From NCBI GenBank assembly GCA_031292275.1, contig JARLHL010000062.1:1-64000 (forward strand): 64,000 bases of DNA, given 5' to 3'. The stretch's first letter is position 1; every line of letters starts with the position of its first letter. Shown piece after piece: positions 1 through 64,000 of the stretch. Below the pieces are notes generated by a model that worked only from the letters and a program-made list of their open reading frames with translations, was not told the origin of the DNA and did not search any database. The position numbers and the translations under genes are program-made. Source of the DNA: Desulfocapsaceae bacterium (GTDB lineage: Bacteria; Desulfobacterota; Desulfobulbia; Desulfobulbales; Desulfocapsaceae).

Positions 1-1
1 G

Positions 2-1729
2 GTCAGGCCCCTTGGCACCTTTATGGCCAAGGTCTATCAGGGGGAACGGACCTTTTTGTCCCCCGTCCTTCTTCCCTGTGAGAGGATGATCTATCGTCTC
101 TGCGGGGTTGCCATGGACGATGAAATGGACTGGAAGCGCTATGCGCGGGCCATGCTCCTCTTCAACCTGATTCTCTTTATGGGTCTCTTCGTCATGCTGC
201 TGACCCAGCATCTCCTGCCTCTGAATCCCCAGAAATTCCCGGGCTTCACCTGGGCACTGGCCCTGAATACGGCCGTCAGCTTCACAACCAACACCAACTG
301 GCAGGCCTATAGCGGCGAGTCCGTGGCCAGTTATTTCACTCAGATGGCCGGTCTTACCGTCCACAATTTTGCTTCAGCCGCCACCGGCATGGCCATTGTC
401 ATTGCCCTGATTCGCGGTTTTGTCCGCCGTAAGACTTCGTTGCTGGGGAATTTCTGGGTCGATGTGACCCGCAGCTGCCTGTACATCCTCCTGCCCATAT
501 CTCTGGTGGGCGCTGTTTTCCTCGTCTCCCAGGGGGTGATCCAGAACTTCAGTCCCTATAAGACCGTACCGCTGGTGCAGTCGATTCCCTACGACAAGCC
601 CACGGTGGATGCTGCTGGCGAGCAGGTCAAGGATGCCTCGGGTAATGCTCTCACCGAGAGCGCCATTGCCAGCGAAGTGACTATCCCCATGGGGCCGGTT
701 GCCTCCCAGGAAGTCATTAAGCTGCTGGGAACCAACGGCGGCGGATTCTTCAACGCCAACTCGGCCCACCCCTTTGAAAACCCGACCCCGCTCAGCAACT
801 TCGTGGAGCCTCTGCTGATCCTGCTGATCTCCGGGGCTCTCACCTATACCTTTGGCCTCATGGTCGGCAACACCCGCCAGGGGTGGGCCCTTCTGGGCGT
901 GATGCTGGTCCTGCTGGTGGTTTCCTTCGGGATTCTTCAGTGGGCTGAGCACAACGGCAATCCCCTGCTGGCCGATGCTGGTCTCCAGGGAGCCAATATG
1001 GAGGGGAAAGAGCTTCGATTCAGCCTTGCCGGCACGAATCTCTTTGAGGTGGCAACCACCGGTACCTCCTGCGGCGCCGTCGCAGCCATGCACGACTCCC
1101 TCACTCCCCTTGGCGGCATGGTCCCGCTGGCGCTGATACTGCTGGGCGAAGTGGTCTTCGGCGGGGTTGGCTCCGGTCTCTACGCCATGCTGGCCTTCGC
1201 GGTGATCGCGGTCTTCGTCTCCGGCCTGATGATCGGGAGGACTCCCGAGTATCTGGGCAAAAAGATTGAGGTCAGCGAGATGTGGATGTCCATCGTTATT
1301 ATTCTGACCGCAGGGGTCATGGTGCTGATCCTGTCCGGGATCGCCATGATCACCCCGCAGGCGGTAGCTGCCATGGCCAACCCCGGAGCCCACGGGCTTT
1401 CCGAGGTCTTCTATGCCTTTGCCTCCATGGCAAACAACAACGGCAGCGCCTTTGCCGGGCTCAATGCCAATATCAATTTTTATAATATCCTGGGCTCCCT
1501 GGCAATGCTTGTCGGCCGGTATGTGCCGGCAGTGGCGGTGCTGGCCATGGCGGGCTCCCTGGCAGAGAAGAAGTTTGTTCCTCCGAGCCTCGGCACACTG
1601 CCCACCGACAAGGTCCCTTTTGCCCTCTGGCTGATGTTGGTGATTATGATCGTCGGCGCCCTGACGTTTTTCCCGGCCCTTTCTCTCGGGCCGATTGTTG
1701 AACACCTGATCATGCTGGGAGGTAAATGA
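2..1729 (+). CDS. kdpA: Potassium-transporting ATPase subunit A (KdpA), 5'-truncated by window edge
   Basis: KdpA is the K+-channel-like subunit of the KdpFABC pump in the inner membrane. The reading frame is open to the first bases (codons before the ATG at 23 read RPLGTF, a normal internal KdpA motif), so the true start and first membrane helix lie outside the window. Selectivity-filter style motifs are visible: [35 protein letters not shown] and [10 protein letters not shown]. About ten hydrophobic segments remain. A roughly 30-residue polar insertion sits before the second filter (around codon 200). It ends immediately before kdpB and heads the operon part seen here. Identification is secure; only the N-terminus is missing. 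Confidence 0.97.
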
Positions 1730-1731
1730 TA

Positions 1732-3801
1732 ATGTCAAAACATGCACCTGAATCGGTATCGATTTTCAACGCGCGGATCATGCGGTCGGCGCTGGCTGAT
1801 TCCTTAATAAAGCTCGACCCTCGCACCCTGTGGCGCAATCCGGTTATGTTCTGTGTGGAGATCGCCAGTGTCATCACTCTGGTGACCTTCGTGATGTCCA
1901 TGCTTGGCATCAATCATGAGCCGGCCTGGTTCACGGGTTTTGTCTCGCTCTGGCTCTGGCTGACGGTCATCTTCTCCACCTTTGCCGAGGCCCTGGCCGA
2001 GGGGCGCGGCAAGGCCCGGGCGGCGAGCCTGCGAAAAACCAGGACCGACGTGAAGGCCAAACTCCTGAAGAAGCCTGAATTCGGCACCCCGTTCGAACTG
2101 GTGGCGGCCACTGAATTGCGAAAGGACAACTACATCCTGGTCGAGGCCCACGACATGATAGCCGGGGACGGTGACGTCATTGCCGGTGCGGCCTTGGTCA
2201 ACGAGGCTGCGGTCACCGGCGAGTCGGCCCCGGTTGTGCGCGAGTCGGGCGGAGACAGGAGTGCCGTCACTGGCGGCACAACGGTCCTTGCCAACTCGAT
2301 TATCGTCAGGATTACCGCCAATCCCGGCGAGACTTTCCTCGACCGGATGATCTCGCTTATTGAGGGCGCCAAACGGCGCAAGACCCCCAACGAGATTGCC
2401 CTGGAGGTCCTGCTGATCGCCCTGACCGTGGTCTTTCTGCTTGTCTGCGCCAATATCAGCCCGCTCTCTCTCTACAGTGTGAAGGCCATGGGGCAGGGGA
2501 CACCCATTTCGTTGACCATCCTGGTGGCCCTCTTCGTCTGTCTGGCGCCGACTACCATCGCCGCCCTGCTGCCCGCCATAGGTATTGCCGGCATGGACAG
2601 GCTCTTCCAGAAAAATGTGATAGCCCTGTCGGGGCGTGCCATCGAGGCCGCCGGTGACGTCAATGTACTGCTGCTGGACAAGACAGGCACCATCACCCTG
2701 GGAAATCGGGAGGCGGTGGAGTTTATCCCGGTCGGGGGGTATACCGAGGAGGATCTGGCCGAAGTAGCCCTGGTGGCGTCCCTGACTGATGAGACCCCGG
2801 AGGGACGGAGCATCGTCACCCTGGCGAGACAGAAGTACGGTGCCGGCATGCAGGAACTGCCTGCCGATGCCGAGACCATTGCTTTCAGCGCCGAAACCCG
2901 CCTTTCCGGGGTCAACGTCGGGGGAAAACAGTATCGTAAGGGGGCCACCGACTCTACCGTCGCCTTTGTCAGAAGTCTGGGAGCCCAGGCCATCCCCAAT
3001 ACCCTGGAGAGTGTGGTGGACAGGGTGGCCCGGGCCGGTGCCACCCCTCTGGTAGTCAGCTGCGATGCCCAGATCTACGGGGTGATTAATCTGAAGGACA
3101 TCATCAAGGGCGGGATCCAGGAGAGATTTCAGCAGCTGCGCAGCATGGGCATCAAGACGGTGATGATCACCGGCGATAATCCCCTCACTGCGGCCGCTAT
3201 TGCCGCCGAGGCTCAGGTCGATGATTTTCTGGCCCAAGCCAAACCCGAGGACAAGCTGAGTCTGATCAGGAAGAACCAGGAGGCAGGCTTTATGGTGGCC
3301 ATGACCGGCGACGGGACCAATGATGCCCCGGCCCTGGCCCAGGCGGATGTGGCGGTGGCGATGAACACCGGCACCCAGGCGGCCAAGGAGGCGGCCAACA
3401 TCATCGACCTGGACAGCAATCCCACCAAGCTCCTGGATATCGTCGAGGTCGGAAAACAGATCCTGATGACCCGCGGTAACCTGACCACCTTCAGTATCTC
3501 TAACGATGTGGCCAAGTACTTCGCCATCATTCCGGCCATGATGCTCTCCATCTATCCGCAGCTGGGGGTACTCAATATCATGCATCTGGCAAGCCCTTTC
3601 ACGGCGATTCTGTCGGCGGTCATCTTCAATGCCGTGATCATCCCGCTGCTGGTGCCGCTGGCGCTCAAGGGAACTAAATTTCGCCCCATGCCTGCGGAGA
3701 AGCTGCTGATTCACAACCTGCTCCTTTACGGGGCAGGCGGCATCGTCGCCCCCTTTGTCGGCATAAAGCTCATTGATATGATCATCGGCATGGTTGTATG
3801 A
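1732..3801 (+). CDS. kdpB: Potassium-transporting P-type ATPase subunit B (KdpB)
   Basis: Catalytic P-type ATPase subunit that powers K+ uptake through KdpA. Visible P-type hallmarks: TGES (the Ser is residue 165, equivalent to the regulatory Ser162 of the E. coli enzyme), the phosphorylation motif DKTGT with Asp316, and [11 protein letters not shown] in the P domain; membrane helices flank these. Length near 690 residues is normal for the family. An ATG at 1726 overlaps the kdpA stop, but GGGAGG at 1717-1722 is spaced about 9 nt from the ATG at 1732 and only 3 nt from 1726, so 1732 is preferred. It lies in one operon with kdpA and kdpC. Confidence 0.97.
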
Positions 3802-3862
3802 CGGACCCCGCTCGCCTCGGGCGGCCTGCATACCTCTTAATATCTGTGTAAAGGAAATACTC

Positions 3863-4432
3863 ATGAAAGAATTAAAACCTGCGATCCTGCTTTTCGTCGT
3901 TTTTACGGTCATCTGCGGCGGCATTTATCCGGCCATAGTCACCGGTATAGCCTCCCTGCTCTTCCCCGGACAGGCCGGCGGTAGCCTCGTGACCTCTGCC
4001 GGCGGCCAGGTGCTGGGCTCAAGCCTGATCGGCCAGCCCTTCACGGATGCAAAATATTTCTGGCCCCGCCCTTCCGCCACCGCCGAATTCAGCTATGACC
4101 CCATGAATTCGGGGGGCTCCAATTTGGGCCCCACCAACCCCGATTTCATCAAGACGGTGGCGGCCCGGGTCCGGACCCTGCGCGATGCAGGGTCCTCGGC
4201 CCCCATCCCCGTCGACCTTGTGGAGGCGTCGGGCAGCGGGCTTGATCCCCATATCAGCACTGCCGCCGCCGAGGTCCAGGTCGCCCGCGTCGCTGCGGCC
4301 CGGGGGATGGACGAGAAGTCCCTGGCCGGGCTGGTTGCCTCTCATGTGGAGGGGCGCCAGCTGGGAGTCCTGGGACAAGACCGGGTCAATGTGCTGCTTC
4401 TTAATCTGGCGCTGGACGGAATGAAAAAATGA
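3863..4432 (+). CDS. kdpC: Potassium-transporting ATPase subunit C (KdpC)
   Basis: Single-pass accessory subunit that stabilises the KdpFABC complex and helps ATP binding. The protein (189 residues) begins MKELKPAILLF with one N-terminal membrane helix (about residues 7-33) and continues with the family motifs SLIGQPF, YFWPRPSAT and GGSNLGPTNP. An upstream-extended frame exists, but the ATG at 3863 is preceded by AAGGAA at a good distance and matches the family N-terminus. Its stop overlaps the kdpD start by four bases (ATGA), which indicates translational coupling. Confidence 0.96.
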   Translation: MKELKPAILLFVVFTVICGGIYPAIVTGIASLLFPGQAGGSLVTSAGGQVLGSSLIGQPFTDAKYFWPRPSATAEFSYDPMNSGGSNLGPTNPDFIKTVAARVRTLRDAGSSAPIPVDLVEASGSGLDPHISTAAAEVQVARVAAARGMDEKSLAGLVASHVEGRQLGVLGQDRVNVLLLNLALDGMKK

Positions 4433-7125
4433 CGGATATCGATAAGGACCGCCCGTCACCCGAGGCCATGCTCAAACTGGCCCAGGCCGAAGAGGAGAAG
4501 GCCGCCAAAGGGAAGCTGAAGATGTTTCTTGGGTATGCGGCCGGTGTCGGTAAGACCTACTCGATGCTGACGGTGGGCCGGCAGCTGAAGAAGGAGGGTG
4601 TTGACGTGGTGGCGGCCTATGTGGAATCCCACGGCCGCCTGGAAACCGATGCCCTGCTGGACGGCCTTGAGGTCCTGCCCAAGGCGATGATCGACTATCA
4701 GGGCGTGCTGCTGCCGGAGCTTGACATCGATGCTGTCCTGCAGCGGCGTCCCCAGGTCGCCTTGGTCGATGAGCTGGCCCATTCCAATGCCCCCGGTTCC
4801 CGGCATGAGAAACGCTGGCAGGATGTCCAGGAGTTTCTGAACGCCGGCATCGATGTCTATACAACCGTCAATGTCCAGCATTTTGAAAGCCTGAATGACG
4901 TCGTCGCCCAGATCACCGGGGTTGTGGTCCGGGAGACCGTGCCGGACCTGCTGCTGGATCAGGCCGCCGATATCCGCCTCATTGATATCTCGCCCGACGA
5001 ACTGCTGCAGCGGTTGCATGAAGGCAAGGTCTATATCCCGGCCCAGGCCACCCAGGCCATTGAGAAGTTTTTCCGGCCCGGCAACCTGATTGCCCTGCGG
5101 GAGCTGGCGCTGCGGCATACGGCCATTCGGGTCGATGAGCAGATGCGGGCCTACATGGAAACCCGGGCCATTCCCGGACCGTGGCAGACCAGGGAGAGGC
5201 TCCTGGTCTGTGTCAGCGGCAGCCCCTTCAGCGAAAAGCTGATGCGCATCACCCGCCGTCTGGCTAATGAAATGAAGGCCCCCTGGAGTGCCGTCTATAT
5301 CGAAACCCCGGGTGATGATGCCTTTGCCCGGGAAAACCGGGAGAGGATCTGGCAGGAACTCAGACTGGCCGAAAACATGGGGGCGGAGGTGGCCACTATC
5401 ACCGGCAGTTCGGTTGCAGACGCTCTGGTGGGTTATGCGGTCAAGCACAATATCACCAAGATCGTTGTCGGAAAGCCGAATAAATCGCGTTTGCGGGAGC
5501 TCCTTCGGCCTCCGATTGTCGATCAGATTATTAGGAAAAGCGGACAGATCGATGTCTATGTAGTCAGTATCGGCGCCAGGGAGCGCAAGGATGGTCCGCC
5601 GCAGAAGGCCAGGAGGTCCTTCTCCCTGAGAGTATATTTTGAGGCCTGCGCGCTGGTGATCGGGGCCTCTCTGGCCTGCTGGGGCATGGCGTCTATTTTT
5701 TCGCCGACCAATATGGCTATGGTCTATCTTCTGGCTGTGGTGCTGGCGGCTGTCAGGCTGGGGAGTAAACCTGCCATTGCCGTTGCCTTCATAAGCGTGC
5801 TGGTCTTCGATTTCTTTTTTGTCCCGCCTTATTATACCTTTGCTGTTGCCGATACCGAATATCTGCTGACCTTTGTCGGTCTGTTTACGGTGGGGGTGGT
5901 CATCAGCACTCTGGTGGCCAGGGGGAAAGAGCGCACCATGGTTATGCAGACCCGGGAGGTGCAGACGGCCAGTCTGTATTATATCAGCCGTGACCTGGCA
6001 GCGGCGGCGGATATGGATGCCATCATGGCGGCGGTGCACAAAAACATGGGCGAGAGCCTGAGTGCCGAACCGCTTTTCTTTTCGCCCGAAAGGGAGCATC
6101 TCCGCTTTATCGAACATGAGGGGCAGGAGGCGCCGGATCTGAAGGAGCATGCAGTGGCCGGCTGGGCCTTTCGCAACTTGCAGCCGGCCGGCCGCGGTAC
6201 CGCAACGCTGGGATCTTCAAAATATCTCTACCTGCCCTTGAAGACATCCGCTAACATCATGGGGGTTTTGGGGGTCAAACTGGCTGACGAGGCAGGTTAT
6301 ACCTCTCCCCAGATCCGTCTGCTGCTGGATGCCTTTGCCGGGCAGACGGCCATGGCTTTGGAACGGGCGCATCTGGCCAAACAGGCTGAACAGGCCAAGA
6401 TTCTTGCCACCAGGGAAAATCTGGAGAGGGCGCTGTTAAATTCAATTTCCCATGATCTGCGATCGCCGCTGGCCTCCATCACCGGGATCCTGAGCAGTCT
6501 GAAGGAACAGGAGACGGGACTGAGTGAGCTGGCAAAACAGGAGTTGTTGACCACCGCCTCCGAAGAGGCGACCAGACTGAACCGATTTGTCACCAATCTA
6601 TTAAATATGACCCGGCTGGAGGCCGGTGTGGTCAAGCTCAGGCAAGAGGACTGTGATGTCCAGGATCTGATCAGCTGCGCCCTGTCTCAGCTCGATCAGC
6701 AGCTGCGGGATCGGCCTGCCCGGATAGATCTTCCCCCGGATCTGCCCCTGGTGCCGATGGATATGGGACTGATGACCCAGGTGCTGGTCAATCTGCTTGA
6801 AAATGCGGTGAAGTTCTCTCCTCCTGGTAGTGAAATCGACATTAAAGTCCGGCTCGACAACGTCCTTTTACGTATCGAGATCCAGGATCAGGGGCCAGGC
6901 GTCCAGGAAAATGAGCTTGATCGGATCTTCGACAAGTTCTATCAGGTTCCCATCCCTGAAGGCCGGGGGGGGACAGGGCTCGGACTCTCCATTTGCAAGG
7001 GGATTGTCGAGGCGCACGGAGGCGGGATCAGGGCCCGTAATCATGCGGACAGGGGTTTTACTGTTATCGTGCAGCTGCCGCGGCAGGGATTGCCCCAGGA
7101 AGAGGGAGGTGGAGATGAACACTGA
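4429..7125 (+). CDS. kdpD: Osmosensitive K+ channel histidine kinase KdpD
   Basis: Membrane sensor kinase that controls kdp expression with KdpE. Domain order in the 898 residues: N-terminal KdpD domain with Walker A GYAAGVGKT (35-43), a universal-stress-like domain (about 250-375), four membrane helices of the DUF4118 type (about 395-500), a GAF-like region (525-650), HisKA with the phospho-acceptor His675 in SISHDLRSPL, and a HATPase domain with NLLENAVKFSPPG and GGTGLGLSICKG. The full-length architecture matches E. coli KdpD (894 residues). The start overlaps kdpC by four bases, and the end overlaps kdpE by 11. Confidence 0.97.
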   Translation: MTDIDKDRPSPEAMLKLAQAEEEKAAKGKLKMFLGYAAGVGKTYSMLTVGRQLKKEGVDVVAAYVESHGRLETDALLDGLEVLPKAMIDYQGVLLPELDIDAVLQRRPQVALVDELAHSNAPGSRHEKRWQDVQEFLNAGIDVYTTVNVQHFESLNDVVAQITGVVVRETVPDLLLDQAADIRLIDISPDELLQRLHEGKVYIPAQATQAIEKFFRPGNLIALRELALRHTAIRVDEQMRAYMETRAIPGPWQTRERLLVCVSGSPFSEKLMRITRRLANEMKAPWSAVYIETPGDDAFARENRERIWQELRLAENMGAEVATITGSSVADALVGYAVKHNITKIVVGKPNKSRLRELLRPPIVDQIIRKSGQIDVYVVSIGARERKDGPPQKARRSFSLRVYFEACALVIGASLACWGMASIFSPTNMAMVYLLAVVLAAVRLGSKPAIAVAFISVLVFDFFFVPPYYTFAVADTEYLLTFVGLFTVGVVISTLVARGKERTMVMQTREVQTASLYYISRDLAAAADMDAIMAAVHKNMGESLSAEPLFFSPEREHLRFIEHEGQEAPDLKEHAVAGWAFRNLQPAGRGTATLGSSKYLYLPLKTSANIMGVLGVKLADEAGYTSPQIRLLLDAFAGQTAMALERAHLAKQAEQAKILATRENLERALLNSISHDLRSPLASITGILSSLKEQETGLSELAKQELLTTASEEATRLNRFVTNLLNMTRLEAGVVKLRQEDCDVQDLISCALSQLDQQLRDRPARIDLPPDLPLVPMDMGLMTQVLVNLLENAVKFSPPGSEIDIKVRLDNVLLRIEIQDQGPGVQENELDRIFDKFYQVPIPEGRGGTGLGLSICKGIVEAHGGGIRARNHADRGFTVIVQLPRQGLPQEEGGGDEH

Positions 7126-7861
7126 GAAGGGGGCCTCCTGTGTCCGGGTCCTCGTGGTGGACGACGAGGCCGCCATCCTGCGATTTTTGAAAACTGTTTT
7201 GGATTCAGAGGAGTTCTGTGTCTATAAGGCTGAGAACGGCAGCCTAGCCATCGCCGCCGCCGCCGCTGTCCGGCCTGATCTCATTCTGCTGGATCTGGGG
7301 CTGCCGGATATGGATGGCCTTGAGGTTATCAGAAGGATCAGGGAGTGGTCCAAGGTTCCGATTATCGTTCTGTCGGTCCGCGAACGTGAGGATGACAAGG
7401 TAATGGCCCTGAATACTGGCGCCGATGACTATCTGACCAAACCCTTCGGGGTGGGAGAACTTTTGGCTCGGATCAGGGCAGCGCTGCGACGCGCCCTGCA
7501 GAGCGTGCCGCAGCCTGTCTATAGAATAGAAGATCTCGAGGTCGATCTTGTCCACCGGAGAGTCCTGAGCGCCGGGATTGAGATACAGCTGACGCCCACG
7601 GAATATGATCTCCTTCGTTTGCTGGTGACCAATGCCGGTAAGGTTTTGACCCATAGGCAGATCCTGAAACAGATCTGGGGGGCGGGGTATGTCGAACAAC
7701 CGCATGTCCTGCGGGTCAATATCAGTAACCTGCGGCGGAAGGTCGAGAAGGATTCTTCCCGCCCCCGCTATATCCTCACCGAGGTCGGCGTCGGCTATAG
7801 GCTGAAGGCTGATTTTCCCGAAAATGCCGACAAGGATAAGGGGGGGCGCTCACCCCTTTGA
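7115..7861 (+). CDS. kdpE: KDP operon response regulator KdpE (OmpR family)
   Basis: Cytoplasmic response regulator partnered with KdpD. The 248-residue protein has a receiver domain with the acidic pair DD (16-17), phospho-acceptor Asp60 in LLDLGLPDMDG, and a conserved KP (TKPFGV), then an OmpR-type winged-helix DNA-binding domain ending VGVGYRL. A longer frame extends upstream into kdpD, but the ATG at 7115 is preceded by GGGAGG (7103-7108) and gives the normal length. It is the last gene of the kdp operon and is followed after about 210 nt by a strong hairpin. Confidence 0.95.
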   Translation: MNTEKGASCVRVLVVDDEAAILRFLKTVLDSEEFCVYKAENGSLAIAAAAAVRPDLILLDLGLPDMDGLEVIRRIREWSKVPIIVLSVREREDDKVMALNTGADDYLTKPFGVGELLARIRAALRRALQSVPQPVYRIEDLEVDLVHRRVLSAGIEIQLTPTEYDLLRLLVTNAGKVLTHRQILKQIWGAGYVEQPHVLRVNISNLRRKVEKDSSRPRYILTEVGVGYRLKADFPENADKDKGGRSPL

Positions 7862-8072
7862 CGGGATTGAGCTGCCCGGTCAATTTTTTCTGCCCATCCC
7901 TCTTCACCGGCATGGCCGGACCGCACCGCCCGGCCACAACGCAACAGGAAGAGGCTTCGTTTTTCGATCAGGAGTTAGATCGTTTTCTGCGGAACAGGTT
8001 TACGGGACTGAATGGATTTTCCAGCCTTGTCTGCGGAAAAATCATTCTGGTCCCTGGTTGAGCTGCCATCTC
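7862..8072. other. Intergenic tail between kdpE and terminator
   Basis: Short frames in this stretch have no usable ribosome binding site or recognisable protein features. I see nothing here except the 3' untranslated tail of the kdp transcript leading to the hairpin at 8073. Confidence 0.5.
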
Positions 8073-8115
8073 AAAAGGGGGGAAGGTGCTTTGCAGCACC
8101 CGCTTCCCCCCTTTT
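8073..8115. terminator. Bidirectional rho-independent terminator
   Basis: AAAAGGGGGGAAG pairs with CTTCCCCCCTTTT, with an inner GTGCT/AGCAC stem closed by TTGC and a small CCG bulge. A-tract on one side and T-tract on the other allow it to end both kdpABCDE (plus) and the convergent beta-barrel gene (minus). Confidence 0.85.
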
Positions 8116-8237
8116 GCAATTTTCCTTATTTTATATGAAAGTCTCGTGAAAGCGGCGGCATTGCCTTGTCGAAATCACGAGATCTCATGTGTTGTTGTAA
8201 CAGGCCGGTCCGATTAAGCCATGCTGGTTAATCAGTA

Positions 8238-9047
8238 TCAGTAGGTTGCTGAAAAAGTTACCCCGCCGTAGAGGAAGCTGGAGTCTCCGCCGACACTGTT
8301 GGCCTTGATGAAGTCATCGGCCTTGCTGGAGAGCGGAAATGAATAGGCGATCATGGGTTTAACAGAGAAATAATCTCCGAATGGAATAGTGAATCCTGCC
8401 GAGAGCAAGCCGTTATGAAGTGCCCGATATTCTGAAGAGGGATTTTTTGCCTCAACCAGGCTCTTGCTGTCCGAATAGTAGTAACCGGCGGATGCGCCCA
8501 GGTCGAAGGTGATTTTATCCACAACCTCGAACGAATGAGAGACGGCCAGGTTGATATACCAGCCCGGATATTGTGAGATATCCCTGTAGACGGTGAGGGT
8601 CGGGGACGACAGGACATCGAGAGCCACCGAGGCGAAGAGCTCCTGGGTGTCCCTGGATGCTGCTATTGCCGGCGTTTTGGCTGTCGCAGCGACTGCGGGT
8701 TGCTCATTGAGGCCGTAGTAGATATAACCGCCGGTCAATTTGGTGATGCCGACGTCTTTCGAATAGGATAAGGTCAGGTCGGTTTCGTTGTATTTTGCCC
8801 CGTTGTAGGGCTTGCTGTCACTGTCGAAGTTACCCCAGATGTTGACGCTCGCGCCTTTGTATCCGAAGGTCGCCGACGGCTCGACCACCACGCTGTTTTT
8901 GCTCAGTGCCTCGCCGCGCCAGATGTACTGGCTGAAGACGCCCATATCAAGCTCAGCAGTCGGTTTGTCTGCATCTTCGGCGTAGGCGACGGTCTGACCG
9001 GTCATTATTGCCGCAGCTGCGATTGCAATGTACATTTTCCTCTTCAT
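8238..9047 (-). CDS. Outer-membrane beta-barrel protein, TorF/TIGR02001-like putative porin
   Basis: A 269-residue exported protein with a clear Sec signal peptide (MKRKMYIAIAAAAIMTGQTVAYA, cleavage near 23). The mature part shows alternating polar/hydrophobic strands with many Gly, Tyr and Ser, starting with a family-like segment GVFSQYIWRGEALSKN and ending in an aromatic C-terminal strand (FSATY), as outer-membrane barrels do. This resembles the Gcw_chp/TIGR02001 (TorF) putative porins; substrate is unknown. It is transcribed alone, convergent with kdpE and sharing its terminator. The AT-rich upstream region probably carries its promoter. Confidence 0.75.
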   Translation of the reverse strand: MKRKMYIAIAAAAIMTGQTVAYAEDADKPTAELDMGVFSQYIWRGEALSKNSVVVEPSATFGYKGASVNIWGNFDSDSKPYNGAKYNETDLTLSYSKDVGITKLTGGYIYYGLNEQPAVAATAKTPAIAASRDTQELFASVALDVLSSPTLTVYRDISQYPGWYINLAVSHSFEVVDKITFDLGASAGYYYSDSKSLVEAKNPSSEYRALHNGLLSAGFTIPFGDYFSVKPMIAYSFPLSSKADDFIKANSVGGDSSFLYGGVTFSATY

Positions 9048-9388
9048 GTTTCGTCCTCGCTCCTGAATGGTAAATCGTAATAAAAAGTTATGACATTATC
9101 AGTTCAACTGAATTTCCTTGTCCGCGTCAGATGCCCCGGACAGGTCAGAGTCTGTAGCCTTTGCCTGTCGGTAGACGAGGACTCTGCCTTCGTTATCCTG
9201 CAGCAGTACAAGCAAAGATTAGGCCATCTGGGTTAGATAAATATAATCGTATTTATTTTGGCCTATTAAGAGTATTCCCTCCCAAAAAGAGGAGATATTG
9301 CCCCTTGTGATACTTTACGTAAATGTTTGAAGTATTATAAACATGTTACATATATGTTAATTATTTGCCTGAGTGGCAGGGTGCAGAT

Positions 9389-9417
9389 TTGACATCGGTA
9401 GGTTTTCTTGATGTAAT
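9389..9417 (+). promoter_or_regulatory. Sigma70-type promoter for the Pat-like gene
   Basis: TTGACA (9389-9394), a 17-nt spacer, then TGTAAT (9412-9417). It would give a leader of about 275 nt before the coding start at 9699. The match is strong, but use in the cell is inferred. Confidence 0.5.
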
Positions 9418-9526
9418 TAAAGGAGATAGTGCGGATTCTATCCCTTTCCTCCCCACCTGGTCACAGGAAGAGACCTGCGTCCGGATCCGGATTATCCTGT
9501 AAAATATTTTGATGTTAAGTGTATAT

Positions 9527-9550
9527 AATTATAAACTTAATTTTATAATT
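9527..9550. repeat. Perfect 9-bp AT inverted repeat, possible operator
   Basis: AATTATAAA and TTTATAATT flank a 6-nt centre (CTTAAT). The left arm overlaps a TATAAT box at 9524-9529, so a protein bound here could block a second promoter for the gene at 9699. AT-rich DNA makes chance palindromes more likely. Confidence 0.35.
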
Positions 9551-9698
9551 GCAAGAGTCTTCTCATGCATGGCTGGTGCCCTGCAACCGAATTCTTCATT
9601 GTGGTCCCAAGGGAGTGGAGGAGAGGGCGTCTCCTGCGGAATCGATTCCGGACAAATTTACAATTTCTATAAATATACAATAGAGAGAGGAGATGAGT

Positions 9699-12407
9699 AT
9701 GGGACAACAGAATCTGAGCCGTATCATGAGGCCGCAGCAGATAGCTGTCGTGGGGGCAAGCGACAGGGAGGGCACCGTCGGCAATGCCTTGATACAGAGC
9801 CTGCTTCAAGGCGGCTACGCCGGGAAGGTCCTGCCGGTAAATCCTAAATACGGAAGTGTGCATGGTCTGCCTGCGGCTCAATCCGTCTTGGATCTTGCTC
9901 CGGGCGTGGATCTGGCTCTTATCGCCACCCCCATCGAGACCGTTCCGGCGGTTGTGCAGGATTGCGTGGACCGGAAGATGGGCGGGGCTGTCATCCTCTC
10001 CTCCGGAGGGAAAGAGGCGGGTGAACTGGGCCGGGAGAGAGAAAAAAAGATCCTTGAGGTGGCGCTTCCCGCTGGCTTTCGTCTCATCGGCCCCAACTGT
10101 CTGGGCATGATCCTTCCCCGAGAAAGACTCAATGCCTCCTTTGTCCTGGGAATGCCCGATGCGGGGCCTCTGGCCTTTGTCTCCCAGAGCGGCGGCATCT
10201 GCTCTTCCATCCTCGATATGGCCGCAAAGCAGCGCATCGGTTTTAGCCATTTTATCAGCGTTGGCTCGATGATCGATGTGGATTTCGGCGACATGATAGA
10301 TTATCTCGGCGGTGACGATGCGGTGAAAAGCATCCTGCTCTATATTGAGAATCTGACAAATTTCCGAAAATTCATGAGCGCTGCCCGGTCGGTTGCCCGG
10401 GTCAAGCCCATTATTGTGCTCAAGGCCGGCCGGAGCCAGGCCGGGGCCAAGGCGGCCGCTTCCCATACCGGGGCCATGGTGGGGGAGGACGCCGTCTATG
10501 ACGTGGCCTTCAAACGTGCCGGTCTCGTCAGGGTAGATACCATCGAAGAGCTCTTTGATTGCGCCGAAATCATGGCCAAGCAGCCCCGCCCCCGCGGTTC
10601 GCGCTTGGCCATCATCACCAACGGCGGCGGACCGGGGGTCATGGCCGCTGATTTTCTGGCCCGCCGTGGTCTTGAGCCTGCCTCGCTTGCCCCGGAGACG
10701 GTGGCGGCGCTGGATGCGATTCTGCCGTCCTACTGGAGCCGGAACAACCCGGTCGATATTCTGGGCGATGCGTCTGTTGCCACGTTCCGGCAAGCCTTGG
10801 CGATCTGTCTGCGTGCCCATGAGATTGACGGAATTCTGCTGATCCATGCGCCTCAGGCCATGACCCGTCCGCAGGAGCTGGCCGAGACCCTGGTCGAGAC
10901 GATAAAAGGGCGTCAGTATCCTATCTTTGCCTGCTGGATGGGAGGAAAAAGCACGGAGGAGGCCCTGAATTATCTGAATGGAGCCGGGATCCCCACCTTT
11001 GAAACTCCTGAAAGGGCGATACGCGCCTTTCTGCACATGGTGGCCTATGCCGAAAACCAGGAGATGCTGCTGGAGGTGCCGCCGAAACTGACCCGGGATA
11101 TGCTCTTTGATCGGAACAGGGCCGGCGAGATCCTGACCTGGAACCAAAAGGAGGGCTTCCTTGCTGATGCCGATGCCTGGGGAGTTTTGGCGGCCTATGG
11201 TCTACCGGTCATCCGCACCGAGAAGGCCGATACGGAGGAGCAGGCCTCAAGGGTGGCACGGACCCTTGGCTATCCGGTGGCGATGAAGCTGTATTCATCC
11301 GAAATCATACATAAATCAGATGCAAAAGGGGTGCGTCTTGACCTCCGGTCCGATGTGGAAGTCAGGCAGGCATTCAGGCAGATACTGGAGTCTGCCTCCC
11401 GCTACAGGCCGGGGACTCGGGTTGAGGGCGTGACCCTCCAGCCCTATCTGGCCGCCCCGGATTTCGAGATCCTTCTGGGGGCGAAACGTGATAAGGACTT
11501 CGGTCCGGTGATCCTCTTCGGGATGGGGGGAATCTTCACTGAGATCCTGAAGGACAGGGCGCTGGGCCTGCCGCCCATGAACCGGCTGCTGGCCCGGCGC
11601 ATGATGCGGGAGACGAAAACCCATACCCTGCTGCAGGGTTATCGCAACCGTCCCCCGGCGGATTTTGAGCTGATTGAGGAGATGATCATGCGGCTGTCGC
11701 AGCTCCTGGTGGATTTTCCGCAGATTGCCGAGCTGGACATGAACCCGGTCCTGATCAAAGATGGAAAACCTGTGGCTGTGGATGCCCGCCTGAAGGTCTC
11801 GCCCGTGGACCTCGCGCCGACGCTGCATCTGGTGATCAGCCCCTATCCGGCCGAACACGAATGCCGAATGGTTACCGAGAGCGGCATGCGCATCTTTGTC
11901 CGGCCGATAAAGCCGGAGGATGCCCCCCTCTACCTCAACCTCTTCAAGGAACTGTCGCCGACCAGCATCTATTTTAGATTCTTCGGGGTCATGAAGGAAC
12001 TGCGCCCCGAAATGCTCTCCCGGTTTACCCAGATAGATTATGACCGGGAGATTGCATTGGTGGCCATCGACGAGGATGCCGGGGCGGAACGGATTCTCGG
12101 GGTGGCCAGGATAATCGGCGATCCCGATGGCCGGAAGGGTGAGTTCGCGGTCCTGGTTGGTGACGCCTGGCAGGGTAAGGGTATCGGTGCCGGTCTGCTG
12201 CGCCGGTGCCTGCTGATTGCCGAGAAACGGGGTTTTAAGAATGTCCACGGGCTTGTCCTGTCAGAGAACAGGAACATGGTGGCCCTGGGTAAAAAACTGG
12301 GCTTTCTGGTCAAGAGGGGGGAGGATACAGGGGAGTATGAACTCACCATCGACTTCAGCCAGCCGGAGGTTGTGCGAGGCCTTGAATCATCACCATGTTT
12401 TTGTTAG
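9699..12407 (+). CDS. Acyl-CoA synthetase (NDP-forming)/GNAT fusion, Pat-like protein acetyltransferase
   Basis: Large fusion (about 902 residues) with the order of bacterial Pat/PatZ lysine acetyltransferases: CoA-binding Rossmann domain (IAVVGASDREG near 20), succinyl-CoA ligase-like domains, ATP-grasp domain (about 490-710) and a C-terminal GNAT domain (about 740-890) with the acetyl-CoA loop QGKGIGAG. The segment AASHTGAM keeps His256, the phospho-His position of ADP-forming acetyl-CoA synthetases, so the ligase half may be active. Two ATGs compete: 9693 is abutted by AGGAG, while 9699 has GAGAGG at 8 nt and is preferred. Substrates cannot be told from sequence. It stands alone, convergent with kbl (6 nt between stops). 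Confidence 0.88.
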   Translation: MGQQNLSRIMRPQQIAVVGASDREGTVGNALIQSLLQGGYAGKVLPVNPKYGSVHGLPAAQSVLDLAPGVDLALIATPIETVPAVVQDCVDRKMGGAVILSSGGKEAGELGREREKKILEVALPAGFRLIGPNCLGMILPRERLNASFVLGMPDAGPLAFVSQSGGICSSILDMAAKQRIGFSHFISVGSMIDVDFGDMIDYLGGDDAVKSILLYIENLTNFRKFMSAARSVARVKPIIVLKAGRSQAGAKAAASHTGAMVGEDAVYDVAFKRAGLVRVDTIEELFDCAEIMAKQPRPRGSRLAIITNGGGPGVMAADFLARRGLEPASLAPETVAALDAILPSYWSRNNPVDILGDASVATFRQALAICLRAHEIDGILLIHAPQAMTRPQELAETLVETIKGRQYPIFACWMGGKSTEEALNYLNGAGIPTFETPERAIRAFLHMVAYAENQEMLLEVPPKLTRDMLFDRNRAGEILTWNQKEGFLADADAWGVLAAYGLPVIRTEKADTEEQASRVARTLGYPVAMKLYSSEIIHKSDAKGVRLDLRSDVEVRQAFRQILESASRYRPGTRVEGVTLQPYLAAPDFEILLGAKRDKDFGPVILFGMGGIFTEILKDRALGLPPMNRLLARRMMRETKTHTLLQGYRNRPPADFELIEEMIMRLSQLLVDFPQIAELDMNPVLIKDGKPVAVDARLKVSPVDLAPTLHLVISPYPAEHECRMVTESGMRIFVRPIKPEDAPLYLNLFKELSPTSIYFRFFGVMKELRPEMLSRFTQIDYDREIALVAIDEDAGAERILGVARIIGDPDGRKGEFAVLVGDAWQGKGIGAGLLRRCLLIAEKRGFKNVHGLVLSENRNMVALGKKLGFLVKRGEDTGEYELTIDFSQPEVVRGLESSPCFC

Positions 12408-12413
12408 ATTCCT

Positions 12414-13631
12414 CTATCCGGCCAGGAGGCCGAGTACCAGGTCGATATCCGCCTCCCTGTGGGCGGCGTTGACCTGGAAACGGATGGTCTCTTCACCTCG
12501 GGGGACCACGGGGAAGGTGAGCCCCACAGCCAGCACGCCTGCGTCAAAGAGTCGGCTCACCAGTCTGTGGGTGGCTCCGGTCTCCCGGATCAACAGGGGG
12601 ACGATGGGATGGGGGCCGGCTATGCTCTCCCTGCCCAGGGCGGCGAGGCCGTTTCTGAGTTGCCGGGTCCTCTCCTGCAGATTGTCCAAAAGGTCCAGAC
12701 CTTCCGGGCTGTCGCAGATATCGATGGCCTTTACGGCCGCCGCACAGTCGGCCACGCTCAGAGGATTGGTGTAGATATAGGTGTCCGCTTTCTGGCGGAC
12801 CGCCTCGATAACCGTCTTGCTTGCCGCTATGAAGCCGCCGTTGACTCCGAAGGCCTTGCCGAAGGTGCCGACAACGATATCCGGCTCAGTCATGTAGAAT
12901 TCAGAGGTGCCCCGCCCGGTGGCGCCGTAGGCCCCGATCCCGTGGGAGTCGTCGACGACGGTGATCACCCCGTCCCGGAAGCGTGGGCTGTATTTCCGGG
13001 CGATCTCCTGGATCCTGTCCACGGGTGCGTTGTCGCCCCGCATGCTGAAGATGCCGTCGAAGATCACCGCCACCCGTTCGATCCCGTCACCGACCCGGTC
13101 CAGGCAGCGTTCCAGGTCGTCCATGTCGTTATGGGCGTATATCCCCTTGTTGAAGCTCGGCACATTGGCGATCCGCATGGCCCGGATGATGCTGTTGTGG
13201 TTGAGGGCATCGCCGATCCAGTGGGTTTTGTCGGTGCCGATGGTGAGCGCCAGGCCGCAATTTGAGGTATAGGCGGAGTTGAATATCCTGGCCGCAGGTT
13301 TTTTTGTAAAGCGAGCGATCCTCTCTTCCAGGGCCCGGTGATGGCGGTAGGTCCCGTCTATGAAGCGGACGGCGCCGGGACCCGTGCCGAATTCCCGACC
13401 TGCCACCTCGGCGGCCTCTATCAGGGCCGGGTGATGGGAGAGCGACAGGTAGGAGTTTGAGTTCAATCGCAGAAATTCCTTGTTCTCACCGTCGAGAAGA
13501 TAGCGGGGGCCGTGGCCGTCCCTGCCGGACACATAGCCTGTGATGATTCTCTCCGGCTTTTTCGCCCTGCCTTCTGCCTTAAGACGTGCTATTTCCTGGT
13601 CAAGGCTGTGATCAAGCCTGTCAAGGGACAT
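12414..13631 (-). CDS. kbl: 2-amino-3-ketobutyrate CoA ligase (glycine C-acetyltransferase)
   Basis: PLP enzyme of the alpha-oxoamine synthase family, converting 2-amino-3-ketobutyrate plus CoA into glycine and acetyl-CoA. In 405 residues one sees DALNHNSII, FSMRGD, VVDDSHGIGAYG (Asp/His contacts to PLP) and the Schiff-base Lys259 in GTFGKAFG. A GGAGG sequence precedes the ATG at a suitable distance. By fold alone it could be another alpha-oxoamine synthase, but the gene starts 38 nt after tdh, which makes the threonine-degradation role very likely. Confidence 0.87.
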   Translation of the reverse strand: MSLDRLDHSLDQEIARLKAEGRAKKPERIITGYVSGRDGHGPRYLLDGENKEFLRLNSNSYLSLSHHPALIEAAEVAGREFGTGPGAVRFIDGTYRHHRALEERIARFTKKPAARIFNSAYTSNCGLALTIGTDKTHWIGDALNHNSIIRAMRIANVPSFNKGIYAHNDMDDLERCLDRVGDGIERVAVIFDGIFSMRGDNAPVDRIQEIARKYSPRFRDGVITVVDDSHGIGAYGATGRGTSEFYMTEPDIVVGTFGKAFGVNGGFIAASKTVIEAVRQKADTYIYTNPLSVADCAAAVKAIDICDSPEGLDLLDNLQERTRQLRNGLAALGRESIAGPHPIVPLLIRETGATHRLVSRLFDAGVLAVGLTFPVVPRGEETIRFQVNAAHREADIDLVLGLLAG

Positions 13632-13669
13632 GATGGGTTCCTCCTTGTGGTGCGGGGATATGGTATCCG

Positions 13670-14716
13670 TTACCGATGCTGTTCCTCCCAGTTCAGCACC
13701 ACCTTGCCTGAATGGCCCGAGCGCATCACCTCGAAGCCCTTTTCGAATTCGGTGTAGTGAAATTCATGGGTTATAAGCGGCCGGATATCAAGCCCGCTCT
13801 GGATCATGGCGGTCATTTTGTACCAGGTCTCGAACATCTCGCGGCCATAGATCCCCTTGATGGTAAGCCCGTTGAAGACCACGGGGTTCCAGTCGACAGT
13901 GGTCCTTTCGGGGATGATGCCCAGCAGGGCGATCTTGCCGCCGTGGCACATATTGGCGAAGATGCTGTCCAGGGCTGCCGGGTTTCCCGACATCTCCATG
14001 GCCACGTCGAACCCTTCCCGCATGCCCAGCTTCTTCTGGACGTGGATCAGGTCGGTCTTTCGGGCATTGACGGCCATGGTGGCTCCCGCCTTTTTAGCTA
14101 ACTTGAGGCGGTACGGGTTGATATCGGTGACGACAATATGGCGGGCGCCGGCATGCCTGGCAATGGCCGCGGCCATGCAGCCGATGGGGCCTGCCCCGGT
14201 GATCAGGACGTCCTCGCCCAGAATATCGAAGGAGAGAGCGGTGTGGACGGCATTGCCCAGGGGGTCAAAGCAGGCCAGCACGTTGATTGGGATCAGGTGG
14301 TCGCAGAACCAGACATTGGTCACCGGGATGGCCAGGTATTCGGCAAAGGCGCCGGGCCTGTTCACCCCGACCCCGCTGGTCTTCATGCACAGATGCCGAC
14401 GCCCCGCCAGGCAGTTGCGGCAGTGGCCGCAGACCAGATGGCCCTCGCCCGACACCAGATCTCCCGGCCGGAAATCATGGACATTCTCGCCGACCTCGGC
14501 AACCAGGCCGACAAATTCATGACCGACATGCATCGGTACAGGGATCGTCCTTCGGGCCCAGGCGTCCCATGCGTAGATATGGACATCTGTCCCGCAGATG
14601 GCGGTCCGGAGTATCCTGATCAGGACCTCGTTTTTTCCCGGCTCGGGAATCGGGATGTCCTGGAGCCAGAGCCCCGGCTCTGCCTTGGCCTTCACCAGCG
14701 CTTTCATAGTCTTCAT
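13670..14716 (-). CDS. tdh: L-threonine 3-dehydrogenase
   Basis: Zinc-dependent medium-chain dehydrogenase that oxidises L-threonine to 2-amino-3-ketobutyrate with NAD+. Catalytic zinc ligands Cys41 (ICGTDVHIY) and His66-Glu67 (GHEFVG), four structural-zinc cysteines at 96, 99, 102 and 110, and a Rossmann motif [10 protein letters not shown] are present. The longer frame to 14761 is not needed: ATG at 14716 gives [10 protein letters not shown], has GGAG 7 nt upstream, and yields 348 residues, near the usual 341. It forms an operon with kbl downstream and probably the DUF486 gene upstream (51 nt gap). Confidence 0.95.
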
Positions 14717-14767
14717 GTCCGGACTCCTTGCATGGTTGATGGAATACCCGGTAGAGGGCATGTGTTT

Positions 14768-15124
14768 TCAGACTCCGGCAATCTTTCCTCGGAACAGGAA
14801 AAAGACGGCACCCAGCAGGCAAAATCCTGCCCAGAGATAATCCAGCGAGACCTTCTCCTTCATGTAATAGACCGAGAAGGGGACAAAGACCGACAGGGTT
14901 ATCACCTCCTGCAGAAGTTTCAGCTGGCCGACGGACATGACCTCATGGCCAAGCCGGTTGGCCGGGACCTGGAAGAGGTATTCCAAAAGCGCGATCCCCC
15001 AGCTGACCAGGGCCGCGAAGAGCCAGGGGCGGTGCGGGAAATTGCGCAGATGGCCATACCAGGCAAACGACATGAAGATATTGCTGCAGAAGAGCAGCAT
15101 TACAGTTATCAGCAGACGACTCAT
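14768..15124 (-). CDS. DUF486 (DMT-superfamily-like) small membrane protein
   Basis: A 118-residue integral membrane protein with four predicted helices and the features FAWYGHLR, WGIALLEYLFQVPANR and LKLLQEVITLSVFVPFSVYY typical of DUF486 proteins. Function is unknown. A TTG start at 15148 is possible, but the ATG at 15124 with AAGGA upstream gives the usual family length. It is the first gene of a likely DUF486-tdh-kbl transcript, with a promoter match just upstream. Confidence 0.85.
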   Translation of the reverse strand: MSRLLITVMLLFCSNIFMSFAWYGHLRNFPHRPWLFAALVSWGIALLEYLFQVPANRLGHEVMSVGQLKLLQEVITLSVFVPFSVYYMKEKVSLDYLWAGFCLLGAVFFLFRGKIAGV

Positions 15125-15179
15125 GGATCCTTTCCTTTTCTTTGCCAAGGCATTACATGCCGAACAATCTTTGTCTTTT

Positions 15180-15209
15180 ACTATACATCTCTTCCGGCAT
15201 TATCGCCAA
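15180..15209 (-). promoter_or_regulatory. Sigma70-type promoter for DUF486-tdh-kbl
   Basis: Read on the minus strand: TTGGCG (15209-15204), an 18-nt spacer, then TATAGT (15185-15180). It would leave a leader of about 50 nt before the ATG at 15124. Confidence 0.45.
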
Positions 15210-15341
15210 TCACGGCAATAAAAATTGGCAACAATTCGAAACATAAGAGAAAACTTCGGTGTGGGCGGCGACCGGAGGAGGCTCTGGGGCCGCAGTTCCG
15301 ACAGGCCCGCGTCATCTCTTGCGGAAATATGCGTAAAGTAC

Positions 15342-15370
15342 TTACAGTGAAGTCAAATTGGGCGTATACT
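15342..15370 (+). promoter_or_regulatory. Sigma70-type promoter for the thioesterase gene
   Basis: TTACAG (15342-15347), a 17-nt spacer, then TATACT (15365-15370). The predicted transcript has a leader of about 95 nt that is unusually G+C rich and can fold. Between this and the minus promoter (15210-15341) I see no gene. Confidence 0.5.
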
Positions 15371-15432
15371 AGGATGCATCAATAGTAAGCATTCCCCAAT
15401 GCCCGGAAATTGAGCCGGGTGGCGGGACTGAG

Positions 15433-15446
15433 CCCCCGGAAGGGGG
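15433..15446 (+). other. Leader hairpin upstream of thioesterase
   Basis: CCCCC-GGAA-GGGGG forms a very stable stem-loop 27 nt before the start codon. The adjoining CTCCGGAG is self-complementary and contains the ribosome binding site, so the leader may hide or expose it. No match to a riboswitch class that I know. Confidence 0.4.
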
Positions 15447-15473
15447 TATCTGAGCTCCGGAGGATTGACGAGA

Positions 15474-15884
15474 ATGATCTGGAAAAGACAACCGACGCTT
15501 GAGACGATGCGGGCAATGTCCGAGAAGACCCTGGTGGCCCATCTCGGCATTGAATTTATTGGGGTCGGGGAGGATTACCTGGAGGCCAGAATGCCGGTGG
15601 ATACCCGGACCCTCCAGCCCTTTGGTCTGCTGCATGGCGGGGCCTCGGTCAGCCTGGCCGAGACTCTGGGGAGTATGGGGGCCTACCATTGCCTCGAAGA
15701 GGGGAGGACCTGTGTGGGGTTGGAGATCAATGCCAATCATATCCGGGCGGTCCGTACCGGCTGGGTGTCAGGTCAGGCCAGGCCTTTGCATCTGGGCTTG
15801 ACCACCCATGTCTGGGAAATCAGGATCAATGATGATCAGGGCCGGTTGGTCTGCATTTCACGATTGACCCTGATGATTCTATGA
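15474..15884 (+). CDS. Hotdog-fold thioesterase (PaaI/MenI type)
   Basis: A 136-residue hotdog protein with the family core FGLLHGGASVSLAETLGSMG (HGG turn and the catalytic-position Glu) and NANHIRAV. Homologues hydrolyse acyl- or aryl-CoA thioesters such as DHNA-CoA or phenylacetyl-type CoAs; the substrate here is not identifiable. ATG at 15474 has GGAGG at 15459-15463; the TTG at 15465 is too close to that site. It is followed by a rhodanese-ferritin gene 94 nt downstream. Confidence 0.88.
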   Translation: MIWKRQPTLETMRAMSEKTLVAHLGIEFIGVGEDYLEARMPVDTRTLQPFGLLHGGASVSLAETLGSMGAYHCLEEGRTCVGLEINANHIRAVRTGWVSGQARPLHLGLTTHVWEIRINDDQGRLVCISRLTLMIL

Positions 15885-15978
15885 GTCCGGGGAGCGGAAA
15901 TAAGAAGGCTGGCCGCCTGGCCGCGACACTGCAATTTTCCGGACTGGTACCCGTGCGGCGGGGAAGGAGGAGAAAACG

Positions 15979-16809
15979 ATGAGCATACGAGAGATCAAGC
16001 CTGCAGAACTGCGCTTATATATCCAGAGACACGATGAAAAGGAATTCCTTCTGGTTGATGTTCGCCAGCCTGAAGAGTACGAAGACGGGCATATTCCCGG
16101 GGCCCGTCTGCTGCCTTTGTCCGAGTTCGTCCAGAAGATGGATACCCTGCCGCAGGACCAGGACCTGATCTTCTATTGCCGCAGCGGAGGTCGCTCCATG
16201 GCCGCTGCCATGATGGCGGAGGAGGAGCTGGGCAGAAATGGCCTCTATAATCTGGATGGCGGCATCCTGGCATGGGATGGCGCCGTGGCGGAATATCCTC
16301 CACGTCTCCGGGTTTTTGACCCGCAGGCAGCGCCGGAATCATTGTATATGACCGCGATGAATCTGGAAAAGGGGGCGATGAACTTCTATACCACCATTGA
16401 TATGCGCCATGGCGGCGAGGCTTGGAGCGAGGTCTTCGGGCGGCTGGCAGAGGCTGAGATCGGCCATGCGCTGGCAGTATATCGTCTGTGGCGGCGGGGC
16501 CGGGTCGGAGTGGATGATTTCGATGTGGTCTTTGCAGGCCTGTCCGGCAGTGTCCTGGAGGGGGGCATGAGCCTGGCGGAGGCCCTGGACAGGGCAGCCG
16601 CTTCCGGGGGAAATACCTGCGTCCGCCTGATCGAGCTTGCCCTGCATATCGAATATGCGGCCTTTGATCTCTACCGGACCATGGCTGACCAGGCGGAAGC
16701 TCTCGAGGCCAGGGATGCCTTTGTGAAGATCGCCCAGGCTGAAAAATCTCATATCAATGTCCTGGTGGATGCCCTTGGCGGTTGTCCTGCGATATCGCTG
16801 CCGCGATAA
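15979..16809 (+). CDS. Rhodanese-ferritin-like (rubrerythrin-type) fusion protein
   Basis: A 276-residue cytosolic fusion. Residues 1-105 are a rhodanese domain with the active-site loop around Cys67 (YCRSGGRS), suited to carry a persulfide. Residues 120-270 are a four-helix ferritin-like domain with carboxylate/His ligands at Glu130, Glu160-His163, Glu225 and Glu255-His258, expected to hold a diiron centre; no rubredoxin-type Cys4 site is present. The likely role is sulfur transfer or peroxide/oxygen handling in an anaerobe, but the reaction is inferred. GGAAGGAGGAG lies just upstream of the ATG. Confidence 0.88.
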   Translation: MSIREIKPAELRLYIQRHDEKEFLLVDVRQPEEYEDGHIPGARLLPLSEFVQKMDTLPQDQDLIFYCRSGGRSMAAAMMAEEELGRNGLYNLDGGILAWDGAVAEYPPRLRVFDPQAAPESLYMTAMNLEKGAMNFYTTIDMRHGGEAWSEVFGRLAEAEIGHALAVYRLWRRGRVGVDDFDVVFAGLSGSVLEGGMSLAEALDRAAASGGNTCVRLIELALHIEYAAFDLYRTMADQAEALEARDAFVKIAQAEKSHINVLVDALGGCPAISLPR

Positions 16810-16859
16810 CATGTAATTACCGATCTTCTCTTTGTCGGATCCTCTACCGTGTGCGTTTC

Positions 16860-17948
16860 ATGATTATTGCCAAACACTATCGTTCGGCCTGTATCCTGCT
16901 TCTTGCTGGAATCGTCGTGGTGTCGATTCTGGTCAGCATACTGCCTGATTTTATCTTGCATGGAAGCCTGCTGATTAATGAGCGGGTGCGTTCCTTCCTT
17001 GAGGCGCTGGGGGCGATGGCGGCGATCTCGATGTCGCTGCTCCTGCTGCAGCTCCATCGGGACGGTCAGCGGCAAAGGGGGGAGTTTTTCCTGCTTTCCA
17101 TGGGCTTCCTGATGATGGGGGTCTTCGATGCCTTTGTCGCTGTTTCGATCCCCGGTCACGGTTTTAACCTCCTGTATTACAGTTTCAGGAATATCTTCGG
17201 CGGTCTCTGGTTTGTCCTGGTGTGGTGGCCGGGGTCCGCCCGCTTTATTGCCAGGCTGAAGGCGGTTCCCTGGACAGTTGTCCTCCTCTCTTTTCTTGCG
17301 GGTCTGGTCACACTGCGGTTTCGCTGTTTTTTCCCCGCGATGATTGAGAACGGCGAATTTACCCCCTTTGCCAGGATGACCGGTACTGCGGCAGGGATCT
17401 TCATGATTGCCACGGCGGTTTATTTTCTGCTGGAATTTCTTCGCTCCGGCTCTCTGGAGTCCTATCTTTTTACCTGTGTGTTCGTGCTGCTGGGCCTTTC
17501 CGCCTATGAGTCCCGCCTCTCCCCGCTCTGGACCGAGGACTGGTGGCTCTGGCATATGCAGCGTTTTCTCGCATGCATCGCGGTCTATTATTATGTGTTC
17601 GCATCCTTTTTGCGGGTCAGAAAGGAGTTGCGGGAAATGAACAGGGACCTGGAAGTGCTGGTCGCAGAAAGGACTGCTGCTTTGTCCCTGGAAATCGCAG
17701 AGCGCGAGAAGGCCGGGCAGGAAAGCGACCAGCTCATCCTCGAATTGCAGGATGCCCTTGCCCACATCAATACCCTGACCGGTTTGCTTCCCACCTGTTC
17801 CTCCTGCAAGAGGATCAAAGATGCCGGTGGCAGCTGGATTCAGATGGAGATTTATATTCAGAATCATTCGGAGGCCAAATTTTCCCATGGCCTCTGTCCA
17901 GCCTGCACCAAAAGATTGTATCCGGAAGTCTACGATAAAATTTATTAG
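16860..17948 (+). CDS. Membrane sensor-like protein with coiled coil and C-terminal zinc ribbon
   Basis: A 362-residue protein with about seven hydrophobic helices in residues 8-250 (MASE-like sensor region), a coiled-coil stalk with charged repeats (about 255-300), then a terminal Cys4 module: LLPTCSSCKRIKD and GLCPACTKRLYPE. That module occurs as a tail on signalling proteins of this group, yet here no kinase, GGDEF or other output domain lies between stalk and tail. Start is uncertain: ATG at 16860 lacks a good ribosome site, and an earlier start at 16782 would overlap the preceding gene. Function unknown. Confidence 0.65.
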   Translation: MIIAKHYRSACILLLAGIVVVSILVSILPDFILHGSLLINERVRSFLEALGAMAAISMSLLLLQLHRDGQRQRGEFFLLSMGFLMMGVFDAFVAVSIPGHGFNLLYYSFRNIFGGLWFVLVWWPGSARFIARLKAVPWTVVLLSFLAGLVTLRFRCFFPAMIENGEFTPFARMTGTAAGIFMIATAVYFLLEFLRSGSLESYLFTCVFVLLGLSAYESRLSPLWTEDWWLWHMQRFLACIAVYYYVFASFLRVRKELREMNRDLEVLVAERTAALSLEIAEREKAGQESDQLILELQDALAHINTLTGLLPTCSSCKRIKDAGGSWIQMEIYIQNHSEAKFSHGLCPACTKRLYPEVYDKIY

Positions 17949-17978
17949 GTGGAGTGCTGTGGGAAGGAAGGCATTGTT

Positions 17979-18389
17979 TTACCGGTCCTCAATATTTTTC
18001 TGCAGATAGGGGACATATTTTTTATCGCAGACCTGGATGTGATGCAGCAGCCAATTCCTGAGAAAACGATAAAATTCCGGGACTCCCGCGGGGAAGTTTG
18101 TCATGATGACCGTCCGGTATCTTTCCGCCTCGGTTTTCAGGCCGGCATGTTCGGCGATGTGGTCTTCAAGGTCGGGATAGGATGCGGCTTTCATGGCCGT
18201 TTCCTCGTTGGTGAAGTGATAGTCGATATAGAAGAAAACGTCGGCACAGACCTTTTCCACGACTTCCCGGCTGCTCTTGTCGCGCATGGCCGCAAACATT
18301 GTATCAATCAGGTCGACGATCTTGTGGTGATCGGTGTCGAACTGCTCAATTCCGGTATTGTATGCATTCCGCCATTTTATAATTTTCAT
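17979..18389 (-). CDS. Bacteriohemerythrin
   Basis: A 136-residue oxygen-binding diiron protein. Ligand pattern of the family is visible: His21 in DTDHHKI, His58 and Glu62 in YHFTNEET, His77 and His81 in DHIAEH, and a late H...D in LLHHIQVCD. The frame extends upstream to 18608, but the ATG at 18389 gives the canonical start MKIIKW and length. It probably buffers or senses oxygen in the cytoplasm. Convergent with the preceding sensor gene, 30 nt apart. Confidence 0.9.
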   Translation of the reverse strand: MKIIKWRNAYNTGIEQFDTDHHKIVDLIDTMFAAMRDKSSREVVEKVCADVFFYIDYHFTNEETAMKAASYPDLEDHIAEHAGLKTEAERYRTVIMTNFPAGVPEFYRFLRNWLLHHIQVCDKKYVPYLQKNIEDR

Positions 18390-18893
18390 TTGGAGCCCTT
18401 GCCGTTCTTTTTTCAAGAAACGATGCCATAATTCAGCATTGGGTTTCTCTGTTTTTGCGGATGCAGAAGAGAGTATACCCACAGCCCTGTGCCTGCCGGC
18501 AGGGGTTTTTCCCAAGGATTGGCCCGTCAGACATATCCCGGCGTGAATGCTGCAAACGACGGACATTCTCCTCCTGCGAAAAAAAGTGTAATTGAATCCT
18601 ACAACCATATTCCGGTGAGAATCAAGTCCGTCAGCGGACTCATTTTGGCGATTGCCGGAAAATATGGGGAAGAAGGGATTATGCTCTGCTGGCTGCCGTT
18701 TTGCCTTTCCGGCCAGATGGACAGAGAAGGACCGTCGACATCCTATCCTGCTGGAAGTCGGTGTTTCGTGACTTTTATTTTTTCATTAGGTATGCTATGA
18801 AAGAGGCTTGGTGAGGGTGTTTTCAGGACAGGCAGGATTGATTCCCTGACGCCTGCGGGTGTCAGATGTGCGGATATCAAACGAGAGTGCGCA
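18390..18893. other. Intergenic region between divergent hemerythrin and DUF599 genes
   Basis: About 500 nt without a credible gene. A small hairpin AGTCCG-TCAG-CGGACT is at 18625-18640. A weak sigma70 match (GTGACT, 17 nt, TATGCT at 18790-18795) could serve the DUF599 gene. Frames here show no protein-like composition. Confidence 0.4.
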
Positions 18894-19598
18894 ATGATGT
18901 CGATGTTTCAGGCTTTCTGGGGGTGGTTGTTACAACTTACTCCTCTTGATTTTGTGGCGCTCTTCATCTTCCTGATCGGCACGACGGCGTATAAGCTTTT
19001 TCTGGTGCGCATTCTCAGGGATGAACAGAACAGATATTATGTGTACCAGCTTCGGTTGATCCGCAATGCCTGGATCAGGACATACGGCATGGGCGCTGAT
19101 CCCATCCTGGTGGTCCAGACCATGCGGAACAAGATCATGATCTCGTCCTTCATGGCATCCACCGCCCTCATCCTGATTATCGGGGGGTTTAATTTCGTCT
19201 TTGGGATGGACATCGCCAAGATTAAGTCAGGCTCCGTCTTCTTCTTCAGTCTCGTGGACCCCGACCTCGAGGTGATCAAGGTCCTTCTGATCATCATTAT
19301 CCTGCTCTACTCGTTCTTTCATTTTCTGTGGCACACGAGGGAGTTGCACAATATGTCCTTGATCCTGAACGTCTCCCGGGAAGAACTGGCGCGGATATCT
19401 CCGCTGCCGCCGCAGGATTTTCTCGAAAATATGTATATCAATTCGGGTATCCATTTCACCATGGGAATCAGGGGCTATTATTTTTTGATCCCCCTCCTGC
19501 TCTGGATGTTTCATCCCGTCATGATGATTGTGTCGTTCTTCGGGATCATGCTCTTTCTGGTCAGGCGTGACCTGGGGCTGGCCCCGTATCAGCGGTGA
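18894..19598 (+). CDS. DUF599 family membrane protein
   Basis: A 234-residue inner-membrane protein with four to five hydrophobic segments (about 18-38, 80-105, 125-145, 185-225) and the RGYYFLIPLLLWMFHP segment seen in DUF599 proteins. Biochemical role unknown. Three ATGs (18894, 18897, 18903) lie close together; none has a strong ribosome site, so the exact start is open. It is convergent with the DUF1992 gene, 12 nt between stop codons. Confidence 0.75.
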   Translation: MMSMFQAFWGWLLQLTPLDFVALFIFLIGTTAYKLFLVRILRDEQNRYYVYQLRLIRNAWIRTYGMGADPILVVQTMRNKIMISSFMASTALILIIGGFNFVFGMDIAKIKSGSVFFFSLVDPDLEVIKVLLIIIILLYSFFHFLWHTRELHNMSLILNVSREELARISPLPPQDFLENMYINSGIHFTMGIRGYYFLIPLLLWMFHPVMMIVSFFGIMLFLVRRDLGLAPYQR

Positions 19599-19610
19599 GG
19601 TGTCGGGGCG

Positions 19611-20012
19611 TCAGGTGGCGTCCTTTTTGCCCTTTTGCCTGGAGTTGAGGGTGATCCGCTCGACCACCTTGCGATAGTAGTCGTCCTGGGCCGCAATATT
19701 GGCCGGACCGGAGCGTTTCGCCTCCAGCTTCATCAGCAGGACGTTTAGCTTTTTCATCTGCTTGAGCCGTACGTGCTCGTCCTCGGTGCAGGCGATCAGA
19801 TCCTCGAGTTTCTTGATCTCTTTTTTGGCCTCGATTTCCGGAGGCAGATAACCGCTGTTCTTCAGGATCTTGTAGGCCATCTTCAGATCGTCGGGGACAA
19901 AGCGGTCGTCATCCAGAGGCAGGGGCTTATTCTTCCATTTTTCCGAGTTCAGGTCCCCTTCCTTCATGGCCTCGAGGATCTTCTGTTCCGCTATGCGGGC
20001 AAGTGCATCCAT
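19611..20012 (-). CDS. DUF1992 (DnaJ homologue subfamily C member 28-like) protein
   Basis: A 133-residue soluble protein. The N-terminal half, MDALARIAEQKILEAM followed by LPLDDDRFVP and KMAYKILKNSGYLPPE, is the DUF1992 domain shared with DNAJC28; the rest is a charged helical tail. No J domain is present. AGGAGG is 8 nt before the ATG at 20012, which fixes the start although the frame runs upstream to 20138. Function unknown. Confidence 0.88.
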   Translation of the reverse strand: MDALARIAEQKILEAMKEGDLNSEKWKNKPLPLDDDRFVPDDLKMAYKILKNSGYLPPEIEAKKEIKKLEDLIACTEDEHVRLKQMKKLNVLLMKLEAKRSGPANIAAQDDYYRKVVERITLNSRQKGKKDAT

Positions 20013-20447
20013 TGTACGGTCCTCCTTGCGGTTCTTGGCATCGTCAAAGACAGGCGGAAAACCGCCTGCAGCCCGTTTATAATAATCCTGATGGCCGCCG
20101 ATTGCCAGCGGGATGTCACTGCCTTGCGGGTCTGCCATCCTGCAGAGGGCGGCAAAGAGAGGAGGGCGCTCTTTTTCGCTTGTGTGTCGGCGGCATTGGG
20201 GGTTTATATGAGAATCTCATTTGAATGCCGGCCTTGCCATGCTGAAATGACGAGCTTTCATACTTTGTTGTGGCCGGCCTGGTTCGGCGATGCTGGTTTC
20301 CGTGCAGGGAACCGATGCGGTCCGGTGGTTGCCCGCCAAGGAGGATTTTGCCGGGATCAGCCGGCCGAAAAATCCAGGGACGGAGGCCCGCTGCCTGTGG
20401 ACATCGCAGCAATCAAACCCGGATGCACTGAACATTATTGAAATTCC
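20013..20447. other. Intergenic region with hairpin and small palindrome
   Basis: Contains a perfect stem-loop CAGGCGG-AAAA-CCGCCTG (20051-20068) in the leader of the DUF1992 gene, and a 13-bp palindrome ATGAGA-A-TCTCAT (20208-20220) upstream of the radical SAM gene. A 78-codon frame from 20208 to 20441 is discussed among rejected items. Confidence 0.4.
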
Positions 20448-22154
20448 ATGCACATTAGTCTTGTTGCCTTCAACGCCCGTTTCACGCATACCTGCCCGGG
20501 GCTCTTCCATGTCAGGAATGAACTGGAGATACATTGCCCTGAGGCCCGGCTGGACTTTTTTCAGTTCACTATTAACGATTCCTACTACGAAACGCTCCTG
20601 CGCATCACGGCCTCCAGGCCGGATTTTGTGTTTTTTTCCACAGCGATCTGGAACAGTGATCTGGTAGAGAGGCTGATCCGTGACGTGAAGGTCTGCCTCC
20701 CCGCCTGCCTAGCGGTGGTCGGCGGTCCCCAGGCGGCAAGCGTCGGCAGCAGTCTGGGCGAGGCCCTGTGCAGCATGGTGATCGGGGCCATCGAGGCTGT
20801 CGGTCCCGGTTTTTACCGGGATCTCCGGGCCTGCAGGCTGAAATTCCGTTATAAGGCTGCCTTTAAACAGATGCCTGCCTTTGTCTCGCCCTATCGGGAT
20901 GCTGATTTTCCCCGCTATCTGCAGAACCGGCACATCTACTACGAGTCGTCCCGGGGCTGTCCCTTTTCCTGCACCTATTGCCTTTCCGCGGCGGAGCAGG
21001 GGATCTTCCGCAAGGATCTGTCGCAGGTTGAGGCCGAGCTTGACCGCATCCTCTCTCATGGTCCGTCGGTGCTCAGATTCGTCGACCGGACCTTCAACGA
21101 GCAGCCGGAGCGGGCCCTGGCCATCTGGCGGTATCTGGTGGGACGGGCGAAGGATACGCTCTGCCATTTTGAGATCTCGCCGGATCACTTCACCGACGAG
21201 ATGCTGGTCTTCCTTAAGGGGGTGCCGCCGGGCCTGTTCCAGTTCGAGATCGGCATCCAGTCGACAAATCCGGAGACGCTGCGGGCCGTTCGCCGCCCCC
21301 TGGATCCGGAGAAGACCGGGACTGTCGTCCGGGCCCTGGCCTCCCTCGGCAATATCCATCTCCATGTCGATCTGATCCTGGGGCTGCCTTACGAGACGCG
21401 GCAGACCTTTCTCGCCTCCTTTGCCCAGGTCTTCTCCATGAATGTCCATTACATCCAGATGGGCCTGTTGAAGATCCTTCCTGACACGCCCCTCTGCCAT
21501 ACGGCTGAGGAGCACAGCTATCTGAGCTGTCTGCGGCCTCCCTACTCAGTGGTGGCCAACAGGTGGATCAACCATGAAAGTATGGGACGGCTCTACTGGT
21601 TCTGCGAATGTGTCGAGCGGTTCATGAACAACCGCTACTTCGTCTCCATATGGAGACATTTTCGCCGGAGCGGAGAGGATATTGTCTCTTTTTTTGAAGG
21701 TCTGCTCGCTGTCTGCCGGAGGCAGGGGTTCTTTGGACTGGCGGCTACCCAGGAACTGATGACCAGGATGGTGCTGCAGGCGACGGCCGGACGGGATGAT
21801 GCTGGAGTCCTTGCCGATCTGCTGCGGTTTGACTGGCTGCGCTGCGGCCACCGGTTCCTGCCGGAATGCCTGGGGCCTCCGGGAGACGGCGAAGATCCCG
21901 TCGCGTTAAAAAAAAGGATGTTCCTGACCCTGCCGGAGCAACTTGAGGGCGTCTATGCGGCCGGAGAGAAGGGCCGGTTTTGCAAGAGAGGCCTTTTTGC
22001 GACCTTCACGGAGAAGGGCATGCTGGCCCTGGGGTATACCGGGGCAGGCGCTTGTCTCTGCTTCCTGCCGGACAGGGAGGCCGGCCTGCACGGCTTTGCC
22101 CGTGTGGTCCGCCTGCCGGACGGGATGGCGTCTCCTGAGAGTTGCCAGGAATAA
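20448..22154 (+). CDS. B12-binding-domain radical SAM protein (DUF4080 type)
   Basis: A 568-residue enzyme. Residues 1-125 resemble a cobalamin-binding fold (VVGGPQAASVG) as found in tandem B12/radical SAM proteins; the radical SAM core follows with the 4Fe-4S motif Cys171-x3-Cys175-x2-Cys178 (CPFSCTYC), preceded by YYESSRG. The C-terminal 200 residues fit the DUF4080 region. It may carry out a methylation or other radical reaction, but no substrate is known. The ATG has no visible ribosome site. serA starts 87 nt downstream on the same strand. Confidence 0.88.
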   Translation: MHISLVAFNARFTHTCPGLFHVRNELEIHCPEARLDFFQFTINDSYYETLLRITASRPDFVFFSTAIWNSDLVERLIRDVKVCLPACLAVVGGPQAASVGSSLGEALCSMVIGAIEAVGPGFYRDLRACRLKFRYKAAFKQMPAFVSPYRDADFPRYLQNRHIYYESSRGCPFSCTYCLSAAEQGIFRKDLSQVEAELDRILSHGPSVLRFVDRTFNEQPERALAIWRYLVGRAKDTLCHFEISPDHFTDEMLVFLKGVPPGLFQFEIGIQSTNPETLRAVRRPLDPEKTGTVVRALASLGNIHLHVDLILGLPYETRQTFLASFAQVFSMNVHYIQMGLLKILPDTPLCHTAEEHSYLSCLRPPYSVVANRWINHESMGRLYWFCECVERFMNNRYFVSIWRHFRRSGEDIVSFFEGLLAVCRRQGFFGLAATQELMTRMVLQATAGRDDAGVLADLLRFDWLRCGHRFLPECLGPPGDGEDPVALKKRMFLTLPEQLEGVYAAGEKGRFCKRGLFATFTEKGMLALGYTGAGACLCFLPDREAGLHGFARVVRLPDGMASPESCQE

Positions 22155-22241
22155 TCACCTGAAAAGAATTGACGCGCTGAGAACCTGCCGTATAGTACAT
22201 GCCGTTGCGTATATTTTGGCAAAATGACCCAAGGAGAAGGC

Positions 22242-23435
22242 ATGGCTGTTTTTAGAATCAAGATGATGAATGCGATTTCCCCGGAGGGCCTGGGACTTCT
22301 TGCTGATAATTTTCAGATCTCTGCGGGTGAACAGGCGCCGCAGGGCATACTTGTACGCAGTGCCAGGGTTGATGTGGACGATTACCCGTCTCTGCTGGCA
22401 GTGGCCCGGGCGGGTTCAGGGATCAACACCATCACGGTGGACAAGGCGACGGAGAAGGGGATCTGCGTCTTCAATACTCCGGGCGCCAATGCCAATGCGG
22501 TGGTCGATCTGGTCTTTCCGATGATCGGGGTCTGGATGCGGCATATCTTTCAGGGCATTGAATTCTGCAGGTCTTTGGTCGATTATGATCCGGACCAGCT
22601 CAGTGCCGAGGTCGAGCGTCGCAAGTCAGCCTTTCGGGGGGTGGAGATCGCCGGCAAGACCCTTGGGGTCGTCGGTCTCGGGCAGATCGGGGTCAGACTG
22701 GCCAACGGCGGAGTCCACAGACAGATGAAGGTGAAGGGCTTCGACCCGATGCCGGGCCTTGACAATATCCACCAGCTGCTGCCTGAGGTCGATATTGCCA
22801 GGACCCTGAAGGGGGCCGTGGGGGATGCGGACATCGTCAGTCTGCATCTGCCGCTCACCCCCGGGACCAAGCATCTGGTCAACGCCGATTTTCTCAGGAA
22901 GATGAAAAAGGGGGCGATCCTGGTTAATTATGCCCGTGGACCCATTGTTGATGAGCAGGCCGTAATCGAGACATTGAACAGTGATTATCTTGCCGGATAC
23001 ATAACGGATTTCCCAACGGCTGCAACCATCGGCCACCCAAAGGTCCTGACCACCCCCCATCTGGGGGCCTCCACCTCGGAATCCGAGGAGAATTGCGCCC
23101 GTATGGCGGTGCGGGAGCTTTCCGCCTATCTTGATTACGGCAATGTGGCGAACAGTGTCAATTTCCCTAATATTGAATCAACGCCTTCAGCTAAAGTCCA
23201 CAGCAGGCTCATCGTGATCAATCGCGACGTGCCGGGCATGATCGCCTTCGCGACCAATGTGATCAGCGGTTATGGTATTAATATCGCCAGTTATCTCAAC
23301 GAATCAAACGGCAGGATCGGTTATAATATCATCGACGTGGAGTCGGATATTCCCGCCGGTTTGCTTCAAGACATTGAAAAGGACGGCAATGTGATCAGAA
23401 CGCGTCTGATCCGGCTGGTAGAGGAGCGGGGGTGA
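22242..23435 (+). CDS. serA: D-3-phosphoglycerate dehydrogenase
   Basis: First enzyme of serine synthesis, oxidising 3-phosphoglycerate with NAD+. The 397 residues hold the substrate-binding segment (RSARVDVDDYP), Rossmann motif VVGLGQIG, catalytic Arg in NYARGPIVDE, His in TPHLGAST, and a C-terminal ACT domain (about 325-397) for likely serine feedback. AAGGAG is 5 nt before the ATG at 22242, preferred over the ATG at 22224. This is the short form without the intervening domain of longer enzymes. Confidence 0.94.
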   Translation: MAVFRIKMMNAISPEGLGLLADNFQISAGEQAPQGILVRSARVDVDDYPSLLAVARAGSGINTITVDKATEKGICVFNTPGANANAVVDLVFPMIGVWMRHIFQGIEFCRSLVDYDPDQLSAEVERRKSAFRGVEIAGKTLGVVGLGQIGVRLANGGVHRQMKVKGFDPMPGLDNIHQLLPEVDIARTLKGAVGDADIVSLHLPLTPGTKHLVNADFLRKMKKGAILVNYARGPIVDEQAVIETLNSDYLAGYITDFPTAATIGHPKVLTTPHLGASTSESEENCARMAVRELSAYLDYGNVANSVNFPNIESTPSAKVHSRLIVINRDVPGMIAFATNVISGYGINIASYLNESNGRIGYNIIDVESDIPAGLLQDIEKDGNVIRTRLIRLVEERG

Positions 23436-23887
23436 TTCGGTGTGGGGCGCAGACCGAAATAGAAAAATTATGACTCCGTCTGCGGGCTTCTCTTTTTGGT
23501 CTGAATTTTTTCTTAGTGATGCTGGTGTCTTAGTCCCTAAATCTGTTTGGTGCAGGCCGGGAATTGCCTTTTTTTATTGAAGTTTAAAAATCTTCACTTT
23601 TAATCTTTTGAATTTGTTGAGGTAATCTTTTTTCCCCGTTGCGTTGGGATAAGGGTGTACAAAAAATTGTATCATTGCCCCCTGTTCAACCGTGGTCGTT
23701 TGGAGAGAACTTGTTGTATAACTCTTCGATATTGAAGTCTATATCATTAATAATCGTATTATGGCATGGATGCTGCATTACTAATTATGCTTTTTATCTC
23801 TTCTCTCCTTTCTCCAGGAGAAGCCGGGCTCGCGTCAGTGGGACCGGCTTTCCTGTTTCTGGAACACCATTTTTCCTTGTTTTCCTT
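23436..23887. other. AT-rich intergenic region after serA
   Basis: About 450 nt, clearly richer in A+T than the genes around it. CGCAGAC and GTCTGCG can pair across a long loop (about 23450-23490), followed by CTTCTCTTTTT, a possible weak terminator for serA. The DUF362 frame is open through the right part, but its composition changes at about 23885, so I treat this as noncoding leader. Confidence 0.45.
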
Positions 23888-24817
23888 ATGATCATGTCCT
23901 CCTGCAAGGTCTTTCTGGAGCGGTGTGCGTATTGTGGTCCAGCTCTTCCCGACCTGCTGGCGCGTCTGGCTCCTGGTTTGGGGCTTGTCGATGATCTTCG
24001 GGGGATGAGGGTCCTGATGAAGCCCAATCTAATCAGTGTCCGCGGTCCTAAGCTGGCCTGTACGGATCCCCGCTTTATTGTTGCCGTGGCAAAGTTGCTT
24101 GTCGATCGGGGGGCGGTTGTGAGCCTTGGGGATTCTCCGGCTTTCGGTAGTGCTGCGGCCGTTATCGGGCACCTTGGTCTTCAAACCGCCTTGCATGACT
24201 TGGGCGTCAAGGTGGTGGAGTTCGCAAATCCCAGGATTTTTACCGTGGAGGGGGGAATCCGAGTCGGCGTGGCGCGGGAGGCCCTGGACTGCGATCTCCT
24301 CGTTAATCTTCCGAAAATCAAGGCCCACAGCCAGATGTTTGTGACTATCGCCGTCAAGAATATCTTCGGCGTCGTCAAAGGTGTCCGGAAACCTCTGCTT
24401 CATATGCGCTACGGGGATTCCCCGCGACGGTTCTCCGGGATCATTCTGGATCTTATGAAACTCCTGCCCGCGCATATTACCATTGCCGACGGCATTAAGG
24501 TGATGCATGTCTGCGGTCCCCTGCGGGGGAAAAGCCTCGATCTGGGCTGCGTAGCCGGGTCTGCAGACCCCCTTGCCGTCGATACCGCCATGCTTGCCGC
24601 CCTGGAATTGTCTGCGGAGAAGAGCCCGCTCTGGCAGGCGGCTGCAGAAAGAGGGTATCAGGGCGCTGATCTCAAAAATATCCGATTTCCCTTTCTGCAG
24701 CCGGAGGATTTTTATGGCTCGGGCTTCATGGCGCCGGACGATCTGAGCCCTATCCGTTTCAATCCCTTTCGATTTTTTCGGGGCACGATGCGGAGAATCC
24801 TGCTTGCCTTCCGATAA
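23888..24817 (+). CDS. DUF362 domain-containing protein
   Basis: A protein of about 309 residues with the DUF362 pattern: VLMKPNLIS, LGDSPAFGS, an LVNLPKIKAHSQMFVTIAVKN core and an ADGIKVMHVCGP region. Family members are often fused to ferredoxin domains; none is present here. Function is unknown. The start is uncertain: ATGs at 23888 and 23894 both lack a clear ribosome site, and the frame extends to 23639, but the upstream part does not look like coding sequence. Confidence 0.8.
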   Translation: MIMSSCKVFLERCAYCGPALPDLLARLAPGLGLVDDLRGMRVLMKPNLISVRGPKLACTDPRFIVAVAKLLVDRGAVVSLGDSPAFGSAAAVIGHLGLQTALHDLGVKVVEFANPRIFTVEGGIRVGVAREALDCDLLVNLPKIKAHSQMFVTIAVKNIFGVVKGVRKPLLHMRYGDSPRRFSGIILDLMKLLPAHITIADGIKVMHVCGPLRGKSLDLGCVAGSADPLAVDTAMLAALELSAEKSPLWQAAAERGYQGADLKNIRFPFLQPEDFYGSGFMAPDDLSPIRFNPFRFFRGTMRRILLAFR

Positions 24818-24940
24818 GAGGTGTGGTGAAATAGGAAAGAGGGTGAGAATCGCTCTCTCGTCATTGTGACTCTTCTTCTCTGCCGGGATCTGCAGGTTCT
24901 GTTCTGAGAGGCGATAATATATTTATTATAATGATTACAA

Positions 24941-25693
24941 GTGTTTGAGTTGAGAGAAAAGGTGGCGTTGGTCACTGGTGGATCGAGGGGGATCGGGCGG
25001 GCGATTGCGGTGAGACTGGCGGGGCATGGTGTTGATCTGGTTGTCAATTATGTCAGACACCGGAAAGATGCGGAGGACACCCAAAAGGCCGTTGAAAAAG
25101 CCGGTCGCCGCTGTCTCCTGGTTAAGGCGAATGTAGCCAATGAGGACGATGTCAAAGGCATGTTTGAAATCATCTCGCGGGATTTCGGCAAGCTTGATAT
25201 CCTGGTCAGCAATGCTGCTTCCGGGGTCTTGAAGCCCTGTCTGGAACTGACCGAGAGGCACTGGAACTGGGCTATGGATATCAATGCCAGGGCCTTTCTC
25301 TTTCTGGTGCAGCAAGGTGTGCCCTTGATGAAACGGGGGAGCCGGGTGATTGCGGTTTCGAGTCTCGGTGCCGTTCGCGCCATCGAGAACTATACCATTG
25401 TCGGCGCCTCAAAGGCGGCCCTTGAATCCCTGGTCAGGCATCTGGCTGTTGAGCTGGGAGGGCAGGGGATTAACGTCAACACCATCAGCGCCGGCGCGGT
25501 AGATACCGATGCCCTGAAAAAATTTCCCAACAGGGAAGAGATCCTGGAGGCTGCGCTGGCCAAGACCCCACTCGGGCGCCTGACCGTGCCGGACGATGTG
25601 GCAGATGTGGCGCTTTTCCTCTGCAGTCCGTTTTCCGCCATGATTCAAGGACAGGTGATAATCGTTGACGGTGGCTATGCAATCAAAGGTTGA
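24941..25693 (+). CDS. fabL: Enoyl-[acyl-carrier-protein] reductase, FabL type
   Basis: SDR-family reductase for the last step of each fatty-acid elongation cycle, NADPH dependent in the Bacillus enzyme. Glycine-rich motif VTGGSRGIGRA, NAASGVLKP, and the enoyl-reductase spacing Tyr151-x6-Lys158 (YTIVGASK) are present; AVDTDALKKFPNREE and QGQVIIVDGG closely follow the B. subtilis FabL pattern. The frame starts at a GTG (24941) without a visible ribosome site. It overlaps maf by 17 nt. Confidence 0.88.
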   Translation: MFELREKVALVTGGSRGIGRAIAVRLAGHGVDLVVNYVRHRKDAEDTQKAVEKAGRRCLLVKANVANEDDVKGMFEIISRDFGKLDILVSNAASGVLKPCLELTERHWNWAMDINARAFLFLVQQGVPLMKRGSRVIAVSSLGAVRAIENYTIVGASKAALESLVRHLAVELGGQGINVNTISAGAVDTDALKKFPNREEILEAALAKTPLGRLTVPDDVADVALFLCSPFSAMIQGQVIIVDGGYAIKG

Positions 25694-26336
25694 AGGCGGA
25701 AAGGGCGCTGCAGACACAATTTTTACCACTCATAAGCCTTTGATTCTGGCATCTGGTTCGCCGCGAAGATGTCGGTATTTTCAGGATCTTGGCCTGGTCT
25801 TCACGGTTTTGACCGCAGATATCGCTGAGATAAGGCATGCCGACGAAAACCCCAATGACTTCGTGTTGCGGATGGCTGCTGAAAAGGCGTCGGCGGTTAT
25901 GCGCCTCCACCCGGAGAGCTGGGTCGTGGCGGCGGACACCGTGGTGATCCTTGACGGCACGGTCCTGGGCAAACCCAGAGACCGGGATGATGCTTTGGCG
26001 ATGCTGATGCGGCTTTCCGGGCGGGAGCACTCCGTCCAGACCGGATTCTGCATCGGCTGCCTGGCTGAAAACATCCGGATCGTTGACTCCGCCGTGACGC
26101 GGGTTTGCTTTGCAGACTTTCCGGAAGATGTCGCCAGGGCCTATGTGGCGACCGGAGAACCCCTGGATAAGGCAGGGGCCTACGGGATTCAGGGCCGGGG
26201 CGCATTCCTGGTCCTGGCCGTCTCAGGTTCCTATGCGAATGTGGTCGGGCTGCCGCTCAATGAGGTCATTACATCCCTGTGCAGGTACGGGGTCCTTGGC
26301 CCTGCCGAGGAGGGTTGTTTCCGGAATATTGGTTGA
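25677..26336 (+). CDS. maf: Maf-family nucleoside triphosphate pyrophosphatase
   Basis: Cytosolic pyrophosphatase that hydrolyses non-canonical or modified NTPs, linked to septum control in other bacteria. Motifs: LASGSPRR near the N-terminus, ADTVV with the catalytic-site Asp, LGKPRD, and KAGAYGIQGRGA. ATG at 25677 is chosen over the TTG at 25665; it overlaps the fabL end, so the two genes form one unit. The first 25 residues before LASGSPRR are longer than usual, so initiation further in is possible. Confidence 0.92.
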   Translation: MQSKVEGGKGAADTIFTTHKPLILASGSPRRCRYFQDLGLVFTVLTADIAEIRHADENPNDFVLRMAAEKASAVMRLHPESWVVAADTVVILDGTVLGKPRDRDDALAMLMRLSGREHSVQTGFCIGCLAENIRIVDSAVTRVCFADFPEDVARAYVATGEPLDKAGAYGIQGRGAFLVLAVSGSYANVVGLPLNEVITSLCRYGVLGPAEEGCFRNIG

Positions 26337-26440
26337 GAATACTGGGGCAAATGGGGGCCGGCAGGAGCGGGCGCAGGCTTTTTTCAGGCAACGGCTGTGG
26401 GGCGTTTTTTCCGCCTGATCTGTTTTATTTAGACATATTC

Positions 26441-26460
26441 AATATTTCCTGTGAAATATT
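26441..26460. repeat. 8-bp inverted repeat between maf and sugar transferase
   Basis: AATATTTC-CTGT-GAAATATT, perfect arms, 24 nt upstream of a promoter match. It may be an operator for that promoter or a weak terminator for fabL-maf. Confidence 0.35.
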
Positions 26461-26483
26461 TTGCAGTCCAAAGGGCATTTCTG

Positions 26484-26511
26484 TTGACTTTTAGTCGTCT
26501 GCTGTGATAGT
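26484..26511 (+). promoter_or_regulatory. Sigma70-type promoter for sugar transferase gene
   Basis: TTGACT (26484-26489), a 16-nt spacer, then GATAGT (26506-26511). Leader of about 70 nt to the ATG at 26586. Confidence 0.4.
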
Positions 26512-26585
26512 CCTTTTTTGAAGAAGTCCTTCAATTCCAAGTGATTCAGTATCCGACTCGCGTAATAATACTTTCAGAAAATACG

Positions 26586-27968
26586 ATGCCATTTATTTTT
26601 AATAAATATTACCACATTCGGGACATGGTTTTCTTTTTGGGGGAAGGTCTGCTTATTTTCCTGTCCCTGCTGGCTGTGGATTGTCTGTATAAAGGCGGGT
26701 TCATGGTCCAGATGAACCTGGTGGAAGAACTGGTCAGGTCTGGGATTGTTACCATCGTCTTCCAGCTGAATCTCTATTTTTTCGATCTCTACGATCTGAA
26801 AACCGATTTATCCCTGAGCCTTACAGCGACACGGATAACTCAGGCCTTCGGTGTTGGCTGCATCCTCCTGGGTGGAATATATTACTCCCTGCCTGAGATG
26901 ATCATACCTACCAGGGTATTCTGGACGGGGTACCTGATAATCTGCGTGATGATTCTGATCTGGAGGGCCGTATACTATTTTATCCTGAGAAAAAGGATGT
27001 TTGTCAGGGGCATCATCGTACTGGGAACGGGGAAGCTGGCTGAGGATATCTCCAAGGAGATTGAGGGGAAACAGGACTCCCCCTATAAAATCCTGGGTTT
27101 CATTGGGGAGCGCGAAACGATCTTTAACCCCAATAATGCTCGATTTTATAAAGATCTTGATGAGATAGACCTGCTAACTCCCCGTAGGCAGATGGAGAGG
27201 ATCGTTGTGGCCCTGGATGATCGCCGGGGCAAGACGCCTATCACAAGACTGTTGAAGTTTAAGATGCAGGGGGTCATCATTGAGCAGGGGATCAGCTTTT
27301 ACGAGAGGGTTGCAGGCCGGCTCCTCGTTGAAAATATGGAGCCCAGCTGGATAATTTATTCAGCCGGATTCTCTCTCAGCCGATGGCAGTCCATGGTTAA
27401 ACGCGTAACCGACATCATCCTGTCGCTTGTCATTCTTTTAATTTCGTCTCCGGTCATGCTCCTTGCTGCCCTGATCATCAAAATAGAGTCTGCCGGGCCT
27501 GTTTTTTACAGCCAGGAGCGGGTGGGGAGAAAGAATATTCCTTTCAAGGTCCATAAGTTTCGATCCATGCGTCAGGATGCGGAGCGGAACGGGGCCGTCT
27601 GGGCCATGGAAAATGATAACCGGGTGACCCGTTTCGGGAAGATCAGCAGGAAATTCCGGATTGACGAGCTGCCGCAGTTGTGGAATGTCCTCAATGGCGA
27701 CATGAGTCTTGTCGGACCAAGACCGGAACGGCCTGTCTTTGTGGAGCGGCTGGCGGAAATAATCCCCTTTTACCAGATCCGGCACGATGTAAAACCCGGC
27801 ATTACCGGCTGGGCCCAGGTGTGCTATCCGTACGGCGCCTCGGAGAAGGATGCCTTGCGAAAATTGGAGTACGATCTCTATTATATGAAAAACCTTTCTT
27901 TGTCCATGGACCTCCTTGTGGTATTCATGACTGTAAAGACAGTTCTCTTTAAGAAAGGGTCGAGATAG
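26586..27968 (+). CDS. Undecaprenyl-phosphate sugar phosphotransferase (EpsB/TIGR03013-like)
   Basis: Inner-membrane enzyme that loads the first sugar phosphate onto a polyprenyl carrier for exopolysaccharide. In about 460 residues: four N-terminal helices, a CoA-binding-like cytosolic domain (about 145-260) and a C-terminal bacterial sugar transferase domain with a re-entrant helix (about 265-295), FKVHKFRSM, RIDELPQLWNVLNGDMS and VGPRPERPVF. ATG at 26586 is chosen because the 15 codons before it are unlike the family. Two cNBD-PilZ genes follow 80 nt downstream, suggesting second-messenger control of polysaccharide. No other glycosyltransferase is nearby. Confidence 0.88.
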   Translation: MPFIFNKYYHIRDMVFFLGEGLLIFLSLLAVDCLYKGGFMVQMNLVEELVRSGIVTIVFQLNLYFFDLYDLKTDLSLSLTATRITQAFGVGCILLGGIYYSLPEMIIPTRVFWTGYLIICVMILIWRAVYYFILRKRMFVRGIIVLGTGKLAEDISKEIEGKQDSPYKILGFIGERETIFNPNNARFYKDLDEIDLLTPRRQMERIVVALDDRRGKTPITRLLKFKMQGVIIEQGISFYERVAGRLLVENMEPSWIIYSAGFSLSRWQSMVKRVTDIILSLVILLISSPVMLLAALIIKIESAGPVFYSQERVGRKNIPFKVHKFRSMRQDAERNGAVWAMENDNRVTRFGKISRKFRIDELPQLWNVLNGDMSLVGPRPERPVFVERLAEIIPFYQIRHDVKPGITGWAQVCYPYGASEKDALRKLEYDLYYMKNLSLSMDLLVVFMTVKTVLFKKGSR

Positions 27969-28048
27969 AGAGAGTCCTGAGACGATATGTTACGGGTTGA
28001 CGGAAAACCCGGTCTTGGAAAAACGGGAAGAGGAGCGGGAGTTCGGCG

Positions 28049-31000
28049 ATGACGGATGCTACCAGCCATGATGATGCCTTGGAGGCCTTGAAGGCCTTTA
28101 ATACTGCAATAACAACGACGCGCCTCTATCCTGCAGATGCGCCGCAGGTCCAGGTCTCCGTGGAAAAGGCCTATCAGGCTGTCAAATATTATCTTCGTAA
28201 CAGTGGGGCCCTTGTCTTCAGTATAGAAGGCGATGAGGGCATGCTCTGCGGCAGTCCCATTCAGAAACAGACACTGGGAAAGCTGCATGGGGCCGACGTT
28301 TTTCAGCATTTGAAAATTCTCGGGCTTCCTTTTACAGTGATCCGGCCGGGCACTGACCGGAAGGCCTTCAAACAGATCCTTTCCTTTTTTATTACCTCTC
28401 CTCAGCGGATCAAGCTGGAGGGCGGCGGGGTGGTCTACGCTGCCCAGATGGGGCTTGGCGATGTCTTCCCGGCGATTTACAGCCCAGCGCAGGCTCCGGC
28501 CGATCCGGAGGAAGTGCTGGTGTCGCTTTCCTCTACCTCCCTGGATATACAGGAAGAGTGGATTACCTTTCTCCTTGGAAGTCATGAAAAGCTGGAGGCG
28601 GGCCTTGAGATTCTTGAAATTTTTCAAGATGCTGAACTGGCAGCGAGGATCATAACTGCAGGTATTGCCAGAGTGCTCAGCCAGGGACGAGAGAGAGAAA
28701 GAACGGAATATGCCCCTTTCTTTCGCCGGATATTCGCGCGCGCAGATGAAGTCATCAGCCAGAGCCAGAAGGGAGAGATTGCCTTGAAGGCGTCGGTCCT
28801 TCTCCTTGAAGCGCTGCCGAGTCCGGTTCTCAGCATCCTGTTGTCTCAAGATTTTTCAGGTGTTTTCGGAGAGATCCTCTTTGCGACGCTCATGACCAGG
28901 CTTGACAACGAACACTTCAGAGAGGTGATCGGGCATCTTAAGACCAGGAAGGAGGCGGAGGGCAGGCAATCCGGCGACGGTACTGTATGCGCCCGTTTGC
29001 TCGATACGGTCAGAGGAAGGCAGTTTCTGGCCCTGGAAAAGGCACGGGCCCTCATGGAAGAGGGCGAAAAGGAAAGACGAAATAAGCGCATCCAGACCGG
29101 ACTGAATGGGGTCCTGCAGGGAAATACCGCCGCATTGCAGAACGATGAGGTCGCCGTTCATCTGCCGACGACGGTTGAGCGTCTGCTCCGAAACGGCAAG
29201 GATGCTGCCGCGGCCCTGCTCATCAAAAACGTTGCCAAGGAACTGCTGAAAGGGGATGAAGAGATGCAGGCCCGGTTAAGTCAGAGCCTGGGCCATATCG
29301 GCGAGATCCTTCTGCAGGCCGAGAAATGGGACTGGCTGGATACCCTGGCCGGCCCCTTGCTGGTCTGGGTTAACGGGACAGATAAGGGCAACGCGGTTTA
29401 TGAGCGGATTCTCACCGTCCTTCAGCATATCATGCTGCATGGCTGGCGGGTCGGCAATAACAGGATAGCGGATCAGATTTTGACTGTTGTTTTTAAGATC
29501 CGCTCAGGGGCCATCCGTAAGTCACCGGCAGTACAGGACCTTACGGGGCAGATTCAGGACCGGTTTATCGATCGGTCACTCCTGCCGGGGCTTCTGGCCC
29601 GGTGTCTGGCAGACCCTGCTGATGAGACGCTGGGCCAGAGGCTCAGCATGCAGGGGCCTGTCGCTGCACGATTCCTGATCCGAAGTCTGCTTGCTTCAAC
29701 GAATGCCGGGGAGCGTATCGGTGTATTGGATCTTCTGGCCAATATGGGTCCCCTGCTGGCCCCGGTGCTCATCGAGCAGCTACCCACGCCCATGCCCTGG
29801 TATGGCAAGCGGAATCTCCTGAAATTGCTGGCTGAAACAGGAGGGGAGGAGCATACGGCGGCGGCGCTGGGGTTTTTGAACCACGACGATCTGCGGGTGC
29901 AGCGGGAGGCCTTCTTCTGTGTCCACAAGATCAGCGGTTCCGGCAGAAAACGGGCCCTGCTCCAGGCCTTGGCGCTGGCTGGCGAGGCGATGAAGGGGCA
30001 GGTCGTCAAGGCGCTTGGTCCCCTGCTGGATGAGGAGGTCATAGCGGCCCTGGCCGATCTTCTTGTGGACCTGCAGAATTTCTCCCCCGATGTCAGAGGT
30101 CCGCTTACTCAGCAGATCTGCCGGACCCTGTCCCGGTCTCCGTCGAGGAGAGGAAAGGATGCGCTGGAAAATGTACTGTCTGCCAAGGCAAAGAACAGTT
30201 CTGTACGGCTGGATCCTGAAATCAGAAAGGCTATCGAAGGATCCCTGCGACAGATTGAAATCAATCAGCGGAAGGAAGCCAGGGCTTCCCGTCAGAAGGA
30301 TATGCCGGTCTTGCCGCAGTCCGGTGCGGGGATGGGGAATGGCGTCCACGGCTATGAATTTATAAGTGACTTTCCTGAGGAACTGGAGATTAGGAGGTTG
30401 CTTGAGCAAATGAACAAGGCCAAGGCTAAAGTACTCTTGGTGGATTTGATCGGCAAGGCGGCCAGAGTGAAGCAGTTTCGGCAGGCGGGAAAACTGCGTG
30501 ACTGGCTGATTCAAATCGATCCCATGGCCCTTACGGATATCGTCCGGACTGCTGAAATAATAGAAAACGAGAAGGCCTCTTCCATTGACAAGGATCATCT
30601 GGGAACTTGGTTTTCTCTCTATGATATGCTCAGCACTGAGGAGTTCAATGCCCTCTATCATTCTCTGGACTATGCGCAATATGCCGCTGAGAGTGTCATC
30701 GTCAAGCAGGGGGATGTCCTGTCCTCGCTCTTTTTTATCAATAGCGGCAGGGTGAAACTCACCTATAGTGAAAACGGTTCCGATACCCTGGTTAAAATTA
30801 TGGGACGGGGTGAGGTCGTCGGGGCGGACTCGTTCTTTGATGCCTCCGTCTGGACGGTCAGAGTCACAGCCCTTGGTTCCGCTGAGATTTCCGTCCTGAC
30901 CTTGGATAAGGTAAGAACTTGGAATAAGGAATATCCGGGCCTAGAGGAGAAACTGCGTGAGTACTGCCTGAAATTTGACAGGCTCAAAGATATTTTCCTG

Positions 31001-31429
31001 AAAAGGGGAAACAACAGGAGGGGCGAAGAGAGGTTCGCGATCTCCGCGCAGATCACGACGGCTCTCCTCGGCCACGGGAAGGATGTCGGCATTATCACCA
31101 AGGGCGAACTCATTGACATCTCGGTAGGCGGGCTCTCCTGTACCATTACAGTCGCCCAGAAAAAGAATGTCCGATTCCTGCTGGGAAGAAACGTGCGCAT
31201 TGGATTCCCGGCAGGATTGGCGGTCTTGGACCGGGTCCTTGCTGTTGACGGGACATTTGTTGCCATTCATCCCTGTCGGGCACAGCATAATGAATACCGT
31301 GCCAATATCCATTTTGACCAGCCTTTCAGCAAGGAGGACCTCCTTGAGGTCGTCGTGGCCGGGAAAAAACAGGACGATGTTCAAGCCGTTTCCTTGGCCT
31401 TTTCCGAGGCGGAAAAAAGGGGTTGCTGA
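28049..31429 (+). CDS. Large HEAT-like repeat, cNBD-like and PilZ domain protein
   Basis: A 1126-residue soluble protein. An N-terminal region (about 1-130) resembles segments found next to HEAT repeats in signalling proteins; residues about 370-720 are helical repeats of HEAT/ARM style (LLDEEVIAALADLL, AALGFLNHDDLRVQREAF). A cyclic-nucleotide-binding-like domain follows (about 865-985), then PilZ (990-1110) with the c-di-GMP motif Arg991-x3-Arg995 and D1023-ISVGG. The canonical cNMP phosphate-binding Arg is not evident (SVWTVRVT). GGGAG lies 9 nt before the ATG. The last 330 residues are paralogous to the next gene. Role is inferred as a second-messenger receptor. Confidence 0.8.
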   Translation: MTDATSHDDALEALKAFNTAITTTRLYPADAPQVQVSVEKAYQAVKYYLRNSGALVFSIEGDEGMLCGSPIQKQTLGKLHGADVFQHLKILGLPFTVIRPGTDRKAFKQILSFFITSPQRIKLEGGGVVYAAQMGLGDVFPAIYSPAQAPADPEEVLVSLSSTSLDIQEEWITFLLGSHEKLEAGLEILEIFQDAELAARIITAGIARVLSQGRERERTEYAPFFRRIFARADEVISQSQKGEIALKASVLLLEALPSPVLSILLSQDFSGVFGEILFATLMTRLDNEHFREVIGHLKTRKEAEGRQSGDGTVCARLLDTVRGRQFLALEKARALMEEGEKERRNKRIQTGLNGVLQGNTAALQNDEVAVHLPTTVERLLRNGKDAAAALLIKNVAKELLKGDEEMQARLSQSLGHIGEILLQAEKWDWLDTLAGPLLVWVNGTDKGNAVYERILTVLQHIMLHGWRVGNNRIADQILTVVFKIRSGAIRKSPAVQDLTGQIQDRFIDRSLLPGLLARCLADPADETLGQRLSMQGPVAARFLIRSLLASTNAGERIGVLDLLANMGPLLAPVLIEQLPTPMPWYGKRNLLKLLAETGGEEHTAAALGFLNHDDLRVQREAFFCVHKISGSGRKRALLQALALAGEAMKGQVVKALGPLLDEEVIAALADLLVDLQNFSPDVRGPLTQQICRTLSRSPSRRGKDALENVLSAKAKNSSVRLDPEIRKAIEGSLRQIEINQRKEARASRQKDMPVLPQSGAGMGNGVHGYEFISDFPEELEIRRLLEQMNKAKAKVLLVDLIGKAARVKQFRQAGKLRDWLIQIDPMALTDIVRTAEIIENEKASSIDKDHLGTWFSLYDMLSTEEFNALYHSLDYAQYAAESVIVKQGDVLSSLFFINSGRVKLTYSENGSDTLVKIMGRGEVVGADSFFDASVWTVRVTALGSAEISVLTLDKVRTWNKEYPGLEEKLREYCLKFDRLKDIFLKRGNNRRGEERFAISAQITTALLGHGKDVGIITKGELIDISVGGLSCTITVAQKKNVRFLLGRNVRIGFPAGLAVLDRVLAVDGTFVAIHPCRAQHNEYRANIHFDQPFSKEDLLEVVVAGKKQDDVQAVSLAFSEAEKRGC

Positions 31430-31588
31430 ATCTTTCACGATCATGTTGTTTGACGGCGGTCAGGTTGTGAAAAATAACCCGTTCCTGCTGCAAAGGGAGG
31501 CCTTGATTTCCAAAGGCCTGCTACGGTTGTTTCAGGCTGGGATGCAATGCCTGATGCCGATGAAAGTGAGCCTTCTTGTGCTTTTTCC

Positions 31589-31617
31589 TGTACAGCTCTT
31601 GAGTTTCTCAATATAGT
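31589..31617 (+). promoter_or_regulatory. Possible internal promoter before second cNBD-PilZ gene
   Basis: TGTACA (31589-31594), a 17-nt spacer, then TATAGT (31612-31617), inside the 261-nt gap between the paralogues. It would allow the second gene to be expressed apart from the first. Confidence 0.35.
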
Positions 31618-31690
31618 TCCTTTTCCTGCGGGAAGTATTTTCCAGGACTCATTGTATTTCATCGGCGGTGGAGGACCGCAATCAAAACGT

Positions 31691-33397
31691 ATGGAAAAAC
31701 CCTTCCATGAAATTTCAACCATCAGCACCGTGCAGGGGATATTTCTTGTTTCCGAGCAGGGTGAAGTCCTTTTTGAGTCGGATCAGAGATGGTTGTCTGC
31801 AGAGGATGGGTTCATCGGAATGAGAAGGACAGTCAGATCGCTGTCTCTTATGGAAAAGTCCGTTTTCTACTTTGAAAACGGTTCATTATATGTTGTGAAA
31901 ACAGACCTTGGCTACCTGCTCATCAGCAGGGCGGGGGCCGTCTTTGATCTGCTGGTCACCGATGCCTGCAATGCGGTCATCGGAAGACTTGCGGAGCCGG
32001 ACAGTAGAAAAAGACTGCTTTTACACCTGCTTGCCCAGTCACGCCCCGCTCTGAAGCCGCAGATCGTTAAGGCCCTGGTGCCTTATGGCGATATCGAGGT
32101 TGCCCGGGAATTGGTCCGTCTCTTACCTGAAGGCAGAACCTGCAATCTGGAGGTCCGGAACCGCCTTCTCCTTCATGTTTGTCAGGCTCTGGGGTATCAT
32201 CCCTTCGAATTCGTTCTTCATGCCCTGAAAGATTTCCTGAAAAACCCGGGAAAGGTCAATGATGCCGTCCTGGGATCTGCCAGCGTGGCCGTCGAGCAGA
32301 TTGAAATGGCATTGCCGGAAAAACAGCGGGTTCAGACGGTGCTGCACCCGGTTGCGCCTTCAGGCGAAAACCGGCCTGGGAGCGGAAAAGACGATAACCA
32401 GCCCATTACCGATCTTCCAGAGGAACGGCGGGTTTTAGAGTACCTCTCCGCAGGGGAAAACCAGAAGGGCAGGCAGCTTCTGCGGGAGATGATCACTGCA
32501 ACAGCTCGGAAGAGGCGGTTTAAGGAAGCGGAAAAGCTGCGGGAATGGTTGATCAGGATCGACCCCATGGCTCTTTCCGATATCATTGCCGCAGCCGAAA
32601 TAATTGAAAATGAAAAGACAGCCGCAATCAACAAGGACCATCTTGCAGTCTGGTCATCCTTGCGTGACAGCCTTGATTCCGAGGGGTACTCAACCTTCTA
32701 CCACTCCTTGGAGCATAAACACTATGCCAGCGGAGAGATGGTTGTCCGCCAGGGATCGCAGCAATCTTCCCTCTATTTCGTCAACAGCGGCAGGGTTGAG
32801 CTTTTTTTCAAGGAAAAAGGGAAGGAGATTAAGGTCAAGACCATAGGGGCGGGAGAAGTCCTGGGGGCCGGGACGTTCTTTGAGACATCGGTCTGGACCG
32901 TGAGCGCCCGCAGCCTGGGGGCGGATCTTTCCCGCCTGAAGATAGATACCATGCTGCAATGGCAGGCGGATTACCCTGCTCTTGAAGGAAAACTGAATGA
33001 TTTCTGCATGCGGTTCAAGATTCCTCTGGAGGCCTTCAAAAAGACGGGTCAGGATCGTCGGGAGTATGAGCGTTATCGGCTGGAAGGCCGAATCTCCATG
33101 GCCCTGCTGGATAGGGACGGCAAGGAAGTAGGGGTTGGAGCTAAGGGTGACCTCTTTGATATTTCCGCCGGAGGGGTGGCCTTCTTCCTGCGCATTTCTC
33201 AGAAAAAGAATGCCCGGCTGCTCTTCGGCAGGAAGGTGCGTCTGACCATTGCCTCGAAAACTTCTGTGGGTTTTAGCATAACCGGCGAGATCGTGGCGGT
33301 TCGCAGCCAACCTGTCGTTGGAAATGAATATTCCGTGCATGTCTGTTTTTCGCAGGTGCTGGACGAAGGTAAGGTTCATGCTCTTATCTCTTCCTAG
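31691..33397 (+). CDS. Roadblock-like, cNBD-like and PilZ domain protein
   Basis: A 568-residue paralogue of the preceding protein. Residues 1-110 (ISTVQGIFLVSEQGEVLF, then LGYLLISRAGAVFDLL) look like a Roadblock/LC7 fold; a helical region follows. The conserved linker DPMALSDIIAAAEIIENEK leads into a cNMP-binding-like domain (about 330-450) and a PilZ domain with Arg457-x3-Arg461 and D490-ISAGG. As in its neighbour, the Arg of the cNMP pocket is not evident (SVWTVSAR). ATG at 31691 matches the domain start; the frame to 31547 adds unconvincing sequence. A hairpin begins just after the stop codon. Confidence 0.78.
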   Translation: MEKPFHEISTISTVQGIFLVSEQGEVLFESDQRWLSAEDGFIGMRRTVRSLSLMEKSVFYFENGSLYVVKTDLGYLLISRAGAVFDLLVTDACNAVIGRLAEPDSRKRLLLHLLAQSRPALKPQIVKALVPYGDIEVARELVRLLPEGRTCNLEVRNRLLLHVCQALGYHPFEFVLHALKDFLKNPGKVNDAVLGSASVAVEQIEMALPEKQRVQTVLHPVAPSGENRPGSGKDDNQPITDLPEERRVLEYLSAGENQKGRQLLREMITATARKRRFKEAEKLREWLIRIDPMALSDIIAAAEIIENEKTAAINKDHLAVWSSLRDSLDSEGYSTFYHSLEHKHYASGEMVVRQGSQQSSLYFVNSGRVELFFKEKGKEIKVKTIGAGEVLGAGTFFETSVWTVSARSLGADLSRLKIDTMLQWQADYPALEGKLNDFCMRFKIPLEAFKKTGQDRREYERYRLEGRISMALLDRDGKEVGVGAKGDLFDISAGGVAFFLRISQKKNARLLFGRKVRLTIASKTSVGFSITGEIVAVRSQPVVGNEYSVHVCFSQVLDEGKVHALISS

Positions 33398-33422
33398 CAA
33401 AGACCTGACTGTCCGGTCTTTG
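33398..33422 (+). terminator. Hairpin directly after second cNBD-PilZ gene
   Basis: CAAAGACC-(9 nt)-GGTCTTTG starts at the base after the stop codon. There is no long T-run, so it may be a weak terminator or a transcript-end stabiliser. Confidence 0.45.
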
Positions 33423-33483
33423 TCCTCCCCGCAGGCGCGCAACTTTTTGCATCCTCCTCATTCTCTGATCAGGACCCTCGGCC

Positions 33484-35271
33484 ATGACTGAATATGTTGA
33501 CGCAATTGCTCAGTTTTATCAGACCCATCTCCCAGGCGGGCGGTTGGAGAAAAATATTCTCACGGCCGATTGTCCCTTCTGTTCGCAAAAAGGGGGGACG
33601 CCGGCGGGGAAGATCGTTGTTTTCCTGAATGGGAATGGCTTCTTTTATGGCTATTTCCGCTGTCTGAACCGTTGTCTTCCCGGAGGCTTTCCGCTCTGGT
33701 TTGCCAGAAATGCGGGCATATCTCCCACCCAGGTCCCGGGATTTGACCCCGACCGGGAGCCGTTCCTGCTCCAGACCGATTATCCGGCCCGGAATATGAA
33801 TGCCGAGATAAAAACTTATCAGGACAGGATGATGCCGGAGATCCTGGCCCGTTTTCAGCAGGCGGATGTCTCTTTTGCAGTATTGCAGGAGATGGGTATC
33901 GGCTTCAATGGCCGGTATATCGTCTATCCCTATATCCAGGCCGACGGAAACTGCTATTCGGCGCGCTGCATCTTTCCCGATAAGGCCGGTGACTTCTTTT
34001 GGCATGGTGACGAGAGCCTCTTCGTCGACAGGCTGCAGCTCTTCAATGTCCAGGATATCGAGCGCTGTGAGAATGGGACCCTGTTCCTCTGCGAGGGAGA
34101 GGACAATCTGCTGACCTTGAAGCAGCTCGGTTTTCCGGGGATAGCGGTCCCCGACTGCCAGGTGCTGGAGGCCTTGGACCCTAACCGCTTCGCCTTCATC
34201 GACACCCTCTTTGTCGCCATGGTCAATAATGCTGAATCGGAGGCTGCGGCCAGGGCTGTGGCGGCCAGGATCGGCTATAAGGTCCGCCTCTTCGACTGGC
34301 CCCGGGGGATGTCGCGGAACTTCAACCTCTGGCAGTTGGCTAGGGATAAGGGGAAAAATTTCCGCTCTGCGGTCTCTTCAATGATCGGGGCCTCCCGGGC
34401 CTTTTCTCCCTTTGCCAGCCCGGAGAGGGAGGAAATCCGTTTTTTCGATCGCCTGGCCCAGGAGAAGGGGGAAGAATACGGGGCCCTGCGTTCGGGGTTT
34501 GCAAAGCTTGATCTGGCCTTGGACGGCATCCATGGGATCAATGTCCTGGGCGGGGCCCCCAAGATCGGCAAGTCGTCCTTCATGATCCAGATCGCCACCG
34601 AGATGGCCAGAAGGGGGGCGCCAGTCCTCTACTATGACTTTGAAAATGGCCGTCAGCGGATCTATCAGCGGACGCTGGCGCGAATGAGCCGGCTGTCGGC
34701 CGAGAGGATCCGGCAGAGAGACTGGTCAGCGCCGGAGGAACAGCGCTATACCTTGGCTTGCCAGGAATTCAAGAAGATGCTCTTTTCCTTCAGGGTGGTC
34801 AATGACCGCAAGCTGACGCCGGAGATCATGCGCCGTCACATCGATTTTATCCGCCATGAAACCCGGTCGTCCTATACCGTGGTCGTCATCGACAGCCTGC
34901 ATAAGCTGCCGTTCAAAGACCTGTCCGAACGGCGTTCCGGCATCGACGGCTGGTTGCGTCAGCTGGAATCCATCCGCGACGATATGCAGGTCTCCTTTCT
35001 GGTCATCTCGGAGCTGACCCGCGGCGATGAGGGCTCTTACAAGGAGACGCCGCATATGGGTATTTTTAAGGGCTCCGGGGATATCGAATACAGTGCCGAT
35101 AACGCCATGGTGCTGTTTCCCGACTGGGACCAGATGGGAGGGACTCGGGAGCGCAGCAATGCCCTCTGGCTGGTGGCCAGCCGTGAGCACAGCCCCGGAC
35201 TGGTTGGCCGCTATATCCTCGACTATCCCTACTGGGGCTTTATCGAGAGGGACGGGGAGGCTCAGGACTGA
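33484..35271 (+). CDS. Primase-helicase-like protein (T7 gp4/Twinkle-like domain order)
   Basis: A 595-residue protein with a zinc-binding N-terminus (Cys30, Cys33, Cys60, Cys64), a Toprim-like domain (about 180-280) that keeps CEGEDNLL but has MVNNAE where the DxD metal pair should be, and a DnaB/RecA-like ATPase domain: Walker A GGAPKIGKSS (356-365), Walker B TVVVIDSLHKL and a sensor strand FLVISELTRG. Domain order matches phage-type primase-helicases, but the degenerate Toprim argues against active priming. AGGA is 9 nt before the ATG. No phage gene is near. Function is inferred. Confidence 0.72.
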   Translation: MTEYVDAIAQFYQTHLPGGRLEKNILTADCPFCSQKGGTPAGKIVVFLNGNGFFYGYFRCLNRCLPGGFPLWFARNAGISPTQVPGFDPDREPFLLQTDYPARNMNAEIKTYQDRMMPEILARFQQADVSFAVLQEMGIGFNGRYIVYPYIQADGNCYSARCIFPDKAGDFFWHGDESLFVDRLQLFNVQDIERCENGTLFLCEGEDNLLTLKQLGFPGIAVPDCQVLEALDPNRFAFIDTLFVAMVNNAESEAAARAVAARIGYKVRLFDWPRGMSRNFNLWQLARDKGKNFRSAVSSMIGASRAFSPFASPEREEIRFFDRLAQEKGEEYGALRSGFAKLDLALDGIHGINVLGGAPKIGKSSFMIQIATEMARRGAPVLYYDFENGRQRIYQRTLARMSRLSAERIRQRDWSAPEEQRYTLACQEFKKMLFSFRVVNDRKLTPEIMRRHIDFIRHETRSSYTVVVIDSLHKLPFKDLSERRSGIDGWLRQLESIRDDMQVSFLVISELTRGDEGSYKETPHMGIFKGSGDIEYSADNAMVLFPDWDQMGGTRERSNALWLVASREHSPGLVGRYILDYPYWGFIERDGEAQD

Positions 35272-35325
35272 GCGCATACAACCCGTTCTGTCAACGAACG
35301 GCAGCGCCTTGCCGGGGATGCACAA

Positions 35326-36648
35326 TCAGAGGGCGAGAGTGGCCAGCCATGCGGTCAGGGAGGCCAACGCGATCTCGGACCTGATCTGGCCCCGCTGCTT
35401 TTTGGGGACCTGAAGGTCGCAGGCCGGAAACAGCCCGAAGTTGACGTTGGAGGGCTGGAAATGCCTGGGGTCGCTTCGGGTCAGATGGCTGACCAGAGCG
35501 CCCATGGCGGTATCCGGGGGCGGGACCACGGCAGGTCTCTTCTGCAGGATCCTGGCGGCGTTGATGCCGGCCAGGATGCCCATGGCAGTCGATTCGACAT
35601 AGCCTTCCACCCCGGAAAGCTGGCCCGCCAGCAGCAGATCCGGCCTGGCCTTCATCTGCAGGCTAGGCTCCAGGACCTCGGGGGCGCAGACGAAGGTGTT
35701 GCGGTGGATGGAACCCATCCGGGCGAATTCGGCATTGACCATCCCAGGGATCAAACGGAAGATCCGCTTTTGGGCGCTGTAGGTCAGTTTGGTCTGGAAT
35801 CCCACCATATTGTAATGGGTACCTGCCAGGTTTTCCTTGCGGAGCTGGACCACCGCATAAGGGTCCCTGCCGGTTCTCGGGTCGGGCAGGCCCACCGGCT
35901 TCATCGGTCCGAAGCGCAGGGTGTTGTCGCCGCGGGCGCACATTACCTCAATGGGCAGACAGCCCTCGAAATAGCGGGCCTCTTCAAACTCCTTTAAGGG
36001 CATATAGTCGCCCTGGCTCAGTTCGGTCACAAAGACCCGGTAAGTCTCCCTATCCATGGGGCAGTTGAGGTAATCGCCCGGTCCCTCGTCATAGCGGGAT
36101 CTCTGGTAAATGATGTTCATGTCCAGCGACTCGGCCAGGACGATGGGGGCGATGGCGTCGTAGAAGGACAGGCCCTCCCGGCCCGTCAGCCGGCTGACGG
36201 ATTCGGCCATCGTCCCGGAGGTCAGGGGACCCGTGGCTAGGATGACCGGGCTGCCTGTCGCTTCCGGCAGTTTGCCGATCTCCTCGCGGACCACCTCAAT
36301 CAGAGGGTGGCCTTCAATTTCCCGGGTGACGGCTGCGGCGAAGAGCTCCCGGTCAACGGCCAGCGCCCGGCCGGCAGGGACTGCCGTGGCTGCTGCGGAT
36401 CGCATGATCAGCGAGTCAAGCCGCCGCATCTCCTCTTTCAGAAGACCCACCGCCGAGGCCGTGTCGCTGGCGCGCAGGGAATTGCTGCAGACCAGTTCGG
36501 CCAGGTTTGCCGACTGGTGGGCCGGGCTGAATTTTTTGGGCTTCATATCGTAGAGGCGTACCCGGCAGTCCCGGTTTGCGGCCTGCCAGGCGGCCTCGCA
36601 GCCGGCCAGGCCGCCGCCGATTATCACTATCTCTTTCTGGTTCATCAT
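35326..36648 (-). CDS. trmFO: Methylenetetrahydrofolate-tRNA-(uracil-5-)-methyltransferase
   Basis: FAD- and folate-dependent enzyme that makes m5U54 in tRNA. The 440 residues begin with the dinucleotide-binding motif VIIGGGLAGCEAA and contain SANLAELVCSNSLRA, FGPMKPVGL, FQTKLTYSAQ and GQLSGVEGYVES, all standard for TrmFO. The start (ATG at 36648 or 36645) overlaps the stop of the upstream lipoprotein gene, so it is translated as part of a mutL-lipoprotein-trmFO transcript. It converges with the primase-helicase-like gene, 54 nt apart. Confidence 0.96.
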   Translation of the reverse strand: MMNQKEIVIIGGGLAGCEAAWQAANRDCRVRLYDMKPKKFSPAHQSANLAELVCSNSLRASDTASAVGLLKEEMRRLDSLIMRSAAATAVPAGRALAVDRELFAAAVTREIEGHPLIEVVREEIGKLPEATGSPVILATGPLTSGTMAESVSRLTGREGLSFYDAIAPIVLAESLDMNIIYQRSRYDEGPGDYLNCPMDRETYRVFVTELSQGDYMPLKEFEEARYFEGCLPIEVMCARGDNTLRFGPMKPVGLPDPRTGRDPYAVVQLRKENLAGTHYNMVGFQTKLTYSAQKRIFRLIPGMVNAEFARMGSIHRNTFVCAPEVLEPSLQMKARPDLLLAGQLSGVEGYVESTAMGILAGINAARILQKRPAVVPPPDTAMGALVSHLTRSDPRHFQPSNVNFGLFPACDLQVPKKQRGQIRSEIALASLTAWLATLAL

Positions 36649-37244
36649 GGACGCTCAATAGAGACCCGGAGCCGTTTCCTGCCCCACTGTTTTGCCTGTT
36701 CAAGGCTTTCAAAATAGAGATCGAGGCGTTCCGGTCCCTTGATGGCACCTCCCCGGTCACTGACTGTCCCCCAGCCGTATCCCGGGATATACATCCGGGT
36801 GCCGAAGGGATAATAGCGGGTGTCGGCAGCGATGGTCCCGTCCTCGGGAAACATATACCAGGGGAAGAGGATGAGGCGTACGGGTATCATATAGGGGCGT
36901 TCGAGGCTGTCCGATGAAAACAGGCCCGCCTGGGGTTCGCGCGGGACTGAGCCGTTGGCCGTTAGCCCTGAGTAGGGTTTGCCCGCATTGCGGCCTTTGG
37001 TCTGGTAGCGATTCCAGAAATCCAGGTGCAGGTAGCTGGGGTTTCCCCGCTCCCAGTCGCCGCAACCGGATTCTCCGCAGTAGGCCGTGGTCTCCATCAT
37101 CTTTCCGCCCGACGGTGTACTGGCGCAGCCTCCGAAGAACAAGGTCGGCAGCAGCAGGAGCAGAAGGAAATGGAGGGACGGACCGAACGATGTATCTTGT
37201 GGTTTTTTGTTATTTTTCTGGTATGTTATGGGCGATAAAACCAT
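36645..37244 (-). CDS. 3D-domain lipoprotein (MltA C-terminal/RlpA-like fold)
   Basis: A 199-residue exported lipoprotein: hydrophobic segment LLLLLLPTLFFGGCAS with the lipobox Cys near residue 40, then a 3D domain with TAYCGESGCG, GTIAADTRYYPFGTRMYIPG and the double-psi-barrel Asp motif VSDRGGAIKGPERLDLYF. It is probably envelope-bound and acts on or binds peptidoglycan. GAGGAG is 8 nt before the ATG at 37244 and lies inside the end of mutL, which overlaps by 19 nt; the stop overlaps trmFO. Confidence 0.86.
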   Translation of the reverse strand: MVLSPITYQKNNKKPQDTSFGPSLHFLLLLLLPTLFFGGCASTPSGGKMMETTAYCGESGCGDWERGNPSYLHLDFWNRYQTKGRNAGKPYSGLTANGSVPREPQAGLFSSDSLERPYMIPVRLILFPWYMFPEDGTIAADTRYYPFGTRMYIPGYGWGTVSDRGGAIKGPERLDLYFESLEQAKQWGRKRLRVSIERP

Positions 37245-39085
37245 TTTTTGATCTCCTCAGCCTGAAAATATTTAAGGACCGGTCGTCCGTGGGGACAGTG
37301 GGAAAAGAGGTCGGCCCGGGCCATCTGGCTCAGCAGGGCGTCGATTTCTGCTGCCGTCAGCCTGTCGCCTGATCTGACCGCAGCCTTGCAGGCCATATCC
37401 GCAAGGATATCCTCCAGCCGTCCGGCTCCCGCTGTCCTGCTGGTATCGCTGCCGAAGCGCTCCAGCATATCCATGAACAGCCGGGCTGAATCGCACTGTC
37501 CGGCCAGCGCCGGGACGGCGGAGATGATGTGCGTGTTGCCGCCGAACTCTCTGACCGAAAATCCTAGCCGTTCAATCTCTCGAATATTTTTTTCAACCAG
37601 CCGGGACTGGAGCAGGGAGAGCTCCACGGTCACTGGAAAGAGCAGGCTCTGGCTTGTCACCCGCCCCTGCAGAAACTGCCGCCGCAGGCGCTCAAAGAGG
37701 AGCCGCTCATGGGCTGCATGCTGGTCGATGACCACCAGTCTGTCGCCGGACTGGCAGAAGATATAGAGATCGCTGAACTGGCCGATAACGCTCAAACCGT
37801 GCCTTTCCCCGGAAGGGGAATTCGGGGCGGGGAGCGGACTTTGCTCCTCGGGAGCGGGCTCTGCCGCCTGCAGGGGGGATGCGGCAGCAAAATCACCTGC
37901 CCCGGCAAAAGCCTCGGGGGCGGTATACCCCGTGCCGGGCGGTATCGGTGCCGGATAGGGAAGTGGCTGAGGTCCGCCGGCAGCATCCACGGTACGGGGC
38001 AGGCCTGTAACGGCAGGCCGCATCTCCGGCTCTGGCGGCACCGATAAAGCGGTTTTCACCGGCATTGAAAATATCTCCGTCTTAATGGATTTCTGCAGGC
38101 CCTGCACGGCCTGCTGCACGGCCTGGCGGATAAGTTCGTGGATCTCGTGGCTGTTCCTGAAGCGGACCTCGTGCTTGGCGGGATGGACATTGACATCCAC
38201 CTCGTCTGGGGGAAGGCGGAGGTGGAGAAAACCTGCAGGGCCCCCTCCCTTCATCAGGAAACCGCGCAGGCCCTCGGCCGCCGCATGAATCATCATTTTA
38301 TCCTTGATTGTCCGGCCGTTGACAAAGAGCCGAAGGATCGCCGCCGCCGAAATGGTGGCCTCCGGCGGCACCAGAAGGCCATGGACGAAGGGCCTGTCCT
38401 GCCGGACCGGACGGCTGTCCACCTCCATGAAAGGGCCTTTATAACGCATGATTCTGGCCAGGCGGCTTTCGATGGTATCTGCGCCGTCCAGATGCAGGGC
38501 CTCCCGGCCGTCGATCCGGACGATGAAGGTCACGGCGGGGACAGCCAGAGCGTAGTTTTTCACCACCTCTTCGACATGGCCGATCTCGGTCTTGAGTGTC
38601 CGCAGAAACTTGCGCCGGGCCGGGGTATTTCCGAAGAGGCTGCCTACCTCGATCACCGTGCCGCAGGGGCAGCCGGTCTCGTGGACCTTGATGAGCCTGC
38701 CGAAATCGGCGACAACCCGGCTGCCGAGTTCCCTCCCCGCAGGCCGGGAGACGATAACGAGCTTGGCCACAGAGCCGATGGAGGGCAGCGCCTCGCCCCT
38801 GAATCCCAGGGTCGAGATGGAATCCAGGTCGTGGTCGTCGGTGATCTTCGACGTCCCGTGACGCTCCAGGCAGAGCAGGATATCGTCTTCGTCCATGCCC
38901 TCGCCGTTGTCGATGATCCGGATCAGACGGGTGCCGCCTCCTTCAATCTCGACCTCGATCCGGTCCGCGCCGGCGTCAAGGCTGTTTTCCAGCAGCTCTT
39001 TGACCACGGAGGCCGGTCGTTCGACGACTTCACCTGCGGCTATCCGGTTGGAAAGGTGTTCGGGGAGAACGCGGATCTTTGACAT
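37226..39085 (-). CDS. mutL: DNA mismatch repair protein MutL
   Basis: MutL couples mismatch recognition to strand incision. The N-terminal GHKL ATPase is complete: ELLENSLDAGA, DNGEGMDEDD and TLGFRGEALPSI. A Pro-rich linker (about 350-430) joins the C-terminal dimerisation domain, which carries the endonuclease signature DQHAAHERLLFE, so this MutL should nick DNA itself, as in bacteria without MutH. 619 residues is normal. No strong ribosome site precedes the ATG. First gene of a minus-strand group with the lipoprotein and trmFO. Confidence 0.96.
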   Translation of the reverse strand: MSKIRVLPEHLSNRIAAGEVVERPASVVKELLENSLDAGADRIEVEIEGGGTRLIRIIDNGEGMDEDDILLCLERHGTSKITDDHDLDSISTLGFRGEALPSIGSVAKLVIVSRPAGRELGSRVVADFGRLIKVHETGCPCGTVIEVGSLFGNTPARRKFLRTLKTEIGHVEEVVKNYALAVPAVTFIVRIDGREALHLDGADTIESRLARIMRYKGPFMEVDSRPVRQDRPFVHGLLVPPEATISAAAILRLFVNGRTIKDKMMIHAAAEGLRGFLMKGGGPAGFLHLRLPPDEVDVNVHPAKHEVRFRNSHEIHELIRQAVQQAVQGLQKSIKTEIFSMPVKTALSVPPEPEMRPAVTGLPRTVDAAGGPQPLPYPAPIPPGTGYTAPEAFAGAGDFAAASPLQAAEPAPEEQSPLPAPNSPSGERHGLSVIGQFSDLYIFCQSGDRLVVIDQHAAHERLLFERLRRQFLQGRVTSQSLLFPVTVELSLLQSRLVEKNIREIERLGFSVREFGGNTHIISAVPALAGQCDSARLFMDMLERFGSDTSRTAGAGRLEDILADMACKAAVRSGDRLTAAEIDALLSQMARADLFSHCPHGRPVLKYFQAEEIKKWFYRP

Positions 39086-39127
39086 GGCAAAATGGGTGAT
39101 GTTGAGAAAAAAATATGGTTATATACC

Positions 39128-39163
39128 GCCGTACCTGCTGCCGTACCTGCCGCCGTACGCAGG
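39128..39163. repeat. 12-bp imperfect tandem repeat, three units
   Basis: Units GCCGTACCTGCT, GCCGTACCTGCC and GCCGTACGCAGG run head to tail in the 206-nt divergent region between mutL and the Cys-rich gene. The first two differ at one base; the third diverges after GCCGTAC. Confidence 0.7.
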
Positions 39164-39291
39164 ATCATTCTGCTGATTCTACCATGGGATTCATCCTTTG
39201 TCATTCCGAGACGACATCTCCTATCGGTGCAGGCAGGTGGTGGCCTGTCACTGATACGCAACCGGTAAATGTATTTTATGGGAGATGGAAA

Positions 39292-39882
39292 ATGCGAGGA
39301 TCTGCTGTGCTGCCAAACCTCTATACGCTCATCTATGGCGGAAATGTGGAGACGAAGCTGGCAATGGCCCGAAGGCTTTTTTCCCGATATGGCCGGGAGA
39401 TTGAACGGGACCAGCAGATCAGTCCCGGCATCGCGGCCCTCCTGCGGCTGCAGCAGGGGCTGAGCCGGCAGATGCTGACAATGGGTCTGGACGTGATCTG
39501 CTGCCGATGTGCGCAGAAGACGGATGGCGGATGTTGCAGTGAGGCAATTGCCGCGGAGACTGACGTGGCGCAACTCCTTTTGAATATGCTTGCCGGGGTC
39601 CTGGTTGCCTGCCGGCAGCACGATGGCGTCAGTTGTCCCTATCTTGGTGAAAATGGCTGTATCTTCCTCTTTAAGCCTTTGTTTTGCCTTAACTATATCT
39701 GCCCCGACATTGCAGGCAGGAGCCAGGAGGCGGAGCTTGGGATCCTGGAAAGGCTGACCGGAGGCCTGCTGCAGGCCCAGACAGGAATAGAGAGCCTCCT
39801 GCTGGATTTTTTTGCCGGAAGAGCGCCGGAGCTGGGTGAGGAAGGGCTTATCTCCCGCCTCTGCTCCGGGACCTTGCCCTGA
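39292..39882 (+). CDS. Cys-rich protein of unknown function
   Basis: I do not recognise this 196-residue protein. The middle holds many cysteines (ICCRCAQ, GGCCSE, SCPYLGENGC, FCLNYIC), a spacing that could bind zinc or an iron-sulfur cluster in the manner of CxxC-CxxxxxC proteins; no signal peptide is seen. ATG at 39292 has GGAG at 7 nt and is taken over the upstream extension to 39115, which crosses the repeat region. It is divergent from mutL and convergent with the next gene. Confidence 0.65.
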   Translation: MRGSAVLPNLYTLIYGGNVETKLAMARRLFSRYGREIERDQQISPGIAALLRLQQGLSRQMLTMGLDVICCRCAQKTDGGCCSEAIAAETDVAQLLLNMLAGVLVACRQHDGVSCPYLGENGCIFLFKPLFCLNYICPDIAGRSQEAELGILERLTGGLLQAQTGIESLLLDFFAGRAPELGEEGLISRLCSGTLP

Positions 39883-39910
39883 ATGCCCGGCTGATTATCT
39901 GAGGATCCCT

Positions 39911-40531
39911 CTACGGGACCCGCTCTAGGGCACGCGCCTCTCCCAGGGTGTGCAGCGAGGCCGTTGCGGTATACTCCCAGCCGGTCAGGGGGAGAGTGTC
40001 GGGAAGCGGCGGCTGAAGATCAGCCTCCCAGAGTCCGTCTATCTCGTCAATCCGATCGCCTTCCCGGCGGATCAGATGAAACCGGACTGTAGCGGCAGAA
40101 GGCCTGGAGGCCTGCAGGGTGGCAGGGTATTTGCCCTCCAGCATCATCTCCTTCACTTCTGCAGCTTCAGGGACCGAGTCCGGGCCGGATTGGTAGGCCG
40201 TTTCGAGGACCATGATTGGATAAGGAAATGCCCCTTCAATAAAAGTGAAAGGATTTTTCTGGCGGGACTCCGGTGATTCCTTTCCGTCGAGACCTGCAAA
40301 AAGCTGGAGCCCGGAGGGTTGTACCGTGAGACGCTGTTGCTTTACACCGCGTTCTTCTCTTTCCGCCAGGACCTCGCCATTGGAGAAGTCGGTCATGCGA
40401 ACGGTGACGGGGCCGTTCTCGGTCTTCAGCTGCAGTTCAAAGGATCCGAAGAGGCGCCAGGGGGACTGGGCGGCCAGGGCCGGGGTGAAGGAGACCAAAG
40501 AGAAGAGAAGGAGTAACAGTGCAGGTCGCAT
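39911..40531 (-). CDS. Secreted protein of unknown function
   Basis: A 206-residue protein with a clear signal peptide (MRPALLLLLFSLVSFTPALAA). The mature part is predicted mostly beta (SFELQLKTENGPVTVRMTDF, LTVQPSGLQLFAG) without cysteines or recognised motifs; it is likely periplasmic or surface-associated. No strong ribosome site precedes the ATG. Stop codons of this and the Cys-rich gene lie 28 nt apart. Confidence 0.7.
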   Translation of the reverse strand: MRPALLLLLFSLVSFTPALAAQSPWRLFGSFELQLKTENGPVTVRMTDFSNGEVLAEREERGVKQQRLTVQPSGLQLFAGLDGKESPESRQKNPFTFIEGAFPYPIMVLETAYQSGPDSVPEAAEVKEMMLEGKYPATLQASRPSAATVRFHLIRREGDRIDEIDGLWEADLQPPLPDTLPLTGWEYTATASLHTLGEARALERVP

Positions 40532-40658
40532 GGCAAAAAGCGTGTACGGTTAAAGAGGGGGACGTCATCTCGGCATGATCCCGCTGGAGGCTGCCGTCTG
40601 GTCTCCCGATATCCGGAGGAGCGGAGAATTCCGGAAAAAGAGTATGTTATCACGGTTA

Positions 40659-40688
40659 TTGCAGATTATTTTCGTAGATTACTATAAT
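40659..40688 (+). promoter_or_regulatory. Sigma70-type promoter for 2-PGK/PGM operon
   Basis: TTGCAG (40659-40664), an 18-nt spacer, then TATAAT (40683-40688). It implies a leader of about 240 nt (to 40934) that is G+C rich and can fold (for example GACCGG/CCGGTC near 40870-40900). No other credible gene lies in 40532-40934. Confidence 0.5.
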
Positions 40689-40934
40689 ATAGGATAGGCC
40701 GTCTGGCGTCAAGGGGCGCGCTTCAGCGGTGCATCCCTCGGGGCCAATGTCCCGTGCCGTCGGGCCATCGCGGGCTTTTGCAGAGGACAGTGCCCGCTGA
40801 TTGCTGTTCAGCCGCGGCAGAAACAGAGTGCTTTTACCGATCAGGCCTGATATCGCAGACGGTGACGGACCGGACCTTGTCCCCGGTCCCGGCCCTGATC
40901 CGCAGCTGTACGATAAGACACATATTGACAGACC

Positions 40935-42134
40935 ATGGCTAAGACCTTTATTACCGATTCATTGACCGGCAGCTGCATCCCCTTCCTGCGCGGTATTCTG
41001 ATCCGCTCCCTGCAGGACTGCGGATTGCCCTTTGACAAGGCCTTCGAGATCTCCTCCCAGGCCCGGGACGGGCTGACCCAGAAGACCGAGTTTCAATCCC
41101 TGGAATTGCGCGAGATGGTCGTCGACCTGCTGGCCAAAGAGGGGCTGTTCGACATCATTGCCCGCTACTCCGACCGTGCTCTGCCCGCCGAGCCCCTTGC
41201 CGTCATCGAGCGTGACGGGGCGCGGTCCGGTTTTTCCACCAGCGACAACCGCCGTCTGCTCGAATCATGCGGCCTCACCTCCGATGAGTCCCTGCTGGTG
41301 ATCGGCAAACTCAGGGATTCCTTGGCTCAGGAAAACAGGCGTGAGATTTCGGTCAACCTGCTGGGATACCGGATGTATCAGATCCTCAAAAGTGAATTCG
41401 GTCCTCCCTATGATCATGATTATCTGGTCTGGAAACATTTTCAGCAGAGCGGCAGGCCGCTGCTGCTGTTGATCGGCGGGGCCACCGGCAGCGGAAAATC
41501 GACCATTGCCACCGAGATTGCCCACAATCTCGATATCGTCCGGACGCAGTCCACCGACATGCTTCGGGAGGTGATGCGGATCATGATTCCGCAAGGGCTG
41601 CTGCCCATCCTCCATGTGTCGTCCTTCAAGGCCTGGGAGACCTTGCCCCGGGTCAGAAATCTCAAGGGGCCGCCGTCGGATACCCTGCTCATCGACGGTT
41701 ATTCCATGCAGTCCCGGCTGCTTGCGACCAGCTGCGAGGCTGTTATCAACCGGGCCCTGAAAGAACGCGTATCTCTGATCCTGGAGGGGGTGCACGTCGA
41801 GCCCAATCTCCTGCAAAAGATACCTGCCAGTGGTGATGCCGTGGTGGTGATGATTATGCTTGCCGTCATGAAGCAGGAACAGCTGAAGAGACAGATTGTC
41901 GGCAGGGGGGTCCAGGCCCCGGTACGGAGGGCCAAACGTTACCTGAAACATTTTCCGGAGATATGGTCCATCCAGTCCAACCTTCTGGCTGAGGCCGACC
42001 GCTGCCAGGTTCCCATTGTGGTCAATAATAATAAGGAGCTGGCCATCGGCAAGATCATGAAGATCATTGTTGCGGCCCTGAGGAAGGATTTTACCGCCAC
42101 CGCTGAAGACCTCTTTGAGATTCACTCCAGGTGA
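40935..42134 (+). CDS. 2-phosphoglycerate kinase-like protein
   Basis: A 399-residue protein with the two-part plan of archaeal 2-phosphoglycerate kinases: an N-terminal ATP-cone-like region (about 1-95), then a P-loop kinase with Walker A GGATGSGKST (181-190), STDMLREVMR and LILEGVHVEP. The archaeal enzyme phosphorylates 2-phosphoglycerate to 2,3-bisphosphoglycerate. The stop lies 5 nt before the ATG of a phosphoglycerate-mutase homologue, supporting a shared triose-phosphate role. The ATG lacks a clear ribosome site. Confidence 0.82.
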   Translation: MAKTFITDSLTGSCIPFLRGILIRSLQDCGLPFDKAFEISSQARDGLTQKTEFQSLELREMVVDLLAKEGLFDIIARYSDRALPAEPLAVIERDGARSGFSTSDNRRLLESCGLTSDESLLVIGKLRDSLAQENRREISVNLLGYRMYQILKSEFGPPYDHDYLVWKHFQQSGRPLLLLIGGATGSGKSTIATEIAHNLDIVRTQSTDMLREVMRIMIPQGLLPILHVSSFKAWETLPRVRNLKGPPSDTLLIDGYSMQSRLLATSCEAVINRALKERVSLILEGVHVEPNLLQKIPASGDAVVVMIMLAVMKQEQLKRQIVGRGVQAPVRRAKRYLKHFPEIWSIQSNLLAEADRCQVPIVVNNNKELAIGKIMKIIVAALRKDFTATAEDLFEIHSR

Positions 42135-42139
42135 ACGAT

Positions 42140-43420
42140 ATGACATTACATTCTCATAAAGGCCTGATGTTCATCCTCGACGGACTGGGAGACCGTCCCG
42201 TCCCAGAGCTTCGAGGCAGGACGCCCCTCGAGGCCGCCCGCACCCCCTGCATGGATGCACTGCTCACCCGGGGCATGGGGGGGCTTATGGACCCCTTGAG
42301 TCCTGGCGTCCCTGTCGATACCCATACCGGTACGGCCCTGTTGACCGGTGTCTGCCTGAAGGACGCCCGGTTCCTCAGACGCGGCCCCATTGAGGCCGCC
42401 GGTGCAGGGGTCGCCATGCGGAACGGGGATGTGGCCGTTCGCTGCAATTTTGCCACGGTCGAAAAGGGAGGAGACCAGTTCCTGATCAAAAACCGGAGGG
42501 CCGGGCGTCTCGGGGAGAGGGAGGTGGCTGAGCTTGCCATGAGTCTGCAGCAAATCGATCTGGGCGACGGCATTTACGGTTCGGTCCATCCGGCAACCCA
42601 ACACCGGGCTATCCTGCACCTCACCGGCCCCGGGCTGTCAGCGGACATCACCGATTCCGATCCGATGTCGGGGGTCAGTCTCCGGATCCAGAAGGTCCGG
42701 GCCCATGATCCCCACAATATCCGGGCCGTCGCAACGGCCGAGGCGGTCAATCGCTTTCTCGGGATTGCCTGTGCCCGTCTGCCCGATCACCCTTTCAACG
42801 TGGCCCGGAGGAAGGCTGGAGGACTCGAGGCCAACGGGATTATCTGCAGGGGGGCAGGCGAGATCCTGGTGCTGGATAATCTGCTTCACCATCTCAATAT
42901 AAAGGCCGCCATCATTACAGGGGACTGCACCATCGTCGGCCTGGGCCGGCTCCTGCGGCATACCGTCCACACCTCTTCGGGCTTTACCGCCCTGGCCGAT
43001 ACGGATATTAAGGCCAAGATTCAAATGGCGATCGATGCCCTGGATCGGCATGAACTGGTCTTCATCCACCTGAAGGGGCCCGATATCTGCTCCCATGACT
43101 TGAATCCCAGGGGCAAGATGGAGTTCCTGGAGAGATTTGATCAGGCCCTGACCGCTGTTCCTGCCGACGACCTGGTCATCGGTATTACCGGGGATCATTC
43201 CTCGGACAGCAATCAGGGCGACCATTGCGGCGATCCGGTCCCCTCCCTGCTCTCATCTCCGGGAGGGCGCCGGGACCTGTGCCGGGAGTACGGGGAGACC
43301 GCCTGCTGCCAGGGCGGACTGGGCCGGATCAGCGCCAATAGTTTCCTGATCTCCATGCTGGATGCCATGGGCTGTCTGCATAATTATCAGGCGGGGGACA
43401 GCAAATACTATCCGATATGA
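42140..43420 (+). CDS. Archaeal-type (ApgM-like) phosphoglycerate mutase homologue
   Basis: A 426-residue member of the alkaline-phosphatase superfamily, ApgM branch. Metal-site motifs are intact: FILDGLGDRP (Asp14), LKGPDICSHD, GDHSSDS and DHCGDPVPSL; RGPIEAAGAG and RCNFATVE also fit. Where ApgM carries the Ser nucleophile (GSD..H) this protein has DTHTGTALLTG (60-70), so Thr61 is the likely nucleophile and the nearby His is displaced. Activity could be mutase or phosphatase. ATG at 42140 has AGGTGA at 5 nt; a GTG at 42131 overlapping the previous stop is the alternative. Confidence 0.82.
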   Translation: MTLHSHKGLMFILDGLGDRPVPELRGRTPLEAARTPCMDALLTRGMGGLMDPLSPGVPVDTHTGTALLTGVCLKDARFLRRGPIEAAGAGVAMRNGDVAVRCNFATVEKGGDQFLIKNRRAGRLGEREVAELAMSLQQIDLGDGIYGSVHPATQHRAILHLTGPGLSADITDSDPMSGVSLRIQKVRAHDPHNIRAVATAEAVNRFLGIACARLPDHPFNVARRKAGGLEANGIICRGAGEILVLDNLLHHLNIKAAIITGDCTIVGLGRLLRHTVHTSSGFTALADTDIKAKIQMAIDALDRHELVFIHLKGPDICSHDLNPRGKMEFLERFDQALTAVPADDLVIGITGDHSSDSNQGDHCGDPVPSLLSSPGGRRDLCREYGETACCQGGLGRISANSFLISMLDAMGCLHNYQAGDSKYYPI

Positions 43421-43497
43421 AAAAACCTTGACGGCAGCAATTGAAAAAAGCTCCGGACTCTGGTATGTTTCCGCCAGTATTCTGGTGGGGTATGACA

Positions 43498-43525
43498 TTG
43501 TAATTGTTCGTAATCGAATTATAAA
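43498..43525 (+). promoter_or_regulatory. Promoter region of pst operon with direct repeat
   Basis: TTGTAA (43498-43503), a 16-nt spacer, then TATAAA (43520-43525). Two similar 8-mers, ATTGTAAT (43497-43504) and TTCGTAAT (43507-43514), repeat with a 10-bp period where a PhoB-type activator would bind. The sequence is not a good match to the E. coli Pho box. Confidence 0.4.
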
Positions 43526-43572
43526 TTCAAATACATCCGGTAGGGAAATCCTGCTTGATGAGGAGTGGGCCG

Positions 43573-44445
43573 ATGAGAAAATATGCAGTGATACTGTGGG
43601 CTGCAGGGTTCCTGGGACTTTCTTCGACAGCCGGCTTTGCTGCCGGGACTGTCATTGAGAATAAGGGGTCGGACACCCTGGTCAATGTGGCCCAGAGCTG
43701 GGCCGAGGCCTATCAGAAGGTCGCTCCCCATGTCTCCGTTGCCGTATCCGGCGGCGGTTCCGGGACAGGGTTCGCCGCCTTGATCAACGGCACTGCCGAT
43801 ATTGCCAACGCCAGCCGGAAGATAAAACGGATTGAGAAGAACCAGGCCAATGCCAATGGACATGAACCGGTAGAGTTCATTGTCGGTTATGACGCCCTGG
43901 CTGTCTATGTCCATAAACAGAATCCCCTCAAAGCCATCAGCCTCGAAAAATTGGCGGCGATTTACGGGGAGGGCGGCAAGATCGGTCGCTGGGACCAGCT
44001 GGGAGTGAATGTCCCCGGGTGCAGCGGCCAGGAGATCATCCGGGTGAGCCGGCAGAATAATTCCGGGACCTATGCCTACTTCAGGGAGGCGGTAATGGAT
44101 AAAATGGACTATAAGTCCGGTTCCATGGATATGCATGGCTCCAAGGACGTCACCGACCTGGTCGAAAAAACCCCCTGCTCCATAGGCTACAGCGGCCTGG
44201 CCTATGCCACCGACCATGTCAAGATGCTCTGTATAGCCGAAAAGGAAGGGGGGAGTTGCGTCACGCCGTCGGAGACCACCGCCGCCGATAAGACCTATCC
44301 CATTGCCCGGCCGCTGTTTATGTATACTAAAGGGGTACCGACAGGAGAGGTGAAAAAATATCTGGACTGGATCCTCAGCGATGAGGGGCAGTGCATCATC
44401 AAGAAAAAAGGTTATGCACCGGTCCGTCCGGTCACCTGTGAATAG
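43573..44445 (+). CDS. pstS: Phosphate ABC transporter substrate-binding protein PstS
   Basis: Periplasmic phosphate-binding protein (290 residues) with a signal peptide (MRKYAVILWAAGFLGLSSTAGFAA). Phosphate-contact segments are visible: KGSDTLVN, SGGGSGTGFAALINGT and the NNSGTYAYF loop. Short form common in this phylum. AGGAG is 7 nt before the ATG at 43573; upstream ATG at 43555 would disturb the signal peptide. First gene of the phosphate uptake operon. Confidence 0.94.
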   Translation: MRKYAVILWAAGFLGLSSTAGFAAGTVIENKGSDTLVNVAQSWAEAYQKVAPHVSVAVSGGGSGTGFAALINGTADIANASRKIKRIEKNQANANGHEPVEFIVGYDALAVYVHKQNPLKAISLEKLAAIYGEGGKIGRWDQLGVNVPGCSGQEIIRVSRQNNSGTYAYFREAVMDKMDYKSGSMDMHGSKDVTDLVEKTPCSIGYSGLAYATDHVKMLCIAEKEGGSCVTPSETTAADKTYPIARPLFMYTKGVPTGEVKKYLDWILSDEGQCIIKKKGYAPVRPVTCE

Positions 44446-44508
44446 GGCTGAGAGACTGTATCGGCAGGCGGGGACAGGTTCCTTTGGCCGATGCGACTGG
44501 AGATATAC

Positions 44509-45597
44509 ATGAGTCATTACGAAGAACGCCTGGAGCACGACATCTCGCTTATTCGCCAGAAATCGGCGGAGCTGGCCGAAAAGGTCGAGACGGCCATCAA
44601 GAATGCCATCCAGGCACTCCTGACCGGCAATCATGCGCTGTCTTATGAGACCATCCTCAGAGATAACGTGATCAACCGGGACAACGAAGAAATCACCCGA
44701 ATGTGTTGCGCCTTCATCGCCCGGCATCTGCCCAGCGCAGGCCATCTCAGGCGAGTGACGTCGATTCTGAGTCTTTGCGTCTCCTTAGAGAGAATAGGCG
44801 ATCAGGCGGCTGGCATTTCCAAGGTCGCGGTCGGCCTGACGGCCTCCCTTGACAAGACCATGACCCGGCACGTGATTCGTCTGGAGGAGGAGTCGCGTCA
44901 TATACTGCACCAGGCCATCACCTCGTTCAACGAGGACAATATCGAACTGGCGCGGAGCACAAAACTGCTGGATTCCCAGGTTGATCATACCTTCCAGAAT
45001 GCCTTTGCCGATCTTGCCAACGAAGACAATAAGGCCACCTGGGCCATCCGCGACCTGCTGGGCCTGCTGTCCGTCTTCTACTCCCTTGAGCGGGTCAGCG
45101 ATTTATCCAAGAACATCTGTGAGAACACGATTTTTTCCGTCTCCGGCGAGACAAAAAAACGAAAACCGGTCAAAATCCTCTTTGTGGCCGAGTCCGATAA
45201 CTCCCTCTGCCGGATGGCTGAGTCCATTGGCCGGAAATCCTTTTCCCGGTGCGGGCTTTTTGCAAGCGCCGGCAGGGACCGGGCCCCCGGGGTCGATCCC
45301 GATTTTGCCCGATTCATGCAGGATTTCGGGATCGAGTACGAGTCGAACAGCTATACCACCATCGAGATGCTGCCCAGGCTGGACGAGTTCAATGTGATCA
45401 TCGGCCTGCAGGGACCGGTCAGCGACTATATCTCCGCCGTTCCCTTCAACGTGGTGGTCCTGGAATGGCAGATACTTGCCGGCCCTGGTGCCGATAAACA
45501 GCAGCAGTTCAAGGAGATGTTCGGCCTCCTGTCGGCGAAGATCTCCGATCTGCTGGAAATAATGCGGGGCAAGGAGGCAGTCTGTGGGCCAAGCTGA
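44509..45597 (+). CDS. phoU: PhoU fused to an inactive low-molecular-weight phosphatase-like domain
   Basis: Residues 1-215 are a PhoU three-helix-bundle pair with the two metal motifs SLERIGDQ and SLERVSDLSKNI, expected to link the Pst transporter to phosphate signalling. Residues about 224-360 resemble an LMW protein phosphatase/ArsC fold beginning ILFVAESDNSLCRMAE, but the catalytic loop C-x5-R is broken (Ala in place of the nucleophile Cys), so it probably acts as a ligand or partner domain. Lies between pstS and pstC; its end overlaps pstC by 14 nt. The usual order puts phoU last. Confidence 0.85.
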   Translation: MSHYEERLEHDISLIRQKSAELAEKVETAIKNAIQALLTGNHALSYETILRDNVINRDNEEITRMCCAFIARHLPSAGHLRRVTSILSLCVSLERIGDQAAGISKVAVGLTASLDKTMTRHVIRLEEESRHILHQAITSFNEDNIELARSTKLLDSQVDHTFQNAFADLANEDNKATWAIRDLLGLLSVFYSLERVSDLSKNICENTIFSVSGETKKRKPVKILFVAESDNSLCRMAESIGRKSFSRCGLFASAGRDRAPGVDPDFARFMQDFGIEYESNSYTTIEMLPRLDEFNVIIGLQGPVSDYISAVPFNVVVLEWQILAGPGADKQQQFKEMFGLLSAKISDLLEIMRGKEAVCGPS

Positions 45598-46714
45598 CAG
45601 CACATCTGCCACCTGTAACACTGATGATCGGCGGAATCTGGCCTGGTTCATCGACAAGGCCGTCCAGGTGCTGGTCTTCATTGCCGGGATATCGGCCATT
45701 GTTTTCATCATCGGCATCTTCGTCTTTATCACCAAGGAGGGGGTTGGTTTTATCCTCAAGTCCAATTATGCGCTCAGCGAATCGGTCTTCAATCTCCTTG
45801 AGGACCAGAAGATGCCCGAGGACCAGCTTGATGCCATAACTGTCCTGGAAGGAAAGAAATTCTCTACGGCAGAGGATCTCCTTAAGGCCGTGGAAGGGAT
45901 CATCGGGGTCGAGGCGGCCGGGCCCTACAAGGAAGTCCTCATCGAAAAATCCCACGACCAGCCCTTTCACGTAAAGTCGTTTTTTACCTCTCCCAAATGG
46001 GCGCCGACCTCGGAGATCAAGCCGGTCTACGGTACACTGGCCCTGATGGTGGGGACGGCCAGCGTTACCGGTCTGGCCATGCTGATTGCCATTCCCTTTT
46101 CACTGGGAGCGGCCATCTACATCGGCGAGTTCGCAACGGGACGGAAGAGGGAATTTCTGAAGATCTTGGTGGAACTCCTGGCGGCCATCCCCTCGGTGGT
46201 CTGGGGCTTTGTCGGTCTCAGTATGCTGAATCCGCTGATCATCAAGCTCTTCAACGTCCCCATCGGACTCAATGTACTCAACGCAGGAGTGATCCTCGGC
46301 CTGATGGCCGCTCCCATCATGACCACCATCGCCGAGGATGCCCTTAAGGCCGTTCCCGACCGCTATCGCGAGGCGGCCGAGGCCATGGGCGCCACGCGCT
46401 GGCAGATCATCTTTAAGGTTGTGGTGCCGGCGGCCCGGCATGGACTGGTGGCGGCGGTGCTGCTGGGGGTTGGCCGGGGCTTCGGCGAGACCATGGCGGT
46501 CCTGATGGCCACAGGCCATTCCATAAATCTGCCCACCAGCATCTTCGATTCCGTCCGGGCCATGACAGCGACCATCGCGGCGGAGCTGGGGGAGGCGGCG
46601 GTGGGGTCCGATCACTACAGGGCCCTTTTTACCCTGGGGATCCTGCTGTTTCTGATTACCTTCATGATCAACCTCAGCGCCGATCTGATTCTGCGCGGGG
46701 TCCGTAAGGAGTAG
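45584..46714 (+). CDS. pstC: Phosphate ABC transporter permease PstC
   Basis: Inner-membrane permease, 376 residues. One N-terminal helix, then an extra soluble stretch of about 80 residues (about 45-140), then five helices including the ABC-coupling loop EAAEAMGATRWQIIFKVVVP. Starts at GTG 45584, with AAGGAG 7 nt upstream, inside the end of phoU. The extended periplasmic loop is longer than in E. coli PstC. Pairs with PstA. Confidence 0.94.
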   Translation: MGQADSTSATCNTDDRRNLAWFIDKAVQVLVFIAGISAIVFIIGIFVFITKEGVGFILKSNYALSESVFNLLEDQKMPEDQLDAITVLEGKKFSTAEDLLKAVEGIIGVEAAGPYKEVLIEKSHDQPFHVKSFFTSPKWAPTSEIKPVYGTLALMVGTASVTGLAMLIAIPFSLGAAIYIGEFATGRKREFLKILVELLAAIPSVVWGFVGLSMLNPLIIKLFNVPIGLNVLNAGVILGLMAAPIMTTIAEDALKAVPDRYREAAEAMGATRWQIIFKVVVPAARHGLVAAVLLGVGRGFGETMAVLMATGHSINLPTSIFDSVRAMTATIAAELGEAAVGSDHYRALFTLGILLFLITFMINLSADLILRGVRKE

Positions 46715-46719
46715 GTCCT

Positions 46720-47589
46720 ATGTTTGATGCCTCTGCACTTAACATCCGAAACCGGAAGGTCGAAGGGCTCTTCCGGATCCTTTTTATGCTGATGACCGGG
46801 CTGCTGATCCTGCCGGTGGCGATCATCCTGGCGGTTCTCGCCTGGAAGGGCGGCTCGGTGGTCAATATGACCTTCCTGTTCACCAATCCCACCGAGGGGA
46901 TGACCAGCGGCGGGATATTCCCGGCCCTGATCGGCACCGTCTGGCTGGTCAGCGTGGCGCTGCTGTTTTCGGTGCCCCTGGGGGTGGCGGCGGCCATCTA
47001 TCTGAGTGAATACGCCCGCGACAACTGGTTTACCCGAATTATCAATCTGGCCATTATCAATCTGGCCGGCGTGCCGTCCATCGTCCATGCCCTCTTCGGG
47101 GTAGGTGCCTTCGTCCTCTTTTTCCGGTTCGGCACCAGTATTCTGGCTGCGAGTCTGACCCTGGGGATAATGACCCTGCCGGTGGTCATAGTCTCGACCA
47201 GAGAATCGCTGCAGGCTGTCCCCATGGCCTTCCGGGAGGCCTGCTGGAATATGGGGGCGACCAAATGGCAGACCATCTGGAAGATCGTGCTGCCCAATTC
47301 CATCAGCGGGATCCTCACCGGCATCATCCTGGAGGTCTCACGGACGGCCGGCGAGACCGCACCGGTGATGTTCACGGGTGCGGCCTTTTTTCTGCCGCAG
47401 CTGCCGCAGTCGATCTTCGATCAGACCATGGCCATGTCGCTGCACCTCTTTGTCATTGCGACCCAGGTCCCCGGCGTCCCGGAGAACCTGCCCTACGGCG
47501 TGGCCTTTGTACTGATCGCCATGGTCCTGACGATGAATTCTCTTTCCATCGCCTTCCGGGTCTATCTGCGGGGCAGGAAAAAATGGTAA
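46720..47589 (+). CDS. pstA: Phosphate ABC transporter permease PstA
   Basis: Second permease subunit, 289 residues, six predicted helices, with the coupling loop REACWNMGATKWQTIWKIVLP and the family segment SRTAGETAPVMFTGAAFF. AAGGAG lies 8 nt before the ATG at 46720; it follows pstC by 5 nt. Forms the membrane channel with PstC. Confidence 0.94.
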   Translation: MFDASALNIRNRKVEGLFRILFMLMTGLLILPVAIILAVLAWKGGSVVNMTFLFTNPTEGMTSGGIFPALIGTVWLVSVALLFSVPLGVAAAIYLSEYARDNWFTRIINLAIINLAGVPSIVHALFGVGAFVLFFRFGTSILAASLTLGIMTLPVVIVSTRESLQAVPMAFREACWNMGATKWQTIWKIVLPNSISGILTGIILEVSRTAGETAPVMFTGAAFFLPQLPQSIFDQTMAMSLHLFVIATQVPGVPENLPYGVAFVLIAMVLTMNSLSIAFRVYLRGRKKW

Positions 47590-47604
47590 CCCCTGACAGG
47601 ATGG

Positions 47605-48387
47605 ATGATGGATTCACTCCCGCATAAAAATAATCCGGTAAAGCTGGAGGTCAGCGATGTGGCCGTGCGCTATGACGGCCGGACCGTGCTCTCCGGGGTT
47701 ACTTTCGATGTCCACGAGCATGAGATCTTCGGGATTATCGGACCTGCCAACAGCGGCAAGACCTCCTTTCTGAAGACCGTCAACAGGATGGATATCTTCA
47801 ATCCTGCCATGAGTTTTACCGGTCGGATACGCTTCAACGGCAAGGATATCCGCAAGTGGCGCAACGTCTACAGCCTGAGAAAACGGATAGGCGTTGTCTT
47901 CCCGCTGCCGGTGGGGCTGCCGCTTACCGTCTACGAGAATGTGGCACTGGCCCCTCGTCTGGCGGGGGTGACCCGGAGGGTGGAACTCGACATCATCGTC
48001 GAGCGCTGTCTGGCCAGGGCTGCCCTGTGGGACGAGGTGAAAGACCGCCTTGACTCCCTCGGCAGCCTGCTCTCCGGCGGCCAGCAGCAGCGTCTGACCA
48101 TAGCCCGGGCCCTGTCCCAGGATCCGGAGATGCTGATGCTGGATGAGTTTTCCATCGCCGTCGACCCGGTGACCACCATGCGCATCGAGGACGTGCTGAA
48201 GGAGCTGAAAAAGGAGATGAGCATCATCCTGGTGACCAATCTGGTGCAGCAGGCCCGGAGGCTGGCCGACCGGACGGCCCTCTTCCTCAATGGCGAGGTG
48301 GTCGAGGTAGGCCTGACCGATGACCTGTTTTCGGGCCTCGTTCAGGACCAGAGGACCCAGGATTATCTGGACGGAAGGTTCGGTTGA
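47605..48387 (+). CDS. Phosphate ABC transporter ATPase, first copy (degenerate Q- and H-loop)
   Basis: PstB-family ATPase, 260 residues. Walker A GPANSGKT (46-53), signature LSGGQ (156-160) and Walker B MLMLDE (Asp180, Glu181) are intact. However, the Q-loop Gln is replaced by Pro100 (GVVFPLP) and the H-loop His by Asn212 (LVTNLVQQ). This pattern fits the weak half of an asymmetric ATPase pair with the next gene. ATG at 47605 or 47608; AGG at 47598 suits 47608 slightly better. Follows pstA by 15 nt. Confidence 0.9.
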   Translation: MMDSLPHKNNPVKLEVSDVAVRYDGRTVLSGVTFDVHEHEIFGIIGPANSGKTSFLKTVNRMDIFNPAMSFTGRIRFNGKDIRKWRNVYSLRKRIGVVFPLPVGLPLTVYENVALAPRLAGVTRRVELDIIVERCLARAALWDEVKDRLDSLGSLLSGGQQQRLTIARALSQDPEMLMLDEFSIAVDPVTTMRIEDVLKELKKEMSIILVTNLVQQARRLADRTALFLNGEVVEVGLTDDLFSGLVQDQRTQDYLDGRFG

Positions 48388-48395
48388 GAGACACT

Positions 48396-49187
48396 ATGAG
48401 TGAAACTGCAGGAAATGATACGCTCCACGCGGTGGAGACCATCGGGCTGAACCTCTGGTATGGCACCTTCCAGGCCCTGATCGATGTCAACATCCGGATC
48501 AGGAAGGGGATCATCACCTCGCTGATCGGACCCTCCGGCTGCGGGAAATCGACGCTTTTGCGCAGCATCAACCGGATCAATGAACGTCTGGGATACGTCC
48601 GGGTGGAGGGCGCCATCAAGGTCATGGATAAAAATGTCTATGATCCCGAGGTGGAACCGGTTCAACTCCGCAGGCAGGTTGGAATGGTCTTTCAGCGCCC
48701 CAATCCGCTGCCCCTGACCATCCGGGAGAATATCCTCTTTGGCCATAAGATTCATACTCCCTCGTCGAGCAAGGTCTCGCGATCGGCAGAGGACGATATC
48801 GTCGAGTCGGCCCTGCGCCAGGTTCTGCTGTGGGATCAGGTCAAAGATAAACTGAAACGCAAGGCGACCGGGCTTTCTCTTGAGGAACAGCAGAAGCTCT
48901 GCATCGCCCGTCTCCTGCCCGTCAAGCCCCAAGTCTTGCTGATGGACGAGCCCTGCTCGGCCTTGGACCCCAAGGGGACGGAGGCCGTGGAAGAGCTGAT
49001 CTGGGAACTGCGGGGCCAGTATACCATCCTGATCGTGACCCATAACATGGCTCAGGCCCGGCGGGCCAGCGACGAATGCGCATTCATGCTCATGGGAGAA
49101 CTCATTGAGCATGAGACCACCGAGGAACTCTTTGTTACCCCGGGGAACGGAAAAACCGCCGATTATATCGAGGGGCGGTACGGCTGA
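48396..49187 (+). CDS. pstB: Phosphate ABC transporter ATPase, second copy (degenerate signature)
   Basis: PstB-family ATPase, 263 residues. Walker A GPSGCGKST (45-53), Q-loop Gln100 (MVFQRPNP), Walker B LLMDE (Asp184, Glu185) and H-loop His216 (VTHNMAQ) are canonical, but the ABC signature reads LSLEE (160-164) instead of LSGGQ. Its defect complements that of the first copy, suggesting an obligate heterodimer with one good ATP site. ATG at 48396 is preferred to the TTG at 48384 that abuts the previous stop. Confidence 0.9.
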   Translation: MSETAGNDTLHAVETIGLNLWYGTFQALIDVNIRIRKGIITSLIGPSGCGKSTLLRSINRINERLGYVRVEGAIKVMDKNVYDPEVEPVQLRRQVGMVFQRPNPLPLTIRENILFGHKIHTPSSSKVSRSAEDDIVESALRQVLLWDQVKDKLKRKATGLSLEEQQKLCIARLLPVKPQVLLMDEPCSALDPKGTEAVEELIWELRGQYTILIVTHNMAQARRASDECAFMLMGELIEHETTEELFVTPGNGKTADYIEGRYG

Positions 49188-49230
49188 GAGCCGAACCGCA
49201 GAGATAATATGCTTCTTGGGGGGATAAGCA

Positions 49231-49500
49231 ATGGATATCATTATTGGATCGATACCACCAATCGGCCCTACTCCGCCGAAACCACCGGATGGCGGTCATG
49301 CCATTGAGGCGGAACTTCTGCATGTCCGTCATCCGCGCAAGGGTATCGCGGGTCCGTCGGGGGTCGAGCGTCGGGGAAAAAAGGTGCATGACCCGCGGCA
49401 GGGTCGGATCCTGACCCTGCTGATTCCCCAGGCGGATCTGCTGCCCAAAGATCTTGACCAGGGCAGATACAAGGTCATCCTCCGCTTTGTCCGTAAGTGA
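49231..49500 (+). CDS. Small protein of unknown function at pst operon end
   Basis: An 89-residue frame starting MDIIIGSIPPIGPTPPKPPD (Pro-rich) and ending in a basic stretch. GGGGG lies 7 nt before the ATG, and the frame ends just before the terminator, so it could be a real last gene of the operon. I do not recognise it, and a long minus-strand frame overlaps it, so coding status is uncertain. Confidence 0.45.
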   Translation: MDIIIGSIPPIGPTPPKPPDGGHAIEAELLHVRHPRKGIAGPSGVERRGKKVHDPRQGRILTLLIPQADLLPKDLDQGRYKVILRFVRK

Positions 49501-49527
49501 CATGCACTCTGCCGTACGCTGAGTATA

Positions 49528-49567
49528 AAAAACAGCCCCGCCGGGGGGATCCCGGCAGGGCTGTTTT
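49528..49567. terminator. Bidirectional rho-independent terminator
   Basis: AAAAACAGCCC and GGGCTGTTTTT flank an inner GCCGGG/CCCGGC stem with one C-A mismatch. A- and T-tracts on both sides let it end the pst operon (plus) and the glutamate synthase operon (minus). Confidence 0.9.
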
Positions 49568-49594
49568 TGTGCGGCGCTCGGGAAAGCCCTCGTC

Positions 49595-51955
49595 TCAATA
49601 CGGATGCATGATCCAGATGCCGCAGGGGCAGGTGTCGGCGCAGAAGCCGCAGGCAATGCATTTCTTGTCATCGGAGACATATTCATAAGAGGCCTTGAAG
49701 CCTGGGTCAGCACCGATACGGTTGTCAGGCTTCAACTCCCGTCTGCTGATCGCGCCGGTCGGGCAGATGGTCTCGCAGAGGTGACAGTCACGGCAGGAGG
49801 CACAGGACAGACAGCGGTCGGCCTGATTCTGCTGGGTTGCCAGAGGGGTATCCGGAGTGTAGTGGGTGATGGTCATAGCCTGCTGAGGAATCAGAGGTTT
49901 GGCAAAGGGCTTCCATTCCACTCCCTTGATTGCGGCCAGGATGAATTCTGCAGCGGTCTTGCCTGCACCCAGGGCATGGGTGGCGAGTCCGGGCTTTTCC
50001 ACATCGCCGATGGCCAGGACCTTGCTGTCGCTGGTGAGGTGGGCCTTGTCAGTCTTGACCCAGGCGGCTCCGCCCACGGTGACGGTGTCAATATTTTCAG
50101 GGAGGAAGGGCAGGGCCGGGATGTCACCGATGGAGATGATCACAGTCTGGGCGGCTATGACCTCTCCTTCATCTGTAACCAGTCCTGCCGCAGTGACCTC
50201 TTTGGTCTTGACCGGCCATCGGAAGGTCGCGCCCAGGGCCTCGGCGTTCTCTTTTTCCTTACCGAAGGCCAGCGGTTTCTGAATATCCACCAGGGTGACC
50301 TTTTCGGCACCCAGCCGGTAGGCCTCACAGGCCACATCGCAGCCCACATTGCCGGCACCGATGATGACGACTTCCCTGCCGATGGCAGGCGGCGCCTCGC
50401 TCTTGGCGCTTTTCAGGAAGTCGAGGGCCGCAATGACCCGTTCATGGCCGGGGAAGAGCAGGCGACGGGGAGAATGGGTGCCGACGGCCACTACCACATA
50501 ATCGAAGTCCTTCTGCAGCTGAGCGAATTTTTTCTTGTCCATATCGACGCCGAGATTGACGTGGATATTGGGAGTAGCCAGGAAACGCTCGATCTCCTGG
50601 TTCCAGATGGCCTGGGGGAGACGCTCCCAGGGGATGACCTGGGCCAGTTTGCCGCCGATCTTCGTGTCTTTTTCAAAGATGTGGGCTTCGACACCTGCCA
50701 GGGCCAGCTGCCAGGCTGCGTTCATGCCGCCGGGACCGGCGCCGATTATTGCAACCTTTTTGCCCAGCGGCTCCGCCACTGCCGGGGCCTTGAACTGGGT
50801 CACGGCCCGGCCCAAAACCTGGGCATCGATGGGCGCGTCCACGTTTTGGCGGGAGCAGTTTTCAACGCAGAGATTGGGACAGACGGCGCCGCATACCACG
50901 GCAGGAAACGGGGTATACCGCAGGATCATCTCATAGGCCTCGTCGGCACGTCCCTCGCGGATCAGGCGCAGACGGTCGACGGTGGGGATATGGACCGGGC
51001 AGTAATAGGTGCAGGGGGCTGCCGATTCACAATTGGCCCAGTAGGGCCTGTTGCGGCGAAGATCGCCGGTGACGATGGCCTCAATGGGACTGCGGTCCAG
51101 ACCGGGGGCGATATCGCGCAGGGGATCGCCGCCGCCGAAGGCACCTTTCCAGTATTTTTCCCGGAACTCGGCCATGGGCATCGGGCCTGAAAACATCAGC
51201 GCCCGCTCCTGCGGGGTGATTGAGACGAGAACCTGCCATTCCTCGCGGACCGTGAGGGTGGCCAGAAGCTCGGGGCTCTCTACCCTCTCGAGGAAATATC
51301 CCATCCTCTCCATCAGCCACTGCCACTGCTCATCATTGGGCCTGTCCAGCCGGGCGTTGGTCTTGGCAAAGGAGTCATCGATCGCACCGCGGAAAAAGAT
51401 CAGGCCGCCGACCATGCCGACGCAGGGCCTGTATCCGAGGATGTTCGCCGGATTCTTGGCATTGACGCCGCAGACCACGGCGGTGCCGCCGCAGTTGAAT
51501 TCGGCAAAGGAGTCACCGGTCGAGCCCAGGACCCAGAGTTCGGGCTTTTCATAATCGGGATTCCATTTGGTCATGGTCAGCCCACGGGCGCCGATGGAGC
51601 CTTTAATATAGACCTTGCCCATGGCCATGGCGTTGCAGACGCCGTTGGTGGCGTCACCCAGCACGGCGATCTCGGCCCCGATATTCAGATAGCCGACGTC
51701 GTCGGAGCTGGCGCCATGGCAGACGATGGAAGTGCCCGGCATGCCCATGCAGCCAAGCCGCTGGCCAGATGGTCCTTTGACATCAATGTGCAGACCATCC
51801 GGGTGCTGCAGCCTGATGCCGATATTATGCTGACCGTAGGATTCAAGGGAAAGGCTGGCGGAAGACGCTGCGGCCTTCCGCACCATCTTCTCGAAATCCA
51901 TGGAATTGATTCGTTGGCCTTTTTCGTCACGGCCTTTTACCACAATCATAGTCAC
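49595..51955 (-). CDS. Glutamate synthase: GXGXG domain fused to GltD-like reductase and ferredoxin
   Basis: A 786-residue subunit joining three parts: the beta-helix GXGXG domain of GltB (about 1-240, IGAEIAVLGDATNG), a GltD-like FAD/NAD(P) oxidoreductase (about 290-700; VAIIGAGPGGMNAA and VVIIGAGNVGCD) and C-terminal 4Fe-4S modules (CLSCASCRDCHLC, CIACGFCADTC). It delivers electrons to the FMN subunit encoded upstream and completes its active site. GTG at 51955 with AAGGAG at 6 nt is the likely start. Last of three glt genes; ends at the shared terminator. Confidence 0.9.
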   Translation of the reverse strand: MTMIVVKGRDEKGQRINSMDFEKMVRKAAASSASLSLESYGQHNIGIRLQHPDGLHIDVKGPSGQRLGCMGMPGTSIVCHGASSDDVGYLNIGAEIAVLGDATNGVCNAMAMGKVYIKGSIGARGLTMTKWNPDYEKPELWVLGSTGDSFAEFNCGGTAVVCGVNAKNPANILGYRPCVGMVGGLIFFRGAIDDSFAKTNARLDRPNDEQWQWLMERMGYFLERVESPELLATLTVREEWQVLVSITPQERALMFSGPMPMAEFREKYWKGAFGGGDPLRDIAPGLDRSPIEAIVTGDLRRNRPYWANCESAAPCTYYCPVHIPTVDRLRLIREGRADEAYEMILRYTPFPAVVCGAVCPNLCVENCSRQNVDAPIDAQVLGRAVTQFKAPAVAEPLGKKVAIIGAGPGGMNAAWQLALAGVEAHIFEKDTKIGGKLAQVIPWERLPQAIWNQEIERFLATPNIHVNLGVDMDKKKFAQLQKDFDYVVVAVGTHSPRRLLFPGHERVIAALDFLKSAKSEAPPAIGREVVIIGAGNVGCDVACEAYRLGAEKVTLVDIQKPLAFGKEKENAEALGATFRWPVKTKEVTAAGLVTDEGEVIAAQTVIISIGDIPALPFLPENIDTVTVGGAAWVKTDKAHLTSDSKVLAIGDVEKPGLATHALGAGKTAAEFILAAIKGVEWKPFAKPLIPQQAMTITHYTPDTPLATQQNQADRCLSCASCRDCHLCETICPTGAISRRELKPDNRIGADPGFKASYEYVSDDKKCIACGFCADTCPCGIWIMHPY

Positions 51956-52087
51956 TGAAAACTCCTTCTCTCAGATATCAGCTCAGGGGACCGGGAGAAC
52001 ACCAGTCCGTTCTGCCGGGAACAGTTGCTCTCGGTAGCATCAACTTTCATGATGGAATGCGGGTACGCGCTGCCATCGGACTGCGGT

Positions 52088-53728
52088 CTAACAGACATAT
52101 CTGATCTGCAGCCTGTCCGCCGCATCCTTGTCGTTTATCCCCAGCGCGTCGGACATGCCGATGGGCAGGCTCTGGGAGCGTCCCAGGGGGGCCATGATCT
52201 TCTTGACCTCCGTCTGGATCGATAAAAAGATATCCGCCACCCGCTCAGCCACCAGATCAGGGTCCAGACGCCGGTAGAGCTTGGGGTTCTGGCTGGTGAT
52301 ACCCTTGGGGCAGATGCCGACATTACAGACGTTGCAGCGGTTTTTCTCGCTGCCGAGACAGCCGGCGGCGGCCTGCATTACATATTTGCCGATATGGACG
52401 CCGGAGGCGCCCAGCATGATCAGAGCCATGCCGTTCTGGGCGACGTTGCCGTTCTTGCCGATGCCGCCGGCAGCAAAGATCGGGATCTCATTTTGTTTAC
52501 CCTGGGCCGCCAGATCCAGATAGCATTCCCGGACATTGGATGCGATGGGATGGCCGGTGGCGTCCATGGAGACATTGTAGGCAGCCCCGGTGCCGCCGTC
52601 GATACCGTCGATGACCAGGCCTCCGGCGTAGGGGTTGCGGACCAGATTGTTGAGCACGGACTTGGACGAGGTCGAGGCCGAGATCTTGGGATAGACAGGG
52701 ACCTTGTGGCTGAAGGCCGTGGAAAGGGTCTGGATCATCTTCATGACGCTCTCCTCAATGGAGTAGAGGGTCTGATGCACCGGCGGCGACGGCAGGTCGA
52801 CCCCTTCGGGGACGCCACGCAGTCGGGCGATCATCTTGGAGACCTTGAACCACATCAGCAGACCGCCATCGCCGGGCTTTGCGCCCTGGCCGTATTTGAT
52901 CTCAATGGCTGCCGGATCGCACTGCATCTCCGGAATGGCCCGGATGATCTCATCCCAGCCGAAATAGCCGGAGGCGATCTGCAGGACCAGGTATTTGAGA
53001 TATTTGCTCCTGAGGACCCAGGGTGGGCAGCCGCCTTCACCGGTGCACATGACCACCGGGATGCCCAGGATCTCATTGCAATAGGCCACGCCCTGCAGGA
53101 GACCGAGCCACATGTTGGGTGACAGGGCGCCGAACGACATGGAGCCTATGACGAAGGGGAATATCTCACGCGTGGGCGGGATCCAGCCGCCGCTGATGGT
53201 CCGGCGGAGGAACTCCTCGGGGGCGAGCACACGGCCCAGAGTTGTGGTGACATTGAACTCATGGCGTCCGGCGTCCAGCGCCGGATCGGTGAGCATGGAG
53301 ATTCGGTCGAAGAGTATTCGGTCCAGCAGGGTGGGGCCGGGAGCGTTCCGCCGTCCTCCCCGCTTGCGTGGCTCTCCCTTCTGGTTGTGGAAGAAGAGGG
53401 ATCTGTGCTCATTGGTATTGGGGACCGGGCCGATAGCCTCGTTGGGGCAGACCATGGAACACATGCCGCAGCCGATACAGGCATTGGCCATGGTGGTCTT
53501 CTGGCGGATACCGACGAAGGTGCGGTATTCATTGCCCCGGTTTTTGTTGGCGATGTCAAGCTTCGGCATCCTCTGGCGCCGGTGGGCCAGATAAATGGAG
53601 CCCTTCGGACAGACCGACGTGCAGTGCCCGCACAGGGTGCACCTGTCTTCGCGGTGTTCAATAATCCACGGGATATCGATGTAAGTCAGGCTGCCTGGGG
53701 TAACGGATACGGGTCGTACTGAGACCAT
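52088..53728 (-). CDS. Glutamate synthase FMN-binding subunit with ferredoxin domains
   Basis: A 546-residue catalytic subunit making glutamate from 2-oxoglutarate and ammonia. Residues 25-110 carry two 4Fe-4S motifs (CTLCGHCTSVCP, CIGCGMCSMVCP); the FMN barrel follows with PFVIGSMSFGALS, GQGAKPGDGG, DGIDGGTGAA and AAGGIGKNG. A Cys-rich stretch CNVCNVGICPKG fits the iron-sulfur site of GltB. AAGGA is 9 nt before the ATG; it overlaps the amidotransferase gene by 43 nt. This split layout is typical of archaeal-type glutamate synthases. Confidence 0.93.
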   Translation of the reverse strand: MVSVRPVSVTPGSLTYIDIPWIIEHREDRCTLCGHCTSVCPKGSIYLAHRRQRMPKLDIANKNRGNEYRTFVGIRQKTTMANACIGCGMCSMVCPNEAIGPVPNTNEHRSLFFHNQKGEPRKRGGRRNAPGPTLLDRILFDRISMLTDPALDAGRHEFNVTTTLGRVLAPEEFLRRTISGGWIPPTREIFPFVIGSMSFGALSPNMWLGLLQGVAYCNEILGIPVVMCTGEGGCPPWVLRSKYLKYLVLQIASGYFGWDEIIRAIPEMQCDPAAIEIKYGQGAKPGDGGLLMWFKVSKMIARLRGVPEGVDLPSPPVHQTLYSIEESVMKMIQTLSTAFSHKVPVYPKISASTSSKSVLNNLVRNPYAGGLVIDGIDGGTGAAYNVSMDATGHPIASNVRECYLDLAAQGKQNEIPIFAAGGIGKNGNVAQNGMALIMLGASGVHIGKYVMQAAAGCLGSEKNRCNVCNVGICPKGITSQNPKLYRRLDPDLVAERVADIFLSIQTEVKKIMAPLGRSQSLPIGMSDALGINDKDAADRLQIRYVC

Positions 53729-54828
53729 ATTGTCAGTTCCTTTCTCTCTGGGGGTACAAGAATTGTATGTTCGCGCATGGGCTGGAAGTCAAGCGCAGGA
53801 TCGCGGTCGGGTATCATCGCGTCGACCCCGCACATCTCGGAGGCAATGGCCCATTCTCCCGGTCTGCCGCCGACAGTTGCCGGCCGCATCTTTTTCTGAT
53901 CCATGACCAGAAGGCAGGTCTCGTCAGGGAGCGTGCCGATGACCGTGTTGGGTCCGTCTATGATCAGACGTCTGCAGACACTGCGGAGGCCCATGAGGAA
54001 CTCACCCTGGGGATGGGCGGCAAGCTCCTTGGAACTCAGCGGTGTAATGATGTGCTTGTAGGCCTGCAGCGGCAGGTTCAGTTTCTTCAAGGTATAGTGG
54101 AGGATATGGGCAAAGACCTCTGAATCGCTCTGGTATCCCATATAACCCGGAAAATCCTTACCCAGCAGCCAGTCGCGGATGGGGACGAAGGCGGTGTTCT
54201 CACCATTGGTCATGGTGGCGATTCCCTGCAGAAAAAAAGGGTGACAGGCGTAGAGGTTGATTCCGTAGTTGGTGTTCTGGCGGCCCTGAGCCATACAGAT
54301 GCGGGACTTGATCTGGCCGTCGTGGAGGGAAAGGATATCGCCGACCTGCAGCGGCCAGCCCACCTCTTTGATCACCGTCACGTCGGGCCAGAAGGAGTAG
54401 ACAGTCAGGTCGTCTCCGTGCTTTTCTCCATCCTGGCGAAGGGCGAGACGGGTGAGCATCAACTCCTCGTCTTTCGCCTCCTGAGTGCTTTCCGAGAAGC
54501 GGTCGGGCATCCGGTAGGCCCGAACGAAATAGCGATAGCGGTCCTTGGCATCAATCAGATCCCGGCGCATCGCAAATTTATGGTCATATTTCAGTTCGTA
54601 GCCGCGATTTTCCATGAAATCGTCGAGACGATGCCAGGCCTTTTCGCTGTGGGCTATTCCGGACAGTATTGGAAATTTCGGATTGTATTTAAAATCCTCA
54701 AATTCCATGCCCCGGAGAAGAATACCTAAGCCGGAGCCGTCGTAGCCTTCCTTCATGGCCTCCATGGCTGTAAGAACCGTATAGGGGGAAAATGGTTCAT
54801 TGGCTGTTTTCAGGGCCAAGCGACACAT
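53686..54828 (-). CDS. Glutamate synthase glutamine amidotransferase subunit
   Basis: Class II (Ntn) glutaminase domain, 380 residues, that releases ammonia from glutamine for the FMN subunit. The nucleophile is Cys2 of MCRLALKT, exposed after Met removal; GYDGSGLG, YGINLYACHPF and YQSDSEVF fit the GATase2 fold. AGGAG is 6 nt before the ATG at 54828, so the longer frame to 54900 is wrong. First gene of the glt operon; one of three separate genes where E. coli has a single gltB domain set. Confidence 0.9.
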   Translation of the reverse strand: MCRLALKTANEPFSPYTVLTAMEAMKEGYDGSGLGILLRGMEFEDFKYNPKFPILSGIAHSEKAWHRLDDFMENRGYELKYDHKFAMRRDLIDAKDRYRYFVRAYRMPDRFSESTQEAKDEELMLTRLALRQDGEKHGDDLTVYSFWPDVTVIKEVGWPLQVGDILSLHDGQIKSRICMAQGRQNTNYGINLYACHPFFLQGIATMTNGENTAFVPIRDWLLGKDFPGYMGYQSDSEVFAHILHYTLKKLNLPLQAYKHIITPLSSKELAAHPQGEFLMGLRSVCRRLIIDGPNTVIGTLPDETCLLVMDQKKMRPATVGGRPGEWAIASEMCGVDAMIPDRDPALDFQPMREHTILVPPERKELTIWSQYDPYPLPQAA

Positions 54829-55314
54829 GTCATACTCCTGATTGATGTTGATACCTTGCCACCGGGCAGGTCGATCGGCAGGCAGAAGACCTGACGGCAC
54901 CCGCTGCCCGAACTCTCATGATCCCCGCCGTCTTCACCATCACTCTCATTCCTGTCCGGGAAACAGCCTCTGGCATAAGGCGGCATTTCGGCAGAATGAA
55001 AGAATATTTTAAAATTATTGCAATTTTGTGATTTTTTTCTGCAGGTAACCGGCAGGGGGTCGCAAAATTGTAACGGACCTGAATTATTACTCCGGTGGGT
55101 GATAAAAGTCAAGAGGCTTTCAGGAAAATGACCTGGGCTCGGAATGATGCTATAGGCATCCCGCAATTCATCCGAAAAGAGGAAGGAGAAATGGATTTGC
55201 GGCCCGTGAGCGGAGTCTCGAGGGACGTCTGGGAGAGGTCAGCGTCGGTGGGATCCGCCGGACTGATTCTGGGCCGTATGAAGAGAAAGGCAGTGAAGAT
55301 GCGGGAGAGGAACA
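54829..55314. other. Upstream region of glt operon with spaced inverted repeat
   Basis: About 490 nt. An 11-of-13 inverted repeat (TTGCAATTTTGTG at 55018-55030 and CGCAAAATTGTAA at 55061-55073, 30 nt between) lies roughly 190-245 nt before the amidotransferase start, placed for a dimeric regulator. A frame from ATG 55191 (with a GGAAGGAG site) runs into the next gene in another frame and becomes Arg-rich; it is not called. Confidence 0.4.
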
Positions 55315-55926
55315 ATGATGAAATCTATAATGCAGTCCACAGGAGGCGGCGGCTCGGACATCTGCCGGTCCATGGAGACGGTGATTGCCGCCATGGCAGG
55401 GGGGATAATCGGTCGTCGGGTGTCTCTGCATGCCCTTCTGGGCGGTTTGCCCGACCCGTTTCCGGAAAGGGAGGCCTGCAGGTCCCTGCCCGGGCGATGG
55501 GAGCTTGGCGGCGGGCCGTTTCAGGTCTGTTTTGCCGCCCATTCCCTCCATCTCGAATCGCCCAATCTGATTGTCGTCTCCAAAGGGGATATGCAGACAA
55601 AAGACGGCAGGAGGGCGCAGGTCCTGATGGAACTGTCCCTGGCCCCGCAGGTCGTCGCGTCTGTGGCTATGGTCCTGCGCCGGGGAGAAGGAGAAGGGCC
55701 GTTGTCTCTGCATTTTGCTGCGGGCCCTCAGAGCCTGACCGAGACGGCTTTTTCCTTTGAGGCGGAACTGGAGGGGAATATTGGCCGGTGTCCCTGCGCG
55801 GGATGCGGGTATCTGTCAATTGTAGAGGAGGGGCGGGATGGCGGCGCAGGCCCGCTCCCCTTATGGGCAGAAAATCCTTTGCGGGGGCTGGGTATCCGGC
55901 AGCGGGTGGCGCAGGGGCTTCTTTGA
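55315..55926 (+). CDS. Protein of unknown function with CxCxxC motif
   Basis: A 203-residue frame, MMKSIMQS to RVAQGLL, with plausible protein composition, including a short metal-binding-like motif CPCAGCG (about 165-171). GAGAGG lies close upstream of the ATGs at 55315/55318. Overlapping frames on both strands are rich in Arg and Gly and look like shadows. I do not recognise a family. It converges with the deaminase gene, 9 nt between stops. Confidence 0.5.
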   Translation: MMKSIMQSTGGGGSDICRSMETVIAAMAGGIIGRRVSLHALLGGLPDPFPEREACRSLPGRWELGGGPFQVCFAAHSLHLESPNLIVVSKGDMQTKDGRRAQVLMELSLAPQVVASVAMVLRRGEGEGPLSLHFAAGPQSLTETAFSFEAELEGNIGRCPCAGCGYLSIVEEGRDGGAGPLPLWAENPLRGLGIRQRVAQGLL

Positions 55927-55935
55927 TGGGGCGGT

Positions 55936-57261
55936 TCAGCCCCGCAGGTCACGAATGTGCCGACCTATCTCGGACATCCTGGCCAGAATATCGTTTTCAT
56001 CGAGTGTCAGCAGCCGCCTGTTCTGCATCACCTGCCGGCCGTTGATGAAGGAGTGTATGACGTCGGCGCCCCTGGCCGCATAGACCAGATGGGACGGGAC
56101 ATTATACATGGGGGTCAGATGGGGTTGGTGCAGATCCAGTACGATCATGTCGGCTTTTTTGCCCACGGCAAGAGAGCCGATCCTGTCCTGGGCACCCAGG
56201 GCCATGGCCCCGCCCATGGTGGCCGCATGCAGGGTCGTCTCGGCACTCATTACCGTCGAATCCATGCAGGCAACCTTATGGACCTTGGCTGCGCTGTTCA
56301 TTTCGGCAAACATATCCACGTCGTTATTGCTGGCGCTGCCGTCGGTCCCCAGGGACACGGCCATCCCCCGGGCCAGCATCTTCACCACCGGGGCGGTCCC
56401 GGAGGCAAGCTTCATGTTGGACTCGACGCAGTGAGCGACCTTCACCCCCTGTCCGGCCATGAGTTCGATCTCCTCGTCATCCAGCATGACGCAGTGGGCC
56501 GCCAAGGTCCGTTCATGCAGAAGACCCATCTGCTGGAGGTGCATTACCGGTGAGCAGCCGTAGACACTGCGGCAGGTGTCCACTTCCGCCTGGTTTTCCG
56601 AAAGATGGATATGGCAGAGAGTGTCCTGCTCCTCGGCCATCCTGCCCAGCCGCTTGAGCAGGGAAGGCGAGCAGGTATAAACGCTGTGAGGGTCGCAGGT
56701 GACGGTGATCAGCGGGTGTCTACGGTACCGCTCGACCATTTCCCTGACGAGGGTGAAGCCGTTTTCGAGCTCTCCGTAGCTGGGGGAGGGGAAATCGTAG
56801 AGCACCTCGCCGATCCATCCCCGCATGCCGGCAGTCGCTGCGGCCCTGGCCACATCCTCTGCAAAGAGATACATATCGCAGAAGCTGGTGGTTCCCGATT
56901 TGATCATCTCGGCGATGGAGAGCAGGCTTGACTGGTAGACCACCTCTCCGGTCAGTTTTGCCTCGATGGGAAAGATGTGGTCCTGCAGCCAGGTCATGAG
57001 CGGCATGTCGTCGGCCAGGCCGCGAAAACAGCTCATGGCCGCGTGGGTGTGGGTGTTGATCAGGCCCGGCATGATCAGTCCGTGGGGCTCGTGGATATGT
57101 CTGGCGTTCGGGTAAAGGCCGAGAAGCCGGTCCGTCGGGCCAAGGGCAGCGATGGTATCGCCTGCTACGGCCAGGCCTGCATGTTCCATGAGGCCGTCCT
57201 GGCTGGAAGAGGGAAGCAGGTAGCGGCCGGTCACGAGCAGATCGGGAAGGAGAGATGGCAT
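55936..57261 (-). CDS. mtaD: 5-methylthioadenosine/S-adenosylhomocysteine deaminase
   Basis: Amidohydrolase, 441 residues, that deaminates MTA or SAH to the inosine forms. Metal ligands His71 and His73 (NTHTHAAM), CHIHLSENQAEVD, and the Asp in LGTDGSASNNDVD are visible. Substrate could also be another adenosine derivative; assignment to the MtaD subgroup rests on these motifs and on the adjacent purine nucleoside phosphorylase, which could use the product. AGAGG lies close before the ATG. Last gene of the minus group topB-rsfS-thrC-pnp-mtaD. Confidence 0.88.
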   Translation of the reverse strand: MPSLLPDLLVTGRYLLPSSSQDGLMEHAGLAVAGDTIAALGPTDRLLGLYPNARHIHEPHGLIMPGLINTHTHAAMSCFRGLADDMPLMTWLQDHIFPIEAKLTGEVVYQSSLLSIAEMIKSGTTSFCDMYLFAEDVARAAATAGMRGWIGEVLYDFPSPSYGELENGFTLVREMVERYRRHPLITVTCDPHSVYTCSPSLLKRLGRMAEEQDTLCHIHLSENQAEVDTCRSVYGCSPVMHLQQMGLLHERTLAAHCVMLDDEEIELMAGQGVKVAHCVESNMKLASGTAPVVKMLARGMAVSLGTDGSASNNDVDMFAEMNSAAKVHKVACMDSTVMSAETTLHAATMGGAMALGAQDRIGSLAVGKKADMIVLDLHQPHLTPMYNVPSHLVYAARGADVIHSFINGRQVMQNRRLLTLDENDILARMSEIGRHIRDLRG

Positions 57262-57306
57262 AAGACCTCTGCATGCTGGGGAAACGGGTCCCTGATGGCT
57301 GTTTCT

Positions 57307-58170
57307 TTAGACGATTTTTGGAAATCTATCTATGATTTCAACTATTAACTGTTCAAGCTGGGGGGCGGTTTTCGCGGCAGTATCGATGATCTCTTCCAGG
57401 AGGATGGGCTGGAAACAGTCGGGATTATTGACATTGGACACCACGGAGAGCCCCAGCACCTGCAGGCCGGCATGGACGGCCACCAGCACCTCCGGAATCG
57501 AGGACATCCCCACGGCGTCAGCTCCGCAATCCCGCAGCCAGCGGGTCTCGGCCCGGGTTTCCAGACTTGGCCCGGGGATGCAGACATAGACCCCGGTGAT
57601 CACGTTTTTCAGACCGCAGCGATGGGCGCAGTCCAGAGCAGTCTTGATCAGGGCAGGGTGGTACGGGTGCGAGAGGTCCGGAAAACGGGGTCCCCAGCTG
57701 TCAACATTGGGGCCTCGCAGGGGGTTCTCCCCCAGGAAGTTCAAATGGTCGTCAATCACCATGATGGAACCGGGCAGAAAGAGGGGGTTGAGCCCGCCGG
57801 CGGCATTGGTCAGCAGCAGGGTCCTGGCACCGAGCAGGGACAGTACTCGGATAGGGAAGGAGACCTCCCGGGTCGAGTAGCCCTCATAGAAATGAAACCT
57901 CCCCTGCAGTACGGCGATGGGGTGGCCGCCGACATGGCCCAGGATCAGGTTTCCCTGGTGGCTGGCCACCGTTGATCGCGGGAAGTGGGGGATATCGGCA
58001 TACGGGATGCTCAGCGTCGGGACAATGCGTTCGGCCAGACTGCCGAGACCTGTTCCCAGCTGGAGTATGGTTTGGGGGGCAAACGGAAACCTTTCCCGGA
58101 GAAAGGCAGCACAACCCTCAACCATTTGTCGGAAACTCTCCCCATCCTCAAGCAAGTTTGGAAATTCCAT
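57307..58170 (-). CDS. Purine nucleoside phosphorylase
   Basis: A 287-residue trimeric-type phosphorylase that splits purine nucleosides with phosphate. Motifs: LGTGLGSLAERI (phosphate loop), GRFHFYEGY, TNAAGGLNP, VYVCIPGPSLETRAE and VGMSSIPEV, with the base-site Asn in SNVNNPDC. It may act on inosine/guanosine or on methylthioinosine made by the neighbouring deaminase. The deaminase start lies 45 nt downstream. Confidence 0.9.
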   Translation of the reverse strand: MEFPNLLEDGESFRQMVEGCAAFLRERFPFAPQTILQLGTGLGSLAERIVPTLSIPYADIPHFPRSTVASHQGNLILGHVGGHPIAVLQGRFHFYEGYSTREVSFPIRVLSLLGARTLLLTNAAGGLNPLFLPGSIMVIDDHLNFLGENPLRGPNVDSWGPRFPDLSHPYHPALIKTALDCAHRCGLKNVITGVYVCIPGPSLETRAETRWLRDCGADAVGMSSIPEVLVAVHAGLQVLGLSVVSNVNNPDCFQPILLEEIIDTAAKTAPQLEQLIVEIIDRFPKIV

Positions 58171-58277
58171 ATATTTCCTGATGCTTAACCTGGCATCCCC
58201 GGAGGAGAACGGCGGGCCTGTTCCGTGATGGAATGCCTTCCGTAACCTTTCCTGCCGAACCGTTTACCCGTTCTCTG

Positions 58278-59681
58278 TCAGGGGAGTTTGTGAATCGCGT
58301 GCCTTTTGATATAGGCCTTGATCTGTTTGCTGTCCGCATCCATCAATTCGCAACGCGACGGCTTGTCCATGATCCCGGCCAGGGCCTCGGGCGTTCCGGG
58401 CGGGATGCCGATGGCCTTTTCTACGGCCTCGCCGAACTTTGCCGGATGGGCGGTGGCCAGACAGATCATGGGCACATTCTTTTTCAGGTGAGCCTGGGCC
58501 GCGCAGACACCAACCGCCGTATGAGGATCAAGGATATGATCGTGCGCGGCGTAGAAGGCGGAGATGGTCTGCATCACCTCTTCTTCGGTGACACTCTTGG
58601 CAACGAAATCCCGGCGGATCTGATCTTGGTATCCTTTGAGGTCAAGTCTGCCCGTCCGGGAAAACTCGGTCATGGCCTCCTTGGTGCGCTCCGGTTCCTT
58701 GTCCAGCAGATAGAAGAGGTAACGCTCGAAGTTGGAGGCTGCCTGGATGTCCATGGAGGGGCTCGACGTGCCCACGACCTCTCCTAGGGAGTAGTCTCCG
58801 TTATTGACGAAACGGGCCAGGATGTCGTTGGAGTTGGTGGCCAGCACCAGGCTTCGGATCATACCCTCGGGCATGATCTGTTTGGCAATGTAGCCTGCGA
58901 AAATATCACCGAAGTTGCCGGTGGGGATGGCGAAATCGAAGGCCCTGTCCTTCTCGTCCCGCATGATATGCAGGCCGCTGTAGATGAAATAGACCACCTG
59001 CGCGAGGACCCTGGCCCAGTTGATGGAATTGATGGCCCCCAGATTCTGGGCTGTCTTAAACTCGATATCATTGAAGATTGACTTTACGATGGCCTGTCCG
59101 TCGTCGAAGGTCCCCCTGATGGCAATATTGAAGACATTGTCGTCGGTGACGGTGGTCATCTGCTTTTCCTGGATCGGGCTGACCCGTTTGTGCGGGTGCA
59201 GGATGAAGATATTGATCCTCTTCTTGCCGCGGACGCCGTAGATGGCGGCGCTGCCTGTATCGCCGGAAGTCGCCCCCAGGATATTCATCACCCCGTCGGT
59301 TTTCTCCAGCAGGTATTCGAAGAGATTGCCCAGAAACTGCAGAGCTATATCCTTGAAGGCCAGGGTCGGACCATGGAAGAGCTCCAGGATATGCAGGTTC
59401 CCGTGATGGACAAGCGGCGTGATCTCCTTAGCCTGAAAGGATGCATAGGATCTATTGATCAGATCGCGCAGGTCGCTTACCGGGATGTCGTCTATGAACC
59501 GTGACATCACTTCGAAGGCCAACTCCTGATAGGTGAGGTCCTTCCATGCATTTATAGTGTCGTTGCCGACCCGGGGGATGGTCCTGGGGAGAAGGAGGCC
59601 GCCATCATCGGCAAGTCCCATCATAACGGCCTGCGTGAATGGGATCGGGGATATCCCGCCTCGTGTGCTCAGATATTGCAT
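58278..59681 (-). CDS. thrC: Threonine synthase
   Basis: PLP enzyme, 467 residues, making L-threonine from O-phosphohomoserine. The Schiff-base Lys sits in HGPTLAFKDIALQFLG; GATSGDTGSAA binds the PLP phosphate and VSPIQEKQMTTV is typical. The N-terminus MQYLSTRGGISPI matches the longer (class II) threonine synthases. No strong ribosome site is seen. Provides the substrate for the Tdh/Kbl route encoded elsewhere in the window. Confidence 0.95.
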   Translation of the reverse strand: MQYLSTRGGISPIPFTQAVMMGLADDGGLLLPRTIPRVGNDTINAWKDLTYQELAFEVMSRFIDDIPVSDLRDLINRSYASFQAKEITPLVHHGNLHILELFHGPTLAFKDIALQFLGNLFEYLLEKTDGVMNILGATSGDTGSAAIYGVRGKKRINIFILHPHKRVSPIQEKQMTTVTDDNVFNIAIRGTFDDGQAIVKSIFNDIEFKTAQNLGAINSINWARVLAQVVYFIYSGLHIMRDEKDRAFDFAIPTGNFGDIFAGYIAKQIMPEGMIRSLVLATNSNDILARFVNNGDYSLGEVVGTSSPSMDIQAASNFERYLFYLLDKEPERTKEAMTEFSRTGRLDLKGYQDQIRRDFVAKSVTEEEVMQTISAFYAAHDHILDPHTAVGVCAAQAHLKKNVPMICLATAHPAKFGEAVEKAIGIPPGTPEALAGIMDKPSRCELMDADSKQIKAYIKRHAIHKLP

Positions 59682-59754
59682 AGGCTAGTATTTTGAAGAT
59701 AAGGAGACGGATGAACGATCAGCCGAGGTTCGGACTGATCTCCTGGAGGCGACC

Positions 59755-60132
59755 TCAGATCGAGTCCAGCTCGATGCGGCGGGCGTCATGCCAGAGACCT
59801 TCCAGATTGTAAAATTCCCTTTGTTCATAATAAAAAATATGGATTACCACATCATCGAAATCCAAAAGGACCCACATGCCTTCCTGGAGCCCTTCAGCTC
59901 GAGAGGCCTTGATCCGCTTGGATCTGAACTGCCCTTCAAGAGTCTCGGCCAGGCCCTGGACGTGCCGCGTCGATCTTCCGCTCATGATGACGAAATAGTC
60001 GGTGAAGGAGGAAATTCCCTGGACATCCAGGATAACAAGGTCTTCCGCTTTTGCATCGAGGGCAACGTGTGCACAGGCCTTGACAAGGTCCAGTCCGTCT
60101 GCAGGCGGGCGTTTAATCTTTTGATTTTTCAT
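59755..60132 (-). CDS. rsfS: Ribosomal silencing factor RsfS
   Basis: A 125-residue RsfS/YbeB/Iojap protein that binds uL14 on the 50S subunit and blocks subunit joining when nutrients fall. Motifs ILDVQGISSFTDYFVIMSG, STRHVQGLAE and GMWVLLDFDDVVIHIF are all present. It starts 33 nt after topB on the same strand. Confidence 0.95.
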   Translation of the reverse strand: MKNQKIKRPPADGLDLVKACAHVALDAKAEDLVILDVQGISSFTDYFVIMSGRSTRHVQGLAETLEGQFRSKRIKASRAEGLQEGMWVLLDFDDVVIHIFYYEQREFYNLEGLWHDARRIELDSI

Positions 60133-60165
60133 TCTCTGTCAATGTGCCCTGATTGGGCAGGGCTG

Positions 60166-62628
60166 TCAATTTTCTTGTGACTTCTTCTGTGTTTTCCTGG
60201 GAGGAAACTCAAAACTGATCTTACCATTTTTTGCCAGAAGAAGAAAGGCGTCAAATGGCCTCTTTTTTTTCGAAATGAATCCCTTGATTAATTCCGTCTT
60301 TCCTTCGGTAAGAAGCTGGGTGATATACACCGGCGTGATGGTTTTTGAAAGGATCGTTTTACTGATTTTCAATCCTTTTACTTCATCGCCTGCGAGGGCC
60401 GACTCGGACATATAGGCCCCGGGGGTATCGAAAACAGGAGCCTTGTCGATGGGCGAGAGGCCCAGCGGTGAGGATTTTCTGATGTCGTCTATGTCGAAAT
60501 CGTCAATGGAATCGGCGAAAATAAATTCGACTTTGCCGCCTTTCATCCGGACCGAAGCTGTAAATGTCTTTCCTTTTTTGGACCTGAAATCGTTGAAGGG
60601 GCCAAGTGTTTTTCCTGTAATCAACGCCGATATTTCGTCGGTGGTCATGACCCTGCCTCCCAGGATTTTCCGGATGCTGGTCTTGCCGTCCTCGGAGACA
60701 TAGGTCATGGGCGAGTCAAAATAACGGACGCCGTCGACGGGACTGAAGGGGGCCTCGGTCTTGACCTCGGTTTTTTCAAAATTCTTGATCTGAGATGTGA
60801 TATGGCTGGTCAGCACCCTGATTTCCTGCATGAAGGTATCCCGTGTGAGCTTGCCCCTGAGGATCTGGTTGAGCTTGTGTTCCCATTCCCCCGTCATTTC
60901 CGGTGAGGCCAGGACGTCAATTTTCATGGCTTCAAGCAAGGCCAGGAGTTCGAAGGCCTTGCCGGTGGGCACCAGGTCCCTGCCCTCCCTGGCTACGTAT
61001 TTTTCGTTGATCAGTTTTTCGATGATGGCGGCTCTGGTCGCCGGGGTGCCGAGACCCCGGTCCTTCATGGCGCTTGCCAGTTCTTCATCCTCCACGAGTT
61101 TGTCCGAGTTCTCCATGGCCGACAGCAGCGTTGCCTCGTTGTAGCGCGCCGGCGGTGTCGTTTCCGTCTCCTTTTTGTCGATCTCCCGGCATGAGACCTC
61201 TGTACCTGCCTGGATGGGACTTAAGGCCGTATCCGAGTCGTCATTCTCCTCCTTGCCGTAAATGACCTTCCATCCCGGGTCGGTCATGATCTTCCCCTCG
61301 GTCAGAAAAGTCTCGCCGGCCACGCTGGAGACCCGGTTGGTGAGGAAAAAGAGGGCAGGCGGAAAAAAGACAGCCAGAAAACGCTGGACAACCATCTGGT
61401 AGATTTTCATTTCCGGCTCCGTCAGAGTGGTCGGGAGCGTGGTCGTGGGGATTATGGCGTGGTGATCGGAAATTTTCGCATTATTAAATATGCGTTTGTC
61501 GGCAAGGATGTAATTACGGGTCAGGGCCAGAGTGGCGAATTTACCGAAATTCCAGCCGGCTTGGGACTTAAAGGTGCGCTGCACCGTGTCCAGGTAGTCC
61601 TCAGGCAGATGGCGGCTGTCGGTTCGCGGGTAGGTCAGGACCTTATGCCTCTCGTAGAGTGCCTGGGCCAGGCCCAGGGTATTCTTGGCGGAGAAACCGA
61701 AACGCGAGTTTGCCTCACGCTGCAGGGAGGTCAGGTCAAAGAGCTGCGGCGAACGGGTACTGGATTTCTTGTTGGTATCCACCACCTCGGTCGGCTGGCC
61801 GGTACACTGCTTGATGATCCGGTCGGCCTCGGCCGGTTCCCAAATCCGGTCTTCCTTGCCATCGGGTGCGGCCGGATCCTTGGTGAAGGCCGGATCAATC
61901 CACTTGGCCGGATAGGAACCGCCGGCATGGACAAAGGTGGCCAGGAGGGTGCAATAAGGACGTGCTGTAAAGTTCAGGCGTATTCTTTCACGCTTAACCA
62001 GCAGGGACAGGGTAGGCGTCTGGACCCGGCCGCAGGGGGTGAGAAAAAATCCTCCCCGCCGGGAGTTGAATCCGGTAAGCGCCCTGGTGGCATTGATGCC
62101 GATGAGCCAGTCGGACTCCGAACGGCAGAGAGCGGTGTCCTCGAGCGGAATCATCTCGGAATTCTTTCGCAGATTGGCAAAGCCGTGTTTGATTGCCTCG
62201 TGGGTCATGGACTGCAGCCAGAGCCTTTTAAAGGTCTTTCTGGCCACTGACTGGTTCCAGACATATCTAATAATATACTTGAAGATCAGCTCTCCCTCTC
62301 GGCCGGCATCACAGGCATTGATGATCTCCTTCACGTCCTGTCTGCGTATGAGCTTCTCCAGGGCGTTGAGCTGGGTCTTCGTTTCCGGCAGACCCTTGAG
62401 AGGAAAGCTCTCCGGCAGTATGGGAAGGGTTCCCATTTCCCATTTTTGGAATTTTTGGTCTATTTCTTCGGGAAAACAAATGGATACAAGATGCCCTATG
62501 GCATAGGAAACAATATAGGCATTCCCTTCATAATGGGTCTTCTCCTTCTTGAATGTGTCGGGAAGGACTTTAACGAGATCGGCGGCAACGCTCGGCTTCT
62601 CGGCTATAACCAAAATCTTATCACTCAT
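60166..62628 (-). CDS. topB: DNA topoisomerase III (TopB)
   Basis: Type IA topoisomerase, 820 residues. Toprim domain at the start (VIAEKPSVA, NACDAGREGELIF), RGGFFLTPCGRVQTPTLS in the core, and catalytic Tyr333 in LTYPRTDSRHLPEDY. The C-terminal 190 residues contain two topoisomerase C-terminal-repeat units (TSIRKILGGRVMTTDEI, LKISKTILSKTITPVYI) rather than zinc fingers. It may unlink replication intermediates. No clear ribosome site precedes the ATG. Confidence 0.95.
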   Translation of the reverse strand: MSDKILVIAEKPSVAADLVKVLPDTFKKEKTHYEGNAYIVSYAIGHLVSICFPEEIDQKFQKWEMGTLPILPESFPLKGLPETKTQLNALEKLIRRQDVKEIINACDAGREGELIFKYIIRYVWNQSVARKTFKRLWLQSMTHEAIKHGFANLRKNSEMIPLEDTALCRSESDWLIGINATRALTGFNSRRGGFFLTPCGRVQTPTLSLLVKRERIRLNFTARPYCTLLATFVHAGGSYPAKWIDPAFTKDPAAPDGKEDRIWEPAEADRIIKQCTGQPTEVVDTNKKSSTRSPQLFDLTSLQREANSRFGFSAKNTLGLAQALYERHKVLTYPRTDSRHLPEDYLDTVQRTFKSQAGWNFGKFATLALTRNYILADKRIFNNAKISDHHAIIPTTTLPTTLTEPEMKIYQMVVQRFLAVFFPPALFFLTNRVSSVAGETFLTEGKIMTDPGWKVIYGKEENDDSDTALSPIQAGTEVSCREIDKKETETTPPARYNEATLLSAMENSDKLVEDEELASAMKDRGLGTPATRAAIIEKLINEKYVAREGRDLVPTGKAFELLALLEAMKIDVLASPEMTGEWEHKLNQILRGKLTRDTFMQEIRVLTSHITSQIKNFEKTEVKTEAPFSPVDGVRYFDSPMTYVSEDGKTSIRKILGGRVMTTDEISALITGKTLGPFNDFRSKKGKTFTASVRMKGGKVEFIFADSIDDFDIDDIRKSSPLGLSPIDKAPVFDTPGAYMSESALAGDEVKGLKISKTILSKTITPVYITQLLTEGKTELIKGFISKKKRPFDAFLLLAKNGKISFEFPPRKTQKKSQEN

Positions 62629-62938
62629 ATAGTGGCTGAATTTCTAAATTTCTGATCTCTTGAATGCGATAGGCAGGAAATTGCCCGTTGTTGTATAGGG
62701 CTGTTCCTGGTTTGTCAATTGTAATTTTACTGTCTGCCCGACAATTCATATTGCAGCGGTCTTGGTCACAGTTCCTGCTCTGATAAAAAAAGAAGTATGA
62801 TTTTCGGCTGATAGAGATAGCTTTTCCTCTTTGTTCGGCCACGAAAATATGCAGGCGGCAGAAAATTGCCACTTTTCCCTCCGGTCCGTCTCCTCCCGGT
62901 AGAGAAGAAGTGAGGCCGGGAATTTGCACGCTTCATAC
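62629..62938. other. Intergenic region upstream of topB
   Basis: About 310 nt of AT-rich DNA between the divergent topB and tRNA-Gly genes. No credible gene; minus-strand frames have weak composition and no ribosome site. It should hold the topB promoter, but I could not pick a convincing one. Confidence 0.4.
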
Positions 62939-62966
62939 TTGACAAAGTGACGCATCTGTGTTTAGT
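62939..62966 (+). promoter_or_regulatory. Promoter of tRNA-Gly
   Basis: TTGACA (62939-62944), a 16-nt spacer, then TTTAGT (62961-62966). Transcription would start about 19 nt before the mature tRNA. Confidence 0.5.
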
Positions 62967-62991
62967 TGTCGCAGTTGTGCTGGGTTTATGA

Positions 62992-63067
62992 GCGGGCATA
63001 GCTCAGTTGGTAGAGCGCTAGCTTCCCAAGCTTGAAGTCGCGAGTTCGAGTCTCGTTGCCCGCTCCA
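62992..63067 (+). tRNA. tRNA-Gly (anticodon CCC)
   Basis: A complete cloverleaf: acceptor GCGGGCA/TGCCCGC, D arm GCTC-AGTTGGTA-GAGC, anticodon stem CTAGC/GCTTG with one T-T mismatch, loop TTCCCAA giving anticodon CCC at 63025-63027, T arm with TTCGAGT, and an encoded CCA end. It reads GGG codons. Confidence 0.95.
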
Positions 63068-63163
63068 TTCAGCTTTGACTGGATGATTTTTCGGAGAGTG
63101 ATGCGATTTTCGTTATTATTTTCCGGAGTAGCTCCTGTATTTTTTTGTGCGGGCAGGCTTTAG

Positions 63164-63189
63164 AAAGTGGGCTATGCCCGCTTTTTTTT
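63164..63189 (+). terminator. Rho-independent terminator after tRNA-Gly
   Basis: AAAGTGGGC-TAT-GCCCGCTTT followed by a run of eight T, about 100 nt after the tRNA and before rimP. Confidence 0.8.
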
Positions 63190-63288
63190 ATGTCTGTCCG
63201 TATGTCGATATTTTTTTGTAAGGAATTCCATTGGATGAGTGAGCTGATCCTGATGCGTGGCGTCGGCGCAACGCAGGGGAGGTAAGGG

Positions 63289-63747
63289 ATGAGCGGAGTG
63301 GTTGTGGAACGGGTCAGGGATTTTGCCGCCGGGCTTCTTCTTTCCATGGGGCTGGAGCTTGTAGAGGTCCAATTCCGCAGGGAGGGGAGCGGTTGGGTTC
63401 TGCGTCTCTTTATTGATCGGGAAGGCGGTGTGACTCTTGAAGATTGCACGATGGTGAGCAGGGAGTTGAGTGATTATCTTGATGTTGAGGACTTGATTGA
63501 GCAGGCCTATCACCTCGAAGTGTCGTCGCCTGGTCTTGATCGCCCCTTGTACGGCATCGGTGATTTCAAACGTTTCTGCGGCAGGAATGCCCGGGTAAAG
63601 CTCCACGAGCAGATGAATGGGCAGCGTGTATTTGTTGGCAAGATTCATCAGGTTCATGACGATCAGACCATTGAGATGGTCCTTGAGACTGGACAATCGT
63701 TCGTGTTTTCATATGATGCGGTAAATAAGGCCAGGTTATTGATTTGA
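63289..63747 (+). CDS. rimP: Ribosome maturation factor RimP
   Basis: A 152-residue 30S assembly factor. LGLELVEVQF-type N-domain (here MGLELVEVQFRREG), LRLFIDREGGVTLEDC, and LEVSSPGLDRPLY are classic RimP motifs. GGGGAGG precedes the ATG. It starts the usual rimP-nusA(-infB) transcript, with nusA 69 nt downstream. Confidence 0.95.
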   Translation: MSGVVVERVRDFAAGLLLSMGLELVEVQFRREGSGWVLRLFIDREGGVTLEDCTMVSRELSDYLDVEDLIEQAYHLEVSSPGLDRPLYGIGDFKRFCGRNARVKLHEQMNGQRVFVGKIHQVHDDQTIEMVLETGQSFVFSYDAVNKARLLI

Positions 63748-63816
63748 TTGAGTGACAACAGTTTGAAGTCTGTTGTCCGAGCTGCCAAATCGGAGTAATA
63801 AAGGTGGGGTAAGACG

Positions 63817-64000
63817 ATGTTATCAGATCTGAAACGTATAATCGACCAGATCAGCAGGGATCGTGGGTTTGATAAGAAATTGCTGATCGAGGCTATCGAA
63901 GAGGCCGTTGCTTCTGCTGCCAGAAAGAAGTTGGGGAGCCGGCGCGATATTGAGGTCCGCTACAATGAGGAATACGGAGAGGTCGAGGTCTTTCAGTTTC
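63817..64000 (+). CDS. nusA: Transcription factor NusA, 3'-truncated by window edge
   Basis: The first 61 codons of nusA: MLSDLKRIIDQISRDRG, then KKLLIEAIEEAVASAARK, the standard NusA N-terminal domain that contacts RNA polymerase. AGGTGGGG lies 8-15 nt before the ATG. The rest (S1, KH domains) is outside the window. Its place after rimP is the conserved order. Confidence 0.93.
   Translation, partial: MLSDLKRIIDQISRDRGFDKKLLIEAIEEAVASAARKKLGSRRDIEVRYNEEYGEVEVFQF

Follow-up and report, generated by a model that had tools for sequence, protein, structure and literature searches.

Two neighbouring genes in the window, by which we mean the whole 64,000-nucleotide stretch of DNA analysed here, encode proteins A and B. 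We favour, with some reserve, the reading that both are c-di-GMP receptors of a lineage-specific family, alike in their sensing module and with N-termini that choose different partners, and that their cNMP-binding-type domain (cNBD) does not sense cAMP or cGMP. According to this model, the PilZ domain would bind c-di-GMP, the rewritten cNBD would either relay this signal to the N-terminal module or bind another ligand, and that module would pick the partner. Such proteins would add to the PilZ receptors a family composed of a shared sensing module and exchangeable N-terminal modules, and they reveal a cNBD subclass with a rewritten but strongly conserved cassette.

An earlier note on this DNA knew of no description of such a pair, and the open-access literature agrees with it, as no title or abstract there described a cNBD-PilZ fusion receptor and none combined PilZ, HEAT repeat and c-di-GMP; because only open-access papers were covered, the absence of this architecture is no proof of novelty. 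YcgR and other multi-domain PilZ receptors likewise carry a PilZ domain with the RxxxR and [DN]xSxxG motifs on a variable N-terminal part, but A and B have cNBD-like and HEAT or Roadblock-like modules before the PilZ domain.

Domain architecture of proteins A and B

Protein A (1126 aa; 28049..31429, + strand, as are all window features given below) is built of an N-terminal helical domain, a HEAT/ARM-like solenoid, a linker, the cNBD and the PilZ domain. The N-terminal domain (residues 1-140; 28049..28468), consisting of two long helices, a small sheet and helices, gave no match in Pfam or NCBIfam. It is followed by an all-helical HEAT/ARM-like region (residues 153-750; 28505..30298), seen as helices in the AlphaFold2 model, by the linker helices shared with B (residues 776-872, IDPMAL...AEIIENEK; 30374..30664), by the cNBD with its non-canonical cassette (residues 863-975; 30635..30973) and by the PilZ domain with RGEER and DISVGG (residues 989-1097; 31013..31339). 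Pfam matched cNMP_binding (E 3.7e-14), PilZ (E 6.3e-4) and HEAT_2 (E 1.8e-5) in A, and found these domains in 38/38, 28/38 and 38/38 of its orthologues, respectively. The PilZ match of the whole protein reached 20.5 bits against a curated Pfam cut-off of 22.5 bits, and it was above the cut-off in the genome search.

The open frame of protein B extends from 31547, but because the orthologues begin at Met 31691, the start is most likely there, giving a protein of 568 aa (31691..33397). A Roadblock/LC7-like N-terminal domain (residues 1-102; 31691..31996) precedes HEAT-like helices homologous to the end of the A solenoid (residues 103-207; 31997..32311), linker helices (residues 244-320; 32420..32650), a cNBD with a non-canonical cassette (residues 330-442; 32678..33016) and a PilZ domain with REYER and DISAGG (residues 455-561; 33053..33373). 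Its Pfam matches were cNMP_binding (E 2.2e-13) and PilZ (E 1.7e-6, above the Pfam cut-off), and among its orthologues cNMP_binding was found in 20/20, PilZ in 20/20 and HEAT_2 in 11/20. The two neighbouring open reading frames with a common C-terminal module that the earlier note had described are thus real: the C-terminal ~330 aa of A and B, comprising linker helices, cNBD and PilZ, are 42% identical, and BLASTP aligned residues 633-1091 of A with B over 464 columns at 39% identity (E 3e-98).

The N-terminal domain of B was examined against the Roadblock/LC7 fold. Its predicted topology, a-b-b-a-b-b-b-a, fits a Roadblock-like domain such as that of MglB, and hhalign gave a weak match to Roadblock/LC7 (90 columns, E 0.0028, probability 11%). 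Unlike MglB, however, the domain lies below detection by Pfam PF03259 (Robl_LC7), which matched neither B nor the solo homologue of this domain, and it is fused to HEAT-cNBD-PilZ. Foldseek searches with the whole models returned mostly cNBD matches and neither confirmed nor excluded a Roadblock fold. The Roadblock identity is therefore weakly supported, and of the proposed division, HEAT repeats in one protein and a Roadblock domain in the other, the HEAT_2 part holds for A, whereas B has HEAT-like helices as well.

In the AlphaFold2 models (A: mean pLDDT 83.5, pTM 0.44; B: mean pLDDT 82.6, pTM 0.51) confidence was fair within domains and pTM was low, so that the arrangement of the domains relative to one another is uncertain. 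No Rfam element was found at the A-B locus. B gave weak PADLOC matches that fall within the cNBD and do not point to a defence system.

A lineage-specific family with a rewritten cNBD cassette

The genome of the window contains five family members, namely A, B and copies on three other contigs: a B-like copy that lacks the N-terminal domain (C104), a 783-aa HEAT-cNBD-PilZ protein (M type; C35) and a 329-aa cNBD-PilZ protein (S type; C108). Full or partial A types were present in 37/48 family-level genomes, the window's own included, many of these survey genomes being fragmented assemblies with genes called by a simple ORF script. In an even sample of the phylum the shared module was found at E <= 1e-20 in 9/247 genomes, again counting the own genome, and a scan of named genomes yielded only one relative. 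In the tree, from which the classes of a few sequences were set (L109 and L146 as M type, L152 as B type), the B sequences form a single clade nested among the A types, which points to an origin of B by duplication of an A-type gene.

Several observations concern individual members of the family. In G017 the A gene is broken by a stop into pieces of 916 and 207 aa (L058). A genome of another family (G207) encodes an A-type protein of 1680 aa (L238:3014-8056) with a sugar transferase upstream, and this protein repeats the part matching positions ~183-303 of the A profile. One and the same gene, by sequence a Dus-like tRNA-dihydrouridine synthase, lies directly downstream of the M-type paralogue (HEAT-cNBD-PilZ, ~780 aa; L129, relatives L114-L133) in 18/20 loci.

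Both window copies have complete RxxxR and [DN]xSxxG motifs in the PilZ domain, as do 37/40 A, 21/21 B and 22/22 M sequences, that is, 80/83 long-form or B-type sequences, and the RRxxxR and DxSxGG columns are among the most conserved of the C-terminal module. PilZ was not among the Foldseek matches listed for the two models, so its assignment rests on sequence. The claim that both proteins combine a cNMP-binding-like domain with a PilZ domain with intact motifs was borne out by the Pfam matches and by these near-invariant motifs, and judging from the latter the PilZ domains of A and B very probably bind c-di-GMP.

The fold of the cNBD is clear. Structure prediction had been proposed as its test, and in addition to Pfam, Foldseek matched the cNBD to GlxR, PKG and related structures, with an rmsd of ~2.6 A over ~140 columns against cAMP-bound GlxR. 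Aligned with cAMP-bound GlxR, the cNBD has a Trp at the position of the cassette Arg, which together with the cassette Glu contacts ribose and phosphate in canonical domains. In the phosphate-binding-cassette loop of A (residues 921-941; 30809..30871) Glu is replaced by Ala and Arg by Trp, and the loop contains an invariant SVWT. The same rewriting extends over the family: the cAMP-contacting Arg was present in 0/83 and the cassette Glu in 1/81 of the A, B and M sequences, and the short S forms also lack the Arg but keep the Glu in 13/17. A and B thus share their cNBD fold with the CRP/FNR-type proteins GlxR and CRP but differ from them in the substitutions Glu to Ala/Val/Gly and Arg to Trp; they are also distinct in that no DNA-binding domain was detected in either protein, nor was a membrane domain. 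The positions S933, W935 and T936 of A, which form the S-x-W-T loop, are 96-99% conserved, equal to the PilZ motif. Conservation of this loop without the Glu and Arg suggests that it is under selection, though not for the canonical cAMP/cGMP contact.

These data bear on the possibility that the pair integrates two ligands, with cAMP or cGMP bound by the cNBD, c-di-GMP bound by PilZ and the output gated jointly. Functional cNMP pockets do occur in c-di-GMP enzymes, namely the cNMP-EAL enzyme Bd1971 (PMC6717892) and the cNMP-GGDEF enzyme XC_0249 (PMC3770947), which, like A and B, join a cNMP-type domain to the c-di-GMP network in one polypeptide, and together with the clear cNBD fold and the near-invariant cassette-loop positions, a possible sign of selection on a pocket, this precedent speaks for such an integrator. 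A and B, however, are not enzymes with functional cAMP/cGMP pockets but PilZ proteins in which the cassette is rewritten. None of 83 sequences has the phosphate-contacting Arg, whose position is taken by Trp in the alignment with cAMP-bound GlxR, and 80/81 lack the Glu, so that sensing of cAMP or cGMP is unlikely. We thus consider the two-ligand reading very unlikely, and the earlier suggestion of a second ligand is not upheld as far as a canonical one is concerned.

Conserved neighbours of the A gene

Gene order supplies candidate partners for both the A type and the B type. Among 40 A-type loci, which come from related genomes and so are not phylogenetically independent, a Maf gene lay 1-2 genes upstream in 36, a primase-helicase-like gene 1-2 genes downstream in 36, and both were present in 33, several of the exceptions being contig ends. 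At 32 loci A directly preceded the primase-helicase gene, with spacing from an overlap to a gap of 93 nt, one gap of 263 nt and a median of 39 nt. The block reads Maf-A-(primase-helicase)-TrmFO-3D-MutL on the chromosome, and A is likewise next to the primase-helicase gene in family f12 of the same order, where it is strongly diverged (918 and 1680 aa).

In the window this conserved neighbour is a gp4/DnaB-like primase-helicase-type protein (33484..35271). Its zinc-finger pattern CPFC...C..C is invariant and its Walker A conserved, and it resembles phage primase/helicase as well as DnaB-like helicases in profile or sequence matches; the TOPRIM-like part of the window copy appears incomplete. 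Following our preferred model, A may act through its HEAT solenoid on this downstream ATPase, or with it in a common process, as gene order would suggest. In a bolder form, A would be a c-di-GMP-gated regulator of a chromosomal primase-helicase, its duplicate B would have been re-targeted to a REC-PATAN pathway by the Roadblock-like domain, and the S-x-W-T cNBDs would be a class with a different ligand; A would then link c-di-GMP directly to DNA metabolism, and we rate this version as improbable.

The tie of A to the primase-helicase gene is not obligatory, because some genomes have the latter but no A (G027, G037, G044 and members of other families). Where A is missing, Maf and the primase-helicase gene can still be direct neighbours, and as Maf, the primase-helicase, TrmFO and MutL are housekeeping genes, the arrangement could be a stable housekeeping block with no functional tie to A, the targets of A and B lying elsewhere. 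The short or overlapping gaps at most loci, and the fact that A and the primase-helicase gene are neighbours in a second family too despite strong divergence of the A proteins, argue against this explanation, which we hold to be fairly unlikely.

Upstream of A in the window lies a polyprenyl glycosylphosphotransferase gene (26541..27968) matching TIGR03013 (XrtA/PEP-CTERM-associated EpsB_2), and it was proposed earlier that A and B follow such a sugar transferase. This is correct for the window but not as a general rule: the gene adjoins A in only 3/~41 loci of family f1 (the window, G001 and G017) and in G207 of f12, and it was absent at ~38/41 sampled f1 loci (a few of which lack upstream sequence), where Maf usually comes directly before A. 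PilZ proteins often control polysaccharide, and the pair could control an exopolysaccharide made via this enzyme; the order sugar transferase-A, which recurs in G001, G017 and, in another family, G207, may for that reason be ancestral. Given its absence at most f1 loci, we judge this possibility unlikely.

Neighbours of the B gene and MglA/MglB-like genes

The conserved pairing of the two receptors in related genomes, which the earlier note had expected, was not found: A and B stand in tandem at just 4/20 true B loci (G000, G001, G020 and G032), and A occurs mostly without an adjacent B. In G017, B comes after the primase-helicase gene. Outside the tandem, a REC-DUF4388 (PATAN) regulator gene lies next to B on the opposite strand, in convergent orientation and 1-97 nt away, at 14/16 loci, the remaining 2 loci running into contig ends. 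Solo homologues of the B N-terminal domain (E 1e-19 to 1e-24) were also found near a REC-PATAN regulator gene in G000, G001, G003, G020, G032 and G046. The genome of the window has such a homologue directly after a REC-PATAN regulator gene, on contig C107, where a Zn_ribbon-dCache-HAMP protein, the regulator and the solo homologue are encoded in a row (L241:5383-8454). No likeness to Roadblock was detectable C-terminally in the REC-PATAN regulator.

By this gene order the REC-PATAN response regulator may be the partner of B, reached through the Roadblock-like domain, and B would then link phosphorelay signals with c-di-GMP at a polarity or pilus-type complex. For cyanobacteria, an action of PATAN regulators on type IV pili has been proposed (PMC7690835). 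The window genome itself speaks against our preferred reading, as B there adjoins A and not a REC-PATAN regulator gene.

On contig C33 of the same genome (L242:5775-6869) an MglB-like gene (NF052242, below cut-off) adjoins a Ras/MglA-like GTPase gene, and this MglA/MglB-like system is possibly a further partner candidate for B. Of the control of polysaccharide or polarity suggested earlier, the polarity and motility part thus gains indirect support for B from its REC-PATAN neighbour and from this pair, whereas the sugar-transferase link fails as a general rule. A 1083-aa protein without a Pfam match is encoded after the MglA/MglB-like pair, and contig C65 (L243:7214-8497) carries a REC-DUF4388-Robl_LC7 fusion near an NtrC-type regulator.
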